Shown piece after piece: positions 1-64,000 of a stretch of DNA of 64,000 nt. Under the pieces are notes generated by a model. The model made no database searches, was not told where the DNA came from, and worked only from the letters and a program-made list of their open reading frames with translations. The translations under genes were made by a program, and so were the position numbers. The stretch lies in assembly GCA_022821085.1 (NCBI GenBank), contig JAJEEG010000006.1, positions 1,385,330-1,449,329 of the forward strand, read 5' to 3'. How positions within the stretch are numbered: position 1 is the first letter of the stretch; each line of letters begins with the position of its first letter. Source of the stretch: Candidatus Latescibacterota bacterium (GTDB lineage Bacteria > JAAXHH01).

Positions 1-85
1 TTTGCAGGACATGGGACCTGATGCGTTCTTCTGCGCTAAGTATTTCGGGGAGTAAGGGATGCATGGATGGAAGGCTGCCGGTTCA

Positions 86-454
86 TCAACCCGACTGCGC
101 GACTTCGACCTCGATGTGGCGGATCAGTCCTTCCTCCGTGAAGGTGATCGTTTCGAGTCCCCGGCGCGCCACGGGCTGCCCCGTTTCGGCATTGGTGGCC
201 CGCATGGCGAATTCGAACGAGGCCGTGTCGTCGGACTCCGCCCGATAGGCGCCGACCGTCCAGTGCACGTCGGGGAAGGAGTTAAAGAAGCCGGTCATCA
301 TGTCCCTGATCTGGTCCAGGCCCTCGAACAGGCCGAACTGCGACGACCGGTAGGTGGCTTCGGGATCGAACATGGGAAACACTTCGTCCAGCACGTGACG
401 ATTCGATCGCTCGACATACAGTCTTGCCAGGTCCGCCGCTTCTCGTCGATCCAT
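86..454 (-). CDS. SnoaL-like (NTF2-fold) protein
   Basis: About 122 residues of the SnoaL/NTF2-like alpha+beta barrel type, usually a small polyketide cyclase-like or uncharacterised enzyme. The run DLARLYVERSN..VFPMFDPEA, then GLDQIRDMMTGFFNSFPDVHW, and a C-terminal ETITFTEEGLIRHIEVE strand are typical of the family. I chose the ATG at 454 because a GGAG lies about 8 nt upstream; an in-frame ATG at 478 is also possible. The longest frame, starting at 610, adds a basic, low-quality N-terminus and is unlikely. It is divergent from the next gene. The substrate cannot be told from sequence. Confidence 0.75.
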   Translation of the reverse strand: MDRREAADLARLYVERSNRHVLDEVFPMFDPEATYRSSQFGLFEGLDQIRDMMTGFFNSFPDVHWTVGAYRAESDDTASFEFAMRATNAETGQPVARRGLETITFTEEGLIRHIEVEVAQSG

Positions 455-634
455 GCCATGCGCTCCGTGGCGATGCATAAACTGTCCACCGGTGGCTGCA
501 CGGAAAATGTGCCGTTCGCTTATATGCCGTGTCAAGTTGGAAAACCGCACGAAATGCGGCCGGCGAGGATGGCCTTGGAGGATGGCCGTAAAGCATGGCC
601 GGGCAGACACGCGCCGCGGGGTTGACGCGCTGCG

Positions 635-640
635 TATAAT
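635..640 (+). promoter_or_regulatory. Perfect -10 hexamer upstream of the DTA-like gene
   Basis: TATAAT lies 27 nt before the ATG at 667, in the 212-nt divergent gap. A TTGACG sits only 7 nt upstream, too close to be its -35, so only the -10 is convincing. The rest of the gap (455-634) holds nothing else I recognise. Confidence 0.4.
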
Positions 641-666
641 CTAGGAACATCACCAGGGAGCCGACC

Positions 667-1803
667 ATGAACACAGACAACATGCTCAACGAGGTGGAAA
701 CACCGGCCGTATTACTCGATGAGACCAAAATGATGGGCAATCTGCGCGCCATGCAGGACCTGGCGGACCGGCACGGCGTCGCGTTGCGTCCCCACATCAA
801 GACCCACAAATCCCTGGAGATCGGCCGGAGGCAGATGGGCCTGGGTGCGCCGGGTGTTACCGTGGCCACGGTGGACGAGGCGCAGGTCTTCATCGAGGGT
901 GGGTTCGAGTCCATCACCGTCGCCCGGCCAGTGATATCGCCGCCGAAGTGGGACCGGCTGCTGTCCGCCGCAAAGGCTCAAGGTACCGACGTGCGCGTGG
1001 TGACCGACTCGGAGGAAGGCATCCGGGCGGCGGGCGAGCGGGCGGCGGCACATGGGCAGACCGTTGGACTGTTTCTTAAAATCGATGTGGGACTGCACCG
1101 GTGCGGCCTGCTGCCGGAGGACCCGCGCATCGGGAAACTGGCCGGGATGATCCACGATCATGCCCACCTGACATTCCGGGGCATCCTGTCCCACGCCGGT
1201 CACGCATACGGTTCGAAATCCAGGGCAGAGGCCGCCGGGGTCGCGGAAGCGGAGCGGCGCACCATGGTCGCCGTACGCGACGCCTTGCAGTCGGACGGCC
1301 TTCCGGTCCCGGAGGTCTCCGTGGGCGCCACGCCGGCCGTCCTCGCCGCGGAGCGGTTCGACGGTATTACGGAAATCAGGCCCGGGAACTACGTTTTTCT
1401 TGACCTGCTCCCGGTTCGCGTGGGCGTCGCAAGGCTTTCCGATGTCGCCCTGACCGTGCTGGCCACGGTGATCAGCAGGAACGATCGCTACTTCGTGACG
1501 GACGCCGGGTCGAAGACACTGACTTCGGATACGGGCGTCCACGGCATGACGGGCAACCAGGGTTTCGGCCTGGCCTACCCGGCATCGGGTTTCCAGCAGC
1601 CCGATGGCGAAATGATCGTGGATAAAGTCTCGGAAGAGCACGGTATGGTAGCCCGCAACGGGCTCGATCTGGCCATCGGGTCGAAGATCCGCGTGGTGCC
1701 GGTACACAGTTGTCCCGTGGCGAACCTGGCCCGGTCGTATGTCGTCCTGACCCCGGACGGACCCGAGACCTGGCCGGTGGATGCGGCGGGCGGATCAAGG
1801 TAG
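667..1803 (+). CDS. D-threonine aldolase / D-serine dehydratase family PLP enzyme
   Basis: A 378-residue fold-type III PLP enzyme (alanine racemase-like N-domain plus D-serine dehydratase-like C-domain). The N-terminal ETPAVLLD start and the RPHIKTHK motif (Lys45 would bind PLP) are characteristic. Near the C-terminus VVPVHSCPVANL supplies the His347 and Cys349 expected for the divalent-metal site of this family. Family members cleave D-threonine/D-3-hydroxy amino acids to glycine plus an aldehyde, or deaminate D-serine; sequence alone does not separate these. The ATG is preceded by GGGAG at good spacing. It converges on the helicase gene and overlaps it by 9 nt. Confidence 0.9.
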   Translation: MNTDNMLNEVETPAVLLDETKMMGNLRAMQDLADRHGVALRPHIKTHKSLEIGRRQMGLGAPGVTVATVDEAQVFIEGGFESITVARPVISPPKWDRLLSAAKAQGTDVRVVTDSEEGIRAAGERAAAHGQTVGLFLKIDVGLHRCGLLPEDPRIGKLAGMIHDHAHLTFRGILSHAGHAYGSKSRAEAAGVAEAERRTMVAVRDALQSDGLPVPEVSVGATPAVLAAERFDGITEIRPGNYVFLDLLPVRVGVARLSDVALTVLATVISRNDRYFVTDAGSKTLTSDTGVHGMTGNQGFGLAYPASGFQQPDGEMIVDKVSEEHGMVARNGLDLAIGSKIRVVPVHSCPVANLARSYVVLTPDGPETWPVDAAGGSR

Positions 1804-4800
1804 CAAACGACGCACATCGTCTTTATTGGACCGTGGCGACAGACGGCCGCGGAGGCGCGTCGGCCTACCGCAGAAGTCCACCAGACGGCCGCGGAGGCGC
1901 TTCAGGCGGCCGCGGAGGCGCTTCAGTCGCCGGTCTCCACCATCAGGCTTCATCTCGGCCAGGAACCGGGAAGGATGCTTCCGCTGCGTCGTGATGCACA
2001 GTCTTTCTTCGGCCCGCGTCAGGGCCACGTAGAACACGCGCCGCTCCTCCTCGACACCCGCTTCCGATCCGGTCATTCGGCGGTGGGGCAGGATGTCCTC
2101 CACCACGTGGAAGAGGATGACGCCTTTGTATTCGTCCCCCTTGCTCCGGTGAATCGTAGTAACGGTAATGCGGTCGCCGTCTGGCGCTGCGTCTTCCAGC
2201 ATTTCTGTCGATTGCGCGTCACTTCCCGATTGCGCGTCACTTCCCGACTCTGCCCCGGAAGCACCGAGCGGAAGGCGGGCCATCCGGTCCATCCGGTCCA
2301 TCCGGTCCGTAGCGGCTTCGGAGGCCATGGCTCCCAGGTACGCATCCACGAATGCGCTCTTGCAGGCATGCCGGGCGGCTATCCGGCGGATCGAATCGAT
2401 CGATTCCACGTCGGATGCGGCCATGCGCTGCCGACTGTTCTCCTCCTTCCTCCCGTAGTATGCGCCAAGACCCGTTTGATCCAGTATTTCATTCAGAAAT
2501 CCAACAGGAGACCCGTCTGGAGACGTATAGACACCGCGCAGGATGTCGATACCATTCCGGTAGGTTTCCACGTTCGAAATCACCTCGCGGGGCAGACCGT
2601 CCGGTCGGTCAAAGTACCGGTGGCCGAGTGACGCCGCTTCGCGCAGCTGTTCATTGGAGAGTCGCCTGGAAGGGAAAGAGAGGCTGAGGGCAAAGGACAG
2701 CGGATCGGCCCGCTCATCACGGGCAATGACGTCGAGATACGCGCCCAGGGTCCTTCCCGCGTGGGATTGGAACAGTGCACCGGCGTCGATCGGGTCGAAG
2801 GGCAGGCCCGCCTCCTTGAGCGCGGACTGCAGGGGCGCCGCGATCGACTGGACCCGGACCAGGACGGCCATGTCCCCGTATCCGTAACCCAGGTTTCTCC
2901 ACCGGCGAATCGTGCGTACCACGGCATCGGTTTCCGCTTCCAACGAAGGGCATGCGAGGACGCGGATGGTGTCTGTGCCCGATCCGGTCTCGGCCTGTAT
3001 GGGACGGATGGGCTTGTCGAAGCGGTTGACGTTGTGGGAAATGACGCTGGCGGAACGGGTTACGATGTCGGGCCTGCACCGGTAATTCGCGCCCAGGGTA
3101 TGGATCGCCGCCCCAGGATACCACCGCTGAAACGAGCGGATGTTCTCGGGGTCCGCCCCGGTGAAGGTGTTGATCATCTGGTCGTCGTCGCCCACTGCGA
3201 ACAGGTTGTTCAGGGGCAGGGAGAGCAGCCTGAGCATCAGGAACTGCACGGGGGTGAGGTCCTGGACCTCGTCCACGAGGACCGAATCGAAGCGGTGCTG
3301 GTAAGCCGAACGCGCAGCGGGATGCTCCAGGAGGATTTCCACGGCCCGGAACAACTGCTCGTCGAAGGTCATCAGGGTCCTCTCGTTCATCTGGCGATCC
3401 GCTTCCTCGCGGATTCTGCGGGCCTGGTCACCATCGAAGCCTTCGATCTCGGCGCCGGGGACGTCTCCGCCGATGGGGACGACGTCCCCGCCGATGGGCA
3501 TCAACGTTCTCCTGTATCGTGAAGCCGCTTCCTCGTACGCGATGACGAGATGTTCGGGGAATGGATAGGGCAATGCGGCGGCGTGCCGCTCGAAATCCGC
3601 CTTCAGCGCCTTTCTGAACAGGCCGGTCAACCCGCCGGGCAGTGTCTGTTCGGTAACAACGCCGTAGCCCGCGTAAGGGCTGTCCGGCGCCTGCCTGCAG
3701 ATCTCGTATCCCAGGCTGTGCAGCGTGCGGATATGGACGCCCGGCAGTCCGGCGTCGCCGTGTATACGCTCGGACATCACCTCGCTCGCCGCCTTGTTGA
3801 AGACCACGCACAGTATCCGACCGGGTTTGATGCCGCCCCGCACGGCTTCCACCACCCGGCGCGTCAACACCCGCGTCTTGCCGGAACCGGCCGGGGCGAG
3901 GGTGAGCACCACGCCGGCCCGGGGATCCAGGCACCTGGCCTGCTCCCCGGCCAGGCTCGGATTCGGGTCGGGCATCCGGATCGGTGGCTCGTTTCTTTGG
4001 CTGGTTCCGCGTCCGCAACCGTTTATACTTCCGCGTCCTGTACCACGTCCCCGTCCCGTCAGCGTCGAACGAACCTTCTCGATACACGCATCGAGATCGT
4101 GCACGACTTCACACCCGCTGAACCGGACGACTTCTCGAATTCCGTGTTCTTCGGTCAGCACCGCGTCCAACCGGATCCGGTCATCACGGCCGAACTCCCT
4201 GCCGTCGATCTCCACCGCAACGGCGCCATCGTGCGGGTCGCCATCGTACGGGTCGCCATCGTACGGGTCGCCATCATGCGGGTCGCCATCATGCGGGTCG
4301 CCGACCAGCGCGTCGATGCAGTCCGGTCCAGTCCTCACATGAAGCCGGTGAGGCAGGCCGGACCGCGTAAGTCCTTCGTGCATCATGACTTCCACTGGAG
4401 TCAGCCAGGGTTTCATTGACGTAGACAGCGCCTCGGTATTGGGAAATACCGCGCAGGTGAAATCCAGGAGCATCCGCAGTTGTTCTCTCAGCAGCGGCAA
4501 CATCGCCGCTTCGATCTCTGCTTTATCCGGTATGCGGACCGCGCCGGTGTCCAGGTCTTCCTGGTTCCATGAAGCGAAAAAATACAGGGGGATGAACCGC
4601 CTGTACGCCGGAAGCACGATACGATTGACCAGGCTGTTCAGACGGGGTGTGCACCGTGACGTCAATTTCAGTACAAGTCGGTCGGGTTCGCCCGGGATTT
4701 CCGTTTCTTCATCCGGATCGACCAGGATGGCCGTCCCCGGACGGGACTCGATGTCAGGCATTGAAAACGTGTCGGGACACCGGAAAACGGCCAGTCCCCG

Positions 4801-4980
4801 GCCCTTTCGTTCCCACCAGGACACCTCGTCCGGTTTGAACAGGGACGGACACGCGGAGGAATGTCGTTCGGCCGGTTGTATGGTATCTGCCGATTGCGTG
4901 GCGGCCGCAGATTGAGTGTCGGCCGCAAGTAGAGTGTCGGCCGCAGATTGCATGGCGTCCGCTTTGGTTGTTTCGACCAT
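1795..4980 (-). CDS. UvrD/Rep-type helicase with N-terminal DUF559-like nuclease domain
   Basis: About 1061 residues. The C-terminal two thirds is a superfamily 1A DNA helicase: Walker A LAPAGSGKT (~361-369), VLVDEVQDLTP (~565), GDDDQMI (~595), TTIHRSKGDEYKGV (~940) and YVALTRAEERL (~980). The N-terminal third has a domain (~190-305) like DUF559/Vsr-type endonucleases: TPVE, DCIDALV, VAVEIDG, then GIREVVRFSGCEVVHDLDACI. The acidic pair D223 and E257-x-D259 would be the PD-(D/E)xK site, split here by a 15-bp repeat array. I chose the ATG at 4980 (GGGAG 11 nt upstream). Longer starts at 5106 or 5253 run into the galM promoter or gene. Several low-complexity segments (A/S/D/T-rich N-terminus, DRM repeats, GSDAQS repeats, KRLRGR tail) come from tandem repeats. 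Probably a DNA repair or defence helicase-nuclease. Confidence 0.85.
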   Translation of the reverse strand: MVETTKADAMQSAADTLLAADTQSAAATQSADTIQPAERHSSACPSLFKPDEVSWWERKGRGLAVFRCPDTFSMPDIESRPGTAILVDPDEETEIPGEPDRLVLKLTSRCTPRLNSLVNRIVLPAYRRFIPLYFFASWNQEDLDTGAVRIPDKAEIEAAMLPLLREQLRMLLDFTCAVFPNTEALSTSMKPWLTPVEVMMHEGLTRSGLPHRLHVRTGPDCIDALVGDPHDGDPHDGDPYDGDPYDGDPHDGAVAVEIDGREFGRDDRIRLDAVLTEEHGIREVVRFSGCEVVHDLDACIEKVRSTLTGRGRGTGRGSINGCGRGTSQRNEPPIRMPDPNPSLAGEQARCLDPRAGVVLTLAPAGSGKTRVLTRRVVEAVRGGIKPGRILCVVFNKAASEVMSERIHGDAGLPGVHIRTLHSLGYEICRQAPDSPYAGYGVVTEQTLPGGLTGLFRKALKADFERHAAALPYPFPEHLVIAYEEAASRYRRTLMPIGGDVVPIGGDVPGAEIEGFDGDQARRIREEADRQMNERTLMTFDEQLFRAVEILLEHPAARSAYQHRFDSVLVDEVQDLTPVQFLMLRLLSLPLNNLFAVGDDDQMINTFTGADPENIRSFQRWYPGAAIHTLGANYRCRPDIVTRSASVISHNVNRFDKPIRPIQAETGSGTDTIRVLACPSLEAETDAVVRTIRRWRNLGYGYGDMAVLVRVQSIAAPLQSALKEAGLPFDPIDAGALFQSHAGRTLGAYLDVIARDERADPLSFALSLSFPSRRLSNEQLREAASLGHRYFDRPDGLPREVISNVETYRNGIDILRGVYTSPDGSPVGFLNEILDQTGLGAYYGRKEENSRQRMAASDVESIDSIRRIAARHACKSAFVDAYLGAMASEAATDRMDRMDRMARLPLGASGAESGSDAQSGSDAQSTEMLEDAAPDGDRITVTTIHRSKGDEYKGVILFHVVEDILPHRRMTGSEAGVEEERRVFYVALTRAEERLCITTQRKHPSRFLAEMKPDGGDRRLKRLRGRLKRLRGRLVDFCGRPTRLRGRLSPRSNKDDVRRLLP
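1841..1926. repeat. ~21-bp tandem repeat at helicase 3' end
   Basis: Three copies of a unit like gcggccgcggaggcgcttca, two of them adjacent (1884-1926). They encode the basic C-terminal KRLRGRL/TRLRGRL repeats of the helicase. The unit is a multiple of 3, so the frame is kept. Confidence 0.85.
2210..2309. repeat. 18-bp and 9-bp tandem repeats inside helicase gene
   Basis: Two perfect 18-bp copies of gattgcgcgtcacttccc (2210-2227, 2228-2245) encode the GSDAQS repeat. Three 9-bp copies (catccggtc, from 2281) encode DRMDRMDRM. Both lie in the linker just before the last helicase motifs. Confidence 0.85.
3463..3500. repeat. ~21-bp duplication in helicase gene
   Basis: A near-direct duplication gives the PIGGDVVPIGGDV peptide, located between the helicase 1A and 1B subdomains. 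Confidence 0.6.
4231..4302. repeat. 15-bp tandem array inside the nuclease-like domain
   Basis: Five copies of a 15-bp unit (gtacgggtcgccatc and one-base variants; the last is 12 bp). On the minus strand they encode GDPHD/GDPYD repeats. The array sits exactly between the putative PD aspartate (D223) and the ExD motif (257-259) of the DUF559-like domain, that is, in a hairpin loop. Confidence 0.95.
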
Positions 4981-5110
4981 GGGATGGTTTTCTCCCGCCA
5001 AAGGCGCATCATCGGAATCCGTTTCGCAGGCGACCCGCGGCCCGTTATATATCTGTCGGTTCGATGTACCAGCTCTCGAATCCTTGCACCGATCTGGTCC
5101 CGACATTTCA

Positions 5111-5139
5111 TTGATCGAGCCTGTCCGGTCGTGTATTTT
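5111..5139 (+). promoter_or_regulatory. Candidate promoter for galM-like gene
   Basis: TTGATC, 17 nt, TATTTT, 22 nt before the ATG at 5161. Four of six consensus matches in each box with ideal spacing. Confidence 0.5.
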
Positions 5140-5160
5140 CGGTTTGAGGAGGCCAGTGCG

Positions 5161-6270
5161 ATGGGTGCCGTAGAAGAGACCATCTGGGGAACATACCGGT
5201 CCCGGTCCGTTTTCCGCTACACGTTGAACGGGGCGAGCGGCGCGGCCGCGCACGTAACGAATTACGGCGCGATACTGCAGTCCCTGAATATCCCGGACGC
5301 GGCAGGAAACCTCGTGGACGTGGTATTAGGATTCGACACACTCGACGAGTACTCAGGCGATCATCCGTTCTTCGGCGCCACGGTCGGCCGCTGCGCCAAC
5401 CGGATCGCCGGCGGAAGGTTTACGCTGGAAGGACGGGACTACCACCTGGCGATCAACGACGGGGCCGGCCCCAATCACATCCACGGGGGACCGGGCGGAT
5501 TCGACAAGCAGGTCTGGGAACCGCTGGACTTCGGCCAGGGAGAAGAAGGCCCCTTCGTCGCGATGACCTATTCGAGCGTGGACGGGGAGGAAGGATATCC
5601 CGGCACGGTGGAAACGACGGTTACCTACACCCTTACCGGAGACGACGAACTACGGATTTCGATGGAAGCGCGGACCGACCGGACCACGGTGGTGAACCTG
5701 ACCAATCATTCCTACTGGAACCTGGACGGGCACCAGGCCGGTCCGGTGCTGGACCACGAGGTGACCCTGTTCGCCGACGCCTACACGCCCGTCGACCGCC
5801 ATCTCATTCCCACGGGCGAAATCAGGCCGGTCGCCGGGACGCCCTTCGACTTCACCGAACCTAAAACCATCGCCGCGGACATGGACGCGATTTCCCTGTC
5901 TGATTCGCAGGAGCCCGAAGGAACGGGAGGTCCCGGGGGTTACGACCACAACTTCGTCCTGCGCGACGCAGACGGGCAGGCAAGGCCGGCCGCCCAGGTA
6001 GCTTCCCGCTGTTCGGGCCTCGTCATGGCGGTCCGGACCAATCAACCGGGCGTACAGTTCTACACGGGAAACAACCTGACCGCCGTGCTCACCGGCAAGC
6101 ACGGCGCCGTGTACGGCAGGCACCACGGTTTCTGCCTGGAGACACAGGCTTTTCCCGACGCGATCAACCGGCAGGGATCGCCGGGATGGCCTCCGGTCAT
6201 CCTGCACCCGGATGATGAATACCGCCACGAGGTGTGCTACGCCTTTTCGTCCACGGCCCGGGACCGGTGA
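5161..6270 (+). CDS. galM: Galactose mutarotase (aldose 1-epimerase)
   Basis: 369 residues of the aldose 1-epimerase family, which interconverts alpha and beta anomers of galactose and other aldoses in the cytoplasm. Seen in the sequence: GRCANRIAGG, HIHGGPGGFDKQVW (active-site His), NLTNHSYWNL (second catalytic His) and FCLETQAFPDAINR with the catalytic base Glu. Length matches the family. A GGAGG 8 nt upstream fixes the ATG at 5161; the longer frame from 4948 overlaps the divergent helicase start and has a non-family N-terminus. It stands alone, followed by a repeat-filled spacer and a convergent SDR gene. Confidence 0.95.
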   Translation: MGAVEETIWGTYRSRSVFRYTLNGASGAAAHVTNYGAILQSLNIPDAAGNLVDVVLGFDTLDEYSGDHPFFGATVGRCANRIAGGRFTLEGRDYHLAINDGAGPNHIHGGPGGFDKQVWEPLDFGQGEEGPFVAMTYSSVDGEEGYPGTVETTVTYTLTGDDELRISMEARTDRTTVVNLTNHSYWNLDGHQAGPVLDHEVTLFADAYTPVDRHLIPTGEIRPVAGTPFDFTEPKTIAADMDAISLSDSQEPEGTGGPGGYDHNFVLRDADGQARPAAQVASRCSGLVMAVRTNQPGVQFYTGNNLTAVLTGKHGAVYGRHHGFCLETQAFPDAINRQGSPGWPPVILHPDDEYRHEVCYAFSSTARDR

Positions 6271-6276
6271 CCTGGC

Positions 6277-6334
6277 CGCCGACGTAGCGGTGCATGGCCG
6301 GGTCGCCGACCTGGCGGTGCATGGCCGGGCCGCC
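6277..6334. repeat. 27-bp tandem repeat in convergent spacer
   Basis: Two 27-bp copies (6277-6303 and 6304-6330) share gcggtgcatggccggg, with the first bases of a third. It lies between the stop of galM and the stop of the convergent SDR and is non-coding. Confidence 0.9.
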
Positions 6335-6381
6335 AGCGGTTCGACCGTCCCGACCCGGTCCGCCGGCAAGCCGCACCGTAC

Positions 6382-7128
6382 TCACCGTGTAAAGACGGTC
6401 TGGCGCAGATGGTCGGCGTGATCGGATACGAGGAAGGCCAGGATCCTCCCCACACCCTCGGGGTCGCCCAGGTAGGTTTCCGCCTGCTTGAGCGCTTCTT
6501 CCACCGACCCTCCCTGGGATTCGGCCGCCTGGGCGATGTTCCTGAGCTTCATGGGCGTCGCGATCCCTCCCGGACAGACCGCGTGAATGCGTATGCCGAA
6601 GGGCGAAAGCTTGCTTTCGAGGACGACCGCCTGACCGTGCACGGCCCCTTTGCTGGTCCCGTAGGCCACCGATGAACTGCCCCCCCGGACGCCGGCGCCG
6701 GAGGACAACAGGACGATGACGCCCTTTTGCTGTTCCTTCATCACGGCCGCGGCGTACTTGCAGGTAAGAAAGGACCCCTTGAGGTTGACGTCCATCACGC
6801 GCTGCCACACCGCCTCGTCCAGTTCATCCACGGGCACGTAGGCGCCTTCGAGAATGCCCGCGCAGTTGATCAGCGCGTCGATCCGTCCGAAGTCTTCGAC
6901 CGCGCCCGCCATCAGCGCCTCGACCTGCCGGGCGTCCGAAACGTCCACCACCTGGTATGAAGCCTCGCCGCCCGCGGCGTGTATATCGCCGAAAGTCTCC
7001 TTCAGCCCGGCTTCCTCGATGTCGGCCAGGACGGTCCGCCCTCCAGCCTCCGCACAACTCAGGGCCGCGGCCCGTCCGATGCCCATCGCAGCGCCAGTTA
7101 TGACCACCGTCTTGTTCTCGAGCGACAT
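6382..7128 (-). CDS. Short-chain dehydrogenase/reductase
   Basis: 248-residue classical SDR. Cofactor motif TGAAMGIGRAA near residue 11, LADIEEAG suggesting NAD preference (acidic residue after beta2), INCAG for the NNAG motif, and the catalytic Ser/Tyr/Lys in SSGAGV...AYGTSKGA. AGGAAGGG lies upstream of the ATG. The C-terminus is short and lacks the usual VDGG strand, ending in HLRQTVFTR, so the last residues may be altered. Substrate unknown; no operon partner. Confidence 0.9.
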   Translation of the reverse strand: MSLENKTVVITGAAMGIGRAAALSCAEAGGRTVLADIEEAGLKETFGDIHAAGGEASYQVVDVSDARQVEALMAGAVEDFGRIDALINCAGILEGAYVPVDELDEAVWQRVMDVNLKGSFLTCKYAAAVMKEQQKGVIVLLSSGAGVRGGSSSVAYGTSKGAVHGQAVVLESKLSPFGIRIHAVCPGGIATPMKLRNIAQAAESQGGSVEEALKQAETYLGDPEGVGRILAFLVSDHADHLRQTVFTR

Positions 7129-7454
7129 GTAGCTGCCCTTCCTCGTATGGTTTTGCGGGATGTGGTTTCGTGAGATTTACCCGCATTCACCGATTCATGC
7201 CTGTTTCATGCCAGTCCTCTCTGGTATTCTAATCCCTGGCCGTCCATTAATCAAACCCCGATGCGACATGGCGCTTCCCGCGGCGTTTCATTACCCCGGT
7301 ACACCCCCAAATGCCTTGACAGGCGTACTACACGTGTGTAACCTTATGACAGGCGCGAAGATAGGACCCGCGGCGAACCCGGTTTCCGGATCAGCAGTCA
7401 TATTAACTAAACCCATCCGGATCGGACCTAACCAGATATCGACAGGACCCTTTC
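7129..7454. other. 326-nt divergent intergenic region
   Basis: It separates the SDR (minus) from the molybdopterin oxidoreductase (plus) and should hold promoters for both. I see TTGACA at 7316-7321 with TAACCT 17 nt downstream, and the palindrome acacgtgt between them. No coding potential or stable RNA is evident. Confidence 0.6.
7316..7344 (+). promoter_or_regulatory. Candidate promoter with CACGTG palindrome
   Basis: Perfect -35 TTGACA, 17-nt spacer, weak -10 TAACCT. The spacer contains acacgtgt, which could be an operator. The leader to the ATG at 7455 would be about 100 nt. Confidence 0.35.
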
Positions 7455-8096
7455 ATGGACCGGCGACATTTCCTGGAGACCCTCGCGGCCGGACTCGTTG
7501 CCGGAGGAGCCGTGCTTCCCACGCTTCATTCCGTGGCCGGCCCCCTGCTGGTTCCCGTCGAAAAAGACGAAGAGGGCCTGACCCCCCTGCGCAGGTTCTT
7601 CGCCGTAGCCATCGTCTCTTTTCCACCGAAAATCGACGTCGAAACGGAACGGCTCGAGATTGAAGGCGCCGTTTCGTCTCCATACGCACTGGGGTACGAA
7701 GAATTGCACGAGTGGCCGCAGGTCACGCAGGAAAGCATCCTTCGTTGCGTCGGCGGCGCCCAGGGAAGAGCCCATTGGGCCGGCGTGCGGTTGCGCGACC
7801 TGCTTGATAAGGCGGGCATGGACCCGGACGCCCGTGACGTCATTTTCTACGGGGCCGACGGCTACGAGAGCAGCGTACCCGTAAACGAGGCGATGAAGAA
7901 GACCAGCATGCTGGCCCTCGAAATGAACCATGAGCCGCTGTGGGCCAAGCATGGCTCGCCGGTGCGCCTGGTCATGCCCGGCATGTATGGGTACAAGCAG
8001 GTCAAGTGGATTACCCGGATCGAAGTCACCCGCAAGAACCACAAGGGATACTGGGAGAACCGCGGTTATTCGGACGATGGACGGATCAAATCCTGA
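7455..8096 (+). CDS. Sulfite-oxidase-fold molybdopterin oxidoreductase
   Basis: 213 residues with a Tat-like leader (DRRHFLETLAAGLVAGGAV), so probably folded with Mo cofactor and exported. The core matches the oxidoreductase molybdopterin-binding domain: ILRCVGGAQG carries the Cys expected to bind Mo, followed by GVRLRDLLDKAG, GADGYESSVP, LALEMNHEPL, HGSPVRLVMPGMYGYKQVKWI. It resembles the short single-domain YedY/MsrP-like group rather than full sulfite oxidase, since no dimerisation domain follows. Its gap to rmlB is only 15 nt, so the two may be co-transcribed. Substrate unknown. Confidence 0.88.
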   Translation: MDRRHFLETLAAGLVAGGAVLPTLHSVAGPLLVPVEKDEEGLTPLRRFFAVAIVSFPPKIDVETERLEIEGAVSSPYALGYEELHEWPQVTQESILRCVGGAQGRAHWAGVRLRDLLDKAGMDPDARDVIFYGADGYESSVPVNEAMKKTSMLALEMNHEPLWAKHGSPVRLVMPGMYGYKQVKWITRIEVTRKNHKGYWENRGYSDDGRIKS

Positions 8097-8111
8097 GGAG
8101 CCGGGCTTTCT

Positions 8112-9125
8112 ATGGATGCCATGCTGGTTACCGGTGGAGCCGGGTTCATCGGCAGTAACTTCGTTCGATACGCACTGAAACACCATCCCGAAACCCAGGT
8201 CGTGGTGCTCGACGCGCTGACCTACGCCGGCAACATGGCCAATATCGACGACTGCGTGGGTACGGACCGGTTCCGGTTCATTCACGGGGATATCCGAGAC
8301 CGGGACACGGTCGACGACGCCATGCGCGGGGTCGACACGGTCGTCAACTTCGCGGCCGAATCGCATGTCGACCGGTCCATCCTCGACCCCTCCTCCTTCA
8401 TCGAAATCAACATCAACGGGGTTTATGTCCTGCTCGAAGCGGCGCGGCGCCTGGAAGTGAAGCGATTTCTTCAGGTGTCCACCGACGAAGTGTACGGCCA
8501 CGTACCGGAAGGATGCTCGAAGGAGAGCGACGCTTTCGCACCGCGTAATCCCTATGCCGCCAGCAAGGCCGCCGCGGAACTGCTCGCCCAATCCTACTTC
8601 ACCACCTACGGCATGCCCGTGCTGATCACGCGGGGCGGGAACACCGTCGGCCCCTACCAGTACCCGGAGAAGGTCCTGCCCCTTTTCATCACGAACGCGC
8701 TGGAATACAAGCCGCTGCCGGTTTATGGCGACGGAAGCGCGGTGCGCTGCTACCTGTACGTGGAAGACCACTGTTCGGCCATCGACCGGGTGCTCGGGCA
8801 CGGCGAACCGGGGAACGCGTACAACGTGGGCACGAACCGTGAAGTCAGCGGCCGGGACCTGGCCACCCGCGTCCTGGAAATCCTCGACCGGCCGGCGGGC
8901 CTGCGCGAATTCGTCCCGGACCGGAGCGGGCATGACCTGCGGTACGCCCTGGACTGCGGCCGCATCCAGGCCCTGGGATGGCGCCCGTCGCTCGATTTCG
9001 ACACGCTGCTGGACCGGACGGTGCAGTGGTACGTGGACCACCCACGGTGGTGGCGGGAGATCCGGAACGAAAGCGGTTTCAGATCGTATCATAAAAAGCA
9101 GTACGACGAACGATACCAAACTTGA
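8112..9125 (+). CDS. rmlB: dTDP-glucose 4,6-dehydratase
   Basis: 337-residue extended SDR that makes dTDP-4-keto-6-deoxyglucose from dTDP-glucose, the second step to dTDP-rhamnose and other deoxysugars. Seen: TGGAGFIGSNFV near the N-terminus, DALTYAGN, FAAESHVDRSI, the catalytic STDEVYG (Thr-Asp-Glu) and YAASKAAAE (Tyr/Lys). GAGGAG lies about 12 nt before the ATG. No rmlA, rmlC or rmlD is in the window, so the rest of the pathway must be elsewhere. The following glycosyltransferase and uppP point to surface-polysaccharide work. Confidence 0.95.
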   Translation: MDAMLVTGGAGFIGSNFVRYALKHHPETQVVVLDALTYAGNMANIDDCVGTDRFRFIHGDIRDRDTVDDAMRGVDTVVNFAAESHVDRSILDPSSFIEININGVYVLLEAARRLEVKRFLQVSTDEVYGHVPEGCSKESDAFAPRNPYAASKAAAELLAQSYFTTYGMPVLITRGGNTVGPYQYPEKVLPLFITNALEYKPLPVYGDGSAVRCYLYVEDHCSAIDRVLGHGEPGNAYNVGTNREVSGRDLATRVLEILDRPAGLREFVPDRSGHDLRYALDCGRIQALGWRPSLDFDTLLDRTVQWYVDHPRWWREIRNESGFRSYHKKQYDERYQT

Positions 9126-9154
9126 AGAGGTACCGCGTACATGGAGTGTAAGAC

Positions 9155-10402
9155 TTGACGTACCTGGCACTGCTCGAGACGGTCGTCCTGGCCGGATCGG
9201 CCGTTCTCGTGGTCTATGGATTCCTGTTGAGCTTCGTCGGCCGGATCCGCGGAAGCGGCAAGGTACCGCTGATCTTTCCACGGCACGTCTTCGCCCTGGT
9301 GGTGCCCGTGGGTAACGACGAAGGCACGATCGGCAGGACCGTGGATCATCTGCGCAGGAACAAGTATACGCGGAGCATGTTCGACGTGATCATCGCTCCG
9401 GTGAACTGCACGGACCAGACGCCGACCATCGCGCGGCGCAAGGGAGCGGTCGTCTACGGACCTGGGAACCAGCGCTGGTCCGACGCGGACGAGGCGGTCC
9501 ACGGCGTGCTGGAACGGCTTGCTACGAAAGACCGCTACGACGCCTACGTCATCCTGGACGTCCGGTCCAGGATTTCCGCCAACTTCCTTGCCGTGATGAG
9601 CGACAGGCTGTCCCGGGGTGCCCTTGCCGTCCAGTCCGGCTACAGCGTAACGGGAAGAAAATGGACCTGGAATACGGCCAGCAGGGCCCTGTTGAGCGCC
9701 TTGAAGCCCTGCTGGCTAACGAGCTGGCCGTTGAATCTCCGCCTGGCCGGCGGTATCCATCGAACCGGACTATGCATCTCCCGGCGGCTGGTAGAAAAAC
9801 ACGGCGTGAAAAACCTCCGGCTGGACAACGTGCCGGGATTGCAAACCAGGCTGCTGCGCCACGACGTGGTCATCCAGTATACCGACCAGGCATGGGTATA
9901 CGACCGTACCAGGGCCGTAAAACCCGTACGCTCCACGTTCGACCGCCTGAGATCCAGGTGGAGACTTGCCCGCGCCGACGGACTGTCCCTGATCGTTGAC
10001 GGACTGAAATGGCGCAGCGCGGCACAGGTGATCGGCGGTTTCAACCTCTTCATGCCTTCGTTTAACACGACGCTGCTCACGGCGCTGCTGTTCTTCGCCC
10101 TCGCCGTTTACCTGCACGGTGTCGCTTCGGCCATGACCCTGGGCTGGATTGCGCTGATCGCCGGCCTCGCGATCTTTGTGGTTTTCAGACTTTGGTTCAT
10201 GCGCGCCCCGATCCTGGCGTACGCGGCGCTGCCGACCCTGCCCCTGATTCTCTTCTGGCAGGCCGTGAGATCCTGCTTTGCTTCCAGTCCGAAGCCGCCG
10301 CCGGCCAAGGCCGAGGTGCAGACCGAAACGGCAAGCGGGCGCACACAGGGCCGCAGGCCGCGCAGGCGGTATTCGAGAAGACCCAGGCGCCAGCCATCCT
10401 GA
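9155..10402 (+). CDS. Membrane glycosyltransferase, GT2-like
   Basis: 415 residues: an N-terminal membrane helix, a GT-A-like catalytic domain (LVVPVGNDEGTIGRTVDHL ~residues 48-65; YVILDVRS ~130), two or three C-terminal membrane helices (~295-375) and a very basic tail. It looks like a processive or cellulose-synthase-like GT2 enzyme with a degenerate DxD (LDVRS in place of the usual DAD) and a SRWRLARAD segment near the QxxRW position. The start is TTG with GGAG 8 nt upstream; no in-frame ATG fits. It is probably in one transcript with rmlB and uppP. Acceptor and sugar unknown. Confidence 0.75.
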   Translation: MTYLALLETVVLAGSAVLVVYGFLLSFVGRIRGSGKVPLIFPRHVFALVVPVGNDEGTIGRTVDHLRRNKYTRSMFDVIIAPVNCTDQTPTIARRKGAVVYGPGNQRWSDADEAVHGVLERLATKDRYDAYVILDVRSRISANFLAVMSDRLSRGALAVQSGYSVTGRKWTWNTASRALLSALKPCWLTSWPLNLRLAGGIHRTGLCISRRLVEKHGVKNLRLDNVPGLQTRLLRHDVVIQYTDQAWVYDRTRAVKPVRSTFDRLRSRWRLARADGLSLIVDGLKWRSAAQVIGGFNLFMPSFNTTLLTALLFFALAVYLHGVASAMTLGWIALIAGLAIFVVFRLWFMRAPILAYAALPTLPLILFWQAVRSCFASSPKPPPAKAEVQTETASGRTQGRRPRRRYSRRPRRQPS

Positions 10403-10491
10403 GCGGGGATGGCCCCGTGTCCGGCTTCCAGATGAGCGATTGGCTGCGTGTTGGTCTACCTGAGCGGGGATGGCCCCCGTGTCGGTCTTCC
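10398..10491. repeat. Imperfect ~32-bp direct repeat before uppP
   Basis: Two copies of cctgagcggggatggcccc plus related flank (from 10398 and from 10459), 61 bp apart. The first copy contains the stop of the glycosyltransferase gene; the second lies in the spacer before uppP. Confidence 0.8.
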
Positions 10492-10507
10492 TGAGCAGGC
10501 CAGCCCC

Positions 10508-10512
10508 GGGAG
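10508..10512 (+). promoter_or_regulatory. Ribosome-binding site deciding the uppP start
   Basis: GGGAG, 8 nt before ATT at 10521. An in-frame TGA at 10515-10517 excludes any start further upstream, so the only candidates are ATT at 10521 and TTG at 10539. TTG has no Shine-Dalgarno. Confidence 0.55.
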
Positions 10513-10520
10513 CGTGACTC

Positions 10521-11399
10521 ATTCCACTTCACCACGCGTTGATTCTCGGATTCCTGCAGGGCGTCACGGAATTCCTGCCGATCAGCAGTTCCGGCCATCT
10601 CGTGGTGTACCAGTGGCTGTTCGCACCCGGCGGACCGGGCGGACCGGGCGGACCGGGTGAATCCCAGTTGCTCTTCGACGTCATGGTACACCTCGGGACG
10701 CTGATCGCCGTCCTGATTGTGTTCCGATCGGATATCGCCTTGCTGGTCTCGGGTGCCTGGCGCGCGGTAACGGGCCATGCCGGGGAAGACCGGGGAGCGC
10801 TCCGGCTCCTGCTTCTGCTCGCCGTGGGGACGGTTCCGGCCGCGATATTCGGCCTGGGATGGAAAGACGAACTGGAGCGCCTGTTTTCCGCACCGGCCTA
10901 TGTCGGCTGCGCGTTCCTGGTCACCGGTACGATACTCTGGTTGTCCCGGTTCTCCGGCCGGCAAGGCCAGCAGGGCCAGGCGGGCCGGGCGGGCCAAGCT
11001 GACCGGGACCTGCGCAGGACGACCTGGCTCGATGGGCTGCTGATCGGCCTGGGCCAGGCGCTGGCGCTGATTCCCGGTATCTCGCGGTCCGGCACGACCA
11101 TTTCCATCGCCTTGCTGTTGGGACTTGACCGGCGGCTGGCGGCGCGTTACTCTTTTCTATTGGCGGTTCCCGCCATACTGGGAGCGGTTGTCGTCCAGGC
11201 AGGAGAATCGGGCGGCATTCCCCCGGATCAATGGACCGCGGTAGCGGTGGGAACCCTCACGGCCGCCGTGAGCGGTTACATCGCGCTCAAGCTGCTACTT
11301 CGCATCGTTGTTGCCGGCAATCTGTCCAGGTTTTCGTACTATTGCTGGGGAATCGGACTGCTGACACTGGTCGGCGCGTTGTACGGGTTGTCCGGCTGA
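10521..11399 (+). CDS. uppP: Undecaprenyl-diphosphatase, probable ATT start
   Basis: About 292 residues, membrane enzyme that dephosphorylates undecaprenyl pyrophosphate to recycle the lipid carrier for peptidoglycan and polysaccharide export. Family motifs: GFLQGVTEFLPISSSGHL and PGISRSGTTISIALLLGL with the RxSG catalytic region, then ARYSFLLAVPAILGA. Homologues begin with a helix ending in ALILGxLQG. That helix is encoded here from ATT 10521 (PLHHALILGF), whereas the TTG at 10539 would cut it. Tandem repeats insert PGGPGGPGGPG and a QGQQGQAGRAGQ linker into loops, making it slightly longer than usual. Confidence 0.88.
   Translation: MPLHHALILGFLQGVTEFLPISSSGHLVVYQWLFAPGGPGGPGGPGESQLLFDVMVHLGTLIAVLIVFRSDIALLVSGAWRAVTGHAGEDRGALRLLLLLAVGTVPAAIFGLGWKDELERLFSAPAYVGCAFLVTGTILWLSRFSGRQGQQGQAGRAGQADRDLRRTTWLDGLLIGLGQALALIPGISRSGTTISIALLLGLDRRLAARYSFLLAVPAILGAVVVQAGESGGIPPDQWTAVAVGTLTAAVSGYIALKLLLRIVVAGNLSRFSYYCWGIGLLTLVGALYGLSG
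10628..11005. repeat. Short repeats inserted into uppP loops
   Basis: Three 9-bp gcggaccgg units near 10632-10660 encode PGGPGGPGGPG. A second Gly/Gln-rich repeat near 10965-11003 encodes QGQQGQAGRAGQ. Both are in frame and lie in loops between predicted helices. Confidence 0.7.
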
Positions 11400-11533
11400 C
11401 CTGGTTGTCCGCGCTGCAGGGGCCGGCCAGGCTGTCCGGGCCGACCGGGCCGACCGAACTGACCAGCGCATGCTGATTCGGTCTGAATCCACCTCCCTCG
11501 GCATCTCACATTCTACAGACGGGAGCCAGGCAC

Positions 11534-12292
11534 ATGAATCCAGACATCAGCAGATTACTCGATGAATGGGACTACACGGGGCCCGACAAACTCATCGTGC
11601 GCAAGTTCAAGGGAGATGACGGCCGGACGAGGATCCAGATGCGTGTGGACCTCGGCATCCTGCAGATGGAGTGGTCAAACCGGCCGGACGGCCAAAGGCC
11701 CCACGGTAAGGCCTCCCTGCTGGATCACTTTCTGGAGAAACTGGAGCAGCAGAAGGCAGACAAGGGACCGGACGCGCAACTCAACCTCTCCCACGAGGAC
11801 TGCGTGAGCCTGCAGACGGAATCGCTGCAGTATTACTACCGGCGTATCTGCATGTTCGAACTGGAATCCTATCACGAAGCCTGCCGGGACGCCGAACACA
11901 ACCTGCAGATCATGGAAATCGTACGGACCCATGCCGAAAACGACGACGACCGCCTTTCCCTCGAGCAGTACCGGCCCTTCGTCATCATGCACCGCACCCG
12001 GGCGCGAAGCCTGATCGCCACGGATACGGGCGATATAGACAAGGCCCTGCACCATATCGAAGAAGGCATCGAGGAAATAGAGACCTTCTTTCGTTCCTAC
12101 GACCGGGACGACCTGGTCAAGGAAAGCCAGGAACTGAAAGTCCTGAGGGACATGGCCGAAGAGATCCGAAAACAGCAGCCCCGTTCCGAGGAAGACCAGT
12201 TGAGGGCGGAATTGACGGAGGCCGTCGAGAACGAGGAGTTCGAAAGGGCCGCCGAAATACGAGACGAACTGAAGAAATTCGATCTGCCCTAG
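11534..12292 (+). CDS. UVR-motif protein of unknown function
   Basis: 252 residues. The only recognisable part is the C-terminal UVR motif (EDQLRAELTEAVENEEFERAAEIRDEL, ~219-248), the helical hairpin with which UvrB and UvrC, and also McsA and Clp-type adaptors, contact partners. The rest is acidic and helical, without known domain. GGGAG precedes the ATG. Another UVR-tailed protein is coded at 15400. It may be a partner-binding adaptor, in DNA repair or proteolysis; which one cannot be decided from the sequence. Confidence 0.8.
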   Translation: MNPDISRLLDEWDYTGPDKLIVRKFKGDDGRTRIQMRVDLGILQMEWSNRPDGQRPHGKASLLDHFLEKLEQQKADKGPDAQLNLSHEDCVSLQTESLQYYYRRICMFELESYHEACRDAEHNLQIMEIVRTHAENDDDRLSLEQYRPFVIMHRTRARSLIATDTGDIDKALHHIEEGIEEIETFFRSYDRDDLVKESQELKVLRDMAEEIRKQQPRSEEDQLRAELTEAVENEEFERAAEIRDELKKFDLP

Positions 12293-12305
12293 ACCGGAGC
12301 CCCAC

Positions 12306-13517
12306 TTGCTTTCCTGGATCAGATCCGCCGACCGTCAGCTCATCCTCTTCGTGCTTGGCGCGGTCAGCATGGGTCTTTCGATGGGGCTGGGTGAAATCAG
12401 CTTCAACAACTTCCTCAGCGACACCTACCAAATGGACGCGATGAGCCGCGGCGAGCTCGAGTTTCCCCGCGAGTTGCCCGGCTTCCTCGTGGCCGCCTTC
12501 GCCGGTATCCTCTTCTTCTGGTCGGAACAGAAGATGGCTGCCCTGTCCATGGCGTTGATGGCCGTGGGGTTCCTTGGGCTGGGACTCTACGGTGATCTGT
12601 ACGGGCTGATGCTCGTTTCCATGATCATATGGAGCATCGGCATGCACCTGCAGATGCCCGTGACCCGGACGATCGCCCTCCGGCTGGCCCGCGAAGGACG
12701 AGGCGCCACCATGCTGGGGCGCCTGAGCGGCATCCAGACCGGTGCCGCCATCCTGGGCAGCATCCTGCTCTGGATGGGACTGGGCGGCACTTCACTCGGC
12801 TACCTGCCCGTTTTCGCCCTGGCCGCGCTGGTGGCCCTGGGAGGCGTCTACAGCTACCTGGCGATGCGTCCCATCGAGGGGCACACGGGCAACCGCCCCT
12901 CCTTCATCATGCGGAAGCGGTACACCCTGTTCTACCTGCTGAACATCCTCTTCGGCGCGCGGAAGCAGATCTTCATCACCTTCGGTCCCTGGGTACTGAT
13001 CAGCATCTTCGACAAACCGGTATCCACCATTGCCTCGCTCCACCTTATCGCCTCCGTCATCGGCATGTTCTTCGCGCCGCAGTTGGGCAAGCTGATCGAC
13101 CGGTTCGGGGAACGCCTGGTGCTGATGATCGACGCGGTGCTGCTCATCGGCGTCTGCGTGGGTTACGGTTTCGCCGCGGAAATGGGGTTGGGTGACTGGG
13201 CGGTGGATCTCATCTATGCCAGCTTCGTGCTCGACCTGGTCCTGTTCAACGTCAGTATCGCGCGGACCACCTACGCCAGCAAAATCGTGGTCAAGAGGGA
13301 CGACCTCACCGCGACCCTGTCCCTGGGCGTCACCATCGACCACGCGGTGTCCATGTCCATTCCCACCCTGGGCGGACTGGTCTGGGTCATCTACGGCTAC
13401 CAGCATGTCTTCATCGGTGCGGCGGTCGTCGCCGTCCTGACCCTGGTGGCCACCGGATTCATCACGGTGCCCCGCCCGGGTACGGGCCGGGTAAGCCAGG
13501 CGGAGGCCGCGGGCTGA
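12306..13517 (+). CDS. MFS transporter
   Basis: 403 residues with about 12 hydrophobic segments and no enzymatic motif. The arrangement, with short loops and a longer loop after helix 6 (FIMRKRYTLFYLLNI), fits a major facilitator. It lacks a clear motif A (GxLaDrxGrk), though LGKLIDRFGERLVL in the second half is close to it. It starts at TTG with GGAG 6 nt upstream, 13 nt after the UVR gene, so probably co-transcribed. Substrate unknown. Confidence 0.85.
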   Translation: MLSWIRSADRQLILFVLGAVSMGLSMGLGEISFNNFLSDTYQMDAMSRGELEFPRELPGFLVAAFAGILFFWSEQKMAALSMALMAVGFLGLGLYGDLYGLMLVSMIIWSIGMHLQMPVTRTIALRLAREGRGATMLGRLSGIQTGAAILGSILLWMGLGGTSLGYLPVFALAALVALGGVYSYLAMRPIEGHTGNRPSFIMRKRYTLFYLLNILFGARKQIFITFGPWVLISIFDKPVSTIASLHLIASVIGMFFAPQLGKLIDRFGERLVLMIDAVLLIGVCVGYGFAAEMGLGDWAVDLIYASFVLDLVLFNVSIARTTYASKIVVKRDDLTATLSLGVTIDHAVSMSIPTLGGLVWVIYGYQHVFIGAAVVAVLTLVATGFITVPRPGTGRVSQAEAAG

Positions 13518-13583
13518 GGCGGGCGATCTCCCAGTCGGACCGACACCCTGATCAAGTCGAACGCCGGCGTGATAACCTGCCTG

Positions 13584-14348
13584 CTAGCCGCCGGCCATCC
13601 AGCCGCCGTCCACCACGATCAGTTGTCCCGTAAGGAAATCAGAAGCCGGAGCGGCCAGGAAAACGGCCGTACCGGCGATATCCTCCGGTTCGCCCCAGCG
13701 TCCGACCGGCACGCGGTTCAGGATGTAAGTTCCCCGCTCGCTTTCTTCGACGGGCCGGGTCAGCGGCGTCCGGATGTACCCCGGGCAGATGGAATTGATG
13801 TTGATGTTATGCGGGGCCCAGTCGATGGCCAGCTGATAGGTCATGGAAGCGATACCGCCCTTGGCGGCGGTGTAGGCGGGGATATGGGGAATGCCCGTAA
13901 TGGCGGCCAGCGAAGCGATCTGGATGATCTTGCCGTACTTCCGCTCGATCATGTGCCGGGCCGCGAGCTGGGTGAGAAAGAAGGTGCCCTTCAGATTGGT
14001 CTCCACGACATGGTCCCAGTCCTCCTCGCGGTAGTCCTCCGGCGGCGTGCGCACGTTCACCCCCGCGTTGTTGACCAGGATATCGATCTGCTTCCAGGTT
14101 TCCAGGGCCGTTGCCACCAGGGATTCCCGGCCGTCCCGGTCCGAGACGTCCGTTTCCACGACCAGCGCTTCGCCGCCGAACCCCTTGATGGTCTCCTCGG
14201 TCTCCTCGAGCCTGGAGCGGGTCCGGCCCGCCAGGACGACCCGGGCGCCCGATTCGGCCATGGCCGTGGCGATCCCCTGTCCGATGCCCGTTCCCGCGCC
14301 GGTTACGATGGCGACCCTGCCTTTGAGTGAAAACCGTTCGAGATTCAT
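13584..14348 (-). CDS. Short-chain dehydrogenase/reductase (FabG-like)
   Basis: 254-residue classical SDR: TGAGTGIGQGIA, VNNAG, IASLAAITG, and YTAAKGG with catalytic Tyr/Lys, C-terminal LTGQLIVVDGGWMAGG. An Arg after beta2 (LAGRTRSR) suggests NADPH or NADP. Best resemblance is to gluconate 5-dehydrogenase or 3-oxoacyl-ACP-reductase-like oxidoreductases of sugar acids. AGGAG 6 nt upstream fixes the ATG at 14348; the longer frame reads through a repeat tract. It converges on the MFS gene. Confidence 0.92.
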   Translation of the reverse strand: MNLERFSLKGRVAIVTGAGTGIGQGIATAMAESGARVVLAGRTRSRLEETEETIKGFGGEALVVETDVSDRDGRESLVATALETWKQIDILVNNAGVNVRTPPEDYREEDWDHVVETNLKGTFFLTQLAARHMIERKYGKIIQIASLAAITGIPHIPAYTAAKGGIASMTYQLAIDWAPHNININSICPGYIRTPLTRPVEESERGTYILNRVPVGRWGEPEDIAGTAVFLAAPASDFLTGQLIVVDGGWMAGG

Positions 14349-14362
14349 TTGTGCTCCTGTGC

Positions 14363-14402
14363 GTCTGCCGGTCTGCCGGTCTGCCGGTTCGCCGGTCTGC
14401 CG
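14363..14402. repeat. 8-bp tandem array upstream of SDR
   Basis: Five units of gtctgccg (one reads gttcgccg), immediately 5' of the SDR's ribosome-binding site. The unit is not a multiple of 3, and this is a non-coding stretch. Copy number could change spacing to an upstream promoter. Confidence 0.9.
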
Positions 14403-14632
14403 GTTTAGCGTTGACAACGTCCACCCGGTAGTGGTATCTGTTTCCTGTCGGCTGTTGCGCGGGCGAGGGCCGTCAGGCCGCTACGCAGCATCAAGCCGTC
14501 GGCTACCGGCCGCAGGCTGCCGGGCCGACGCCTGCAGGGCTGCCGCCCATCGCTCCGTCGGGCGAGTAAATATACAGGCCGGCACGCTTCGTGGCAATGA
14601 GACAAACTCTTTAACCGGAAAGCGTCTGGACC

Positions 14633-15178
14633 ATGGGTACGCCCACAAATCCCGAACCCGTGAAGCTGGTTTGCGCGGTCATGGGACGGGACGAATCGAT
14701 GCTGGCTGAAGGCCGCGATCTCCTGGCCGGCCGGTTCGGCGCATTGGAGTTGGCCGGTCCGGTATTCGATTTTTCCTTTTCATCCTACTACGAACGGGAA
14801 ATGGGGGCGGGACTGGTCAAGCAGTTCCTGGGATTCGGGCCGCTCGTGAACCCGGAGGACCTCGCGGAAATCAAGCGCGCGACCAACGACCTCGAAGCTG
14901 GTCTAGCCCGGTCCGACGGCATGCCCGGACGGGCGTTGAACATCGATCCGGGCTACGTCAACGGCGGCCAGCTCGTCCTGGCCACCACCAAGAACTACAG
15001 CCACCGCATCTATATCGGGAAGGGGATCTTCGCCGAGGTGACGCTGCTGTACACCCGGGGCGAGTTTACCCCGTTGCCCTGGACCTATCGGGACTATCAG
15101 ACCGAAGCGGCGCTCGCCTTCTTCACCCGCGTGCGCGGCGCTTTTCTTTCCCGGCGCGGAAGTTCGAAGACCGGCTGA
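14633..15178 (+). CDS. DUF4416 family protein
   Basis: 181 residues matching DUF4416 across its length: VFDFSFSSYYEREMG, PLVNPEDLAEIKRATNDLE, ALNIDPGYVNGGQLVLATTKNYSHRIYIGKGIFAEVTLLY, PWTYRDYQ. No function is established for this family, which is widespread in bacteria with anaerobic or deep-branching affiliation. The ATG lies 285 nt downstream of the divergent SDR start. It ends 221 nt before the nuclease gene. Confidence 0.88.
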   Translation: MGTPTNPEPVKLVCAVMGRDESMLAEGRDLLAGRFGALELAGPVFDFSFSSYYEREMGAGLVKQFLGFGPLVNPEDLAEIKRATNDLEAGLARSDGMPGRALNIDPGYVNGGQLVLATTKNYSHRIYIGKGIFAEVTLLYTRGEFTPLPWTYRDYQTEAALAFFTRVRGAFLSRRGSSKTG

Positions 15179-15226
15179 CCGGAAGCGCCCGCCAGCCGAA
15201 AATCACCACCGCCGGTTCATTTTGTC

Positions 15227-15256
15227 TTGACCTGTTTTGAGCGCCCGGTTTATTAT
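15227..15256 (+). promoter_or_regulatory. Promoter for the nuclease-UVR gene cluster
   Basis: TTGACC (5/6), 18-nt spacer, TATTAT (5/6) in the gap before the gene at 15400. It is one of the best sigma-70-like promoters in the window, with a leader of about 135 nt. Confidence 0.65.
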
Positions 15257-15399
15257 ACCCGTATACCGAACATCCACTAAGATGACGATCGTATTTCCAG
15301 GCGGACTGACCCCTTCCAGTCTGCGTAATCCCGTCATCTCGCATGTGGTCGCCCGCGACAAACCCAGGCTGATCCCGGTCAGGTAGAAAGACTGCATAC

Positions 15400-16068
15400 A
15401 TGATTCGTCTCAAGGTATATGATGTGGGGCCTCCCTATCCCCTGCACGCCACCCCCGTACTCTGGCTGGCCGACGAGCAGGAAGAGCAGGTGCTGATCCT
15501 GTTGATCGGCATCGCGGAAGCCTTCGCCATCAAGAGCCAGATCGACGCAGGCGAAGAAGCGCCGCCTCGGCCCATGACGCACGACCTGCTGAATTCGGTC
15601 TTCGACCATTTCGACGCCGAAGTCGAGTTCGTGCTCATCTCCGAACTGCGCGAGCAGCAGTTCTACATCGCGGAAATCCACGTGAAGGCCAACGGACAGT
15701 CCATGACCATCGACTCGAGACCCACGGACGCCATCGCCCTCGCCCTTCGCGCCGACGCCCCGATCTACGTGGAAGAGGAAGTCATGCGGGCGGCCGGCAA
15801 GCGCATGCCCAAGAGCAAGGATGAAAACGGCGAGGACGCGCTCGCCGCGTCCATCGAGGAACTGGAGGCCGAAGCGGGTGAAGAAGGCAAGGTGCCCGCT
15901 GCGCAGGTGGCCGCCGAGGAACTGATGGAATCCGTGGAGTTCAAGCGTCAGCCACGCACCCCCCTGGAAACGGCGCGGCAGAAACTGCAGGCAGCCATCG
16001 ACGAGGAGCGGTACGAGGATGCCGCCCGTCTGCGCGACGAGATCAACCGCCTGGAGCAAAGCGCCTGA
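15400..16068 (+). CDS. Bifunctional nuclease (BFN/DUF151) with C-terminal UVR motif
   Basis: 222 residues. Residues ~1-130 are a BFN/DUF151 domain (GIAEAFAIKS, TMTHDLL-like PMTHDLLNSV, SRPTDAIALALRADAPIYVEEEV). Family members have been reported to cleave RNA and DNA. An acidic linker leads to a UVR helical hairpin (LETARQKLQAAIDEERYEDAARLRDEINRL, ~188-218). This domain pair is common in the family. It is followed 9 nt later by the membrane protein gene, so likely an operon. It may be involved in nucleic-acid stress responses. Confidence 0.9.
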   Translation: MIRLKVYDVGPPYPLHATPVLWLADEQEEQVLILLIGIAEAFAIKSQIDAGEEAPPRPMTHDLLNSVFDHFDAEVEFVLISELREQQFYIAEIHVKANGQSMTIDSRPTDAIALALRADAPIYVEEEVMRAAGKRMPKSKDENGEDALAASIEELEAEAGEEGKVPAAQVAAEELMESVEFKRQPRTPLETARQKLQAAIDEERYEDAARLRDEINRLEQSA

Positions 16069-16077
16069 AGGGGTAGC

Positions 16078-16896
16078 GTGCGAGAAGCCATCACGATGTG
16101 GAAGTATACCAGGATGGTCGTCCTGGTAGCCCTGACGGCAGCCATGTATGCCGCCGTCCTCATTCCCTTCAAGCTCCTTCCCATTATCCCCGGCATTACC
16201 GAACTCAGGCCGGCCAACGTATTACCGGTCATCTGTTCCCTCATGTTCGGCCCCGCCGGTGCGTGGGGCGCCGCCTTCGGCAACCTGATCGGCGACCTGA
16301 TGGGCGGCACCTACGGGCTGGGCAGCTACTTCGGCATGGTCGGCAACTTTCTGCTCGGTTACATTCCCTACCGGTTATGGCGCATGCTGACCAGCAAGGA
16401 GCCCGGGGCGTGGTCTCCGGCCATGCTGATCCGGTACCTGTACGTTACGCTGCTCGCCAGCATCGCCTGCGGCGTGATGGTCGGCTGGGGGCTGGACACC
16501 CTGGGGCTCGTGCCCTTCCACGTGCTGGCGCCCCTGATCTCCCTCAACAATTTCATCACCGCGGCAATCCTCGGCCCGCTGCTGCTGCCCGTACTCTATA
16601 AGCGGGTGAAACAGTGGGGCCTGCTCTATCACGACGTCATGGACCCCGCCGATCTCTCCAGTGGCCGGCTGCCCCATATAGCCCACGTGGTCCTGGTCCT
16701 GGCCCTCTTCGGCAGCCTGTACGCGGGGATTTCCATCTCGCTGGGCCTGAACGAGGAAGCGGCCCGGACGATCCCCCTGCTGTTCGGCCTGGAAATCACC
16801 GCGCCGGAAAGCCTGCTCATGCCGGCGGGAACCAGTGTCGGAATGGGGCTTTTGCCCCTGATGGTCCTGCTCTTGATCGCCTGTCTGCTGATCTGA
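16078..16896 (+). CDS. Membrane protein like ECF-transporter S component (QueT-type)
   Basis: 272 residues, about 7-8 membrane segments. The N-terminal half, with ITELRPANVLPVICSLMFGPAGAWGAAFGNLIGDLMGG, is like substrate-binding S components of energy-coupling-factor vitamin transporters and QueT. No A or T component lies nearby, so it may act with shared ECF modules elsewhere or alone. The GTG at 16078 is preceded by AAGGGG; an in-frame ATG at 16096 is possible. The C-terminal third (hydrophobic, ending LLIACLLI) is an extra beyond the usual S component of about 180 residues. Substrate unknown. Confidence 0.7.
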   Translation: MREAITMWKYTRMVVLVALTAAMYAAVLIPFKLLPIIPGITELRPANVLPVICSLMFGPAGAWGAAFGNLIGDLMGGTYGLGSYFGMVGNFLLGYIPYRLWRMLTSKEPGAWSPAMLIRYLYVTLLASIACGVMVGWGLDTLGLVPFHVLAPLISLNNFITAAILGPLLLPVLYKRVKQWGLLYHDVMDPADLSSGRLPHIAHVVLVLALFGSLYAGISISLGLNEEAARTIPLLFGLEITAPESLLMPAGTSVGMGLLPLMVLLLIACLLI

Positions 16897-16959
16897 TTCT
16901 GACGGGGAAGGCAGCGCGGAAACGCCCTGAAACCGTCCGGACGAAAGGGATACTGAGTC

Positions 16960-18264
16960 ATGAAGGTAGTCGACGTGGAACGCATCGTGGTGGACGTGCC
17001 GTTCACCGAACGCCAGGCCCGCATAACCGAACGCGAGGTCTACAACTGGTCGATCCTGGAGCTTTGCCGGGTGACGACGGATACCGGATTGGCCGGCTGG
17101 GGGGAAACCGTCATTCACTACACCTGGGCGCGGGTCACCGACGACGCCGTGGACCGGGTCATCGGGAAGAGCCCGGCCGACGTGATGAACGACGACACGC
17201 TCGGCGCCGGACTGCAGATGGCTCTCTTCGACGTGATCGGGAAAGCGCTGGGGGTGCCCTGCTACAAGCTGCTCGGGAACAAGGTGCGGGACTGGTCGCC
17301 CATCTCCTGGTGGTCCATCGACGCCTCTCCCGCGGACTGGCTGGCCGAGGCCCGCGACGCGGTGGCCCTGGGGTATACCAGTTTCAAGATCAAGCAACGG
17401 CCCTGGTGGGACATCTTCGCCCAGGTGGACGCCGTGGCCACGGGCATCCCCGGTTCCTTCAAGCTGGACCTCGACGCCAATGCCACGATGCAGAACGCGG
17501 CCGCGGCCATGCCCGTCATGCAGAAACTGGCGCAGCATGAGAACGTGGCCATGTTCGAATCCCCCATCCCGCAGACCGACATCCTGGGCAACCGCCAGCT
17601 CAGGCAGGTCATCCCCCGGCCCATCGCCATGCACTTCGGTTCTCCGCCGTACATGACGGCCATCCGCGAGGAAGTCTGCGACGGCTTCGTCATCTGCGCC
17701 GGGAAGTCCGAGGTGATGCGGCAGGGCCAGCTGAGCGCCGAGGCCAACATGCCCTTCTGGCTGCAACTCGTGGGCAACGGGCTCACCACGACCTGGGCCG
17801 CCCACCTGGGCGCCGTGCTGACCCACGCCACCTGGCCGGCCATCACGTGCATCAACCTGTACAGCCACCACCTGCTGACGCGACCCGTCGAAGTCGTGGG
17901 CGGCTTTCACCGGGTACCAGAGGAACCGGGCCTGGGCGTTACCGTGGACGAGGAGGCTGTGGAGCGTTGGAGGGTGCCTGACAGAACCGTCCAGGAACTG
18001 AAAGAAAAGGGCGAACTATACGACAAGCCCAAACCGCGGATCATCAATTCCGTGGTCTATCCGGACGGTACCCGCATTCATATCGCGCCAATGAACCGGG
18101 CATACGGCTATTTCATCCAGGGCAACGGCCCGGCCCACGCCGACGGCGTCTTCCTCGAGATCCTGCGCGACGACGGTTCGAAGGAATGGGAGGATCTCTA
18201 CGAACGGGCCCTCGAACATCCGGTGCGCAGCCGGGGCGAAACTACAGGAGACCGTAATTCATGA
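16960..18264 (+). CDS. Enolase-superfamily (mandelate racemase/MLE-like) enzyme
   Basis: 434 residues with capping domain then TIM-barrel. Expected catalytic residues: SFKIKQ (Lys143/Lys145), metal ligands LDLDAN (Asp170/172) and MFESPI (Glu200). The third metal ligand, normally Glu or Asp, is replaced: IAMHFGSPP puts His225 at that spot. The C-terminal tail of about 110 residues is longer than in classical members. Such enzymes dehydrate or racemise sugar acids such as mannonate, altronate and galactarate. It overlaps the mannonate-dehydratase-like gene by 4 nt (ATGA), so a sugar-acid pathway is likely; substrate unknown. Confidence 0.85.
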   Translation: MKVVDVERIVVDVPFTERQARITEREVYNWSILELCRVTTDTGLAGWGETVIHYTWARVTDDAVDRVIGKSPADVMNDDTLGAGLQMALFDVIGKALGVPCYKLLGNKVRDWSPISWWSIDASPADWLAEARDAVALGYTSFKIKQRPWWDIFAQVDAVATGIPGSFKLDLDANATMQNAAAAMPVMQKLAQHENVAMFESPIPQTDILGNRQLRQVIPRPIAMHFGSPPYMTAIREEVCDGFVICAGKSEVMRQGQLSAEANMPFWLQLVGNGLTTTWAAHLGAVLTHATWPAITCINLYSHHLLTRPVEVVGGFHRVPEEPGLGVTVDEEAVERWRVPDRTVQELKEKGELYDKPKPRIINSVVYPDGTRIHIAPMNRAYGYFIQGNGPAHADGVFLEILRDDGSKEWEDLYERALEHPVRSRGETTGDRNS

Positions 18265-19232
18265 TTAAGATCGCGGAGATACTCAGCACGGGCCGCAACA
18301 CGCTCTGGGACCAGGTAAAGCAGATCGGCGTGGATCACGTGGTCACCAGCATGCCGCCGGCAGTGGGCAACGAAAAGGGCTGGGAGTACATGCCCATGCT
18401 GCGGATGAAGAACAACTTCAACGACGCCGGCTTCGACGTGGCGGTCATCGAAAGCGCACCGCCAATGCACCGCATCAAACTCGGCGCGGAGGGCCGGGAG
18501 GAGGAGCTGGACAACGTCTGCACCTTCATCGAGAGCATGGGCCGCGTCGGCATCAAGACCTGGTGCTACAACTGGATGGCCATCCTGAACTGGACCCGCA
18601 CGTCTTCCACGGTTCCCTCACGGGGCGGCGCGTACGTCACCGGCTACGACCACGCCATGATGAAGAACGCGCCGCTCACCGAAGCGGGCGAAGTATCCGA
18701 AGACCAGTTGTGGGAGACCCTGCACGAATTCCTCGAGCGGGTCACGCCCGTCGCCGAACAGTACGGCGTGGAAATGGCCATGCATCCCGATGATCCGCCC
18801 CTTTCGCCGCTTCGGGGCATCGGGCGGATCATGCGGTCGCTGGACAACTTCCAGAAGCTCCTGGACCTGGTGCCGAGTCCCATGAACGGGGTCACCTTCT
18901 GCCAGGGGAACTTCGCCCTCATGACCGGCGACCAGCCCTCGGCCATCCGCCACTTCGGCGCGCAACGCAAGATCTTCTTCGTCCATTTCCGGGACGTGCG
19001 CGGGGACGTGGAGAACTACGTCGAGACCTTCCACGACGACGGTCCTACCGACATGATGGAATGCCTGCGCGCGTACCGCGATATCGGCTACGAAGGCGTG
19101 CTGCGCCCGGACCACGTGCCGACCCTTGCCGGCGAAGACAACGACCATCCGGGGTACTCGGCCCTTTGCCGGCTGTACGCGGTCGGTTATATCAGGGGGT
19201 TGAGAGAGGCGGTCTACCGGGAGGAGGGGTAG
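18261..19232 (+). CDS. uxuA: Mannonate dehydratase-like protein
   Basis: 323 residues of the UxuA family, which converts D-mannonate to 2-keto-3-deoxygluconate with Fe2+ or Mn2+. The metal/active-site segments are present: MAMHPDDPPLSPL, CQGNFALM, FFVHFRDVRGDVENYVETFHDDGPTDM, LRPDHVPTLAGED. It is shorter than the roughly 390-residue E. coli enzyme, as are many members from other phyla. Start ATG lies in the stop of the upstream enolase-superfamily gene, indicating translational coupling. No uxuB or kdgK is nearby. Confidence 0.87.
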   Translation: MIKIAEILSTGRNTLWDQVKQIGVDHVVTSMPPAVGNEKGWEYMPMLRMKNNFNDAGFDVAVIESAPPMHRIKLGAEGREEELDNVCTFIESMGRVGIKTWCYNWMAILNWTRTSSTVPSRGGAYVTGYDHAMMKNAPLTEAGEVSEDQLWETLHEFLERVTPVAEQYGVEMAMHPDDPPLSPLRGIGRIMRSLDNFQKLLDLVPSPMNGVTFCQGNFALMTGDQPSAIRHFGAQRKIFFVHFRDVRGDVENYVETFHDDGPTDMMECLRAYRDIGYEGVLRPDHVPTLAGEDNDHPGYSALCRLYAVGYIRGLREAVYREEG

Positions 19233-19270
19233 CGGACGGCGGGCGTGGTGTGGGTGGCGCGCGCAACAGT

Positions 19271-19741
19271 TCAGCCCTTCGGATCCGGGTGGATCGAATC
19301 GACCCAGTACACGTTCTCCGGCTTCTCCACCGGTTCGATGTCCAGGTTGACCACGACCGGATCCATGCCGCTTCTGCAAAGCACGCATTCCAGGGGTTCG
19401 TCGGTCCGGGCATTGATCTCCTGGTGGGGCACGAAGGGCGGCACGTAGATGAAGTCGCCCGGGCCCGCTTCCGCCACGAATTCCAGGCGCTCACCCCAGC
19501 GCATCCTCGCCCTTCCCTTCACCACGTAGATGACGCTTTCCAGCTCGCCGTGATGGTGCGCGCCGGTCTTCGCGTTCGGATGGATGGTCACCGTGCCCGC
19601 CCAGATCTTGCTCGCGCCGGTCCTTGCGTGATTTATCGCCGCGGCGCGGGACATGCCTGGCGTTTGCGGAGTGTTCGTATCAAGCCGGTCGCCGGGGATG
19701 ACCTTCACCCCGTCGTCGCGCCACTTCGGGTCGTCATTCAT
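19271..19741 (-). CDS. Cupin domain protein
   Basis: 156 residues, single cupin barrel. Motif 1 GAHHHGELESVIYVVKG gives His-His-Glu metal ligands and motif 2 GDFIYVPPFVPHQEIN the last His. The acidic tail and the WAGTV strand are common in small cupins. The ATG overlaps the stop of the lipoprotein gene (ATGA), so I start at 19741; the longer frame to 20647 is antisense-like and reads across the lipoprotein gene. Last gene of the smpB operon. Function unknown. Confidence 0.85.
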   Translation of the reverse strand: MNDDPKWRDDGVKVIPGDRLDTNTPQTPGMSRAAAINHARTGASKIWAGTVTIHPNAKTGAHHHGELESVIYVVKGRARMRWGERLEFVAEAGPGDFIYVPPFVPHQEINARTDEPLECVLCRSGMDPVVVNLDIEPVEKPENVYWVDSIHPDPKG

Positions 19742-20694
19742 TCGTCCAGCCCCAGCTCGGCGCGCAGTCCCACGTCCACGACGCTGTTCTTCGTCCAGTA
19801 GTCCAGCATGATCCGCTTGTTGCGCACCGCCGTCGTGACGAGTTCCTTCGTCGTTCCGTCCGCCGCGATCTCGACCTCCTCCCATGACTCGATCTCGTGG
19901 GGGAAGTCCCGCATGAACCGTATGGTCAGGGTCCGGTTGAGATCCGGGTAGTAGACCAGGTTGTAGACCATGATGTCGGGCTCGCGGGCGTCGGGCATCA
20001 GGATGGCGGTGGCGTTGACGGTCCGCCAGTCCGTATGGTCCAGCCGCTGGTACAGGGTACCCGGGATCATGGACACTTCGCCGGTCGGCAGGGCGTCCGG
20101 ATTCAGGCGGATGGTCGTCCAGATCTCGTCCTCGGGTATGGCGTTTTCGAGTTCGGCAACCCGATCGCCTTCGCTTTCGAAATAGGAGTACTGGTGCACG
20201 CGGTACCGGTCGTCCTGCAGGTTCAGTTGGACGAAGGCGTGTCCGCACCATTCCTGCACGGACGTCGTAATCTTCAGCGTCCGGGGGTGGCGGTCCCGGT
20301 ACACCGGGGTGAAAGCCGACGTCATGACCGTGTAGGGATACACGCCCGTATTGAACTCGCGCAGGGCGTTCAACTTGAGGACTTTGACGGCGTCGTCCCC
20401 GGCCTCCTCGGGCCGGTCCAGCTTGACCTGCTTCTGCGCGGAGAAATCCTCCGTCACAAATATGAGCACAGCGTCTCCGTCGTGGAGTTCGCCGTACCGG
20501 GCCTGCTTGAGGTTGTAGCTCGTAATTTCGGCCTTGCCCTGGTACCAGTAGTCGCCGAACGTGACCGGTTCGTCCCGGGCGGCGTTCGTGCCGTCCCCGA
20601 CCAGTCCGCATCCGCCGGTCAGCCCGGTCAGCCCGGCCAGTACGCACAGCGCGGCCATCAGGCCGACCAGCAGTCTTAACAAGTTTCGTTTCAT
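19738..20694 (-). CDS. Conserved lipoprotein
   Basis: 318 residues. Signal peptide with lipobox LTGGC (Cys ~29), then DYWYQGKAEITSYNLKQARYGE and DAVLIFVTEDFSAQKQVKLD. I recognise this pattern from uncharacterised lipoproteins of Bacteroidota and related groups, sometimes mislabelled septum formation inhibitor Maf. The protein carries many Trp/Tyr and no catalytic motif I can name. The ATG overlaps the TGA of the membrane protein gene upstream, and its own TGA overlaps the cupin start, so all are coupled. Role unknown; probably envelope-associated. Confidence 0.8.
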   Translation of the reverse strand: MKRNLLRLLVGLMAALCVLAGLTGLTGGCGLVGDGTNAARDEPVTFGDYWYQGKAEITSYNLKQARYGELHDGDAVLIFVTEDFSAQKQVKLDRPEEAGDDAVKVLKLNALREFNTGVYPYTVMTSAFTPVYRDRHPRTLKITTSVQEWCGHAFVQLNLQDDRYRVHQYSYFESEGDRVAELENAIPEDEIWTTIRLNPDALPTGEVSMIPGTLYQRLDHTDWRTVNATAILMPDAREPDIMVYNLVYYPDLNRTLTIRFMRDFPHEIESWEEVEIAADGTTKELVTTAVRNKRIMLDYWTKNSVVDVGLRAELGLDE

Positions 20695-21248
20695 TGAATC
20701 ACCTCGCTTTCCCCTGGGATTTCGGGAGAGTAGGCGAAGGGGCGCGATCCCAGCATCCGAATGCCGTGGACGGCCATGGAGACCAGTCCCCAGGTGAGTC
20801 CGACGACCACGCCCGCGTCGACGATGCCGCGCCAGGGCTGGGGCAGGTACCGGATCAGGAAGATCAGGATCACGATCCCGATGGTCAGCGCCAGGATGTT
20901 TCTCCGGCGGCCTGGGTTAATGTGTATGTAGCCGGCCAGGAACAGCGGCGCCAGCGCGATCAGCGCGGGACGCGGGTGATGGTAAAGGAACCAGGCCCGG
21001 GCGACGACTCGGGGAGAGAAGTTGCGCTGAAATCCCTGGTACCCCTCCGAATGCGCCATGAACACCACCACGGCGGCCAACGCCACCCAGTGGTACCAGA
21101 AGAACGGGAAGTTGCTGTATGCATCGATCGTGACGGAGAACAGCCTGACGATGGCGTAAAGCAGGACCGCACAGATGAAGGAAAGGCCCCAGGCCAGACC
21201 GATGATGGAAAGCAGTCTGCTTGGTGTCTGCCGTGTACGCTCCGTCAT
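20691..21248 (-). CDS. Conserved membrane protein
   Basis: 185 residues with about five hydrophobic segments (~12-33, 48-63, 92-105, 116-136, 143-165) and a conserved-looking [21 protein letters not shown] loop. No enzymatic motif. It sits between smpB and the lipoprotein with 4-nt overlaps at both ends. Function unknown. Confidence 0.75.
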
Positions 21249-21742
21249 GGACGCCCCTTCAACGTACGTTCCATGTCCCGCTGGGCGTCCCGTTCCATGA
21301 TGGTCCGTCTGCGATCGTAGTCCCTCTTCCCCTTGGCCAGGGCGATTTCCACCTTGGCGCGTCCCCGTTTGAAATAGACCCTTGTGGGGATCAGGGTGAG
21401 TCCCTTCTCCACGACCCGGCCGATCAGCTTTCGGATTTCCGAGCGATGCAGAAGCAGCTTGCGCCGGCGGTTCGGTTCGTGGTTGAAGGTGCTTCCCTGC
21501 TCATAACGCGAGACGTGGACGTTGTACAGGTATATTTCGCCGTTATCGACCGCGGCGTAGCTATCGGTCAGGTTGATCTTACCCGCCCGCAGCGACTTCA
21601 CTTCCGTGCCGGTCAGGACGATCCCCGCCTCCCAGGTCTCCAGGAAATGGTAGTCGTGGCGCGCCTTCCGGTTGGTTACGATGACCTTGATGCCATCGGC
21701 CCCGTTGGGCTCGGCGATGTGACGGTCTGATGCGCTTGCCAT
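21245..21742 (-). CDS. smpB: SsrA-binding protein SmpB
   Basis: 165 residues of SmpB, the tmRNA partner in ribosome rescue. Typical [91 protein letters not shown] and the basic C-terminal tail [14 protein letters not shown]. Unusually, its stop overlaps the start of the next gene (4 nt), making it the first gene of a coupled four-gene operon. The tmRNA gene is not in the window. Confidence 0.97.
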
Positions 21743-21790
21743 GGCTGCCTCGAATCGGCATAACTAATCCATTTACGCTGCCCGCCCTGC

Positions 21791-21819
21791 TTGACAATCG
21801 GCGGCTACCGGAATATATT
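21791..21819 (+). promoter_or_regulatory. tRNA-Leu promoter
   Basis: Perfect TTGACA, 17 nt, TATATT (5/6), ending 33 nt before the tRNA. The best promoter in the window. Confidence 0.85.
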
Positions 21820-21852
21820 ACGTGTGCGGTTTTGTGACAAATGGTATGTGAT

Positions 21853-21936
21853 GCCGAAGTGGTGGAACTGGTAGACACGCTGTGTTCAGGGCGCAGTGGG
21901 CTTTCGCCCGTGAGAGTTCGAATCTCTCCTTCGGCA
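21853..21936 (+). tRNA. tRNA-Leu (anticodon CAG)
   Basis: 84 nt with all arms: acceptor GCCGAAG/CTTCGGC, discriminator A, D-arm GGTGGAACTGGTAGACAC, anticodon stem CTGTG/CGCAG around loop TTCAGGG (anticodon CAG, reading CUG), a long class II variable arm TGGGCTTTCGCCCGT, and T-arm GAGAGTTCGAATCTCTC. The 3' CCA is not encoded. A terminator follows. Confidence 0.97.
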
Positions 21937-21949
21937 TTCTGGTCGGTGG

Positions 21950-21976
21950 ACCCGCATGTTTCATGTGGGTTTTTTG
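21950..21976 (+). terminator. Rho-independent terminator of tRNA-Leu
   Basis: 8-bp stem (acccgcat / atgtgggt, one G-U) with a 5-nt loop, followed by TTTTTG. Ends about 40 nt after the tRNA. Confidence 0.9.
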
Positions 21977-22001
21977 TTGGGATGCGGTTACGGTGACGCG
22001 G

Positions 22002-22442
22002 TTATGGAGATCCGGGTCCTGGCTGTCTCCTGTCGCGAATCCAGTGTGCGTAGCGTTTCGGATCGATCAGGATAACATCTACGGGCTCGACCGGTTCACC
22101 GGAAGCCCACTGCCACGGATCGACCTGTTCGAAGGTATCTGACGGCAGGACATATACGTAACCGGGGCGGTTAAGGTCGATCGTACCGGCTTCGAGATCT
22201 ATACGAGGCTCGATTTCGTCGTTCAGGTCCTCAGGGTTTTCTACCCCGAGATCCATGCCGAAACTGAATCCGCCTTCTCCGACCGGCCTGATGGGCAACG
22301 AAAAGGCGATGGCGATGTTCTTCAGGTGGGTAGCATAGACCGCGGTCAGCTGATCTTCGTCCGGTCCCACACCCCCCGCGGGCCTGGGTTCAAGGCGAGT
22401 GGTTTTTTCAGCACTGCCGTGGTATAATACAGGTGGCTTCAT
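22002..22442 (-). CDS. Hypothetical protein, possibly ADP-ribosyltransferase-like
   Basis: 146 residues, acidic and Pro-rich. Begins PPVLYHGSAEKTTRLEPRPA and later LTAVYATHLKNIAIAFSLPI. This H-G-S ... V-Y-A-T ... A-I-A-F-S pattern is reminiscent of small ADP-ribosyltransferase-fold proteins (H-Y dyad), but a catalytic third residue is not obvious and I cannot name a family. GGAGGT lies 8 nt upstream, an excellent ribosome-binding site, so it is likely expressed. No antitoxin-like neighbour, so a toxin-antitoxin role is not supported. Confidence 0.7.
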   Translation of the reverse strand: MKPPVLYHGSAEKTTRLEPRPAGGVGPDEDQLTAVYATHLKNIAIAFSLPIRPVGEGGFSFGMDLGVENPEDLNDEIEPRIDLEAGTIDLNRPGYVYVLPSDTFEQVDPWQWASGEPVEPVDVILIDPKRYAHWIRDRRQPGPGSP

Positions 22443-22523
22443 TTCGGTGCACCTCCCTCAACATGAACGCTGGTTGGAACATCGGTTGGTATTTAAGCTA
22501 CGTAATCAGATTCCTGAGTAATC

Positions 22524-23561
22524 ATGGAACAATGGATTGAACATCTTCTGATCGGTTTGCCGAGTTTGGGGCTGTTGGTGGTCATCGCCGTTGTGCTATT
22601 CACGCTCGGCAAGGGCGCGGACCGGCTCGTTCATGAAGCGGTCATCCTGTCGAGCCGATGGGGTCTCAGCAAAGCGGTCATCGGTGCAACGATCGTCAGC
22701 ATCGGCACGACGACCCCCGAGGCCGCGGTCTCAGTACTCTCGGCGCAACAAGGGGAACCGGGACTCGCGCTCGGCAACGCCGTCGGATCGATTATCTGCG
22801 ACACCGGGCTGATCCTTGGATTGGCAGCCCTGATTGCCCCGCTCCCGTTCGACCGTATTCTGGCCTCGCGGCTGTCAAACGTGCAGTTGGGGGCCGGAAT
22901 CCTCCTGGTAGCCGTTTGCCTGCCGTGGTCCTCTCCGGCGAGTGCTTTCAGCGGTGGCGGGGTCCTGCCTCAACTGGCCGGCGTCGTCTTCGTTATTCTT
23001 CTCGCGCTGTATATCTGGCAGTCCATCCGGTGGGCAGGTTCGACCCCGTCAGAAACCGAAGGCGCAGCAGAAGCGGACCACGCGGGAACAGGCAATTACG
23101 GCACGCTCATCAAACTCATCGGAGCGATCGCGATCATCGTCATCTCCGCGCAGATCCTGATTCCAGCCGTGAGTATCATGGCAGAACGCATAGGCGTACC
23201 GAAACACATCATCTCGGCGACCCTTGTCGCGTTCGGCACTTCGGTCCCGGAACTGGTGACGGCCATCGCGGCGGTGCGGCGCGGGCACGGTGAGCTGGTC
23301 GTCGGAAATGTCATCGGCGCGGATATCTTGAATGTGCTTTTCGTTGCGGGTGTCTCCGCTTCCGTAACGCCGGGCGGCCTGCAGGCCGATGGTCAGTTTT
23401 TCCAGTTCCTGTTCCCCGCGATGCTGTTCGTTCTCATCGTCTTCCGGTTCGGTATCCACCTGTCTGTCGATTATCTGAAACGTCCCCTGGGGGTCGTGCT
23501 GGTCTCCGCCTGGCTCTTTGTGACGATCCTGAGTTACGTGCTTTCCATTGAAATGCACTAG
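22524..23561 (+). CDS. Calcium/sodium antiporter family (CaCA) protein
   Basis: 345 residues, about 10 membrane segments in two inverted halves. Each half has the alpha-repeat: VIGATIVSIGTTTPEAAVSVLSA...GNAVGSIICDTG and SATLVAFGTSVPELVTAIAA...GNVIGADILNVLFVAG. These glutamates (TPE, PEL) bind Ca2+ or Na+ in this family. Length matches YrbG-like exchangers. The stop overlaps the last codons of the convergent pyrophosphatase gene (4 nt). Confidence 0.92.
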   Translation: MEQWIEHLLIGLPSLGLLVVIAVVLFTLGKGADRLVHEAVILSSRWGLSKAVIGATIVSIGTTTPEAAVSVLSAQQGEPGLALGNAVGSIICDTGLILGLAALIAPLPFDRILASRLSNVQLGAGILLVAVCLPWSSPASAFSGGGVLPQLAGVVFVILLALYIWQSIRWAGSTPSETEGAAEADHAGTGNYGTLIKLIGAIAIIVISAQILIPAVSIMAERIGVPKHIISATLVAFGTSVPELVTAIAAVRRGHGELVVGNVIGADILNVLFVAGVSASVTPGGLQADGQFFQFLFPAMLFVLIVFRFGIHLSVDYLKRPLGVVLVSAWLFVTILSYVLSIEMH

Positions 23562-23941
23562 GTGTGCCCTCCTCGCGATATGGAGGACTTGAAGTATCGC
23601 TCCTGGAACTCCGTAAGACCCCGGATTTGCTTATTGGTGAAGTGCTCGCCATCGGGAACCACCACGAGCTTGTCGTCTGCATCATCCGATCTTCGGATCA
23701 CCGCGATGCATCGGCCCGTGAAACACTTGACCGGTCTGTCTACGCCCAATATGTAGGCATCCAGTTCCTCGCCGTCCAACCCCAATACACCCGGAACAAA
23801 TCCGTAATTCACCGGGTAAATGAGATCATGATCGGGATGCCGGGAACCCATCGGCCGATCGATTTCGATATTGACGATTTTGCCGATGAACACCCGGGGA
23901 TCCATAAACTGAGTACGCGTCGTCCGATGTTTGTCCGTCAC
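23558..23941 (-). CDS. Small inorganic pyrophosphatase
   Basis: 127 residues, shorter than typical family I enzymes (about 170) but matching a compact group. Core motifs: GKIVNIEIDRPMGSRHPDHDLIYPVNYGFVPG, then DGEELDAYILGVDRPVKCFTGRCIAVIRRSDDADDKLVVVP, with the DGEELD acidic cluster of the metal site. It hydrolyses pyrophosphate to drive biosynthesis; activity of this short group is less documented. Start GTG at 23941 with GAGGAAAA about 12 nt upstream; an internal ATG at 23905 has no ribosome-binding site. Confidence 0.85.
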   Translation of the reverse strand: MTDKHRTTRTQFMDPRVFIGKIVNIEIDRPMGSRHPDHDLIYPVNYGFVPGVLGLDGEELDAYILGVDRPVKCFTGRCIAVIRRSDDADDKLVVVPDGEHFTNKQIRGLTEFQERYFKSSISRGGHT

Positions 23942-24034
23942 AGGCAGGTTTTTCCTCGCCAGGTGGCATCATGACGATGCGGTAACCGCCTGGATTCATC
24001 TTAACCCAATCTACGAAACGAGTCAATAACCGCG

Positions 24035-25240
24035 ATGCGACCGAGTACTTTCGCCGACCTGAGCATCCTGATGGCGCTCTGGTTCATGATGTTCGCCGCA
24101 AGCAGCCAGACGATCATCATGACGCCGATACTGCCCATCGTGGAGGAGCAGTTCGACGTGCCCCGGGAATACCTGGGCGCCCTGGTCTCGGCCTACGCGG
24201 TCATGCTCGGCCTGTGCGCGCTGGTCACCGGTCCGCTGTCGGACGCGATGGGCAGAAGGCGTATCCTAATGATCGGCACCGGGGCCATGTGCGTGACCCT
24301 TTTCATGCACAGTTTCGTTACGGACTTTACTTCACTTTTACTTGTCCGGTCAGTGTCCGGCATGGCCGCCGGCGTCCTCAGCGGCGTCGCGCCGGCCTAT
24401 ATCGGGGATCATTTTCCACCGGAGCGGCGGGGCTGGGCCAACGGTGTGGTCATGACCGCCGTCGCCGTGGGACAGATCGTGGGCATCCCGGGCGGAACGA
24501 TCCTGGCCGATCGATTCGGTTTTGCCGCACCGTTCGTTTGCTTCGCGGCGCCCATGGTACTCTCCTTCGTCCTGGTCTGCACCCTGGCCAAGCAGCCGGC
24601 CGTGGCCCGTGCGCGCCTGTCTTCGATCGGATCGGTCGTCAGACGGTACGCGTCCATGTTCACGACACCGGCGACCGCCGCGGCCGTCGGTGCCTACAGC
24701 GTGATGTTCTCGGGGATCGCGTTCTACGTGATCTACCTGGTCGTGTGGATCAAGGAGACTTTCGGGGTGACGGCCGACGACGTGGCTTCCCTGTTCGTGG
24801 TCGCGGGCATCGCCAGCGTCATCGTGGGACCCTGGGCCGGACGCCTGTCGGACCGGATCGGCCGGAAGGTCCTGGTCGTGGGCGGCTGTCTGGGACTCTT
24901 CGTCCTCATGACCCTGACGACGGCCATCATGACCGATTTCTGGATCGCCTACCCGCTCTTTTTCGCCATCATGGTGCTGGTGTCGGCCCGCATGGGACCC
25001 TTCCAGGCGCTGCTTTCCGAAATCGTGCCGGCGGAACGGCGCGGTTCGCTGATGAGCCTGAGTATCGCCACCGGCCAGCTGGCCATGGGACTCTGCAGTG
25101 CGGCCGCGGGCGTCGTCTATACCGAGGTCGGATACGTATTCAGTTCGGTAATCGGAGGCATGGGCATGCTCGCCATGGGGTTCATCATATGGAGGTTCAT
25201 CCCCGAAACTCGGCATGCAGTCCGTCCACGAACCCGGTGA
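24035..25240 (+). CDS. MFS transporter
   Basis: 401 residues, 12 predicted membrane helices. Motif A is clear in both halves: GPLSDAMGRRRILMIG (~residue 66) and GRLSDRIGRKVLVVGG (~280). TPILPIVEEQF at the start is typical of drug/sugar efflux members (DHA-like). Its last 44 nt overlap the convergent alpha/beta hydrolase gene. Substrate unknown. Confidence 0.92.
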   Translation: MRPSTFADLSILMALWFMMFAASSQTIIMTPILPIVEEQFDVPREYLGALVSAYAVMLGLCALVTGPLSDAMGRRRILMIGTGAMCVTLFMHSFVTDFTSLLLVRSVSGMAAGVLSGVAPAYIGDHFPPERRGWANGVVMTAVAVGQIVGIPGGTILADRFGFAAPFVCFAAPMVLSFVLVCTLAKQPAVARARLSSIGSVVRRYASMFTTPATAAAVGAYSVMFSGIAFYVIYLVVWIKETFGVTADDVASLFVVAGIASVIVGPWAGRLSDRIGRKVLVVGGCLGLFVLMTLTTAIMTDFWIAYPLFFAIMVLVSARMGPFQALLSEIVPAERRGSLMSLSIATGQLAMGLCSAAAGVVYTEVGYVFSSVIGGMGMLAMGFIIWRFIPETRHAVRPRTR

Positions 25241-26030
25241 CGACGGCGTTGAACCGGTCGGGCTCCTCGTAGAACAGCGCGTGGCCGCTGCCCTCGAAGA
25301 CTTCCATGCGCGCGCCTGGGATGTGTTCGTACATGTACCTGCAGCCCGGGAAGGCGCCGCTGCGGCCGCCTGTCGTGATCAGGACCGGCAGGTCGATGGA
25401 AGGCAGCATGGGACGCCAGTCCTGTGCCCGATAATCCGGACCGAGCGTGACGCCCTGGGCGGGCGTATTTTCCCTGCTTTCCTCGAGGAGTCTGTCCAGT
25501 TCGTCGTCAGGGACGTCCAGGGAGATGAACATTTTCCTGAGTTCCCTGCGTCTGCGTTCTACCTCGTCCTCAGGCGGTGGTTCGGTCTCGTCCTCCGGCG
25601 GTGGTTCGGCCTCTGTTTCGGGCGGATCAGGGGGGTCGTGTACTTCGATGCTGGGCACTTCGTCCACCAGCACGACCCCTTTGAGCCGGTATCCCCGGAA
25701 GAGTTCGATGTAGGAAAGGACGGTGCGGGCGCCGATGGACCAGCCGACCAGCGTGACTTCATCGAGATCCAGCGTTTCGATGATCTGGCGCACGTCCATG
25801 GCGTACCGGGCCGTGCGATGGCCCCACGGCGTCTTGTCGGATTGGCCGTTGCCGCGGGTATCGGCGGCGATGACCCGGAAGCGTTGGGACAGGACCGGAA
25901 TCTGTTTGCTCCACCAGCCCCTGCTCAGTCCGCCGCCATGGATCAGGACGACGGGCTTGCCCCGACCCTTGTCTTCGTAGTACAGCCGGACGCCGTCGTT
26001 GGCTTCGACAAAACCGGTGCGTTTCTCCAA
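25197..26030 (-). CDS. Alpha/beta hydrolase
   Basis: 277 residues: oxyanion-hole HGGG (VLIHGGGLSRGWW), nucleophile elbow GWSIGARTV, catalytic His in GSGHALFYEEP, acid probably in VLITTGGRSGAFPG region. The fold matches proline iminopeptidase/haloalkane dehalogenase-like enzymes. A cap-region insert, PETEAEPPPEDETEPPPEDEVE, comes from a 24-bp duplication (25563-25610) and is likely a disordered acidic loop. Start TTG; only weak ribosome-binding signals. Overlaps the MFS gene tail. Confidence 0.88.
   Translation of the reverse strand: MEKRTGFVEANDGVRLYYEDKGRGKPVVLIHGGGLSRGWWSKQIPVLSQRFRVIAADTRGNGQSDKTPWGHRTARYAMDVRQIIETLDLDEVTLVGWSIGARTVLSYIELFRGYRLKGVVLVDEVPSIEVHDPPDPPETEAEPPPEDETEPPPEDEVERRRRELRKMFISLDVPDDELDRLLEESRENTPAQGVTLGPDYRAQDWRPMLPSIDLPVLITTGGRSGAFPGCRYMYEHIPGARMEVFEGSGHALFYEEPDRFNAVVTGFVDGLHAEFRG
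25563..25610. repeat. 24-bp tandem duplication in hydrolase gene
   Basis: Two near-identical 24-bp copies encoding EPPPEDET and EPPPEDEV in the cap-domain loop. Confidence 0.85.
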
Positions 26031-26055
26031 TGCCTGGGATCCCCTGCGCGCCCCT

Positions 26056-26115
26056 GTCTGCGCGCCCTCAGTCTCCGCGCCCTCAGTCTGCGCGCCCTCA
26101 GTCTCCGCGCCCTCA
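26056..26115. repeat. 15-bp tandem array at exporter operon 3' end
   Basis: Four units alternating gtctgcgcgccctca and gtctccgcgccctca, making two 30-bp copies. The stop codon of the adaptor gene (26113-26115 on the minus strand) is the last 3 bases of the final unit. Confidence 0.95.
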
Positions 26116-27294
26116 GTTCACCCTGGGCGCGACGCCGAGTCCGTCCGCGATGCGGGGGTTGGGGTGCAGGATGACGGAATCGCCGGACACAAGGCCTTCG
26201 AGGATCTCGGCCTCAATACCGTTTTGTTGCCCGACGGTCACCCGATGGGTCCGGGCCACCCCGTCTTCTATCACGAATACGCCCCAGTCTTCACCGACCC
26301 TGAAGAGGGCGCTGGACGGGATCTTGAGCGCGTCCGCTTTCTCCCAGACGACGATCCTTCCCGTGACGCGGTAACCATCGCCCAGTTCCGGCGGCGTTTC
26401 GTCCAGGTCCACGATGACGTTGACCCGCTGTTCGTCCACACCCAGCGCGGACACGCGCGTGAACGCGGCCGGCTCGACGCGGCTCACCTTGCCGGACAGC
26501 GGATCTGGGCCACCCCAATCCTCGATCCATACGGCCTGGCCAACTTCCACCCGGACGGCATCGGTGGACAACACGTCGATCATTACTTCCATGTCACTGG
26601 GATCGCCCACTTCAAGCAGGGGCGTACCCGCAGCGACCACCCGTTCGCTTTCTTCGAAGAGGCGCAGCACCCGGCCGCCCACCGGCGCCGCGACGGATAG
26701 CACTGCCCTGGCATCGCCGCGCTCCTCCTGCAGGGCCAGGAGCGCCGCCTGGGCGACCTCGTGTTCGGAGACGGCCGCCCGGTGGCGGAAGAGGGAAGAT
26801 TCCAGGGAACGTTCGGCGACGGTTGCCGCGTGTACGGCGCGCTCAAGGCGCTCCCTCGAGATGCTGCCGCTTGCGGCGAGTTTTTCGGCCCGCTCGCGTC
26901 CGCGGACCGCTTCTTCCTGCTCGACCCGCGCGCGGGCGACGTTTGCCTCGGCCTCACGGACCAGGGCCTCCGCCGTTTCGATACGGGCCCGGGCCTCCGC
27001 GGACTCGCGGGACCCCAGGGGCGAGGGCGTGATGCGCGCCAGCACATCCCCTCTGTCGACCCGGTCGCCTTCATTCCACTGCGGCCTCGCGAGCCGCCCG
27101 GACGCCGGCGCCGTGATCAGGTAGCGCTGCTTGACCCGGGTTCGGCCTTCTTCGCTGATCGTCACGCGCATGGGTCCCACTGCCGCGGTCCCCGTATCGA
27201 CGAGCATGGGCGTAGGCATGAATGCGCGGACTAAGAGGACCAGGATGACCGCGAGGATGACAAAGAGCACAACGTGTTTTCGACGTAGTTTCAT
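26113..27294 (-). CDS. Periplasmic adaptor (HlyD/MacA-like) of an ABC exporter
   Basis: 393 residues: N-terminal membrane anchor (HVVLFVILAVILVLLV, ~7-24), barrel-sandwich halves around GRLARPQWNEGDRVDRGDVLARI and GGRVLRLFEESERVVAAGTPLLEVGD, an alpha-hairpin (~95-165) and beta-barrel domain. Membrane-fusion proteins link an inner-membrane permease to outer-membrane export. Its stop is in a tandem repeat. It follows the permease gene by 13 nt, forming a tripartite exporter operon with it and the ATPase. Cargo unknown; no TolC gene in the window. Confidence 0.9.
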   Translation of the reverse strand: MKLRRKHVVLFVILAVILVLLVRAFMPTPMLVDTGTAAVGPMRVTISEEGRTRVKQRYLITAPASGRLARPQWNEGDRVDRGDVLARITPSPLGSRESAEARARIETAEALVREAEANVARARVEQEEAVRGRERAEKLAASGSISRERLERAVHAATVAERSLESSLFRHRAAVSEHEVAQAALLALQEERGDARAVLSVAAPVGGRVLRLFEESERVVAAGTPLLEVGDPSDMEVMIDVLSTDAVRVEVGQAVWIEDWGGPDPLSGKVSRVEPAAFTRVSALGVDEQRVNVIVDLDETPPELGDGYRVTGRIVVWEKADALKIPSSALFRVGEDWGVFVIEDGVARTHRVTVGQQNGIEAEILEGLVSGDSVILHPNPRIADGLGVAPRVN

Positions 27295-27307
27295 TTCGGC
27301 CTCTCGA

Positions 27308-29674
27308 TTATTCCTGAACTTTCAACACGCCGATCATATCGAGGTGGCGCAGTTGCCTGTGGACCACGTACGCGGACACCACGGCCGCCGCTGAAACGAC
27401 CAGGAAGGCGAACGCGTAGGTCTTTCCGGTAATGACCAGGGGCATCCTATAGAGTTCCTGGGCGGTAGCGTTCACCGCAAGATAACATAATCCCCATCCG
27501 ATTAGAAACCCAATCGGTATCGCCATGAGGGTTACGATGGCCTGCTCGCCCAGGAGGACCACCGAAATCTCCCTTTCCGTGAAACCGAGCACGCGCAGGC
27601 TTGCCATTTCGCGGTTTCGTTCTTCCAGGGCGATGCGGGCGCCGTTGTATACCATGCCGCAGGCGATAATGCACGCGAATACCGTCAGCGTGAACGTGGT
27701 GGCACTCGTACTTTCGGCAATGGAGTCTTCAAATCCCTTGATCACCGCCTCGCGGACGGCGACGCCCGCCACGGCAGGCGTTTCTTTGAGTGTGCGGTAC
27801 AACGCGTCCGCCCTGAGCGGATCAACGGAGAGATACGCGCCGGAGATCGTACTGCCCTCGCCCAGGAAACGGTTCAGCGCGCGATTGTCCATGTAGGCGG
27901 ATATGCCGATCAATTCATCGACGAGCAGGGATACCGGCAGGCGGCCCTGCATCCTCGATCCTTCCAGGACTTCGACGTCGACCAGGTCGCCCTCCCGGAC
28001 CGCCAGGAGGTCGGCCAGCGTCCGGGTCAACACGACGCCTTCCGGCGGCAGGGTCAGCGCCTGCCCGTCGCGGTCGATCAGCTGTCTCAATTCACCGGCC
28101 GGATCGAGCCCGTTGATGGCAGTCTGCTTCGCAATATGACCGGCGCGAAGCCTGACGGGTACGGCGCGGTAGGGTTCGGAGCGTACGACCCCGGGCAGAT
28201 GGGACAGTTCGAACCGGGCCCTGGCTGGACGCGGCCCGGCGAAGACGACTGCGGCGTCGTCGCGCTGTACGGTGCGGAACTGATAGTCGATCAGGTATTC
28301 GATCGAATCGAAGGTAAACCGGCCCATGACCAGGATCGCCACCGCCATGGCGATGCCGAAAGCGGAAAGCAGCGTCTTGACCGGCTTCCGTTCCATGTTG
28401 CGGAAGATCATTCGCCAGACGGGGGTGAGCATTTGGTGCACGCCCAGGCGTTCCATCGCCAGCGGCCTGAAGTGGGCGGGAGAATCCGGCCGCATCGCTT
28501 CGGCGGGCGGCAGGGACATGGCCGACCGCAGCGCGTGCAGCGTGCCGAGGAACGCGGCGGACACGCTGATTACCGCGGCGAGGGCGATGACTTCGTAATT
28601 CAACTCGTAGACCAGGTCGGGGAACCGGTAGTAGTCCTGGTACAATGCGGTGAGCGGCCTGCCGAGCAGGAAGCCGCCCACAATGCCGAGGAGGGTGCCG
28701 CCCGTTATGGCCAGAAAGGCGAATTTCAGATAGTGCCACCCGATCGTGAGGTAGTTGTACCCGAAAGCCTTCATGATGGCGATCTGGTCCCGCTGAGCCC
28801 GTACCATGCGGGAAAACACGATGTGCAGCAGGAGCGCCGCGATTCCGAGAAAAACGGCCGGCGTGAAGTTGCTGGATACGCTCAGGCCGATGATTTCATC
28901 CATCAGGAACCGATGGGAGATCTGGCTGCCCCTTCCGTAGGCGCCCGTACTGCCATAGGGCTCGAGGACGAGATCCATCCGGTCGATCACGTCCAGCTCG
29001 CGTGCATCCGACGACAGGGCGACGGACAGATCGTTGAACCCGCCCTCCATGTCGAATGCCGCGCCCAGGGCGTCCCGGGCCATCCAGATCACGCCGAAGC
29101 GGAGGTTGTCCGGGAAGATGGATCCGGTGCCCTGGACCTCGTAGACGTATTCGGGAGACAGGCCTATGCCGACGACGCGAAGCGCTTTCTGCCGGCCGTT
29201 TATGACCGCGCCGATCCGGTCGTCGGGCGCCAGCCCATTGGCTTTCGCGAAGGCTTCGCTGATGATGACCTCCTCCGGCCTGCCGACCGCTGGATAGCGG
29301 CCCTCCTGGATCGCCACGTCGTTGAGCACCGGCCTGCGTCGTTCGGGCATGGAGACCAGCCGGCCTGTAGCGGGTTCATCCAGGCCGGGCACGTCCAGGT
29401 TCACATCCATCACGATCCGGGTGCGCACGCTGGAAACGCCGGGGATCCGGGCGATTTCCTCCGCGGCGGACGCCGGCGCCCGTTTGACGCCGGCGAACAC
29501 ATCGGCGAACCGGTAAGTCGCGTAGTAGGATTCCTGGGACTTGAGCAGGGAGATATAGGTGTGGCGCGAGGAGACGTAGAGCATGATACCGCAGGCCATC
29601 ACCAGGGTGATGGCGATGACCTGGCCGCGCATGCGGGCCAGTTCGCGGAACACCTTGCGGTTCAGGATGGTCAT
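27308..29674 (-). CDS. ABC transporter permease (FtsX/MacB-type)
   Basis: 788 residues, with two FtsX domains: one around 268-390 (AVFLGIAALLLHIVFSRMVRAQRDQIAIMKAFGYNYL) and one near the C-terminus (~660-780, LEERNREMASLRVLGFTEREISVVLLGEQAIVTLMAIPIGFLIGWGL). An N-terminal membrane helix and a large extracytoplasmic MacB-PCD-like region precede the first. It belongs to the duplicated, single-chain permease type rather than MacB. ATPase gene lies upstream (26 nt) and adaptor downstream. Confidence 0.92.
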   Translation of the reverse strand: MTILNRKVFRELARMRGQVIAITLVMACGIMLYVSSRHTYISLLKSQESYYATYRFADVFAGVKRAPASAAEEIARIPGVSSVRTRIVMDVNLDVPGLDEPATGRLVSMPERRRPVLNDVAIQEGRYPAVGRPEEVIISEAFAKANGLAPDDRIGAVINGRQKALRVVGIGLSPEYVYEVQGTGSIFPDNLRFGVIWMARDALGAAFDMEGGFNDLSVALSSDARELDVIDRMDLVLEPYGSTGAYGRGSQISHRFLMDEIIGLSVSSNFTPAVFLGIAALLLHIVFSRMVRAQRDQIAIMKAFGYNYLTIGWHYLKFAFLAITGGTLLGIVGGFLLGRPLTALYQDYYRFPDLVYELNYEVIALAAVISVSAAFLGTLHALRSAMSLPPAEAMRPDSPAHFRPLAMERLGVHQMLTPVWRMIFRNMERKPVKTLLSAFGIAMAVAILVMGRFTFDSIEYLIDYQFRTVQRDDAAVVFAGPRPARARFELSHLPGVVRSEPYRAVPVRLRAGHIAKQTAINGLDPAGELRQLIDRDGQALTLPPEGVVLTRTLADLLAVREGDLVDVEVLEGSRMQGRLPVSLLVDELIGISAYMDNRALNRFLGEGSTISGAYLSVDPLRADALYRTLKETPAVAGVAVREAVIKGFEDSIAESTSATTFTLTVFACIIACGMVYNGARIALEERNREMASLRVLGFTEREISVVLLGEQAIVTLMAIPIGFLIGWGLCYLAVNATAQELYRMPLVITGKTYAFAFLVVSAAAVVSAYVVHRQLRHLDMIGVLKVQE

Positions 29675-29700
29675 GGCAGTTACGCTCCGCGGAATGCAGG

Positions 29701-30420
29701 CTACCAGCTCAATTCGTCCGGCCGTTTCTTCGCCTTATTGGCGTATTCCTCGACGATCTCGCCGCTGCGCAGGCGGATGACCCGGTCGGCCATGTCGGCG
29801 ATCGCCGCGTTGTGGGTGATGACCGCGGTCGTGGTGCCCAGCGTGCTGTTGACCTTCTCGATGACTTCCAGCACCCGCTTGCCCGTCGTATAGTCCAGTG
29901 CGCCGGTAGGCTCATCGCAAAGGAGCACTTCCGGGCGTTTGGCAATGGCCCGGGCGATAGCCACGCGTTGCTGCTCACCACCCGACATCTGGGCCGGAAA
30001 GTGGTGCATCCGCGGCTGGAGGCCCACGAGGCTCAAGGCATCTTCCGCCGGCATCGGGTCCTCGGCGATCTCGGTAACCAGCTCAACGTTTTCCAGCGCG
30101 GTGAGGCTCGGGATCAGGTTGTAGAACTGGAAGACGAATCCCACTGACCTTCTACGGAAACCGGTCCTTTCGGATTCGTCCGCCCCGGTCATTTCCCGTT
30201 CCCGATAGAAGACCTGGCCGCCCGACGGCACATCGAGACCGCCCAGGATATTGAGCAGCGTCGACTTTCCGCTGCCCGAAGCGCCTAGGAAGACGGCCAG
30301 CTCACCCGCGTACAGATCCAGGTCGACCCCACGGAGGGCGGAGACGTCCACCTCGCCCATGCGGTAGACCTTGGAAATGCTTCGCGCGCGGAAAACCGGT
30401 TCGGTCTGTACAGTGCTCAT
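29701..30420 (-). CDS. ABC transporter ATP-binding protein (LolD/MacB-like)
   Basis: 239 residues with Walker [11 protein letters not shown]-loop [17 protein letters not shown], signature [14 protein letters not shown], Walker [12 protein letters not shown] and H-loop ITHN. It powers the permease coded 26 nt downstream. First gene of the exporter operon, ending in a Lys-rich tail. Confidence 0.95.
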
Positions 30421-30468
30421 CCAGCGATCTTCCTGTGTGTTTATCGTGGCGTACCTATCCTGCCGGCC

Positions 30469-32217
30469 CTACCGGTCCCACGGAAACCGGGCCGTCGGCT
30501 GGTTGACGTAGCGTTGCAGGCCCAGTGTCAGGCGCGCGCCGCATCCGGGCGCAAGGCGTACGGTGAAATCAATGTCGTCGACGGCAATCCTTCGGCCGTC
30601 GTGCTCGACCGTGCTTACCCGGTGCTCACCGTAGGCGCCGCCCTGGACGGTCACGGTACGCGCGTCGACCGGGTTGACGTTCACCAGGTGCACGTCAAGG
30701 CCATCGGCATCGATCCGGTCGATCAGGGTGGCCACGTCCTCCGGGACGCCGGGTCGGCCACGATCGGGATCGAAGTACCAGAGCCGGCAGTGCAGCGGAC
30801 GGGCATAGGCCGGCCTCGGTCCGCCGGTCATGAGGTTCACGAGGGTCTCGATCCGTGCCGGGTTGAAGGGATTGGGATTGTCCGACAGGCGCGTATCCGG
30901 CGTCGACGTGTCGTTGCGGATCTTCTCCACCTGGCCGCGCAGATCCTCGAAGTTTCTCCGCAACGCATCGATGGGAAAGCCGGGATTCGATCCGTCCAAG
31001 AACCCGAGCCAGGGTTGCTCGCCGGTAAGCGCACGGTCGTCCGGATTCATGGACCAGTCGTACACCTCGACCGCGCCCCGGTCATAGGGTTCAGGCGCGT
31101 AGTCATACCAGCCGTCGTCTCCGTGCATGTGGGGATACATGGTGACGCCGTCCACGGTCTTCTTGTTGGCATTGACCGATTCGAGCACGGTGCGCCAAAC
31201 GTCCACGTACTTCCGGTCGCCGGTGAGCAGCAGGGCGTTTCCGAACCCGTCCACGGCATGGGCGACGGCGTTCAGGGTGAAGTTGTCCAGGCGGCCGTGG
31301 CGATGGGCGAAGACCTTGTGGTTCCAGCCGTAGACGCCGCCCCACCACCGGCCCTCGCAGGCACTGCCGATGACGCCGTCCAGTCCGACGTTAGAGGGGA
31401 TCACGCCTCCATTGGCATAGGTACGTTCCACCCACGCGTCCGCGTATTCGAGGATCCAGTCCCGGTACTTCGCTTCTCCGGTGAGCGCATAGGCGTTGAA
31501 GGCCAGGCCCGTGCTCGTCAGGTTCAGCGGATGGTCGCCGGCCACGTCGTTATAGGTCTCGAACCGCTCGCACATCTCCGCGTAGTCGCGCTGGCCGTGG
31601 AGCAGGTCGAACCGGCCATCCTCCAGCGGGTCGCCGGCCCAGTCCAGGGCCGTGGTCTTGCGCAGCATCGGCCCCCGGCTGCCGTTGAACATGCTCCGGA
31701 TCAGCCGAAGTTCCGGATCGTAATTCTTCGCCTGGGGATCCTCGTCCATGTAGAACCCCGCAAACCTTCTCGTACGGCGGATATGGTTCTCGTCGTCCGG
31801 ATCGCAGTTTCCCAGCAGGTTGAAGACCACCAGGCCCTCGGCGTGATGGGCCCAGTCGCTGTGCACCGGGAATTCCTTGTAGTACATGCCGTCCCGGGCA
31901 AAGGGCACGTCGACGGTTTTCGCCTCGGTGTACTGGCGGATATGCCCGTCCTGGGCCGTCTTGCACATGTCCAGAATACGGTCTCCCCCGCCGAGCAGGT
32001 AGACGACGGGCCAGTTCGCCAGGTTCTCGATGGCATCATCCGGGCCGTCGAGGGCGCCCCAGCGGGGCACGCATTCCAGGTAGCCCTTCTCGTCGAAGTA
32101 CTTGTCGTAGAACAGTCCGAGCGCCTGGGACATGGAGCGAATGAGCGCGCGTTCCAACAAGGCCCACTGCGGCGGCGCCATGGGGGTGTCGATGTCGATT
32201 TTGATGCGAGAAGACAT
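30469..32217 (-). CDS. Six-hairpin (alpha/alpha)6-type glycosidase-like protein
   Basis: About 582 residues. No signal peptide. Many Trp-rich helix-hairpin segments typical of (alpha/alpha)6 toroids of glycosidases: DGVIGSACEGRWWGGVYGWNHKV, PLNLTSTGLAFNAYALTGEAKYRDWILEYADAWVERTY, VDGFGNALLLTGDRKYVDVWRTVLESV. I cannot assign a GH family; a C-terminal beta-domain (~500-580) follows. AAGGG before ATG 32217 supports the MSSRIKIDID start. It stands alone. Likely a cytoplasmic sugar-processing enzyme; substrate unknown. Confidence 0.75.
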   Translation of the reverse strand: MSSRIKIDIDTPMAPPQWALLERALIRSMSQALGLFYDKYFDEKGYLECVPRWGALDGPDDAIENLANWPVVYLLGGGDRILDMCKTAQDGHIRQYTEAKTVDVPFARDGMYYKEFPVHSDWAHHAEGLVVFNLLGNCDPDDENHIRRTRRFAGFYMDEDPQAKNYDPELRLIRSMFNGSRGPMLRKTTALDWAGDPLEDGRFDLLHGQRDYAEMCERFETYNDVAGDHPLNLTSTGLAFNAYALTGEAKYRDWILEYADAWVERTYANGGVIPSNVGLDGVIGSACEGRWWGGVYGWNHKVFAHRHGRLDNFTLNAVAHAVDGFGNALLLTGDRKYVDVWRTVLESVNANKKTVDGVTMYPHMHGDDGWYDYAPEPYDRGAVEVYDWSMNPDDRALTGEQPWLGFLDGSNPGFPIDALRRNFEDLRGQVEKIRNDTSTPDTRLSDNPNPFNPARIETLVNLMTGGPRPAYARPLHCRLWYFDPDRGRPGVPEDVATLIDRIDADGLDVHLVNVNPVDARTVTVQGGAYGEHRVSTVEHDGRRIAVDDIDFTVRLAPGCGARLTLGLQRYVNQPTARFPWDR

Positions 32218-32327
32218 GAAGAACCCTTGCTTCACATAAGAATGAATACTATGGATTGGTGTTTTGTAGAAGTAGTGACAATAACCAGGCTACCCGGTAC
32301 ACTTCCGGACCTGGAGCCGGAACCAGA

Positions 32328-32348
32328 CCTGCCGATTCGATCGGCAGG
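32328..32348. other. Perfect inverted repeat (9-bp arms, 3-nt loop)
   Basis: cctgccgat tcg atcggcagg, followed by ctattttatt. On the plus strand it looks like a terminator, but no plus-strand gene ends before it. It could be an operator, a leader attenuator of the LamG gene or, less well, a terminator for stray transcription. Confidence 0.4.
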
Positions 32349-32547
32349 CTATTTTATTGAACCTACTGCATTTACGTTCCTGAGTTGATTTGTTGATCGA
32401 CAGGAAGATATGGGTTCAGACACCCATCGTCAAGCGGATCATGGGCCGCACAAAAGGGGCTTCCCCGGCATTTCACACATGGCGTTTTTCGGCGCGGTGC
32501 ATCCACGTCCGTGTATCCGTAGTGCGTCCTCATTGTCAGATTTCGCA

Positions 32548-32589
32548 GGCCGAGCCGGCCTGGAAGCGGGCCGAGCCGGCCTGGAAGGA
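32548..32589. repeat. 21-bp tandem duplication creating the LamG ribosome-binding site
   Basis: Two adjacent 21-bp copies of ggccgagccggcctggaag plus two bases. The second ends in ggaagga, which serves as the Shine-Dalgarno for the ATG at 32598. Confidence 0.85.
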
Positions 32590-32597
32590 AGTAACGG

Positions 32598-34007
32598 ATG
32601 ATCAATCGCGCCGTTTTGGTGTTTACGGGGCTCTCCCTGCTCCTCATGCACCCGGGTGTAACCGAGGCCCAGGCGCCGGCGGCTGACCGGTCTAACCTGG
32701 TACTCGAGCTGCTGTTCGACGGAGACGCCCGGGATACGAGCGGCGGCGGGCATCACGGCGAGGTATTCGGCGCGGTACCGGCGGACGACCGGTTCGGGCG
32801 GCCGAACGCCGCCTATGCCTTCGACGGCAAGAACGATTATATCCTCGTCGCGCCTCCACCGGCGCTCATGGAAGACGCGTTTACCCTTTCGGTCTGGGCA
32901 ATGTATGATGATGAGACCTTCTCGAGATACTGGTCCAACGCAGTCATCACCCAGGACGACGGCGGCGGCGAACGACGCGTCTTTCAACTGAGCCAGTTAG
33001 GTCCGCTGCCCACCTGGCACATCATGGGCCGCGGCCGCGACCCACTTATAACTCGTCCTGTCGGAACCTCCGTCTGGCGACACCTGGCTGTCACCCATGA
33101 CGGCAACGTGCACCGCCTGTACATGGATGGCGTACTGCACGATCAGGTCGAAGCCCCCTTCCCTCCTCATCCGCAAGAACCCGTTAACGTCGGTCGCAAG
33201 GGTTCGGGTGAACCGGATTTCTATTTTAAAGGCGCCATCGACGACGTGCGTATCTACACGGAAACACTTTCTCCGGAGGCCATTCTGGCCCTGGCCCGGG
33301 AGAACGGATGGCAGCCTCCACCCCAGGCGGGATTTGAGGTGCCCGACCCGCCGGAGTCGTCCCTCGAAGATGCCCTCGTCGCCCACTGGCCCATGGAAAC
33401 CGCCGAAATGCGCGACGTATCGGGAAGCGGATTGAAGTCTATCGTCATGGGACAGCCGGAGGCCATAGCCGGCCAAATGGGCGGGGCACTTCGATTCGAT
33501 GGCGACGAGGACTGGGCGGTGGTAAAGAACGCATCGCTGGATCTGCTGCACTACCTGACGATAACCTGCTGGATCAGGGGATTCGACACCGAAAGCCGGT
33601 ACAGCCAGATACTCTGGTACGGCGACGGCGCGTGGGGACAGGATCCCTATTCCATGTCTATACAGGAAGGGCAGATCGGGTTTCGCATAGACGACGTGGC
33701 GACACAATGGGAACTCATGACCGAATCGAAGCTCGACCCTGAACGGTGGACCTTTGTTGCGGCGACTTTGAGCACGCGGGCGGATGGACTCATGGATCAG
33801 AAAATATACCTCAACGGTGAACTCGCCGTGGAACAGGTTACCGAGAATCCGTACCGGTACATCGAACTTGACCGCATGTGGCTGACCTTTGCTTCATTCG
33901 GGGGCGGTTACGACAAAGAGCCCATGGACCTCGACGACGTCAGGCTGTACAACCGGCCGCTGAGCCAGCAGGAAATCGAATCCCTTTTCGAAGGGATAGA
34001 GGAGTAA
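32598..34007 (+). CDS. Secreted protein with two LamG/concanavalin-like domains
   Basis: 469 residues. Signal peptide (INRAVLVFTGLSLLLMHPGVTEAQ), then LamG domain 1 (~30-230: LVLELLFDGDARDTSGGGHHGEVFG, YAFDGKNDYILV, HLAVTHDGNVHRLYMDG, AIDDVRIY) and LamG domain 2 (~260-465: LVAHWPMETAEMRDVSGSG, LRFDGDEDWAVV, DLDDVRLYNRPLSQQEIESLF). LamG domains bind carbohydrate or protein. It may dock polysaccharide-degrading machinery at the cell surface. The exported aminotransferase starts 4 nt after its stop. Confidence 0.9.
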   Translation: MINRAVLVFTGLSLLLMHPGVTEAQAPAADRSNLVLELLFDGDARDTSGGGHHGEVFGAVPADDRFGRPNAAYAFDGKNDYILVAPPPALMEDAFTLSVWAMYDDETFSRYWSNAVITQDDGGGERRVFQLSQLGPLPTWHIMGRGRDPLITRPVGTSVWRHLAVTHDGNVHRLYMDGVLHDQVEAPFPPHPQEPVNVGRKGSGEPDFYFKGAIDDVRIYTETLSPEAILALARENGWQPPPQAGFEVPDPPESSLEDALVAHWPMETAEMRDVSGSGLKSIVMGQPEAIAGQMGGALRFDGDEDWAVVKNASLDLLHYLTITCWIRGFDTESRYSQILWYGDGAWGQDPYSMSIQEGQIGFRIDDVATQWELMTESKLDPERWTFVAATLSTRADGLMDQKIYLNGELAVEQVTENPYRYIELDRMWLTFASFGGGYDKEPMDLDDVRLYNRPLSQQEIESLFEGIEE

Positions 34008-34011
34008 CAGC

Positions 34012-35370
34012 ATGAATCGCGATACCGACCGCGCAAACGAAGCGCCGTTGGACCGGATGGAATCGGACGAAACAGCACGGGACGAAACAGGCAGCCGGCG
34101 CCGGTTTCTCAAAGGGAGCCTCGCCGCGGCAGCCGGTGTCGCAACAGCGTCGATGTGGGACGCGACGGCGGCGTTCGCGCAGGAAGACGAAAAACCTCTT
34201 TCCGGCCCGCCCGGCCGGATCGACGACGAAGCCTACTGGGAGCGGGTCCGCGCGCAGTTTCACTTGAAACCGGATACAATTTACTTAAACAACGGCACCC
34301 TCGGACTGTGTCCCAAACCGGTCACGCAGGCGGTCTACGACGGGTACTTGTATCTTGCGGAAACCGGCAGCGAAGGACGGTCCCAACTCTGGGACGAAGT
34401 GGAGGAAAGCCGGAAAACGGCCGCCCGGTTCCTTGGGGCGAATGAGAACGAAATGGTGCTGACCCGGAACGCGACGCAGGGACTGCGCTTCATCGCGAAC
34501 GGAATCCGTATGGAGCCCGGGGACGAAGTTCTCATGACCACGGATGAGCACATCGCGGGCTTCCAGCCCTGGACGCGGCGCGCCCGGCGGTACGGCATCC
34601 AGGTCAACCAGGTTCAGATTCCCAGTCCGCCGGGGAGCAAACAGGAAGTGGTGGACCTCTTTGAACAGGCTTTGACGCCGCGGACGAAAGTGATCTTCTT
34701 CTGCCAGGTCACCCGCGGACCCGGCCTGCTGTATCCGGTCAGGGAACTGTGCGCCATGGCCCGCGAAAAGGGCATTGTTTCGGCCGTGGACGGTGCCCAG
34801 GCGCCCGGCATGACCCCGGTGAACCTGAATGAGATGGGATGCGATCTCTTCGCCACGAGCCTGCACAAGTGGGCACTGACGCCTTCGGGTACCGGATGTC
34901 TATACGTTCGGGAAGGTTTCCAGGACAACTTCTGGCCAGGATCGGGCGGAAACGGACCATGGGATGACCGCGAACAGGGGCTGTGGCACGTGGGCCCCCA
35001 CGGCACTTACGAACGGCCGGTCAGGGCCGCAATCAAGACTGCGTTGAACTTCCTCGAATCGATCGGGATGGATGCCATCTTCGCGCGCGACCGGATGTTG
35101 TCCGATTATCTGAAGGGACAACTCATGGAGTTGCCTGGTGTAAGCCTGGGGACTTCAACGGACCATGCGCTGTCGAGTCCGGGAATCACCTCCTTCGGCG
35201 TGGAGGGATGGGATTCCACGCTTCTTCGGGGGATTCTTCAGGGTAAGGCCGGGATCGTCTTGAGCCGGGACCAGAGGCGTACCCATGACCTGGTCCGCGT
35301 TTCCACGCACTTCTACAACACGCCAGGGGAAATCGATCGTCTGATCGAGTTGTTGAAGGAGATCTTGTAG
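34012..35370 (+). CDS. Class V aminotransferase-like enzyme with Tat signal
   Basis: 452 residues. N-terminus has an acidic leader, then the twin-arginine signal RRRFLKGSLAAAAGVATASMW...AFAQ (~32-60). The mature part is a PLP class V enzyme (IscS/isopenicillin-N-epimerase-like): YLNNGTLGLCPKPV, RNATQGLRFIANG, VDGAQAPGMTPVNLNEMGCDLFATSLHKWALTP with Lys ~287 for PLP. An exported PLP enzyme is uncommon. The gap to the secreted LamG gene is 4 nt, with GAGGAG at the junction, so they are probably translated together. Substrate unknown. Confidence 0.88.
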   Translation: MNRDTDRANEAPLDRMESDETARDETGSRRRFLKGSLAAAAGVATASMWDATAAFAQEDEKPLSGPPGRIDDEAYWERVRAQFHLKPDTIYLNNGTLGLCPKPVTQAVYDGYLYLAETGSEGRSQLWDEVEESRKTAARFLGANENEMVLTRNATQGLRFIANGIRMEPGDEVLMTTDEHIAGFQPWTRRARRYGIQVNQVQIPSPPGSKQEVVDLFEQALTPRTKVIFFCQVTRGPGLLYPVRELCAMAREKGIVSAVDGAQAPGMTPVNLNEMGCDLFATSLHKWALTPSGTGCLYVREGFQDNFWPGSGGNGPWDDREQGLWHVGPHGTYERPVRAAIKTALNFLESIGMDAIFARDRMLSDYLKGQLMELPGVSLGTSTDHALSSPGITSFGVEGWDSTLLRGILQGKAGIVLSRDQRRTHDLVRVSTHFYNTPGEIDRLIELLKEIL

Positions 35371-35393
35371 TCGCCGGTCGGAAACTGGCGGGA

Positions 35394-36344
35394 TCAAACC
35401 CCTCCGTCGATGCAGCCGGTCCCGTCGTTGAAGTGCTCCGCACCTCGGTCGCGCAGGAAATCCAACGCACTGCGCAAGTCCGGTATCCCGGTTCGTCCCC
35501 CGAGCCGGGTGCAGCTCAAGGCGGCGACGGCCGAGGAAAACACCGCCGTCTTCTCTAGGCTCCATTCCTGCAGCAGGCCGAAAATGTATGCGCCGTGGTA
35601 TACGTCGCCCGCGCCGGTCGAATCGACAACCTCCACAGGGAAAGCCGGCGTGTGGAATGTCCGTCCGCCCGCCAGCGTCAGGCTGCCTTGCTCGCCGAGG
35701 GTGACGATCACGACGGATGATCCGCGACTGGACAGGGACTTTGCGGCCGCTGCCGGATCGGCCAGGCCGGTCAGCGCTTCGGCGAACACACGAGAAGCAA
35801 TCAGGTAGTCCGTCGCCCGTAGCAGATCCTCGATATCCTGGGGACGGGACAGGCTGTCCGCGTCCAGGACCACGGGCACGCCGGCGCTGCGCGCGATTTC
35901 CGCGGCGGCCAATGCGGCCTGACGGCCCGTGGTGTCGAGATGCAGGTACTTCGCGTCGGCGATCATTCCGGCGGGTACTTCCGAGGGAGACATTTCCACG
36001 GTCGTTCCGCCGGCCATGATGGTCCGCTGCCCGGTCGATTCATCGATGAGAATCATGCTGACGGGAGTCGTTGCACCAGGCTCCACGTTCAATTGGGCCG
36101 AGTCGACCCCGTACAGGTCGAATTCCTCCTTCACGGCGCGGCCCGCCATGTCGTTTCCGACCTTTCCCGCGAAGGCGGTGGACACCCCCAGCCTGGAAAG
36201 CGTAACCAGCGCGGTGGAGACCATCCCGCCGCCCTGCTGGGTCGAGTCGCTCATCCAGACCTGGTCGTCCTGGTCCGGGAGGTGGGGCACGATGCCCAGG
36301 AAGTCCAGGCAGGCGCATCCCAGTCCGACGACGTCATGGGCCAT
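35394..36344 (-). CDS. PfkB-family carbohydrate kinase
   Basis: 316 residues. Ribokinase/fructokinase-like fold: GLGCACLDFLG N-term, QQGGGMVSTALVTLSRLG, ALVG-type substrate region, and signature 2 VVDSTGAGDVYHGAYIFGLLQ (catalytic Asp). Phosphorylates a sugar, nucleoside or sugar acid. C-terminus lies 22 nt from the convergent aminotransferase. An apparent glycosidase fragment is just upstream on the same strand. Confidence 0.92.
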   Translation of the reverse strand: MAHDVVGLGCACLDFLGIVPHLPDQDDQVWMSDSTQQGGGMVSTALVTLSRLGVSTAFAGKVGNDMAGRAVKEEFDLYGVDSAQLNVEPGATTPVSMILIDESTGQRTIMAGGTTVEMSPSEVPAGMIADAKYLHLDTTGRQAALAAAEIARSAGVPVVLDADSLSRPQDIEDLLRATDYLIASRVFAEALTGLADPAAAAKSLSSRGSSVVIVTLGEQGSLTLAGGRTFHTPAFPVEVVDSTGAGDVYHGAYIFGLLQEWSLEKTAVFSSAVAALSCTRLGGRTGIPDLRSALDFLRDRGAEHFNDGTGCIDGGV

Positions 36345-36390
36345 CTTCCGATTCCTCGTATCTACTGCTCGTTAAACAAATTACCGTCGG

Positions 36391-36621
36391 TTATTCTCTC
36401 GTCACGTGTATACCCGTTTCATCGGCCTCGACCGGCAGCGGATCCGAAATGCCGCTTTCCGCGTCCAGGCCCTCAGTGCCGAGCAGGAACCAACGGCCGC
36501 CGTGCTCGACCAGTTGGCTGGCATAGAAGCGGCCGGACGGCGCTTCGGGCATGGTCTCGCCTGTACCGTGGATATTGAGGTCAGGGCAAATTAAAACACC
36601 GGGAAGTAGCGTCAAGCCCAA
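36391..36621 (-). pseudogene. Glycosidase C-terminal fragment
   Basis: 76 codons. The last ~45 (GRFYASQLVEHGGRWFLLGTEG...SGISDPLPVEADETG) look like the C-terminal end of a GH32/43-type glycosidase: substrate blade, WFLLGT, then DP..V. There is no matching N-terminal sequence upstream on this strand, where another gene is coded. An ATG at 36552 could start a tiny protein. I take it as a decayed remnant, once perhaps in an operon with the PfkB kinase. Confidence 0.45.
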
Positions 36622-36788
36622 ATCAATTGACAGGCCCCTCGGGCAGCCCTACCCTTTCACGACGATCGGGCCGGACGTTGTAATTACTGTCGACCATCCC
36701 GACCAGGAGGAGACCGGCCTGTAAGAGTCCGGCCTGTATGAAACCGGAACACCCAATGCCCACCTGAAGCCACGAGGAACCCATTCCG

Positions 36789-37967
36789 ATGTCACTGACT
36801 GCAGACGTGCGGGCCATGCTGCCCGACCTGGACGGATACGCGTATTTCCAGACCAGCGGATTCTCTCCAAAATTGAATCCCGTCGTCGATGAGGTCGTCC
36901 ACTGGCTGAAGTTCCAGAGCCGGGGCCCCGCCCTGCCCTTCGTCGCCGGGCGGATCGAGGAACTGAAACGGGATATCAGGGGCAAGGTCGCCCGTACCGT
37001 CAATGCCACGCCGGAAGAGATCGTCATGACGGAAAACACCACGATCGGCATCAATATCGTGGCCAACGGCATCGACTGGAAACCGGGCGACAACGTACTG
37101 CTCACCACCCACGAGCACCCGGGCAACCGGCTGACCTGGTACAACCTGACCGGGCGGTACGACGTGGAACTCCGGTTCGCGCCGATGTACAACGACCTCG
37201 GCAGGACGCTCGAGGAGATGGACCGGCTGATCGACGGCCGCACGCGGCTGGTCAGCGTCAGCCACGTATCCAGGCGCACCGGCCTGCGCCTGCCGGGCCG
37301 GGCAGTCTGCGACCTCGCCCACGAAAAGGACACGCCCGTCCTCTACGACGGCGCGCAGTCCTTCGGGGCCATTCCGATCGACGTGCGGGCGCTGGACTGC
37401 GATTTCTACAGCTTCTGCGGCCACAAGTATACCATGGCGCCGCAGGGAACGGGAGGCCTGTACATCCGCAAGGACCGCATCGAATGGCTCAAGCCGAGTT
37501 GGATCGGGTCCCACTCGCAGAAGTCCTTCGACCAGGATGGCCACATGGACCTGCACGACGAGGCCAGGCGTTTCGAGTTCGCCACGCGGAGCGTGCCCGA
37601 CCAGGCCGGTTTCGGCAAGGCCCTGGATATCTGGGCTGGACTCGGATGGGAAGCGATTTTCGCCGGCATCGCGACGTACACGGACCGGATGAAGGCCGCC
37701 CTGCTCGAGATTCCGGGACTGGTGCTGGAAACGCCGTCGTCCTACGACGATTCATCGGGTATCGTCACTTTCCATGTGCCGGGTCTGGAGGCCGGCCCCC
37801 TGTCGGAAAGCCTGCAGCAACATGAGAAAGTACTGGTCTCCCCCCTCGAATTCGCGGAGGAAAGCACCCGCGTTTCGACCCACGTGTTCAATTCGGAGGA
37901 GGACCTTGAGCGGCTTACGTCGGGGATACGGAGGGTGCAGCGCGAGGGGTTGGACACGTCGAACTAG
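36789..37967 (+). CDS. Class V aminotransferase-like enzyme
   Basis: 392 residues, no signal. YFQTSGFSPKLNPVVDEV, TENTTIGINIVANGIDW, THEHPGNRLTWYNL, YDGAQSFGAIPIDVRALDCDFYSFCGHKYTMAPQGTGGLYIRKDRI with the PLP Lys in FCGHKYT. It is paralogous in fold to the exported enzyme at 34012 but divergent. GAGGA lies upstream of the ATG. Its 3' end and stop are the first copy of a 20-bp tandem repeat. Reaction unknown; cysteine-desulfurase-like or epimerase-like are possible. Confidence 0.88.
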   Translation: MSLTADVRAMLPDLDGYAYFQTSGFSPKLNPVVDEVVHWLKFQSRGPALPFVAGRIEELKRDIRGKVARTVNATPEEIVMTENTTIGINIVANGIDWKPGDNVLLTTHEHPGNRLTWYNLTGRYDVELRFAPMYNDLGRTLEEMDRLIDGRTRLVSVSHVSRRTGLRLPGRAVCDLAHEKDTPVLYDGAQSFGAIPIDVRALDCDFYSFCGHKYTMAPQGTGGLYIRKDRIEWLKPSWIGSHSQKSFDQDGHMDLHDEARRFEFATRSVPDQAGFGKALDIWAGLGWEAIFAGIATYTDRMKAALLEIPGLVLETPSSYDDSSGIVTFHVPGLEAGPLSESLQQHEKVLVSPLEFAEESTRVSTHVFNSEEDLERLTSGIRRVQREGLDTSN

Positions 37968-38000
37968 GGTTGGACACGTCGAACTAGGGTTGGACAGGTC
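37948..38000. repeat. 20-bp tandem repeat containing a stop codon
   Basis: Two exact copies of ggttggacacgtcgaactag and a partial third. The aminotransferase stop TAG (37965-37967) is the end of copy 1, so copies 2 and 3 are 3' to it. Confidence 0.95.
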
Positions 38001-38077
38001 ACATTTGGCCGGGACGCGTCGAATCGGCTCCGCACTCGTCGTTCGCCGAATCCGGTCGGACCGGACCGGCTGAACGC

Positions 38078-39172
38078 CTACCTGAACCAGTCGTAATTGA
38101 GACCCAGCGAACGGTCTTCCAGGGGCAGGTCGACGCGTACGCCGCCCTGTGCGGAGGAGCATTTCAGGGCGATCTCCACTTCCAGCGCCATGGCGACCCT
38201 GCGGCCCGAGTTCTTCGGTTCATCCAGCGTTCCCGCCAGGCAGTCCATCACGTCGTTCAGTGAATACACCCCGCCGTAGGGGGGCACGAACTGCGGACCC
38301 GGCCAGGGCACCTCTACCCTGTGGGGCCGGCCTTCCACCTCCATCTCCTCCCATCGCTGCCAGCCCGTCGGGAAGTCGTAGGCCAGGTCGCCCTTGCTGC
38401 CGTGCAGGCGCACGCCTGGAGCGCCCTTGCGAAAATGCACCACGAGACCGCTTTCGGTCACCATCATGCCCTGACCGTTAAACTCGTCGCTTCCCGATTC
38501 CCGCCGCGGTTCATCGCCGGTACCGATCACCCAGGCCGGTTCGCTGTCCAGGAAATAGGACCAGTTCTGGTGCTGGGCGAAGGGACCCGGCGCTTCGATC
38601 GACCGCAACTCTCCAATACCGCCTTCGCGCACCAGGGCGCCGGCACGGGCGAAGGATGGATGGGTGGTGGCGATCGCGCCGCAGCTCAACGGCACGCCCG
38701 CTTCCGCACAGGTCCGCACCATCCGGTCCGCTTCCTCGAGGGTATGGGCCATGGGCTTTTCGGTAAAGATCCCCTTCGCGCCATGGTGAACGGCGAGGCA
38801 GGTGAAATCGGCGCGATGCTTGGTGTTCGTCGCGACGGCCACGATGTCCGGCCGTTCGATGGCCAGCATATCCCCGGCGTCGTCATAGAGGGAGACGACG
38901 CCGTACCGTTCCCTGAAGGCGCGCAACCGTTTCACATCCCGCTCCGCCGCCGCGACCAGTTCGACGTCCGGGCGGTCCCACAGTGCTTCGGCGTAGGAGG
39001 AAGGCAACCCCTCCGTGCCCGGGTTTTCGTGGTAGTGGAATCGCCGATGGATGCTCAGATTGGGCGTCGGGCGGTCAATGTCGTCCACGTCCCACACGCC
39101 CGTCCTTTGCGCGAGATCGTAAAGCATACCCATCCAGCCGAGCCCAATGAGCCCTGCCCGGTACTTTGCCAC
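38078..39172 (-). CDS. Gfo/Idh/MocA family oxidoreductase
   Basis: 364 residues. N-terminal Rossmann domain (RAGLIGLGWMGMLYD), EKPMAHTLEEADRMV (catalytic Lys of the EKP motif), and a C-terminal alpha/beta domain with AKGIFTEKP, YDFPTGWQRWEEMEV. NAD(P)-dependent oxidation of sugars, inositols or their acids. I start at GTG 39172, since AAGGAG lies 7 nt before it, inside the frame of the longer ATG at 39187. It is the last gene of a minus-strand run. Confidence 0.9.
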   Translation of the reverse strand: MAKYRAGLIGLGWMGMLYDLAQRTGVWDVDDIDRPTPNLSIHRRFHYHENPGTEGLPSSYAEALWDRPDVELVAAAERDVKRLRAFRERYGVVSLYDDAGDMLAIERPDIVAVATNTKHRADFTCLAVHHGAKGIFTEKPMAHTLEEADRMVRTCAEAGVPLSCGAIATTHPSFARAGALVREGGIGELRSIEAPGPFAQHQNWSYFLDSEPAWVIGTGDEPRRESGSDEFNGQGMMVTESGLVVHFRKGAPGVRLHGSKGDLAYDFPTGWQRWEEMEVEGRPHRVEVPWPGPQFVPPYGGVYSLNDVMDCLAGTLDEPKNSGRRVAMALEVEIALKCSSAQGGVRVDLPLEDRSLGLNYDWFR

Positions 39173-39233
39173 GGAATGCTCCTTCATTTGTTCTCATTCG
39201 TTAATACGGCAGCGGTATATCCCGTTGCTCGCC

Positions 39234-40235
39234 CTAAAAAGGCAACGGCACGTCAAGCCGCTCGCTCATTTCCCGTACGGTGCGCTGTTCGATCTCGCCG
39301 AACCGGATGCCCTGCTCCCGGTGAAGCGCCACGCGCGCTTCTTCGATCGCGCCGGGCAACAAGGCCTCGTCATACCCCGGCATGGGTTCGTAGGTTTCTC
39401 TCACATCCCTTACGAAACGATCTACTTCCTTCTTGAAATCCCCCGCGGGAATCACCGTTTCGATGTGAATGGCCAGTACCATGCCGCCGTGATTCGCGCC
39501 CGGCCACCGGGCCTGTACCTCATCGGCCTCCTGCAGCGCGGCGCCCGCCAGCGCGCATCCCAGGACCGTGGCAACCGCCCCGTAACCGATGCTCTTGAAG
39601 AAGGCGGCCGGTATGCGGGACAGGAGGTCGTCGAATTCGGGCGAATGCTGGTAGTCGGCCAGGATGCGCGTGGCCACGTCCTGCACGATGGGCGGTTCGT
39701 CGCCGGCCGGAATCCCGAAGCAAAGCGGGGGATTGCCCAGGTAGCCGATCTGGGGCTTCGGGTCCTGGCCGCGGGCATCGCCCATGTTGCGGTAGCCCTG
39801 AACCGAGAATCCGATGCAGCCCGCCTCCATGCACATGCGGGTGTAGTGGCCCGCCGAGCCGTAGTGGCCGATGTGCCGGGCCAGTCCCATGCCCATACCC
39901 GTCTCGCGCGCCCTGGCGATCGCCCCTTCGGTCGCCTCCACCATGGGCCAGTACCCCAGCGTGCCGTCGCCGTCCACAGTGACGGAAGTGGGTGATTCGG
40001 CGATGACCCGTACACTGGGCCGTGGATTGTGATGTCCCTCGGCGAAGGATCGCGTATAGCCGGATGCGGCACGGACCCCGTGGCTGCGCACGCCTCTGAG
40101 GTCGGAGTTTACCAGCAGCCGGCTGATGATCGAAGCATGGTGGCCGGACAGGCCCACCTTCTCGAAACAGGCCGTCGTGAAAGCCAGCAGGGATGTTTCA
40201 TCGACATGGATGTATGCTTCCGGCGGACGGTTCAT
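39234..40235 (-). CDS. Ldh2-type malate/lactate dehydrogenase family
   Basis: 333 residues of the LDH2/MDH2 (YlbC-like) NAD(P)-dependent oxidoreductase family: LLVNSDLRGVRSHGV, DGDGTLGYWPMVEATEGAIARARETG, RHIGHYGSAGHY, LAGAALQ. Members reduce 2-keto acids, such as malate/lactate, sulfolactate or ureidoglycolate. AAAGGA precedes the ATG. It sits between the aldolase-like gene (105 nt upstream) and the Gfo/Idh gene (61 nt downstream). Substrate unknown. Confidence 0.9.
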   Translation of the reverse strand: MNRPPEAYIHVDETSLLAFTTACFEKVGLSGHHASIISRLLVNSDLRGVRSHGVRAASGYTRSFAEGHHNPRPSVRVIAESPTSVTVDGDGTLGYWPMVEATEGAIARARETGMGMGLARHIGHYGSAGHYTRMCMEAGCIGFSVQGYRNMGDARGQDPKPQIGYLGNPPLCFGIPAGDEPPIVQDVATRILADYQHSPEFDDLLSRIPAAFFKSIGYGAVATVLGCALAGAALQEADEVQARWPGANHGGMVLAIHIETVIPAGDFKKEVDRFVRDVRETYEPMPGYDEALLPGAIEEARVALHREQGIRFGEIEQRTVREMSERLDVPLPF

Positions 40236-40339
40236 CGATGGTTCCTTTGGAATTGCTGCGGTTTGACTTACTGCAGTTTACAAACACTGGTGTATATGGC
40301 CTGCGATGTCTGGCGAGCTAGAAGGGCGTACGGTTCCGA

Positions 40340-41065
40340 TCAGACCACCATGGGTGTCTGAAGCACGGTAAGGCCCATGTCGATATACTTCTGCCGATCA
40401 GAGGGGTCCAGGAGCGCCAGGCTGACGGCGACCGGCGTTCCCTCCATCTCCCGGGCAACGTGCCGGACGCAGTCGTCGACGGTCCGGAAAGGCGGGTTCC
40501 GATACCGTTCGATGTCGTACATGAGATCATTGGGACCGAAGGTGAGGACGTCTACGCCATCCAGCGCCAGTTTCCGGCAATTGATGACGGCGTCGACCGA
40601 TTCGAGCTGCAGCCACAGGACGCCCGTGTCGTTCCACCAGGCCGCGTACTCGAGGCGGTCGGCACGACCGGCGATGCCGTGGCGTGCGCTTCCTCCCCAG
40701 CTTCTTCCCCCGAACTTCGGATAGTAGAAGAAATGGACCGCCTCGCGCACCGTGGCTTCCTGCCTGACTTCGGGAACGAGGATGCCCGCGGGACCCAGGT
40801 CCAGATAGTTCCCGATCAGGTAGGTGTGCCGGGTATGCTTGATGCGCAGGATCACCGGCACGCCCAGCACCTCGGCGGTGGCGCAGAAGGACACGATCCG
40901 GTCCTCGCTCTGGGGGCCGTGCTGGCAGTCCACGTTGAAGAAATCGATATCGTCCTGCTGAAGATAACGTTCCAGATCCTCCCGGCCGGAATCCATGGAT
41001 ACGCCCAGGCCGGTCACGATTTCGCCACTTCGGATGCGGTGTTTCAGCGAGATTGGATGGACCAT
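40340..41065 (-). CDS. HpcH/HpaI family aldolase
   Basis: 241 residues. TIM-barrel class II aldolase/citrate-lyase-beta type: DFFNVDCQHGPQSEDRI, VILRIKHTRHTYLIGNYLDLGPAGILVPEV, WLQLESVDAV (metal Glu) and LTFGPNDLMYDI (metal Asp). These cleave 2-keto-3-deoxy sugar acids or malyl-type compounds into pyruvate plus an aldehyde. GGGAGG lies upstream of the ATG at 41065; the longer frame reads into the methyltransferase. Lies between the interrupted methyltransferase and the Ldh2 gene on the same strand. Confidence 0.88.
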   Translation of the reverse strand: MVHPISLKHRIRSGEIVTGLGVSMDSGREDLERYLQQDDIDFFNVDCQHGPQSEDRIVSFCATAEVLGVPVILRIKHTRHTYLIGNYLDLGPAGILVPEVRQEATVREAVHFFYYPKFGGRSWGGSARHGIAGRADRLEYAAWWNDTGVLWLQLESVDAVINCRKLALDGVDVLTFGPNDLMYDIERYRNPPFRTVDDCVRHVAREMEGTPVAVSLALLDPSDRQKYIDMGLTVLQTPMVV

Positions 41066-41088
41066 GACGGAACGCACCTCCCTCTCCT

Positions 41089-41832
41089 TTATATCTTCGT
41101 CAGAACCTGAAGTTGTACCGGTGTATCTACACGTATTACCGCCGAGGGATGACGCCCCAGGGTTCGTTCGAGGAGGCGCCGGTCCGCTACGGGTATGTGC
41201 GCCTTGTCCCACCACATGGCCCGGCACCGGTCGAACAGCTCCAGGCTGTCGAAGTAGTGCCTGAAAACGAAAACGGTGCGCGCACCCGTCACAATCTCTC
41301 GGCCGGCGACCGCCTCCGCCACCACCCGGTCCGCGAAATGAAAGTCGACATACTCACGAGCCAGCGTAGCCACCTGGTTCACTTCATGCGCGACCTGGCA
41401 GTATACCTGCTGCCTCGCGTGCCGGCGATTGCCCAGGCTTGCCGGGAAGTACGGACGGATGTCGACGACCCGGCCTCCGGGCTTCAGTACGCGACAGGCT
41501 TCGTGAAGGGCATGCCCCATGCCCTCTTGTCGCACTCATCACAACGACCACGAGAACAGGGCGAGGTCGAAACTCCTATCGTGAAAGGGCAGGCAGGAAG
41601 CATCGGCCACGGCGAAGCGCGCGATGCCCTCCAGCCGCTTCCTGGCATGGGCGCGCCCGACATCCTCTCCGGTCAGGTCGACCCCGACGATCGAATCGAT
41701 CCATCCCCTGATCCGGTTCGACAGCCGGCCGTCGCCGCATCCGATGTCGAGGACGCGCGCACCGTCAAAGGGCACGTGCCGCCTGATTATCCGCGTTTCA
41801 CGACGTTCCGGATCAACTCGAACGCCTTTCAT
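41089..41832 (-). pseudogene. Class I SAM methyltransferase split by two UGA codons
   Basis: An otherwise normal 245-residue methyltransferase in a single reading frame. Part 1 (41542-41832) has VLDIGCGDGRLS (motif I), VGVDLTGED and ADASCLPFHDRSFDLALFSWSL. Two adjacent in-frame TGA codons (41541-41539 and 41538-41536) come next. Part 2 (41089-41535) resumes directly at GTG with EGMGHALHEACRVLKPGGRVVDIRP, where the sequence expected after FSWSL picks up. So no frameshift is involved. It may be decayed, or made as two pieces by restart at GTG. Sequencing error is possible but would need two changes. Confidence 0.8.
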
Positions 41833-41910
41833 GCTTCACTCCCGCATCTGATGATATCGGGCCGGATTACGGTCCAGGCCGGTTATCGGGCCGGACCGGT
41901 TATTGGAACA

Positions 41911-42915
41911 TCAGGTCAGTCCGGCCGCCTCTTCGATCTCGACCCAACCGCCGGTTTCCTTCGACCGCTCTATGGCCAGTCCCGTAAGGTACAGCCCCGC
42001 GGCCATCCTGGCATTGGTGCGGTTCGGCGTGCCCTTTTCCACGGCGTCCAGGAAATCGGCGACGCTCTCCGCCTCGCCGGGCCACCCGCCGACCACCGGC
42101 ATCACGGGCGTCACGTGGATTGTTTCGCCCTCGGAATCGGCCTTGCTGCGCAACCGTATCGTGTTGCGAAAATAGTCGACGACCAGGTCGCCTTCGTCGC
42201 CGGTCACCTCGATCGTGGTTTCCAGCGTATCTACCGAGTCGATGTTCAGGTGCATCGTGCCCCAGAGGCCGCCGTAGTCGAACTGGACCAGGCTGTGGAA
42301 CTGTCGCCGGCCCGCCTGCCCGTGGCCGTCCATGACGAGCACCCTTGCGGGCGACCGACCAACGATGCTGTTCAACCCGTCCACGTACCAGGGTCCCAGG
42401 TGATGGGCGAGGCACAGATCCGGGCCGCCGAATTGTGCCCAGTTGCTCCGCAGTTTCAGGTGGACGGTCTGCGGCGCGCCGATCGCACCCTTCCGCAATA
42501 GTTCCGCGGCGCTGTGTATGACCGAAGCGTAGCCGATCTCGAGGTCGCCGTGCGTGACCTGGCCGGCCGCGACCAGCCGCTTCAGCATCCGTCGTATGCC
42601 GTCAGGACAGCCGGCGAGCGGCGGTTCGTAGCAGGCGGCAACTCCAGCGTCAAGGACGGCGTCCATAGCCGCCTCGTGAATGGCGTCGGGTATGGCCATC
42701 ATGACGGCATCGAGTTCGTGGCCGTCCAGCAACGCCTCAAAGCCACCATAGACCTGCACATCCGGACCCAGTTCCTCACGGATGCGCTCTCGAGACGCTT
42801 CGCTGTACGCCGCGGCGGAAACGATCACCACCTGGTCGTGTTGCCGCAGGGCGGGCACGAAGGCCATCCGGGTCCAACCTCCGAATCCGATCAGGCCGAC
42901 ACGCATGCTGGACAT
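41911..42915 (-). CDS. Gfo/Idh/MocA family oxidoreductase
   Basis: 334 residues. MRVGLIGFGGWTRMAFVPAL Rossmann start, AVMMAIPDAIHEAAMDAVLDAGVAACYEPPLAG, LNIDSVDTLETTIEVTGDEGDLVVDYF in the C-domain. The catalytic EKP is altered to EPPLAG (Lys absent), so activity could differ from canonical members. It heads the minus-strand run but lies 79 nt upstream of the methyltransferase start. NAD(P)-binding expected; substrate unknown. Confidence 0.85.
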   Translation of the reverse strand: MSSMRVGLIGFGGWTRMAFVPALRQHDQVVIVSAAAYSEASRERIREELGPDVQVYGGFEALLDGHELDAVMMAIPDAIHEAAMDAVLDAGVAACYEPPLAGCPDGIRRMLKRLVAAGQVTHGDLEIGYASVIHSAAELLRKGAIGAPQTVHLKLRSNWAQFGGPDLCLAHHLGPWYVDGLNSIVGRSPARVLVMDGHGQAGRRQFHSLVQFDYGGLWGTMHLNIDSVDTLETTIEVTGDEGDLVVDYFRNTIRLRSKADSEGETIHVTPVMPVVGGWPGEAESVADFLDAVEKGTPNRTNARMAAGLYLTGLAIERSKETGGWVEIEEAAGLT

Positions 42916-43019
42916 GATACATCTTTCAAAAGGGTCACTTATCGTTTCTCTACATACCGGTATCGAAGTATATTATGGCAATGAATACCGCCGCGGATCG
43001 GTATGGCAAGGATTATGTA

Positions 43020-43805
43020 ATGCGGAGTCTCCGGTTGAGATATCTTTATCTGCTCGTCCTCCTGCTACTGGCGCTGGAGTCAGGCCATTCAGCGGCCCAG
43101 GTGAACATAGAAGCACTGCGCGGGGATGCGGGTTCCACCGGTTTCTCGGGCGCCCTGGCGGTCAACCTGGAAATGCATACGGGCAATACGGACCTGAAGG
43201 AAATCGGACTGGAAGGAAGGCTGGACTTCGATCACCCGAGGGTAAACACGTTCATGCTGGCCCGCAACGACTTCGGATGGGAACAGGGCGAGCGTTTCGC
43301 CGATGAAGGACTGATCCACCTCCGCCAGCACTACCCCCTGCATGGACGGTTCGGCATCGAGGCGTTCACCCAGTACAACTACGATACGACCTATCGGCTC
43401 GACGCCCGCGCACTGGCCGGCGGAGGGCTTCGATTCCACCTGGTCGAATCCGATGGATTTCAGCTGTGGGAAGGCGCTACCGCTTTCGTGGAACACGAGC
43501 GGCTGAGCGAACTGGAGCCAGGGGATGACCACCCCGACAACGCGACCGTCGTCCGCTGGAGTCATTACCTGTCCACCAGAATCGCCGCAAGCGACCGGGT
43601 CGTGTCCACGTGCACGGTCTATTTCCAACCGCTGTGGAACGGGATCGGCGACACCCGCGTCCTCGGCGAGCTCAACCTGGAGATCGACCTGGCCGGACCA
43701 CTCGTGCTGGCCCTGAATTTCGTCACGCGCTACGACAGCCGACCACCGGAAGGCGTAAGCAAGCTGGATACGGTGCTGGAGAACGGCCTGGCCGTAACTT
43801 TTTAG
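43020..43805 (+). CDS. DUF481 outer-membrane-type protein
   Basis: 261 residues. Signal peptide (RSLRLRYLYLLVLLLLALESGHSAAQ), then amphipathic beta strands of a DUF481 barrel: VNLEMHTGNTDLKEIGLEGRLD, GIEAFTQYNYDTTYRLDARALAGGGLRF, ending LENGLAVTF (C-terminal aromatic expected of outer-membrane proteins). I start at ATG 43020 (AAGGA 8 nt upstream); the longer start at 42975 adds a poor leader. Function unknown; family often salt or stress induced. Confidence 0.85.
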   Translation: MRSLRLRYLYLLVLLLLALESGHSAAQVNIEALRGDAGSTGFSGALAVNLEMHTGNTDLKEIGLEGRLDFDHPRVNTFMLARNDFGWEQGERFADEGLIHLRQHYPLHGRFGIEAFTQYNYDTTYRLDARALAGGGLRFHLVESDGFQLWEGATAFVEHERLSELEPGDDHPDNATVVRWSHYLSTRIAASDRVVSTCTVYFQPLWNGIGDTRVLGELNLEIDLAGPLVLALNFVTRYDSRPPEGVSKLDTVLENGLAVTF

Positions 43806-43887
43806 TATGATAAGAACGAAAGTGATCCAATGGATAATACCAGGGCGCGCGGCCTTAGAACAACCGTAAGAATAGGAGTACAGGCAA

Positions 43888-44640
43888 ATGGCGTTCAACG
43901 ACCAGGTAAAGCAGGATTTCGACCGCGACGGCTTCGTGCTGCTCAAGGGGTATCTGTCTTCGGCGGAAGCGGCCGAGATCAACAACAACATCGACCGGTT
44001 CATCGAAGAAATACTTCCGGGAGCGCCGGATACGACGGCCTTTTACGAAGACAAAGAGGATCCGTCGTCCATCAAGCGTCTGCAGAACATGGCTGAACTG
44101 GACCCGTACTTCGACGGACTGTTCGGATCCTACCGCTTTACCGAACTGGCCGGATTCCTGCTCGCGGACGATGTGCTTCCCAAGAATCCGCAGTGGTTCA
44201 ACAAGCCGGCCAGGGTGGGCGACGTTACCCCGCCCCACCAGGACGGCTTCTATTTCATGCTGGAGCCCAATGAGGCCGTGACCCTTTGGATCGCCCTGGA
44301 TGAAATCGACGAGGAAAACGGATGCATGCGTTACGTGCGGGGGTCGCACCGGCGGGGCATGCGTCCCCACCGGACGTCCAACGTACTCGGTTTTTCACAG
44401 GGGATACCCGATTTTTCCGATGAAGACACGGAACGGGAAGTGGCCATGCGCGCCAGCCCGGGCGACGTCTTCGCCCATCACAGCATGATCATTCACCGGG
44501 CGGACGCAAACCGGTCCGACCGCCGGCGCGCCGCCCTTGGGCTGGTGTATTTCGCGGCCAGGGCCAAAAAAGACGAAGAAAAGGCCGAACGCTATCGCCA
44601 GGAGCTCTTCGCCCGGTGGGAAAAGGAAGGCAAACTCTAG
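43888..44640 (+). CDS. Phytanoyl-CoA dioxygenase family protein
   Basis: 250-residue Fe(II)/2-oxoglutarate dioxygenase. Iron-binding HxD in PPHQDGFYFML (~117-119), distal His in HHSMIIHRADANRSDRRRAALGLVYF with the Arg for 2-oxoglutarate. Hydroxylates small molecules; natural substrates of bacterial members are diverse and mostly unknown. AGGAG 9 nt upstream of the ATG. Single gene. Confidence 0.93.
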   Translation: MAFNDQVKQDFDRDGFVLLKGYLSSAEAAEINNNIDRFIEEILPGAPDTTAFYEDKEDPSSIKRLQNMAELDPYFDGLFGSYRFTELAGFLLADDVLPKNPQWFNKPARVGDVTPPHQDGFYFMLEPNEAVTLWIALDEIDEENGCMRYVRGSHRRGMRPHRTSNVLGFSQGIPDFSDEDTEREVAMRASPGDVFAHHSMIIHRADANRSDRRRAALGLVYFAARAKKDEEKAERYRQELFARWEKEGKL

Positions 44641-44679
44641 CGGGCAGCCACGCTGCAACGGCCGGAACGCTATTCCTCG

Positions 44680-45240
44680 CTACTCCTTGTGTTCCGCATC
44701 GCGGTCTTCGGCAAGCTGCACGCCCCACAGGTGCATGGTGTTGACCGGCTTGCCCTGTAGTTTCAGGTAGTAGAACAACTGCCCCTTGTGCTGAACCAGG
44801 TGCTGCACCATCTCAAGCATGCGATGGCCAAGCACGGGTGTGGAAGGGTCCCACGGCGCGGGGGCGGGTTCGTTCTGCATCCTTTCCTCGCCGGCCAGCT
44901 TGAGCATCTCGAATGACAGTTCCCGGTCCGCCGCGAGCTTTTCCTTTGCATCCGCCACAGAGGCGACCGTGGGCATCGCTTCGGCCGGCGGCAACATATC
45001 CCCGGATCCCATGTCGTCCACACTGACACCTTCGGGCAAACCGAAGTCGCCGGTAACGAATCCCTTGATCGCCATACCGCAAGCTTCGCCCACGTGGAAG
45101 AGCAACTGGCCCGTCGTCATCCAGTTGTCGCCCGACGACGGTTTCCAGTCGAGGTCCTTATCATCGACGAGGTCCATTAATCCGTCTGCCGCATGGTAGG
45201 TGTAGTTCAGTTCATGGGTCAGTATTTCGGTCCAGTTCAT
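44680..45240 (-). CDS. DinB-family four-helix protein
   Basis: 186 residues. Four-helix bundle: LTHELNYTYHAADGLMDLVDDKDLDWKP, then LLFHVGEACGMAIKGFVTG (His at the DinB position), DAKEKLAADRELSFEMLKLAGE, HRMLEMVQHLVQHKGQLFYYLKLQGKPV (metal His pair). The three His (one in each of three helices) suit a metal site. Thiol-transfer or unknown function in this family. GAGGAG before ATG. Stop converges with the PhyH gene. Confidence 0.88.
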   Translation of the reverse strand: MNWTEILTHELNYTYHAADGLMDLVDDKDLDWKPSSGDNWMTTGQLLFHVGEACGMAIKGFVTGDFGLPEGVSVDDMGSGDMLPPAEAMPTVASVADAKEKLAADRELSFEMLKLAGEERMQNEPAPAPWDPSTPVLGHRMLEMVQHLVQHKGQLFYYLKLQGKPVNTMHLWGVQLAEDRDAEHKE

Positions 45241-45321
45241 GTCTTCTCCTCGGTTCGTAACTTATTGGTCTGCCGTGTTCAACGGCTGCTCCGTGTCACT
45301 GCAATGCTGTGCCTTGGCACG

Positions 45322-45738
45322 CTAATCGTTCTCACTGGAACCACTTTCCCATCCCCCTTCATTCAACTCCACGAGCGCGATATAGTTGCCGCAGGTATCG
45401 TCGAAAATGGCCTGGATGCCGAAGTCCTGTTTCGTCGGGTCCACGCTGAACCGGACACCCAGCTTCTTCAGCCGCTCGTACTCGGAGGCGATATCGTCCA
45501 CGGAGAACACGATGGACGGCATCCCGGATTCATAGAGTTCCTTGTGGTAAACCTGGGACCACTCGGTACCCTTCGGTTCCAGCAGGAGCGTTGTGCCGTC
45601 GGGCTCCTCGGGAGAAGCTACGATGGCGAGGCTGGCCTCGGGCACGAACATGATCTCCTTGAAGCCCAGGATCTTCGTGTAGAACTCGTGTGCTTCGAGG
45701 GGATCGTTTACGAAGACGCCCGTCATTTCGATTCGCAT
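45322..45738 (-). CDS. VOC-family (glyoxalase-like) protein
   Basis: 138 residues with two beta-alpha-beta-beta-beta modules: MTGVFVNDPLEAHEFYTKILGFKEIMF and MPSIVFSVDDIASEYERLKKLGVRF, finishing GNYIALVELNEG. Metal-dependent small enzyme or resistance protein; exact reaction unknown. GGAGG 6 nt upstream. Confidence 0.9.
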   Translation of the reverse strand: MRIEMTGVFVNDPLEAHEFYTKILGFKEIMFVPEASLAIVASPEEPDGTTLLLEPKGTEWSQVYHKELYESGMPSIVFSVDDIASEYERLKKLGVRFSVDPTKQDFGIQAIFDDTCGNYIALVELNEGGWESGSSEND

Positions 45739-45832
45739 TTTCTTCCTCCATGAATCCGCATCGAATTCAGATGCCTTGTACGTGCGTGCGTTTCACTCCG
45801 CGTTTCAGACGGGCCATCAACGTATGGCCGAT

Positions 45833-46678
45833 TCAGGCGCCTGACCGTCTGAGCACGTCCGTTATGCGCGTCCTGCCCCCCGCCTCGGCATGATCCAGCG
45901 CGGTTTTGCCGGCACCATCAGTCGCGTGGATATCGGCCCCCGCTTCGATCAGCAGTTCCGTCACTTCGTGGCAGTCGTCGTCCTGCGTCGCGTTCATGAT
46001 CAGCGGCGTTCTGCCGAAGTAGTCACCCGGCTGCAGGTTGCGGGAATTGACGTCGGCGCCGTGATCGAGCAGCACGCGCACCGATTCCGGCTGATGCTCC
46101 GAGGCCCAGTGCAGCGGCTTGCCGCCGTACAGGCCGGTTTCGTCCGCTTCCACGTCCGCGCCGGCAGCGAGCAGGACGCGGACTACCGCGATAGCATCAT
46201 TGTGTGCCGCCCAGTGGAGTGCGGTCTCGAATATCGGCCCTCTTTGAAAAACCGCCAGGGCATCCCGCTTCGTATGCTCCTTCACGATCTCCGCCCAGCC
46301 GCTGCGCGCCGCCATTACGATCCCGACGCCGAGCCCGTTCGTACCCGCCGCCCGATGCGGGATCTCCTCCAGGAAATAGCGCCTGACTTCTTCCTGCTTT
46401 TCCCAGTGCGCCACGATCACCGGCGGATAGTGGTACGGCGTGTAGGGGTAAATTTCGGCGTCCCGCGCCACGAGCTCCTTCACGATGTCCAGCCGCCCAT
46501 GGCCCGCGGCGCAGTGAAGCGGCTGACGTTCGTTGATGCCGCGGTCGGGATTGACCACGTCGACCAGCCAGGGTTGTGCATCCAGGTCCAGGACTACTTC
46601 GCCCAGGTTTCCTGTTCGAATGGCTTCGAAGAAGCCCGCCACATTCACGTGTCCGTTCCGACGATGATCTTCGGGCAC
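45833..46678 (-). CDS. Ankyrin-repeat protein
   Basis: 281 residues from a probable GTG start (an internal GTG is also possible). About 7 ankyrin repeats: RQPLHCAAGHGRLDIVKELVARDA, TALHWAAHNDAIAVVRVLLAAGADV, KPLHWASEHQPESVRVLLDHGADV, TPLIMNATQDDDCHEVTELLIEAGADI, TALDHAEAGGRTRITDVLRRSGA. No enzyme domain or signal. First of a set of five ankyrin genes here. Ankyrin arrays bind proteins; partner unknown. Confidence 0.9.
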   Translation of the reverse strand: MPEDHRRNGHVNVAGFFEAIRTGNLGEVVLDLDAQPWLVDVVNPDRGINERQPLHCAAGHGRLDIVKELVARDAEIYPYTPYHYPPVIVAHWEKQEEVRRYFLEEIPHRAAGTNGLGVGIVMAARSGWAEIVKEHTKRDALAVFQRGPIFETALHWAAHNDAIAVVRVLLAAGADVEADETGLYGGKPLHWASEHQPESVRVLLDHGADVNSRNLQPGDYFGRTPLIMNATQDDDCHEVTELLIEAGADIHATDGAGKTALDHAEAGGRTRITDVLRRSGA

Positions 46679-46800
46679 TATATTCGACCCCGCGTGATGG
46701 ATAGGATGAATGTCTTCTAAACCGGATTAATGTACGAATGGTACGGGTTTTACGCCATGAATTTCGATTTTTGCGACATGCCTTACCGGCAGGCGGGATA

Positions 46801-46829
46801 TTGACATGCACCGGTCCCTCACCTACATT
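46801..46829 (+). promoter_or_regulatory. Promoter of the BNR/MoaD gene pair
   Basis: Perfect TTGACA, 17 nt, TACATT (4/6), ending 61 nt before the ATG at 46891. Confidence 0.6.
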
Positions 46830-46890
46830 ATCATCCCATATACCGAAGCCGGATACTCAGGCGGATGGCAAGCATGGAACAGGAGCGACT

Positions 46891-48006
46891 ATGGGAACGG
46901 TCAGGGTATTGGTGGGCACGCGGAAAGGGGCGTTTATACTGTCTTCGGACGGCGCCCGAAAAGACTGGAACATCGACGGCCCACATTTCGGAGGCTGGGA
47001 GGTTTATCACATCAAGGGCTCCTCCATCAATCCGGATCGCCTCTATGCAGCCCAGGCTACCGGCTGGTTCGGGCAGTTGGTGCAGCAATCGGACGACGGT
47101 GGCAAAAGCTGGAACCCGGTGAGCAACGAATTCACCTTCGAGGGAGCGGTGGGCACCCATCTCGATTTCGACGACAACCCGCGTCCCTGGGCGTTCAAGC
47201 GGGTCTGGCACCTTGAGCCATCGCTTTCCGACCCGGAAACGGTATTCGCTGGCATCGAGGACGCGGCGCTCTTCCGCTCGACGGACGGGGGCCGGTCCTG
47301 GCAGGAACTGGCCGGCCTGAGGAATCACCCTTCGAGTTCAGGATGGCATCCCGGCGCGGGTGGGCTTTGCCTGCACACCATCCTGCTGGACGAAGGCGAC
47401 CCGAACCGGATGATCGTCGCCATTTCCGTAGCCGGCGCATTCCGGACACTGGACGGCGGCACGTCCTGGGAGCCGATCAACAAGGGCCTTCATTCCGACT
47501 ACATGCCCGAACCCGAGGCGGAGGTGGGCCACTGCGTCCATCGTCTGGCCATGCATCCAGCCTATCCGGACGCGCTGTTCATGCAGAGCCACCGAAACAT
47601 CATGCGCAGCGACAACGGGGGAGATTCCTGGGTCAACGTAAGCGGCAACCTGCCCAGCGACTTCGGTTTCCCGATCAGTGTGCACGCTCACGAGCCCGAA
47701 ACGATTTACGTAGTCCCGATGAAGGGCGACTCCGAGCACTACCCGGACGAGGGCCACCTGCGCGTCTATCGGAGCCGGACCGGCGGGAACGAATGGGAAC
47801 CGCTGTCCGTGGGACTGCCGCAGAAAGACTGCTACGTCAACGTCCTGCGGGACGCCATGGACGTGGATACGCTCGATGACTGCGGGATCTACTTCGGCAC
47901 TTCGGGTGGCGCGGTCTACGTATCTCCCGACGGCGGCGACCACTGGAGTTCGATCGTGGAGCATCTGCCGCCGGTGATGTCCGTCGAAGTCCAGACCCTC
48001 CCATGA
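46891..48006 (+). CDS. BNR/Asp-box beta-propeller protein
   Basis: 371 residues, no signal. Six Asp-box motifs spread along the chain: [44 protein letters not shown], a variant RTGGNEW, and [11 protein letters not shown], typical of a sialidase/VPS10-like propeller. No sialidase catalytic Arg triad is apparent. A strong AGGAG 5 nt upstream fixes ATG 46891. It overlaps the following MoaD/ThiS-like gene by 4 nt, an association I have seen in other bacteria. Function unknown. Confidence 0.87.
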
Positions 48007-48305
48007 TACGCGTCGTTCTGCCCTATCACCTGCGGAACCTGGCGGGTTGCCGGGACAAGGAAATCCTCCTGCGGGTCGCCGGTGGGGCCGTGACCCAGCG
48101 CAAGATCCTGGACGCCCTTGAAGCGCGCTTTCCGCAGCTCGGCGGAACGGTCCGGGACTACGGATCGGGCTGCCGCCGGCCCCTCGTACGGTTCTTTGGC
48201 TGCGGCCGGGACCTTTCCCTCGAGTCGCCCGACGCGCCGGTACCGGAAGCCATCGCGCAAGGCGAGGAACCCTACCGGATCGTCGGTTCGGTAGCCGGCG
48301 GGTAG
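48003..48305 (+). CDS. MoaD/ThiS-like sulfur-carrier protein
   Basis: 100 residues of the ubiquitin-like fold: [34 protein letters not shown], and a C-terminal SVAGG ending in Gly-Gly, the conserved thiocarboxylate tail of sulfur carriers. A Cys-Gly-Cys-Gly-type segment ([13 protein letters not shown]) is in the middle. Translationally coupled to the BNR gene (ATGA). No moaE, thiG or adenylating E1 is nearby, so its client pathway is uncertain. Confidence 0.85.
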
Positions 48306-48310
48306 CGGCA

Positions 48311-49288
48311 TCAAGGCGCACCAAGTTCCTTTAAAACCGCCAGCTCGCGGCTGGTTTCTCTCCAGACCGGACCGGCGGCGAACCGCTCCGCGTATCCCCG
48401 CGAGGTCAACTCCAGCACTTCCTCGAAGAAGTGGTCTTTACCCTTGTGGATGCAGTCCATGACCAGGCCGTTGTCGCCCGGGTTCGACTGGATCATGGCC
48501 TCCACGGCCAGATCGGGTTTCAGTTCCATCAGGTGTTCGAATACATGAAAGCCCGTTCCCTGGTTCGTGCCGATGGCGTGGTACAGGGGCGTCTGGCCTC
48601 CCACGCCGTTCCGTCCGATGGACGCCCGTGCGTTCAGATCGGCCCCGTGATCCAGCAGCACGCCAATCGCGTCCAGTTCGTGAAACTCCACGGCTAAGTG
48701 AAGCAAGGTGCACCCGCGCAGCGTCATGTGACTGCCGTAATCGAGCCTGAATCGCGTCGTGACGAGTCCATCGTCCGCTTCGAGGCGGGCGGTCAGCGCA
48801 CCCAGGTCTCCGCGATGGATGTCCATGACCGGACCATCGTCATAGGCGGCTCCGTTGGCGATCAACAGATTGATGCACTCGTGAAGGTAATCGGGGGCAG
48901 ACCGGGTATAGGTTTGCAGGAAGCCGTACAGCACGTCGCAGTCCCACCCTTCGTTCCGCGCGTCGTTCGGGTCGACGCCGACGGCCAGCAGCCGCCGCAG
49001 ATGTTCCAGGTCGTGTCCCTCGCAACAGCCAAAGAGCGAGGCATCCAGATCATGGATGTCTGTGCCGGCCTGAAGCAGTCGCTTTGTCATGTCGACCCGC
49101 GCCAGCATGTCTGCCAGCACCAGGGGCTTGACCGGCCGCTCCCGGCCTCGGCGATCGATCCACCTGCAGGGCGTCTCCACCAGCTCAGGCCTGGTGGTGA
49201 TCGCCGTTTCGAAGACGGCCTGGTCGTTGCGCACGATGGCCTCGCCCAGTGCGTGATCTCCAGCCAGGCATTCGGTTTGCGGCATCAT
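48311..49288 (-). CDS. Ankyrin-repeat protein
   Basis: 325 residues. Ankyrin-like helices throughout: LADMLARVDMTKRLLQAGTDI, LEHLRRLLAVGVDPNDARNEG, TLLHLAVEFHELDAIGVLLDHGADLNARA, TPLYHAIGTNQGTGFHVFEHLM. The segment MDIHRGDLGALTARLEADDGLV matches the special repeat variant seen in the sigma and globin fusion proteins. It lies 26 nt downstream of the sigma-ankyrin gene on the same strand, so it may be co-transcribed. No other domain. Confidence 0.88.
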   Translation of the reverse strand: MMPQTECLAGDHALGEAIVRNDQAVFETAITTRPELVETPCRWIDRRGRERPVKPLVLADMLARVDMTKRLLQAGTDIHDLDASLFGCCEGHDLEHLRRLLAVGVDPNDARNEGWDCDVLYGFLQTYTRSAPDYLHECINLLIANGAAYDDGPVMDIHRGDLGALTARLEADDGLVTTRFRLDYGSHMTLRGCTLLHLAVEFHELDAIGVLLDHGADLNARASIGRNGVGGQTPLYHAIGTNQGTGFHVFEHLMELKPDLAVEAMIQSNPGDNGLVMDCIHKGKDHFFEEVLELTSRGYAERFAAGPVWRETSRELAVLKELGAP

Positions 49289-49314
49289 TGATTACACTTT
49301 GTTGGCATCCTGCC

Positions 49315-51561
49315 CTATCTCAACATCTCGACGAGTTCCTGGTGCCCGGCTTTCTCCGCCCGGGCCAGCGGGGTGGCCCAATCCGCGCCGCCGCCCCGGG
49401 GATCCGCACCCCGCTCCAGCAGGAACGCCGCCAGGTCACGATGGCCCCAGCGCGCGGCCCATCCCAGCGGGGTGGAGCGCCATTCGTCGTCCACGGCCTC
49501 GATGGAAGCGCCCCGGTCCAGCAGCAGGGCAGCCTTCTCCACGTCGCCGATCACGGCCAGTTTGTGCAGGTAGGTAACGCCGTGCCAGTTCGCGTTATTG
49601 GGATCGGCGCCATGGTCGAAGAACAGGTTCAGCATGTCGAGGATATCGTCGTTGGGGGTCAGGGCGCGTCCGTCCAGGTGCCAGCCCTTGCGCCGCCGGA
49701 ACGCGTACCCCATGTAGTTGTTGGCGTACCACGGCCGGTTCAGCTCCGCGCCCGCCCGGATCAACATTTCGATGATCTCCCTGCGCGCGAAGCCAGCCGC
49801 CATGCAGAGCACGCCGTAGTCGCCGCCATAGTTGGCCAGGCCGGGGTCCGCGCCGAGGAGTTCGCCGACCACGGGGATGTTGTCCAGCAGCACGTACATG
49901 CTGATGTCGGCCGTCGCCCCGTGGCGGTACAGCAGGTTGATCATCTCCTCGTTCTTCCCCTGGCCCAGGGCCTGGGAAAGGGGCACGCCGCTGGATTCCA
50001 CCGGAGCGTTGGGATCGGCGCCGTGATCGAGCAGCAGTTTAGCCGTTTCCAGGTGATTGCCGGCCACGGCTTCGTACAGCGCGTGTCCCCGGGGCGCGTT
50101 ATGCTCCGGGGCGTTGGGATCGGCGCCGTGGTCCAGCAGGAGTTGCACGATGTCGGTGTATCCCTGTGACGCCGCGCTGAACAGCGGAGAGCGTCCGCAG
50201 GTATCATGGTCGTTGGCCAGGTTTCGGTCTTCCGCGAGGAGATGCCGCACGCGCCGTTCGTCCCCCAGGGCGCACGCGACCGTCATGCTGTAGTTCGCCC
50301 CTCTTGCGATCAGGTATCCGGTCAGCAGCGGATCGAGTCCTCCACGTGACTTGCGTGCGCGGAACACGGCCACGTGCAGCGGTTTGCATCCGTCCCACCT
50401 GACCGGATCCGGTTCGGCCCCCTTGTCCAGCAGCAGGGCCGTCATTTCCAGGTTGTGCGCTGCCACGGCCTCGTGGAGGGGACGGTTGCCGCGTTCGTCC
50501 GAGGTGTTGATCAACTCCGGAGAGGCCTCGAACAACGCGCGGGCTTCCTCCAGGTCGCCCCGCCGGACCACTTCGCAGGCACGTTCGCCCACGGGCGGTG
50601 CGCTGTACCGGGACGCGACGGCGTCCGTCAGGAGTCCGGCAATCTCATCGTATCCGCGGTCCCTGGCCCGTTCGAGCGGAGGTACATGATAGTCCAGTCC
50701 CGACGCCGACGAAGGGTCCGCGCCGTGGTCGAGCAACACGCGGACCGCTTCCGTGTGCCCTTCCCGGACGGCGAAGTGCAGGGGCTGGTAATACGCCCAG
50801 TTTCCGTTGGCCAGCCCGGGATCCTCCTGCAAGAGCGACCTGATCCGGGCAAGATCGCCTTCCGCCGCGGCCAGCAGCATGTCCCAGACCTTGTTCGGCT
50901 TGCCATCCATGAAATGGCCTTGCTCGCTCGTGAAATCGGGTCGTATCCAATGCATAACTCGGTCTCCGAAGGTATCATTTGCAGACGGCGCGTGATCGTT
51001 CAGTTCGCTTGACAAAGTGCGAAGCAGACTCGGCTTCAACTTGCTCCGTGCTTCGAACAGCCTTTTGCGCACCGTTCCTGCTTTCAATCCCATGAAGTTA
51101 GCGATTTCGGGCGCCGAATAGTCTCCAATATACCGTAGTACCGTGACTTCTCTCAGTGTTTCTGGCAATGCTTCCACCGCGCTGCGGACTTTTTCGCTCA
51201 TGTCCCTGCGTGCTGCCCGGTCCAGGGGACTTTCATCCGCCGCCTCGATGTCACCCTCCATGGGTACGAAACGGAAGGTATTTCGTCTCTTGAACCGGAA
51301 ACACTGCCACTGAATGATCCGCCTCAGCCAGGCCGGAAACGACTCCGGCTCGCGAAGCGACTCGATGTGCTGCCAGGCGGCGATAAATCCTTCCTGCGCG
51401 GCATCTTCGGCCAGGTGCCGTTCACCCAGAAGACCCAGCGCGTAACCGAAAGCCATGTCCTGGAAGTTGGCCACCACCTTGCCGAAAGCGGTACCGCGTT
51501 CCGCATGAGGTAAAGACCGGTCGGCTGAAACCCGAATGTGTTGTTTGAGGTCGTTGGTCAT
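49315..51561 (-). CDS. ECF-type sigma factor fused to ankyrin repeats
   Basis: 748 residues. Residues ~24-93 are sigma region 2 (GYALGLLGERHLAEDAAQEGFIAAWQHIESL, WLRRIIQWQCFRFKRR); ~125-178 are region 4 (ALPETLREVTVLRYIGDYSAPEIANFMGLKAGTVRKRLFEARSKLK, a helix-turn-helix with the GxxxGTVRKRLFRAR-like pattern). From ~225 to the end are about 14 ankyrin repeats (LLDHGADPNAP and the like), including CALGDERRVRHLLAEDRNLAN. I know of no characterised sigma factor of this layout. The ankyrin part could inhibit or direct the sigma part by binding a partner. No anti-sigma gene is adjacent. The start ATG has no strong Shine-Dalgarno. Confidence 0.9.
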   Translation of the reverse strand: MTNDLKQHIRVSADRSLPHAERGTAFGKVVANFQDMAFGYALGLLGERHLAEDAAQEGFIAAWQHIESLREPESFPAWLRRIIQWQCFRFKRRNTFRFVPMEGDIEAADESPLDRAARRDMSEKVRSAVEALPETLREVTVLRYIGDYSAPEIANFMGLKAGTVRKRLFEARSKLKPSLLRTLSSELNDHAPSANDTFGDRVMHWIRPDFTSEQGHFMDGKPNKVWDMLLAAAEGDLARIRSLLQEDPGLANGNWAYYQPLHFAVREGHTEAVRVLLDHGADPSSASGLDYHVPPLERARDRGYDEIAGLLTDAVASRYSAPPVGERACEVVRRGDLEEARALFEASPELINTSDERGNRPLHEAVAAHNLEMTALLLDKGAEPDPVRWDGCKPLHVAVFRARKSRGGLDPLLTGYLIARGANYSMTVACALGDERRVRHLLAEDRNLANDHDTCGRSPLFSAASQGYTDIVQLLLDHGADPNAPEHNAPRGHALYEAVAGNHLETAKLLLDHGADPNAPVESSGVPLSQALGQGKNEEMINLLYRHGATADISMYVLLDNIPVVGELLGADPGLANYGGDYGVLCMAAGFARREIIEMLIRAGAELNRPWYANNYMGYAFRRRKGWHLDGRALTPNDDILDMLNLFFDHGADPNNANWHGVTYLHKLAVIGDVEKAALLLDRGASIEAVDDEWRSTPLGWAARWGHRDLAAFLLERGADPRGGGADWATPLARAEKAGHQELVEMLR

Positions 51562-51684
51562 ATCGAACCGTCGTATCGGAAACCGGCGCCTTGCGCCTTC
51601 CGTCCATTCCCCATTACCATAGTGTCATTCAAGGAGCGAGGTGTTACCATGTCGTTTGGATAGTCGCGCAAGAGGAGGGCCCCC

Positions 51685-52056
51685 ATGCATAACCTGAAAG
51701 TAAACGCACTCCGGGTCTTCGTCCCGTCAAAAGACCACGACGTATCGACCCGGTTCTACGAGGACATGGGATTTGAAACCGTCTGGACGGGACACGGAGT
51801 AAGTGAGATGCGCATCGAGGGATTCAGCTTCTACCTCCAGAACTACTATCAGAAGGAGTGGGCGGACAACTTCATGATGCATCTGAAAGTGGCGGACCTG
51901 GACGCCTGGTGGGAGCATATCGTGGAAAAGGACCTCGTGCGGCGGTACGATGGCGTCCGCGCGGCGGCGCCCAAAGTCCAGCCCTGGGGACTTCGCGAAA
52001 TCAATCTGGTCGATCCGGCCGGCGTGCTCTGGCACATCGCCCAGGACGCGGATTGA
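51685..52056 (+). CDS. VOC-family (glyoxalase/bleomycin-resistance-like) protein
   Basis: 123 residues. NALRVFVPSKDHDVSTRFYEDMGFETVWTG, then a second module MHLKVADLDAWWEHIVEKDL and EINLVDPAGVLWHIAQD. AGGAGGG upstream of the ATG. Faces the AlkA-like gene and is divergent from the sigma gene. Reaction unknown. Confidence 0.9.
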   Translation: MHNLKVNALRVFVPSKDHDVSTRFYEDMGFETVWTGHGVSEMRIEGFSFYLQNYYQKEWADNFMMHLKVADLDAWWEHIVEKDLVRRYDGVRAAAPKVQPWGLREINLVDPAGVLWHIAQDAD

Positions 52057-52075
52057 CCTTTCTTTTCACGGAGGA

Positions 52076-53044
52076 TTATGTCCCGCCGGAGCCGTAATCG
52101 GCCAGGAGGTACTGCACGGCCAGGTTCGTGTAATCGCCCCACCGGTCCGCGAAATCCCGGATCTGCTCCTCGGAAACGCGTTCTCCGTCGAAGTAGTGAC
52201 GCTCGATGGACCGTTTGACGGCGAGATCGCCGGCGGCGATGACGTTGCCCCGGCCCAGGTAACGCGCGCGAAACCAGTCCGCCGTCCACCGCCCGATGCC
52301 CACCAGGGCCGTCAGCTCCCGTTCAACCGACGCGTCGTCCTTCTCCGCCAGCCCGGCCAGGTCGATCTCACCCTCCCGAATGGATCGCGCCAGGTTCAGG
52401 ATGTACCTTTCCTTCTGTCTTGAAAACTGCAACGGCAGCAGATCGCCGGGCTTCGCTTCCGCCATCCGGTCGGGCGTCGGAAAGGCATAGTGGGTTTCGC
52501 CGTCGAAGACGTGAGGTTCGCCGTATTCGGCTACGAGCCTGCTCCGCACGGTATAGGCGAATCCGAGGTTGATCTGCTGGGCCGTAATGGAGGACACGAT
52601 CATCTCGAAGGGGTCGACCTGGAGATTGGGACGCAGGCCATGGTGGTTTTGAGCCGCGGCGGCAAGGACCGGGTCCCCGGACGCGAACGCGTAGAAGGCC
52701 TGCAGCGGGAAGGCCAGGCCCAGGATCTTCCCGGCTGCCGAGATCGCCTCGTCGATCGCCGTATCGGACGCCGGATCGGACGCCACGTCGGTTACCTCGT
52801 CGAGCGCCGCGTCGAGCACCGGGGAATCCGACCGGGCAGCCCCATCCCCGGGCGTCAGGCGCAATTCGATCCGGTCTTCGACGCGGTACAGGGAGACGAG
52901 GCACGGTCCCCCGGCCGTACGGATCACCTTGCTGAAGACGCCCTCTTCGAACCGGTTGGCAAGATCGCTGCCATACCGCCGGAACCGATCGAGCGTGGCA
53001 TCGAAGTCGATGATCGTACTGCGGTCCGCTACGGTGCAGGCCAT
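52076..53044 (-). CDS. DNA-3-methyladenine glycosylase-like (AlkA/HhH-GPD) protein
   Basis: 322 residues. HhH-GPD fold: VSSITAQQINLGFAYTVRSRLV, LLPLQFSRQKERYILNLARSI, LTALVGIGRWTADWFRARYLGRGNVIAAGDLAVKRSI, where VGIGRWTA is the helix-hairpin-helix and Asp of GDLAV is the catalytic base. It excises alkylated bases. An N-terminal extension contains a repeat-derived acidic SDPASDTAIDEA stretch. Start ATG weakly supported. Confidence 0.87.
   Translation of the reverse strand: MACTVADRSTIIDFDATLDRFRRYGSDLANRFEEGVFSKVIRTAGGPCLVSLYRVEDRIELRLTPGDGAARSDSPVLDAALDEVTDVASDPASDTAIDEAISAAGKILGLAFPLQAFYAFASGDPVLAAAAQNHHGLRPNLQVDPFEMIVSSITAQQINLGFAYTVRSRLVAEYGEPHVFDGETHYAFPTPDRMAEAKPGDLLPLQFSRQKERYILNLARSIREGEIDLAGLAEKDDASVERELTALVGIGRWTADWFRARYLGRGNVIAAGDLAVKRSIERHYFDGERVSEEQIRDFADRWGDYTNLAVQYLLADYGSGGT
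52755..52825. repeat. Short repeats in AlkA-like gene N-terminal region
   Basis: Units such as atcggacgcc and cgtcgagcac recur two times each, giving the acidic D-x-A-x-D repeat in the glycosylase N-terminus. Confidence 0.55.
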
Positions 53045-53133
53045 GTTTCTGATGGTCTGGTTAACTCCTTTCAGCCGTTGGCGTTACGGTCATGCTGAAC
53101 GACGCGTTTCCACCGGAACCCCGAAGAAGCGGG

Positions 53134-53487
53134 TTACGATTCCAGGGGCTTCCATAATCCGACGAACGTACCTTCGTTGTCCGCAATCCACGCGAAGTGA
53201 CCCATGCCCGGTACTTCGGTTGGAGGCACGATGGACGCTCCACCCAGTTCCTCGGCCTTCGCGACGTATGCGTCCAGATCGTCGACCTGCACATAGACCA
53301 GCGTGTAGTTGTGCGGCTCGTGACCGAGGGCGGAAATATGCCCGTTGATCCCATCCTCTCCCTCGGTGTCGATCATGGAGGCATGTTCATGGGACTCCAT
53401 CTTCCACCCGAACAGACCGGCGTAGAAGGCCTGGGTTTCTTCTCGATTCTTGCATCCGATCTCGAAATGCATGACGGGATTCGCCAT
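53134..53487 (-). CDS. VOC-family protein (glyoxalase-like)
   Basis: 117 residues: MHFEIGCKNREETQAFYAGLFGWKMES, YTLVYVQVDDLDAYVAKAEELGGASIVPPTEVPGMGHFAWIADNEGTFVGLWKP. This is the common hypothetical VOC type. GAGGAG 7 nt upstream. Confidence 0.92.
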   Translation of the reverse strand: MANPVMHFEIGCKNREETQAFYAGLFGWKMESHEHASMIDTEGEDGINGHISALGHEPHNYTLVYVQVDDLDAYVAKAEELGGASIVPPTEVPGMGHFAWIADNEGTFVGLWKPLES

Positions 53488-53548
53488 GGCGCGCTCCTCT
53501 CTGGTTGTGGTGTTTGTTGCTGCGGTTCATGCTACTAAGCGATACCTG

Positions 53549-54142
53549 TTACTTCTTGTACCTGTCATTGAGCCCGTGACCGGCCCGGATCATGGGCAGG
53601 ATCTTCTCCAGGCGCCTGACCCGGGTTTCCGCCCGTTTGGCCTGGGCGATATACTCGGTGTACTCGCGCCGCTTCCCCGGTGTAAGCGCGTCGAACCGCT
53701 CCCCGGCTTCGCGGTCTTCCGCCAGTGCGCCGGCCAGTTCATCCGGAACCTCCACCGGCTTTTTCCGTTCCGCCTTGATCGCTTTTCCTTGCTGCTGGTT
53801 CTCGATGGACTCGTCCACGTAGGCGCGCAACAGGGTTTCGTCGATCTCTTCGACCGCCTGGAACCGCCATTGCCGCATGGCCCGGGTCCTGCCCTCCTGC
53901 GCATTGACCAGGACGCCATGTTCATCGCGCAGCAATGCGCCCTGGAAGAACCAGACGCTCACGAACTCCTTGAACGCCCCGATCCCGGCCACGTTCTTGC
54001 CTTCATGGGTATAGCAGGGCTGACCCCACTTGACAGTCTCTTCGACCTCGCATTCGTTCATAATGACGCGCAGTCTTTCCAGCAGGGGCCGCCATTCCAC
54101 GTGGCCGTCCAGGTAATCTTCAACCGATTGATAACGTTGCAC
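53549..54142 (-). CDS. YdeI/OmpD-associated (DUF1801) family protein
   Basis: 197 residues: a DUF1801 N-terminal part (VEWRPLLERLRVIMNECEVEETVKWGQPCYTHEGKNVAGIGAFKEFVSVWFFQGA) and a C-terminal bacteriocin-protection OmdA-like part (VPDELAGALAEDREAGERFDALTPGKRREYTEYIAQAKRAETRVRRLEKILPMI). GTG start at 54142 with AAGGA 9 nt upstream; the frame to 54373 is antisense to polB. 25 nt after polB on the same strand, so in the uvrA-polB run. Role unknown. Confidence 0.88.
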   Translation of the reverse strand: MQRYQSVEDYLDGHVEWRPLLERLRVIMNECEVEETVKWGQPCYTHEGKNVAGIGAFKEFVSVWFFQGALLRDEHGVLVNAQEGRTRAMRQWRFQAVEEIDETLLRAYVDESIENQQQGKAIKAERKKPVEVPDELAGALAEDREAGERFDALTPGKRREYTEYIAQAKRAETRVRRLEKILPMIRAGHGLNDRYKK

Positions 54143-54167
54143 GATCCATCCTTTCCGTGAATTCGGC

Positions 54168-56750
54168 CTAGGGCGAGACCTCGGACGGTCCCGACTCGTA
54201 CTGCGGGGCATTCGACATGTTTCCGAAGAGACTGAGCCTGCCGGACAGGGCGGCCTCCACGTCCAGTGCGTACGCGTGCGCGACGGTCGTGACGATGGGC
54301 CGGATCTGTTTCTCGACGTAGTGCCCGTAGTCAATGGGGGATGTGATCCGGCCCTCCGGCTGCGGACCGTCAAGGGTAATCACGTACCGGATGACGCCCG
54401 TCGGGTTTTCCATGAGCCGGGCCGCCTTGACGTGGGGAGGCACCGAACGGGTGTAGGATTCAACGGGCTTGCGCAGGTTCTTCCGGTAGACGAGCAACTC
54501 GTCCCGGCGACCGTTGCGGACCTCCTGGACCCAGCGGTAGATCTCCTCTTCGATCTCGGCGCCGGGCACGTCGTGAAATACCCGGTCGAGCAGCACGCCC
54601 TGCAGCCGGTGGGCCAGGTCGGTCCAGTCCCTCCGCACGGCTTCCATGCCGACGATCTCCACCCGGTCGCCGTCCGTCCCGCGCCGCAGGCCCGCATAAC
54701 CCTTGGCTCTGCCGCGCTCGACGTCGCCCCGCATGGAAGGCAGCAGGAAACGGTGGTAGCGCTTTTCGAGTTCCAGTTCGAGGAATGACGTCACGCCGTA
54801 CCGTTCCCTCACGTGCGCGGCCAGCCGGGCATTGATCCGGTCGCATACCGCCCGCCCCAGGTCCATGGATTGGTCCGGTCCCGGTCTTTCCGCCGGTTCG
54901 AGATCAACGAACACCGAATCCGTGTCCCCATAGAGCACTGTGTATCCGTCTTTCTCCAATTCATCCCGGCACCACTTCAGAATGTAGTGTCCGAATTCCG
55001 TGATCGCACCGGCCAGCTGCGGCGCGGCGAAGCGGCAGGAAGCAGATGCCAGCACGCCGTAGAAGGAATTCATGACGATCTTGTAGGTAAAGGAAGCGAG
55101 TTCGTCCCCGGTAGCCCTGGCCTCCTCCCGGCGCCTGAAAAACTGTTCCAGCATGGAAGGCAGTATTCCCGGAGTACGGGAAAACCGCGCGCCATTGGGG
55201 GCTTCGAGAAATCCCCCGGTTCGGTCGCCGTCGGACACGCGGCCGTGTTCCGCGCTCGACCCGTCAGATCTTGCTTCCTGGCCCTCGATATGCGCCAGGG
55301 GATCGATGTTGAAGGTGCGGATGATGGACGGGTAAAGGCTCTTGAAGTCGAAGACGAAGACATTTCGGTAGAGGCCTGCTTTCGCGGGTATGATCAATCC
55401 ACCCGGCGCGCCGGCGCCCGGGGTGCGGTCCACGCCGGTCGTCGGCGCCACCATGCCGCGCTGGTGCAGCGCGTTGATGTAGATGTTGTCGAAGGCGGCC
55501 ACGCTGACCCACGCCCGTTCCAGCGGCAGGCCCGTCAGCAGTCCCCTTCGCAAGGTCAGGTTGATCAGTCCTTCCGCCTCCAGGATGTCGAGTACCAACC
55601 TCGCGTCCTCGAGACAGTAGGCACAGAAGGTCGCCCGGTCCTCGCGATAGACTTCCGTGATCTTTTCCGCCCGGGAACGCCCTTCATCCTCTTCCAGCAG
55701 CTTGCCCCTGCCCAGGATGGCGTTGGCCACGGTGTCCAGACGGTAGTCCTCGAACCGCTGCAACGTGCCGCGGAGCAGATGCAGGGCGTCCAGGATCTGC
55801 CGGCCGTGGATCACCATGGTGCTTCCGCCCCAGATCTCTCCGGACCGGTACCAGGACTGGTCATCGGTCCGCCCGAGTTGAAACGGCACGTTCAGGTCCC
55901 TGAAACGTCTCTGCAGGACCTGCAGGTCGAAGTCGACCAGGTTCCATCCCGTGATCAGGTCCGGATCCATTTCGAGAACGCGGGACGACAGGCCGCGCAG
56001 CATCGACGCCTCGTCGGGCCAGCAGACCAGTTGCGGGGGATCCCCTTCGGCCGGCTCGCTGACCATGTGTATTTCTTCCGCGTCGATGCCGCCGCCCGAA
56101 CCCGACAGGACCAGGCCCACGGCGTAGATGGTGGTCGCTTCGGGGTCCGTTTCGATATCCAGGGCCAGCACGCTGAAGGTCGGCTCCCAGTATTCCGGTC
56201 GAAGTTCGGGGTTGGCATATACCCGGTCGACCCGATCGCCGGAGGTCCAGGCGCCGCTGATCTTCACTCCGCCCCGGAGGCCTCGCCCGATCAGGTATTG
56301 CCTGCCGAAGGGGAGATCGCCCTCGTAGGTCCGCGTATGCTGGGATTCCAGGCTCTTGACCAGGTTGCGCTGATCGCGCACGCGCTCGAACTGGATGCCT
56401 GCCACGGGGTCGCCGTCCATCGTGGTGAATTCCGACCGCACCACCCGGGCGGAAACCCCGTCCGAACGGATCCGGGAGGCAGCCTCCGGTTCTTCCGAGA
56501 CCCGGACGTAGAGCGTGGGCGAAACCCGGTCGTCCATGAACTGGAAAGTCTGGCCGTCCTGGAGTTTACCGACCCCGCAGATCACGTCCCGGCCGTTCTC
56601 CGCCCGATGGAACACGTGGAGCAGGTATCCCACGTGTTCCGCCGCGGCCTCACTGTCGAGTGCGGATGCTTCTCCACCGGGAGCGGATGCTTCACCGCCG
56701 GGAGCGGATGCTTCACCGCCGGCGTTGCTATGCGGTAGCGCGTTGGACAT
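54168..56750 (-). CDS. polB: DNA polymerase II (family B)
   Basis: 860 residues, a family B DNA polymerase with proofreading: exonuclease motifs [11 protein letters not shown] and [27 protein letters not shown]; polymerase motifs [20 protein letters not shown] (motif A) and [12 protein letters not shown] (motif C). Motif B is [18 protein letters not shown]. Bacterial pol II acts in replication restart and translesion synthesis. Its N-terminus holds EASAPGG repeats. It overlaps the uvrA 3' end by 23 nt, so the two are co-transcribed. Confidence 0.95.
56658..56722. repeat. 21-bp tandem repeat at polB 5' end
   Basis: Two exact 21-bp copies of gagcggatgcttcaccgccg plus a degenerate first copy, encoding the GGEASAP repeats of the polymerase N-terminus. 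The unit is in frame. Confidence 0.9.
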
Positions 56751-59727
56751 GGCTCAAGTGGTCTCGGAGAAACCTGCCGGTGTAGGACGCGTCGATGCCC
56801 GCCACTTCCTCGGGCGTGCCGGTGGCGATGACCTCACCGCCACTGTGGCCGCCTTCGGGGCCCAGGTCGATGATGTGGTCGGCCGTTTTGATCACGTCGA
56901 GATGGTGCTCGATCACCACTACGCTGTGACCGGCTTCTATCAGGCGGTTCAGGCTGGACAGCAGGTGGACGATGTCGGCCAGGTGCAGCCCGGTGGTGGG
57001 TTCGTCCAGGATGTACAGGATATGGCTGCCCCGGCGCAGCTTTCCCAGTTCGCTTGCCAGCTTGATGCGCTGGGCTTCCCCACCGGAGAGGGTGGTGGCG
57101 GACTGGCCCAGCGTGAGATAACCCAAGCCCAGCTGGTCCAGCGTCACGATCTTCTTCGCGATGGTAGGCCTTTCTTCGAAGAAGCCGACCCCCTCTTCGA
57201 CGGACATGTTCAGCACGTCGGCGATGGTCTTGCCCCGATAGGTCACTTCCAGCGTTTCGGGATTGTACCTGGCCCCCTTGCAGGCCTCGCACGGTACCTC
57301 CACGTCCGGCATGAAGTAGAGCTGGGTGGTGATCGTACCCTCGCCGTTGCATTCGGCGCAGCGTCCCTCGGCGACGTTGAAGCTGAACCGACCGGGCCGG
57401 TATCCGCGCGATACCGCCTCGTCCGTCTTCGAGAAGAGCGTCCTGATCTGGTCGTAGAACCCGATGTAGGTGGCCGGATTCGAACGGGCGTTTCGGCCGA
57501 TAGGCGATTGGTCTATGTTGATGACATGCTTGATGTGCTCGACGCCTTCCAGCCGGTCGTGGTCCCCCGCGAGCACCCGGCTGTCGTACAGATGGTTGTA
57601 CAGCTTCTTGAACAGGACTTCGTTGATCAGCGTACTTTTCCCCGATCCGGATGCACCGGTCACGCAGACGAACTGTCCCAGGGGGATTTCGACGTCGATA
57701 TCGTTGAGGTTGTTCTCCCGCGCGCCCAGGATGCGCAGCGACTTTCCGGTAGGTCCGCGCCGTACCTGCGGGGTCTCGATGGTCCGTGCGCCCGAGAGAT
57801 ACTGGCCGGTGGGCGACGCGGCACACTGCAGGATATCGTCGAGATCACCCTGTACCACCACTTCTCCGCCGTGCACGCCCGGACCGGGCCCCATTTCCAC
57901 GATGTGATCGGCCGCCCGGATGGTCTCCTCGTCGTGCTCCACCACGATGACCGTATTGCCGAGATCGCGCAGTTGCCTGAGTGTGCGGATCATCTTCACG
58001 TTGTCGCGGGGATGCAGCCCGATGCTCGGTTCGTCCAGCACGTACAGCATGCCCATCAGGCCCGATCCGATCTGCGTGGAAAGCCGTATGCGCTGCGCTT
58101 CGCCGCCCGACAGGGTACCGGCGCGGCGGTTGAAGTTGAGGTAGTCCAGGCCGATGCCCAGCAGCAGGTCGAGTCGACCGGCAATCTCCCGGATCACCTG
58201 CCGGCCGGCCAGTTCCTGGCGCCCCGAGGGTTCGATGGCGCCCAGTTCGTCGCGAAGCTCGTCGAAATTGATCTCGCCGAAATCGTGGACCGTGCGGCCG
58301 TTGATCCGGAACAGGTGCCGGGTCTCCTTGAGCCGGGAACCCTTGCAGTCGGGACACACCCGCTCCACCATGACCCTTTCGAGCCAGGCCTCCATGCCCG
58401 AGCTTGCGACCTGCTTCTGCCGGTACCGCTTGTAGTTCCGCTCGATCCCCTTCCCGATGCCGCCGAATCCCCATGGCTTGCCAAGCAGCTTGTGATCGGG
58501 TTCCTTCGCGTCGGGTGGCGCCAGCAGGGGGAACTTGTCCGGCGTGCCGTCGAAAAGCACGTCCTGGACGGCGGGAGGCAGCGCGTCAAAGGGCGTATCG
58601 AGGCTGAATCCCATGTGCACCGAAAGGCTGTACATGACCCGCCCGGACCAGGTATCCGGCTTGTAGTTGAAAGCGTCCTTGACGAAGCAGCCGTCCCGGA
58701 TGCTCAGCGACTTGTCCGGCACCAGCAGGTCCCGGTGCACGACCATGTAGGTACCGAGTCCGAGACAGGTCCGGCACGCGCTGGACGGATTGTTGAACTG
58801 GAAGTAGTCCGGAGCCAGGTCGCCCACCGCGAGATGGTGTTCCGGGCAGCCGAAAGACGCGTAGAACCGTTCGGCGGCGGATTTCCTGCTGCAGGCCGCC
58901 ACGTGGATCCTGAGGAACTGATCCCCGGCGATCAGTGCGTTCTGAATCCCCTTGACCAGTTGTTTCTCGACGCCGGGTTTCAGGACGAAACGGTCTACGA
59001 TCACCTCCATGCGCAGCTCACCGGATTCGTCTACATCGACCTCGCCGCTGATATCCACAGGTGTTTCGTTGATCACCAAGCGGCGGTACCCCTTCTTCCG
59101 GATTTCCGCGAAGAGAAAGTCGAGGTCCTCGCCATAGATACGGGAAACCGGCGCGCGCAGTTCCACTTCGGTGCCTTCGGGCAGCGACAGCAGTTCATCG
59201 AGTATCTGCACCGCGGTCTTGATCGGAAGGTCACGGCCGCAATAGGGACAGCCGGCGCTGCTGATCGTGGCGAAAAGCAGGTTCAGGTAACTGCTGACGT
59301 CGGTCATGGTGCCCACGGTGGAACGTGGATTGCGCGCGACGGTCTTCTGCTCGATGGAGATGACCGGTGACAGTCCGAAGAGATAGTCCACGTCCGGCTT
59401 GCCCACCTGCTGGATGAACCGGCGGGCATAGGAGGATAGCGACTCCATATACCGCCGCTGGCCTTCCGCGTAGATGGTATCGAAGGCCAGGGACGATTTC
59501 CCCGAACCGGAAAGCCCCGTTACCACGATCAACCGGTTGCGCGGCAGTTCTACCGTGATGTCCCTGAGGTTATGCTCCCGGGCGCCCTGAACCAGGATCG
59601 TCGTACGGGGGCCGTTCCCGTCGCCGCTTTCGATGGCGTGCGGGCCGGCCGACGCGGGGCCGGCCGGTGCGGGACCAGCCGATGAGGGTCCGTTGGAAGT
59701 CCGTGACCGGACCGGGATTTCAGACAT
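56728..59727 (-). CDS. uvrA: UvrABC excinuclease subunit A
   Basis: 999 residues, nucleotide-excision-repair damage sensor with two ABC modules: Walker [17 protein letters not shown] and [16 protein letters not shown], signatures [11 protein letters not shown] and [11 protein letters not shown], Walker [15 protein letters not shown] and [14 protein letters not shown]. Zinc modules: C-terminal CAECNGEGT...CEACKG is standard; the first reads CPEHH...CRTCLGLG, with His in place of the fourth Cys. The ATG at 59727 has GGGAG 7 nt upstream; the frame to 59868 is a leader without family match. The N-terminal [13 protein letters not shown] stretch is repeat-derived. Confidence 0.95.
59640..59695. repeat. 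Short repeat at uvrA 5' end
   Basis: Degenerate 12-15-bp units (ggccggccggtgcgg type) encode [15 protein letters not shown] in the UvrA N-terminus. Confidence 0.6.
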
Positions 59728-59753
59728 CAGACACTCCCGGATCGCCGTGGAGT

Positions 59754-60710
59754 TCACACGCGATGGTAGTAGAAGGCGAGTTCCTCGTAATCCACGTTGC
59801 TCTTCAGCGTCAGGCGCAGGGGGCTGGATACCCGGGTGATGATGTCCTTGTCGGCGAGCCATTCGCACACCGTGGTCACGCCCCGGAGATTCATCTGGTT
59901 ATCGAACCAGGTCTCGATCTCCGTAACCGACCGGGCCGAACCTTCTTCTTCGAGATAGTCGAGAATCGGCTGGAACAATGTCGTCACGCGGTCGGAGAGA
60001 TAGGCGTCGATTCGCGCGAGCGCTTCCCCCACCGCGTCCTCGGTCTTCGGCCGATCGATCAGGTCCGTGTACACGGCGTTGAAAAACCCGGGATTGAGTT
60101 TGAGCGCCTGCTGGATGACTTCGCGGCCCGCGAGCTGGTCGTGCATGAAGACTTCGATCTGCGCGAGACCGTTGATACAGTACATGATGTAGTGAAAGGC
60201 ATAGTGGAGGTCCCGCCGGACATGCAACCACTTCTCCGCCTTGTACAGGGTGGGGATCACGTGGGAGGCCGCGTGCATGAGCTGGACCTGGCGGTCTCGC
60301 GCGTTTAACGCTTTGATACCGTCGTAGAGGTCCCTTATCGATTCATCGTGGGTGAACAGCAGGCGGCTTTGGGCCAGGGCCGAGTGCATGAACGAGCTTT
60401 GCAGTCCGCCTTCGATCATTTTCCTGAACGCGGAGCGCGGCTGCATGAACACGTGAATATACACGTCGTTTTCGAGCAGTGCGGCGCCTTCCGACACCTC
60501 GTCGTCATCCTTGCTTTCCTTCCTGAACAGTTTCTTGTCGTCCCGCGTTATGACGATCAGGTCGATGTCCGACTTCTCCCATACCCGGTCGGCGGAGAGG
60601 CTGCCGAAGAGTATCGCGGCCAGGACGTGGCGATCCTCCCGCGCCTTGCTCACGAAAGCGTCCAGGGCCGACTCGAATTGCCGATCAACAGCCGAGGGCG
60701 GGTTATGCAT
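59754..60710 (-). CDS. Nucleotidyltransferase-domain protein
   Basis: 318 residues. N-terminal nucleotidyltransferase motif [21 protein letters not shown] (GS...DxD) and [10 protein letters not shown]. The C-terminal ~150 residues are helical, HEPN-like, with an uncertain role ([19 protein letters not shown]). It ends 26 nt before uvrA on the same strand, so likely its operon leader. Weak ribosome-binding site. Substrate unknown. Confidence 0.82.
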
Positions 60711-60837
60711 GGGTTACACCGGGCAGATTGGCCGAAAAGGATAAGGCACATACCGCAAAACCGCGACTGGTCCGAGGATGTGCCCGTTTTTATATAACCC
60801 GCGCCCGTGATGGCGTCAACGCGCAAATACAGATGGC

Positions 60838-62556
60838 ATGGTAATGAAACCCCTTGATTGGAACGCCTTGCGGCGGCTACTTTGCTCCAGATCCCAGGTT
60901 CCAACCAAGCGGGAATCTCCAGCCATGTACGGCCAGATTCCATGGCCCGAGGATGGTGCAATGCCGGCGTCACCAGCATCAACTGAATCGACTGCATCAA
61001 CTGCATCCGGCGATTCATCCCCGATCCAGGCCCTGCTGGCCCACCGGGGCGGTTTCGCGACCGAGTTGCGGCCGGATCCGACCCTGTTCGAACGGATCGG
61101 CGGCCGGCCCGTGGTCGCGGACATCATCGACGGCCTGTACGACCGGATCGAAAAGGACGCCGAACTGCGTCCGATGTTCACCGGTACACTGGCTCCCGAA
61201 CGCATGAAGCAGAAGGCGTTCTTTGAGGAGTGGATGGGCGGCGAACCGGGCTACACGCGGCACCACGCCTACGGCGGCATCCGGAACCGGCACGGTCACA
61301 TTCACATTACCAGGGCATCCGCCGACCGGTGGCTGTCGCACGTGACCGCGTCGCTGCGGGATCATGTCGGGGACGAACCGCTCGTTGCCGAAGCGCTGCA
61401 CGTTCTCCGGCCCCTTGCCCACGGCCTCGTCAACGAGCAGCAACCCGCCCGGCACGGGTGGGAGATGAGATGTCACCGTGAGAAGCGATGGAGAGCGCCT
61501 GCCAAATTGGCAGCCAGAGGGCAGGCGGAAGCCCTTGAACGCTGCCTGGACGAGGACCCTAATGTGCTGGACGATCCCCGTCACGGCGCGATCATCCTCG
61601 CAGAAGCGGCGTTGCGGGGCCACACACAGGTAGCGGCCCTGCTGCTCGACCGGGGAGTGGACGTGAACATACCATCGGCCCATTCGAGCGACATCATGAT
61701 GACCGCCCACTGTGCCGCCCGAAGCAAGAAGAAGGACGAGACGGCCGCGTACCTGCTGGAGCGAGGTGCGGTGTATGATGTCTTCAGCGCCTGTTTTCTG
61801 GGAGACCGGCACCGGGTATCCGAACAGCTGGATGAAGCGCCCGGCCTGGCCAACGCCCACGATCCCGCCTGCGACCTGCTGCCCGTTACTCCGTTGCACC
61901 ATGCCGTGTATGGAGGGCACGAAGAGGTCGCGAGGATGCTGTTCGACCGGAGCGCCAAAGTCGGCGTAAACAGCACGGCCCTGGTCCGTTACGCCGCCGG
62001 TCGACGGCGGACCGATCTGCTTCGGTTGGTGCTGGACCAGGGCGCGGACGCCACCCGGATCGGCTGCGGCAGATGGGTCCTCGACGAGGAAGAATCCGCC
62101 CTGCTCATCGCCCGCGGCGCCGACGTCAACTATCCCGAAGGAAAATGGATCTGGACGGCCTGTACGGGGAACAACAGCCAGCGGGACGATCCCCGATACG
62201 TGCAGGCGCTGCTGGACAAGGGGGCCCGGATCGACACGGTGCTGCGCGGCGCCGGCGCCCTGCACTTCGCCGCCAAGGCCGGATTCACGGGGGTGATGGA
62301 GGTGCTGCTCGACAACGGCGCGCCGGTCGACGCGCGGAGCGAGAAGGGTGAGACCCCACTGTTCTACGCGCTGAAGGCGGGTCCCCGGGCGGACATGGTG
62401 GAATCGGTGGCCCTGCTGTTGGCCCGTGGGGCGGACCCGACCCATGAAGATAAACTGGGCAAGTCGCCCCTGCGGATCGCCCGCCGGATGAAGCGTCCCG
62501 ACAAGGAACGCATCGTCTCGATGTTCGAAGCCGCTAGTCCTTCCGTGCCGGCGTGA
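60838..62556 (+). CDS. Truncated haemoglobin fused to ankyrin repeats
   Basis: 572 residues (a start at ATG 60961, preceded by GAGG, is also possible). Residues ~83-200 are a group II truncated haemoglobin: LFERIGGRPVVADIIDGLYDRIEKDAELRPMF, GGEPGYTRHHAYGGIRNRHGHIHITRASADRWLSH; His152 is the likely proximal haem ligand and Trp165 the conserved G8 Trp. Residues ~222-565 form about 9 ankyrin repeats, including SACFLGDRHRVSEQLDEAPGLAN. Haem and ligand binding would be expected, with the ankyrin part as output. I know of no characterised protein of this layout. Weak -10-like TATAAC at 60793. Confidence 0.92.
   Translation: MVMKPLDWNALRRLLCSRSQVPTKRESPAMYGQIPWPEDGAMPASPASTESTASTASGDSSPIQALLAHRGGFATELRPDPTLFERIGGRPVVADIIDGLYDRIEKDAELRPMFTGTLAPERMKQKAFFEEWMGGEPGYTRHHAYGGIRNRHGHIHITRASADRWLSHVTASLRDHVGDEPLVAEALHVLRPLAHGLVNEQQPARHGWEMRCHREKRWRAPAKLAARGQAEALERCLDEDPNVLDDPRHGAIILAEAALRGHTQVAALLLDRGVDVNIPSAHSSDIMMTAHCAARSKKKDETAAYLLERGAVYDVFSACFLGDRHRVSEQLDEAPGLANAHDPACDLLPVTPLHHAVYGGHEEVARMLFDRSAKVGVNSTALVRYAAGRRRTDLLRLVLDQGADATRIGCGRWVLDEEESALLIARGADVNYPEGKWIWTACTGNNSQRDDPRYVQALLDKGARIDTVLRGAGALHFAAKAGFTGVMEVLLDNGAPVDARSEKGETPLFYALKAGPRADMVESVALLLARGADPTHEDKLGKSPLRIARRMKRPDKERIVSMFEAASPSVPA
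60973..61017. repeat. Short repeats in globin-ankyrin N-terminus
   Basis: gcatcaactg and gactgcatcaactgcatc units encode the STESTASTASG linker that precedes the globin domain. Confidence 0.55.
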
Positions 62557-63571
62557 TTTCCTTCAGGTAGGATACCAGGGCCTCACGCTCCGGCGTCGTG
62601 CCATGGATTTCAATCCCCACTTCCGCCCATACCAGCGGCGTCGTGCCGTGTTCATCGTCTGTCGCACCCGGATCGGCGCCGGCATCGACGAGCATCTTCG
62701 CAATCCCGGCATCTCCGCACAAATGCAGCGGCGTCTGCCCGGAGTCCGCCCGGGCGTTCGCATCCGCGCCGCAACCCAGCAGCATCCTGACCGTTTCCTC
62801 CCGTTCATGCTGCACCGCGGCGTGCAACGGCGTCCCCACCACGGCGTGCACCCCGATCTTCCCTTCGTATGCCACCATGCCTGCATCGGTCCGGAAAAGG
62901 CGGGTGAGCTGGTCCGTCCTTCCCAGCACGGCAAGCTGGCAGGGATCCGCCGCCGCGCCCCGGTCGATCAGGAACTCCGCCAGCAGGCGACAACGCTCGC
63001 CCCGGGACAGCGCCGAACCCAGCGGTGTGTTGCCATCGCCGTCGGTCGTATCCAGTCGCGCTCCGTGGTCCAGCAGGATCCCGGCCGTCTCCGTGGACAA
63101 CGCCACGTGGATGGGCGGCTCTCCTCCCAGTCCCGGACGGGATGCCGCGCCGGGATCTTTCGCCAGCATTGCCCGAACGGCGGTTACATCATCCAGCAGG
63201 CACGCGGCGTGGAGGTCGAACTTCGCCCCGCCTTCGCGCAACAGCCGGGCCGCTTCCATGTGCCCCCAGTGCGCGGCCAGGTGCAGGGCAGTCCACCCTC
63301 CATAGGAATCGGTACCACCGTTCGGTTCCGCACCATTGCGCAACAGTATTTCGATGACCTTTGGGTCCCCTCGTTCCGCCGCCAGTTGAATCGGCACGGG
63401 ACGTCCTCCCCAGCGCGGGTGGGACACCGGTTCATTTACCATGCCAGGTACCTGGCAAAGGGCTGCTTCGACCCCTGCCGGATCCATCTGCCAGATGGCG
63501 GTTCGCAGTCGTTCCATGGCCGCACCGGCGTGTGAGTCCGCTTGTGGGGCGCGTTCATGGGATTCGGACAT
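62534..63571 (-). CDS. Ankyrin-repeat protein
   Basis: 345 residues. An acidic/Ala N-terminus, then about 9 ankyrin repeats: VPIQLAAERGDPKVIEILLRNGAEPN, TALHLAAHWGHMEAARLLREGGAKFD, the special variant ACLLDDVTAVRAMLAKDPGAAS, TPLGSALSRGERCRLLAEFLIDRGA, TPLHLCGDAGIAKMLVDAGADPG. GAGAGGA upstream of ATG 63571. Its 3' end overlaps the globin-ankyrin gene by 23 nt (convergent). No extra domain. Confidence 0.9.
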   Translation of the reverse strand: MSESHERAPQADSHAGAAMERLRTAIWQMDPAGVEAALCQVPGMVNEPVSHPRWGGRPVPIQLAAERGDPKVIEILLRNGAEPNGGTDSYGGWTALHLAAHWGHMEAARLLREGGAKFDLHAACLLDDVTAVRAMLAKDPGAASRPGLGGEPPIHVALSTETAGILLDHGARLDTTDGDGNTPLGSALSRGERCRLLAEFLIDRGAAADPCQLAVLGRTDQLTRLFRTDAGMVAYEGKIGVHAVVGTPLHAAVQHEREETVRMLLGCGADANARADSGQTPLHLCGDAGIAKMLVDAGADPGATDDEHGTTPLVWAEVGIEIHGTTPEREALVSYLKEITPARKD

Positions 63572-63618
63572 CTGACTATCCTCTCTTCCGTCCTGTCGAT
63601 GCATGGATGCGTGGGCGC

Positions 63619-64000
63619 CTAACTGTTTTTCTCGAGGATCCGGGATAACAACCCGTATCTGCGAACGCCAAACGGGGGATTTCGCCGGATGGACTTCAGG
63701 CGGCGTTCGCATTCCGACAACGCGTACGACCTGGCGCGTCGGGCATTGGGCGTGTCTACCTCGGACAAGGCAAGCAGGGTGTAGTAGAAGGGGAACCGGC
63801 GCCACGCCCCCGCCCCGTCCTGATGGCTCATCAGCACACCGATCCCTTCATCCAGGTGACGGGCATAGTCACCGAGACCACCCGCGGCCATGTGCCGCCA
63901 CACCGACACCGTGCATGGACCGCAGCAGAACGTTCCCCGCGGTCTACCCTTTGAGTGCGCCACCTCGAAACACCCGAGCAGTATGGACGTTGCCGCCTCG
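63619..64000 (-). CDS. Partial CDS, Cys-rich unknown protein (runs off right edge)
   Basis: The reading frame is open to the window end (position 64000); a GTG or an upstream start lies beyond. The visible 125 or so residues contain TFCCGPCTVSVWRHMAAGGL, LLALSEV and CERRLKS, and look like an all-helical enzyme C-terminus. The Cys-Cys-x-x-Cys run resembles a metal or disulphide site. I do not recognise the family. It lies 47 nt from the ankyrin gene on the same strand. Confidence 0.65.
   Translation of the reverse strand, partial: EAATSILLGCFEVAHSKGRPRGTFCCGPCTVSVWRHMAAGGLGDYARHLDEGIGVLMSHQDGAGAWRRFPFYYTLLALSEVDTPNARRARSYALSECERRLKSIRRNPPFGVRRYGLLSRILEKNS

Follow-up and report, generated by a model that had tools for sequence, protein, structure and literature searches.

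Tandem in-frame UGA codons predicted to encode an adjacent selenocysteine pair in a bacterial class I SAM-dependent methyltransferase family

Results

A methyltransferase gene carries two consecutive in-frame UGA codons

The DNA analyzed is a continuous stretch of 64,000 nucleotides (hereafter the window), and on its minus strand a reading frame extends from the ATG at 41832 to the TAA at 41091-41089. It comprises 97 residues, two TGA codons and a further 148 residues, and is otherwise open. The coding features are as follows.

41089..41832, minus strand: class I SAM-dependent methyltransferase gene, with a length of 247 residues provided that selenocysteine (Sec) is inserted at both UGA codons
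41539..41541, minus strand: first UGA, residue 98, predicted selenocysteine; UGA in 91 of 93 homologues, TGT in 2
41536..41538, minus strand: second UGA, residue 99, predicted selenocysteine; UGA in 75 of 93 homologues, TGC in 11, TGT in 7

The two consecutive UGA codons to which the original prediction had drawn attention at 41536-41541 are thus real, with the same frame on both sides. Taken from a single sequence, such a pair is weak proof of anything. The TGATGA hexamer occurs 36 times in the window when both strands are counted, and one further in-frame pair, on the plus strand at 41849, is the only other one flanked by at least 60 open codons per side. It is the conservation among relatives, described below, that lifts the pair above chance. 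A single TGA at 44491 on the minus strand is flanked by 107 and 78 open codons and followed by a SECIS-like hairpin; this codon lies antisense to the ORF 43888-44640 and is probably a chance occurrence.

The protein matched the Pfam model Methyltransf_11 (PF08241) with 68.3 bits against a cut-off of 21.2, and an AlphaFold2 model, computed with Cys in place of Sec and from 30 sequences of which 25 were pieces of generic methyltransferases, reached a pLDDT of 88.4 and showed the Rossmann-like fold of a class I methyltransferase. Its structural matches were YcgJ (1xxl, Z 22.3), TleD (5gm1/5gm2, Z 22.2) and RebM (3bus, Z 20.4). Residues 98-99 directly follow the strand 88-94 in this model, and the predicted Sec-Sec pair stands just after motif IV, in a loop expected in this fold to border the methyl-transfer site. 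In TleD, which like RebM is a class I natural-product O-methyltransferase, the pair aligns to the Cys-His of SLCH, whereas the alignments with RebM and MitM have gaps near the pair and gave no clear placement. The UbiE/MenG methyltransferase model (TIGR01934) was also considered and rejected, with 52.8 bits against a cut-off of 158.35.

Clustering of the ORFs around 20 relatives and the window gene revealed no common neighbour gene that would point to the substrate, and the partners vary by clade. In Chloroflexota they include a uracil phosphoribosyltransferase, an amidase, a weak match to C69 peptidases and a BMP-type binding protein, while HpaI-like aldolase, Gfo/Idh-like and lactate/malate dehydrogenase-like genes lie beside the window gene. 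The latter form a same-strand run around the methyltransferase (38078-42915, minus strand) that includes two Gfo/Idh-type oxidoreductases, an HpaI-like aldolase and a lactate/malate dehydrogenase-like protein. Parts of this run recur next to the methyltransferase in other members of the genus, and it is possibly a sugar-acid pathway.

The UGA pair is conserved in distant homologues

The same UGA pair was looked for in relatives, as had been suggested for this locus. When 59 genomes were searched at the DNA level, 11 of the 12 genus members proved to carry the gene, the window's own genome included, and the TGATGA with an open frame on both sides was kept in all 11, the other ten being 79-90% identical in DNA. 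Against these ten genus members, dN/dS was 0.10-0.19 before the pair and 0.13-0.24 in the first 70 codons after it, and the likeness of the two ranges indicates that both parts are under similar purifying selection. A profile search of 16 genomes of the window's phylum found the gene in 14, each with exactly two TGA codons. Three of these 14 homologues share a mere 42-48% protein identity and still have the pair, and no match at all was obtained in G009 (87% complete) or G012 (99% complete).

Beyond the phylum, named genomes were scanned, and in 74 of the 80 loci listed the match spans the site; among these, a stop was present there only in four (L037-L040). Among the matches listed, two homologues lay in Anaerolineales MAGs, one with UGA-UGA (L040) and one with UGA-TGT (L039). 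When the profile was run against 396 genomes of the Anaerolineae, the class to which L040 belongs, 51 genomes matched at E <= 1e-18. In 46 of these there are 48 genes that each have one or two TGA codons in frame; the five weakest matches (E 1.4e-19 or weaker) have no TGA and were kept out of the family. Similarly, 52 places in 47 genomes were found at E <= 1e-22 among 400 genomes of the phylum of L040, a set overlapping the class set, and all of them have one or two TGA codons. In 384 relatives drawn mostly from other families of the domain, the only members were the 14 of the window's phylum, and four matches without TGA (E 3.7e-21 or weaker) were generic methyltransferases with other residues at the site. 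For the searches of 396, 400 and 384 genomes, 6-7 candidates were scored per genome. After deduplication, in which L037, L038 and L040 were recognized as the same genes as L004, L015 and L139 and counted once, the family consists of 93 genes from 88 genomes of the window's phylum and Chloroflexota.

Two gene copies were found in five Chloroflexota genomes (G208, G437, G858, G963 and G1101). The two copies of G208 (L207; G208:C16:9000-28900) are about 4 kb apart and both UGA-Cys, and of those in G437 (L153 and L176) one is UGA-UGA and the other Cys-UGA.

Only UGA and Cys occur at the two sites

Every one of the 93 members has one or two in-frame UGA codons within a conserved frame, as befits bacterial selenoproteins. 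The site pair is UGA-UGA in 73 genes, UGA-Cys in 18 (TGC in 11, TGT in 7) and Cys-UGA in 2 (TGT), and nothing else was found, even though the search profile had Cys at both sites and other residues could have surfaced. Homologues with normal residues, which the original prediction had considered as a sign against the feature, were thus not what was seen; the opposite holds, and homologues show UGA or Cys. A homologue with Cys at both sites was not found among the 16 phylum genomes, the 396 of the class, the (overlapping) 400 of the phylum of L040 or the 384 relatives, with only 6-7 candidates per genome scored in the last three sets.

A tree was computed for the first 63 genes after masking of the two sites. 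In it, the genes of the window's phylum form a single clade (100/98), and single-UGA members, judged by eye, stand at at least five separate places. This scatter indicates that UGA and Cys have been exchanged repeatedly. Such an exclusive exchange between UGA and Cys is the classic signature of selenocysteine, and Sec/Cys exchange among homologues at the UGA position is a property that this family has in common with bacterial selenoproteins.

A covarying hairpin lies at a fixed distance downstream

A hairpin follows the two codons within the coding region.

41506..41526, minus strand: bacterial SECIS-type hairpin with a 9-bp stem, outermost pair G-U, and the loop GGG at 41517-41515

It starts 9 nt 3′ of the second UGA and folds with -14.6 kcal/mol, and the spacing to its loop is 18 nt from the second UGA and 21 nt from the first. 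The bacterial SECIS model, as given in a 2026 review (PMC13188914), has a loop of 3-9 nt, a stem of 4-16 bp, a G in the first two loop positions, a distance of 16-37 nt from the UGA and a folding energy of -7.5 kcal/mol or lower. The window gene agrees with this model, as do 91 of the 93 family members by best fold. The two failures are L144, where an alternative fold was preferred with the six core pairs intact, and L220, with one mismatch. In controls for the first 63 genes, 1743 of 11575 windows (15%) passed as well, which makes the SECIS model alone weak and non-specific evidence. A scan with Rfam at the gathering threshold gave no match in the window.

The hairpin occupies a fixed place in all 93 genes, with six core pairs in 91 and five in 2. 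L219 and L220 each carry one A-C mismatch in the core stem, and the first loop column is G throughout. Over a set of 89 distinct sequences, pairing at the six core positions amounts to 99.6%, and each of the six shows compensatory changes on both sides. None of 500 shuffles attained four of the five covariation measures, while 17 of 500 attained the fifth, and pairing dropped to 26-58% in slid controls. Codon choices on the two sides of the stem are coupled: of the first 63 genes, 43 combine Gly GGC/GGT with Ala GCC, 19 combine Ser AGC/AGT with Ala GCT, and 1 combines Ala GCC with Gly GGC. A constraint on the protein would not explain the choice of Ala codon, and on the aligned sequences the covariation is specific evidence, unlike the SECIS model alone. 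UGA-Cys and Cys-UGA relatives have the hairpin at an unchanged place, and its retention in single-UGA relatives of either type indicates that both codons are within decoding range.

The Sec machinery is encoded in the genome

The window's own genome carries selA and the following two genes, so that the machinery for Sec insertion (selA, selB and tRNA-Sec) is present.

C1:1847362-1849290, own genome: selB
C1:1849331-1849424, own genome: tRNA-Sec, anticodon UCA, 70.6 bits, adjoining selB

In tRNA-Sec searches the cut-off was exceeded in 5 of 14 control genomes as well as in 13 of the 16 genomes searched, with many second matches at about 47 bits, and because of these controls only matches of 68-71 bits were trusted. 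Of the 12 phylum genomes examined for both selB and tRNA-Sec (all of the 16 but G010-G013), 10 have both, with selB over its cut-off and tRNA-Sec at 68-71 bits, and all 10 carry the methyltransferase gene. The other two are G009, which has no such gene, and G015 (85% complete, about 1170 contigs), where the gene and selA are present and no selB or strong tRNA-Sec was found. selA occurs in 15 of the 16 phylum genomes, and the sole exception, G012, also has no methyltransferase gene. Among Anaerolineae, selB was found in 44 of 47 carriers versus 27 of 33 non-carriers, which is only a weak contrast, and selA is present in each of the three carriers that lack selB.

In the window's genus, the top selA match does not reach into the profile before about position 58-72. 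Most genus genomes also have a second selA-like protein, which scores 155-201 bits, under the cut-off (selA-type loci G000:C1:1866683-1867831 and G000:C6:57728-59113). This genus may use both a short SelA and a paralogue.

Both UGA codons are most probably read as selenocysteine

Conservation of the pair, the exchange with Cys only, the covarying hairpin at fixed spacing, the Sec machinery and purifying selection on both halves together make it very likely that both UGA codons are decoded as Sec, yielding a single 247-residue class I SAM methyltransferase with a Sec-Sec motif, a predicted selenoprotein. Of the original prediction, the feature itself and the option of recoding have stood, whereas the picture of a cut gene, of decay and of a restart has not. 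Its exclusion of a general recoding of UGA would be in keeping with the evidence for programmed Sec.

It is improbable that Sec is inserted at only one UGA, with a different amino acid or, for the most part, termination at the other. In favor of this, one hairpin has to serve two codons if both are Sec, and 20 of the 93 genes make do with a single UGA. Yet the non-UGA state is Cys at either site, which points to Sec at both, and the hairpin has not moved in the single-UGA genes, its distances of 21 and 18 nt both falling within the range of 16-37 nt in the model of PMC13188914.

Expression in two cooperating pieces, with a stop at the first UGA and a restart just after the pair, is very improbable. 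It is true that the next codon is GTG in the window gene and in 12 of the 14 phylum genes, and ATG or GTG in 36 of 93; in the other 57, however, the codon is ATC, ATT, ATA, GTC, GTT, TTT, CTC or ACC and never ATG, GTG or TTG. ATT, ATC and ATA are rare start codons elsewhere. The restart at the GTG that the original prediction had offered is thus contradicted by the want of a conserved start codon, and a split would leave both the UGA/Cys exchange and the covarying hairpin unexplained.

Read-through of both stops by some other route, such as a suppressor or near-cognate tRNA with the hairpin as a stimulator, is highly improbable: conserved hairpins close behind a stop are known from read-through as well, but all 20 sense residues seen at the two sites are Cys, and the genome has tRNA-Sec (anticodon UCA) and selB. 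A decaying pseudogene or an assembly error, which two in-frame stops within one gene might bring to mind and the former of which had been among the options first offered, has a practically negligible probability, since dN/dS is 0.10-0.24 on both sides and all 11 genus homologues and all 14 phylum homologues keep the pair; a sequencing error is likewise very unlikely, given the same pair in separately assembled species.

Discussion

In the mechanism that we propose for reading both codons as Sec, the hairpin would recruit SelB carrying Sec-tRNA-Sec, and SelB would deliver Sec at the first UGA and then, three bases on, at the second. The two selenols would act at the methyl-transfer site, most likely by binding or activating a soft methyl acceptor (a metalloid, thiol or selenol), the identity of which is a guess. 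Two UGAs in a row should lower the yield, which counts against the Sec-Sec reading. Recoding in E. coli is 30-40% per UGA according to PMC4513850, and by simple arithmetic, with independence assumed and E. coli rates, two UGAs would give about 9-16% full-length product. That UGA-UGA is kept in 73 of 93 genes despite this expected cost suggests a real benefit, and the diselenol is probably worth its recoding. Its position next to SAM hints at redox control or at a soft acceptor. We tentatively put forward, as one possibility, a vicinal-diselenol methyltransferase family in which the Sec-Sec after motif IV might hold arsenic, tellurium, mercury, selenide or a thiol as a soft acceptor to be methylated, might itself be methylated or might serve as a diselenide switch, with one SECIS programming two successive Sec insertions.

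The family opens two questions, namely how SelB manages two codons in succession and which role a selenol pair plays in a methyltransferase, and the natural relatives with Sec-Cys and Cys-Sec are ready-made controls. Gene-calling programs that take every UGA for a stop will break such genes up or miss them. In the literature searched on selenoproteins and tandem UGA, no report of tandem Sec in prokaryotes was found, and for tandem UGA only a paper on the Ebola L gene surfaced; the family may still have been noticed earlier. Of the 119 families and subfamilies tabulated in the 2026 review (PMC13188914), where some entries have no motif, none is listed with an adjacent UU, the nearest being CU, UxxU and CxU, and adjacent Sec-Sec from UGA-UGA under one bacterial SECIS is in none of its entries.

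MduS (NF045649), UXPK-star (NF047649) and the ArsM fusions (NF041536 and NF041537) likewise combine a SAM methyltransferase domain and Sec in one protein. When five members of the present family were scanned against NCBIfam, none of the best 25 of 34 models exceeded its cut-off, and matches to these four models were local, over the methyltransferase core, with 32.0, 51.6, 42.6 and 51.7 bits against cut-offs of 380, 460, 575 and 510, respectively, and so far too low for membership. They also differ in motif, which is CxxU or UxxG according to PMC13188914 and UU in the window's family. With bacterial bSECIS selenoproteins such as formate dehydrogenase, the family shares the in-frame UGA, the hairpin just downstream inside the coding region, the Sec/Cys exchange and selA, selB and tRNA-Sec; it differs from them in having two adjacent UGA codons under one hairpin.

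Follow-up and report, generated by a model that had tools for sequence, protein, structure and literature searches.

A truncated haemoglobin joined to ankyrin repeats in a single chain, kept in bacteria of at least two phyla

The closest described relatives of the protein reported here are group II truncated haemoglobins (trHbs) such as YjbI of Bacillus subtilis (PDB 1UX8) and the Geobacillus trHb (2BKM). Catalase/peroxidase-like roles have been proposed for group O/II trHbs with pockets of this kind, and a basic stretch is typical of group O trHbs (PMC4720485). In YjbI, Tyr63 is needed for peroxidase-like activity and the removal of hydroperoxides from proteins (PMC9536834). Multidomain trHbs, which like our protein join a trHb to another domain, are known with an antibiotic monooxygenase (ABM), a kinase or a nitrate reductase as well as in tandem form (cited in PMC7082302), and none of those named in the citing passage has ankyrin repeats. 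Globin-coupled sensors also place a haem globin N-terminal to another module, but combine a 3/3 globin with a regulatory output domain. Finally, Cj1386 of Campylobacter jejuni is a bacterial ankyrin protein tied to haem, described without mention of a globin, which binds haem through a Tyr and passes it to the catalase KatA (PMC11442138). A published trHb–ankyrin fusion was not found in our literature searches, whose coverage is incomplete so that an earlier mention is possible; to this extent they agree with the preliminary description of the locus, which had regarded the pairing as unusual.

The locus lies in a stretch of 64,000 nucleotides from a Candidatus Latescibacterota genome (“the window”), which encodes one intact chain consisting of a trHb followed by about 10–11 ankyrin repeats. 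An open reading frame of 572 codons spans 60838–62556 (+). Its true start is likely to be the ATG at 60961, because a GAGGAT and an ATG or GTG are kept in most relatives of the genus, whereas the coding match 5′ of this ATG breaks down in the genus homologues, being poorly kept or interrupted by stops. The GAGGAT resembles a Shine-Dalgarno sequence and lies six bases before the ATG (60949–60954, +). The start codon at 60838, from which the gene had initially been taken to run, was discarded in favour of 60961 on the grounds of these conserved signals, and the most likely extent of the gene, also in view of the Pfam matches and the intact homologues, is 60961–62556 (+), encoding 531 amino acids followed by a TGA stop. 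Residue numbers below refer to the 531-aa form; all features of the gene are on the forward strand.

The domain search confirmed the proposed order of a trHb domain followed by ankyrin repeats. Bac_globin (PF01152) matched residues 82–197 in the numbering of the 572-codon frame (E 1.7e-18; score 67.4 bits, cut-off 21), and Ank_2/Ank matches far above the cut-off run from after the globin to the C-terminus. Taking PF01152, 2bkm and the Foldseek comparison together, the trHb domain covers residues 41–158 (61081–61434). Its best PDB sequence matches are the group II trHbs 2bkm (E 9.6e-18), 5d1v and 1ux8, and the AlphaFold model (mean pLDDT 83.7 over the full chain and 91.3 when the globin is modelled by itself) superimposes on group II trHbs with TM scores of 0.85–0.89, all top Foldseek matches being trHbs. 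With YjbI and the Geobacillus trHb it has in common the 2-over-2 fold, Tyr B10, Gln E11, Phe CD1, Trp G8, His F8, a GG motif and the equivalent of Tyr63. Five of the pocket residues are invariant in both phyla in which the fusion was found (six aligned proteins, cross-phylum identity 36–37%): the distal Tyr60 at B10 (61138–61140), aligned with YjbI Tyr25; Phe73 at CD1 (61177–61179); Tyr98 (61252–61254), the equivalent of YjbI Tyr63 (alignment; PMC9536834); the proximal haem ligand His111 at F8 (61291–61293), within RNRHGHI; and Trp124 at G8 (61330–61332), within DRWL. The proximal His and G8 Trp motifs had been picked out correctly beforehand, and the His proves to be retained in the homologues. 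In contrast, Glu80 at E7 (61198–61200), an unusual residue at this position, and Gln84 at E11 (61210–61212) are kept in the window's phylum but not in the second phylum, and the RHxHIHI motif is likewise kept in the window's phylum alone.

The domain also departs from YjbI and 2BKM. Besides the ankyrin repeats and the E7 Glu, the basic stretch HPRLRxR of the group is absent, its place being taken by AYGGIRNRH in the window and GGQQRAH in the second phylum, and RHxHIHI replaces RHxPF; HMHI is present in one stand-alone trHb (L150). Because the basic stretch is missing, we call the domain group II-type and do not file it as a plain group II member, even though Trp G8, Tyr B10 and the nearest structures and sequences are those of group II (O). 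The residues support a haem-competent pocket in which haem would be bound, and they correspond to those of trHbs that bind O2 tightly. No ABM domain was matched by Pfam in the chain, which is therefore not a trHb–ABM chimera, and Pfam and Foldseek revealed neither the 3/3 sensor globin nor the regulatory output of globin-coupled sensors, the 2/2 globin being followed by ankyrin repeats only.

Between the two domains lies a linker (residues 161–180, 61441–61500) in which Cys171 (61471–61473) and Arg178 are invariant in two phyla and R170-C171-H172-R173…W177-R178 is conserved inside the window's phylum; it is modelled by AlphaFold with a pLDDT of about 68 and no sign of rigid coupling between the domains. 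The ankyrin-repeat domain (residues 181–528, 61501–62544) is defined by Ank/Ank_2 matches above cut-off, stacked helix pairs in the AlphaFold model and stand-alone orthologues, and ankyrin proteins are what the whole-chain model matches in Foldseek. The preliminary description had recognized the ankyrin stack and counted about nine repeats, compared with about 10–11 helix pairs in the model. Among the best-conserved parts of this half is the loop CTGNNSQRD (residues 401–409, 62161–62187), a candidate partner-binding site: 12 of the 15 residues from 395 to 409 are identical in the three members that lie furthest apart within the phylum, and C.GNN..R (C401-x-G-N-N) is invariant in both phyla among the six aligned proteins. 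A PADLOC match (PDC-M72A) was dismissed as a generic ankyrin cross-match common to all ankyrin proteins tested.

The ankyrin half has stand-alone orthologues of about 390 amino acids (e.g. L180 and L201), which align over their full length at 33–39% identity, carry no globin and begin, with TGK..SD.LK, at the position of the linker in the fusion. As these orthologues indicate, the ankyrin half is able to work without the globin; it most likely represents an independent protein-binding family and would bind a protein partner.

Of the 14 genomes of the family that we searched, the 12 belonging to the genus all carry the fusion (75–100% identity), which is split across two contigs in one (G011) and frameshifted close to the end in another (G005). 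It is also present in another genus of the family (G001, 58% identity) and in another family of the same order (G014, 53%), and absent from G013 and G015, which have stand-alone trHbs only. No further fusion came up among 384 genomes sampled across the domain; nine long trHb frames from other phyla, inspected by eye, had no ankyrin repeats and turned out to be long spurious frames, tandem trHbs, an apparent ABM–trHb or a trHb with a TPR-like tail. In a second phylum (that of G054), which has ankyrin-only orthologues, a targeted search yielded two fused proteins of 575–576 amino acids (G390 and G391, 36–37% identity), both confirmed by Pfam and alignable from an N-terminal HRGG motif across globin, linker and ankyrins. 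The ankyrin part alone (~390 aa) occurs in 57 other genomes of this phylum, and G391 carries a stand-alone copy in addition to its fused one. No relative of the fusion was found among viral contigs, and no plasmid relative covers 80% of it. The fusion is thus not confined to a single genome and its proximal His is retained in the homologues, the two points on which the initial proposal had been left to stand or fall.

Some other trHbs came to light alongside. L051 (G000:C2:165756–166061), L069 and L072 are small, exported and trHb-like, and each has a signal peptide. Unlike the His-bearing L065, they appear to have another residue in place of the proximal His (SLAEMGI compared with the usual AHKGMGV) and may be haem-free globins. 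L169 (G307:C1:519643–519981) is an exported trHb followed by apparent TPR repeats in one chain, again a globin with a protein-binding repeat, and in L163 and L164, from the related genomes G142 and G278, a lipoprotein-like chain contains two trHb domains in tandem.

The ankyrin tree, in the version built without outgroups, sets the fused proteins of the two phyla apart from the stand-alone ones with a support of 100/99, deeper outgroups giving no resolution; in the globin tree all fused copies form one clade (97/96). Because each tree groups all fused copies, the data suggest a single fusion event, after which the gene would have been inherited or transferred as a unit, although the long branches urge caution. 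An origin of the fusion from the phylum's own stand-alone trHb is unsupported, as the stand-alone trHbs group in a clade apart (100/100) and G014 has both kinds. Pairwise dN/dS is mostly 0.11–0.2 in both halves, although one globin comparison between little-diverged sequences gave 0.36, and places the globin and the ankyrin half alike under purifying selection. Together with the intact homologues in two phyla, these ratios rule out a chance fusion or a frame artefact.

In the window the fusion gene stands by itself: upstream of it lies a divergent nucleotidyltransferase gene (59754–60710), and an ankyrin gene (62534–63805, −) converges on its end with an overlap of 23 bases. The flanking gene order is kept across the genus but not outside it. 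In G001 the fusion is flanked by a convergent MsrA gene and a DEAD-box helicase gene, MsrA being an enzyme of protein methionine-sulfoxide repair; in G390 and G391 a phosphotransferase, a methyltransferase and an AhpC/TSA protein are encoded downstream, the last two to three genes from the fusion at both loci. Neither a conserved reductase or redox partner gene adjoining the fusion nor a linked regulator gene conserved outside the genus was found. Apart from the fusion, no PF01152 match in its own genome exceeds the cut-off; a ferrochelatase is present, and a search for catalase (PF00199) gave no match while the positive controls were detected.

The window also contains part of an ankyrin island (G000:C1:1431366–1479189, from about 46037 of the window to past its end), in which 13 ankyrin frames, most of those in the genome and several of them common to relatives, occupy ~48 kb of 3.75 Mb. 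One gene (49315–51561, −) encodes a 748-aa protein in which sigma-70 regions 2 and 4 are fused to a long ankyrin domain; a 569-aa member of the island resembles its ankyrin half, and relatives of its N-terminal sigma part, mostly in long open frames, turned up in each of the 16 genomes searched in the phylum. In a literature search, no paper dealing with an ECF sigma–ankyrin fusion stood out. Adjoining a gene that resembles uvrA, 54168–56750 (−) encodes an 860-aa protein that appears from its DTDS and DIETD motifs to resemble family B DNA polymerases, which are unusual in most bacteria.

As to function, we tentatively favour, at a probability of about 0.45, the reading that the fusion docks a peroxidase-like or O2/NO-consuming haem module on a single partner, either a protein or a complex. 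It would be a cytoplasmic two-module haem protein, whose N-terminal 2-over-2 group II-type trHb would use His111 to hold a haem that faces Tyr60, Gln84 and Trp124 distally and has Tyr98 next to it, and whose C-terminal ankyrin domain would bind the partner. Haem chemistry, for example hydroperoxide removal by analogy with B. subtilis YjbI, would take place there, and the trHb would have been added once to a protein-binding ankyrin family and then kept. This is consistent with the invariance of Y60, F73, Y98, H111 and W124 in two phyla at 36% identity, the group II trHb fold (TM 0.85–0.89) and the purifying selection on both halves, and also with a genome that has ferrochelatase and no catalase match and with ankyrin orthologues that function without a globin; the MsrA neighbour in G001 and the AhpC/TSA genes near both second-phylum loci add weak context. 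However, Tyr25 and Trp89 of YjbI were dispensable in the tested phenotype (PMC9536834) and conservation of their equivalents is therefore no proof of peroxidase activity; the E11 Gln and E7 Glu are not retained in the second phylum, and the fusion adjoins no conserved reductase or redox partner gene. Moreover, trHb chemistry is not evident from sequence alone: a pocket of this kind, with its tight O2 binding, could also serve for sensing or scavenging. In a gas or redox sensor, a less probable but still serious possibility, the haem ligand or oxidation state would alter the choice of ankyrin partner via the conserved linker. Strong distal hydrogen bonding fits O2/NO sensing, the linker is constrained (Cys171 and Arg178 in two phyla, the wider motif in the phylum), and in the genus the gene sits in an ankyrin-rich stretch with the sigma70–ankyrin gene; yet Pfam finds no output or regulatory domain in the chain, sigma70–ankyrin relatives also occur in G013 and G015, both without the globin fusion, the flanking genes are not common to loci outside the genus, and the modelled linker gives no indication of a rigid coupling. 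The O2, NO or redox sensor acting through protein contact that had been suggested at the outset is accordingly possible but has no direct support, and a trHb sensor whose output would be altered protein contact via the ankyrin domain, without an enzymatic or DNA-binding output of its own, is somewhat unlikely. We prefer the docked haem module to the sensor because of the tight-O2 trHb pocket and the equivalence of Y98 to the YjbI tyrosine; the case for the sensor is built on the conserved linker and on what the architecture suggests.

The names of many carrier MAGs point to animal or sponge hosts and could suggest a host-directed effector, a sponge-symbiont ankyrin protein acting in or on host cells with a globin that guards it or scavenges NO/ROS, but fused relatives are also found in MAGs with open-water-like names (ERR599008 and SI072, which we take to be Tara Oceans and Saanich Inlet). 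Several ankyrin proteins are present in Latescibacterota of sponges (PMC12993501), and sponge symbionts have ankyrin proteins that modulate phagocytosis by amoebae (Nguyen et al, 2014, as cited in PMC6372511); given that the N-terminus reads as free of a signal peptide and the haem pocket is retained as a functional site, we nevertheless regard such a role as improbable. Cj1386 provides a published precedent for a haem-binding ankyrin protein serving KatA, but it uses a Tyr, whereas the fusion retains a tight trHb pocket and has no transfer site, which makes a haem delivery adaptor of this type very improbable, delivery to catalase in particular being unlikely because no catalase gene was found. 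The loss of the basic stretch HPRLRxR and the Glu at E7 might also be expected if the globin served only to cap the ankyrin stack structurally and had lost the use of haem; since every core contact to the haem is invariant in both phyla and the globin dN/dS is as low as that of the ankyrin half, we consider this the least probable reading of all.

The fusion is a real, evolutionarily kept protein that occurs in two or more bacterial phyla and probably represents a haem redox or gas-binding module held against a putative partner protein. The physiological role of most trHbs is open, partly since a lone globin of 120 residues gives no hint of a partner. A trHb that has stayed attached to one specific protein-binding domain in two phyla offers a handle on this question: the partner of the ankyrin domain would reveal where the haem chemistry acts, and the ankyrin-only orthologues provide a natural globin-free control.
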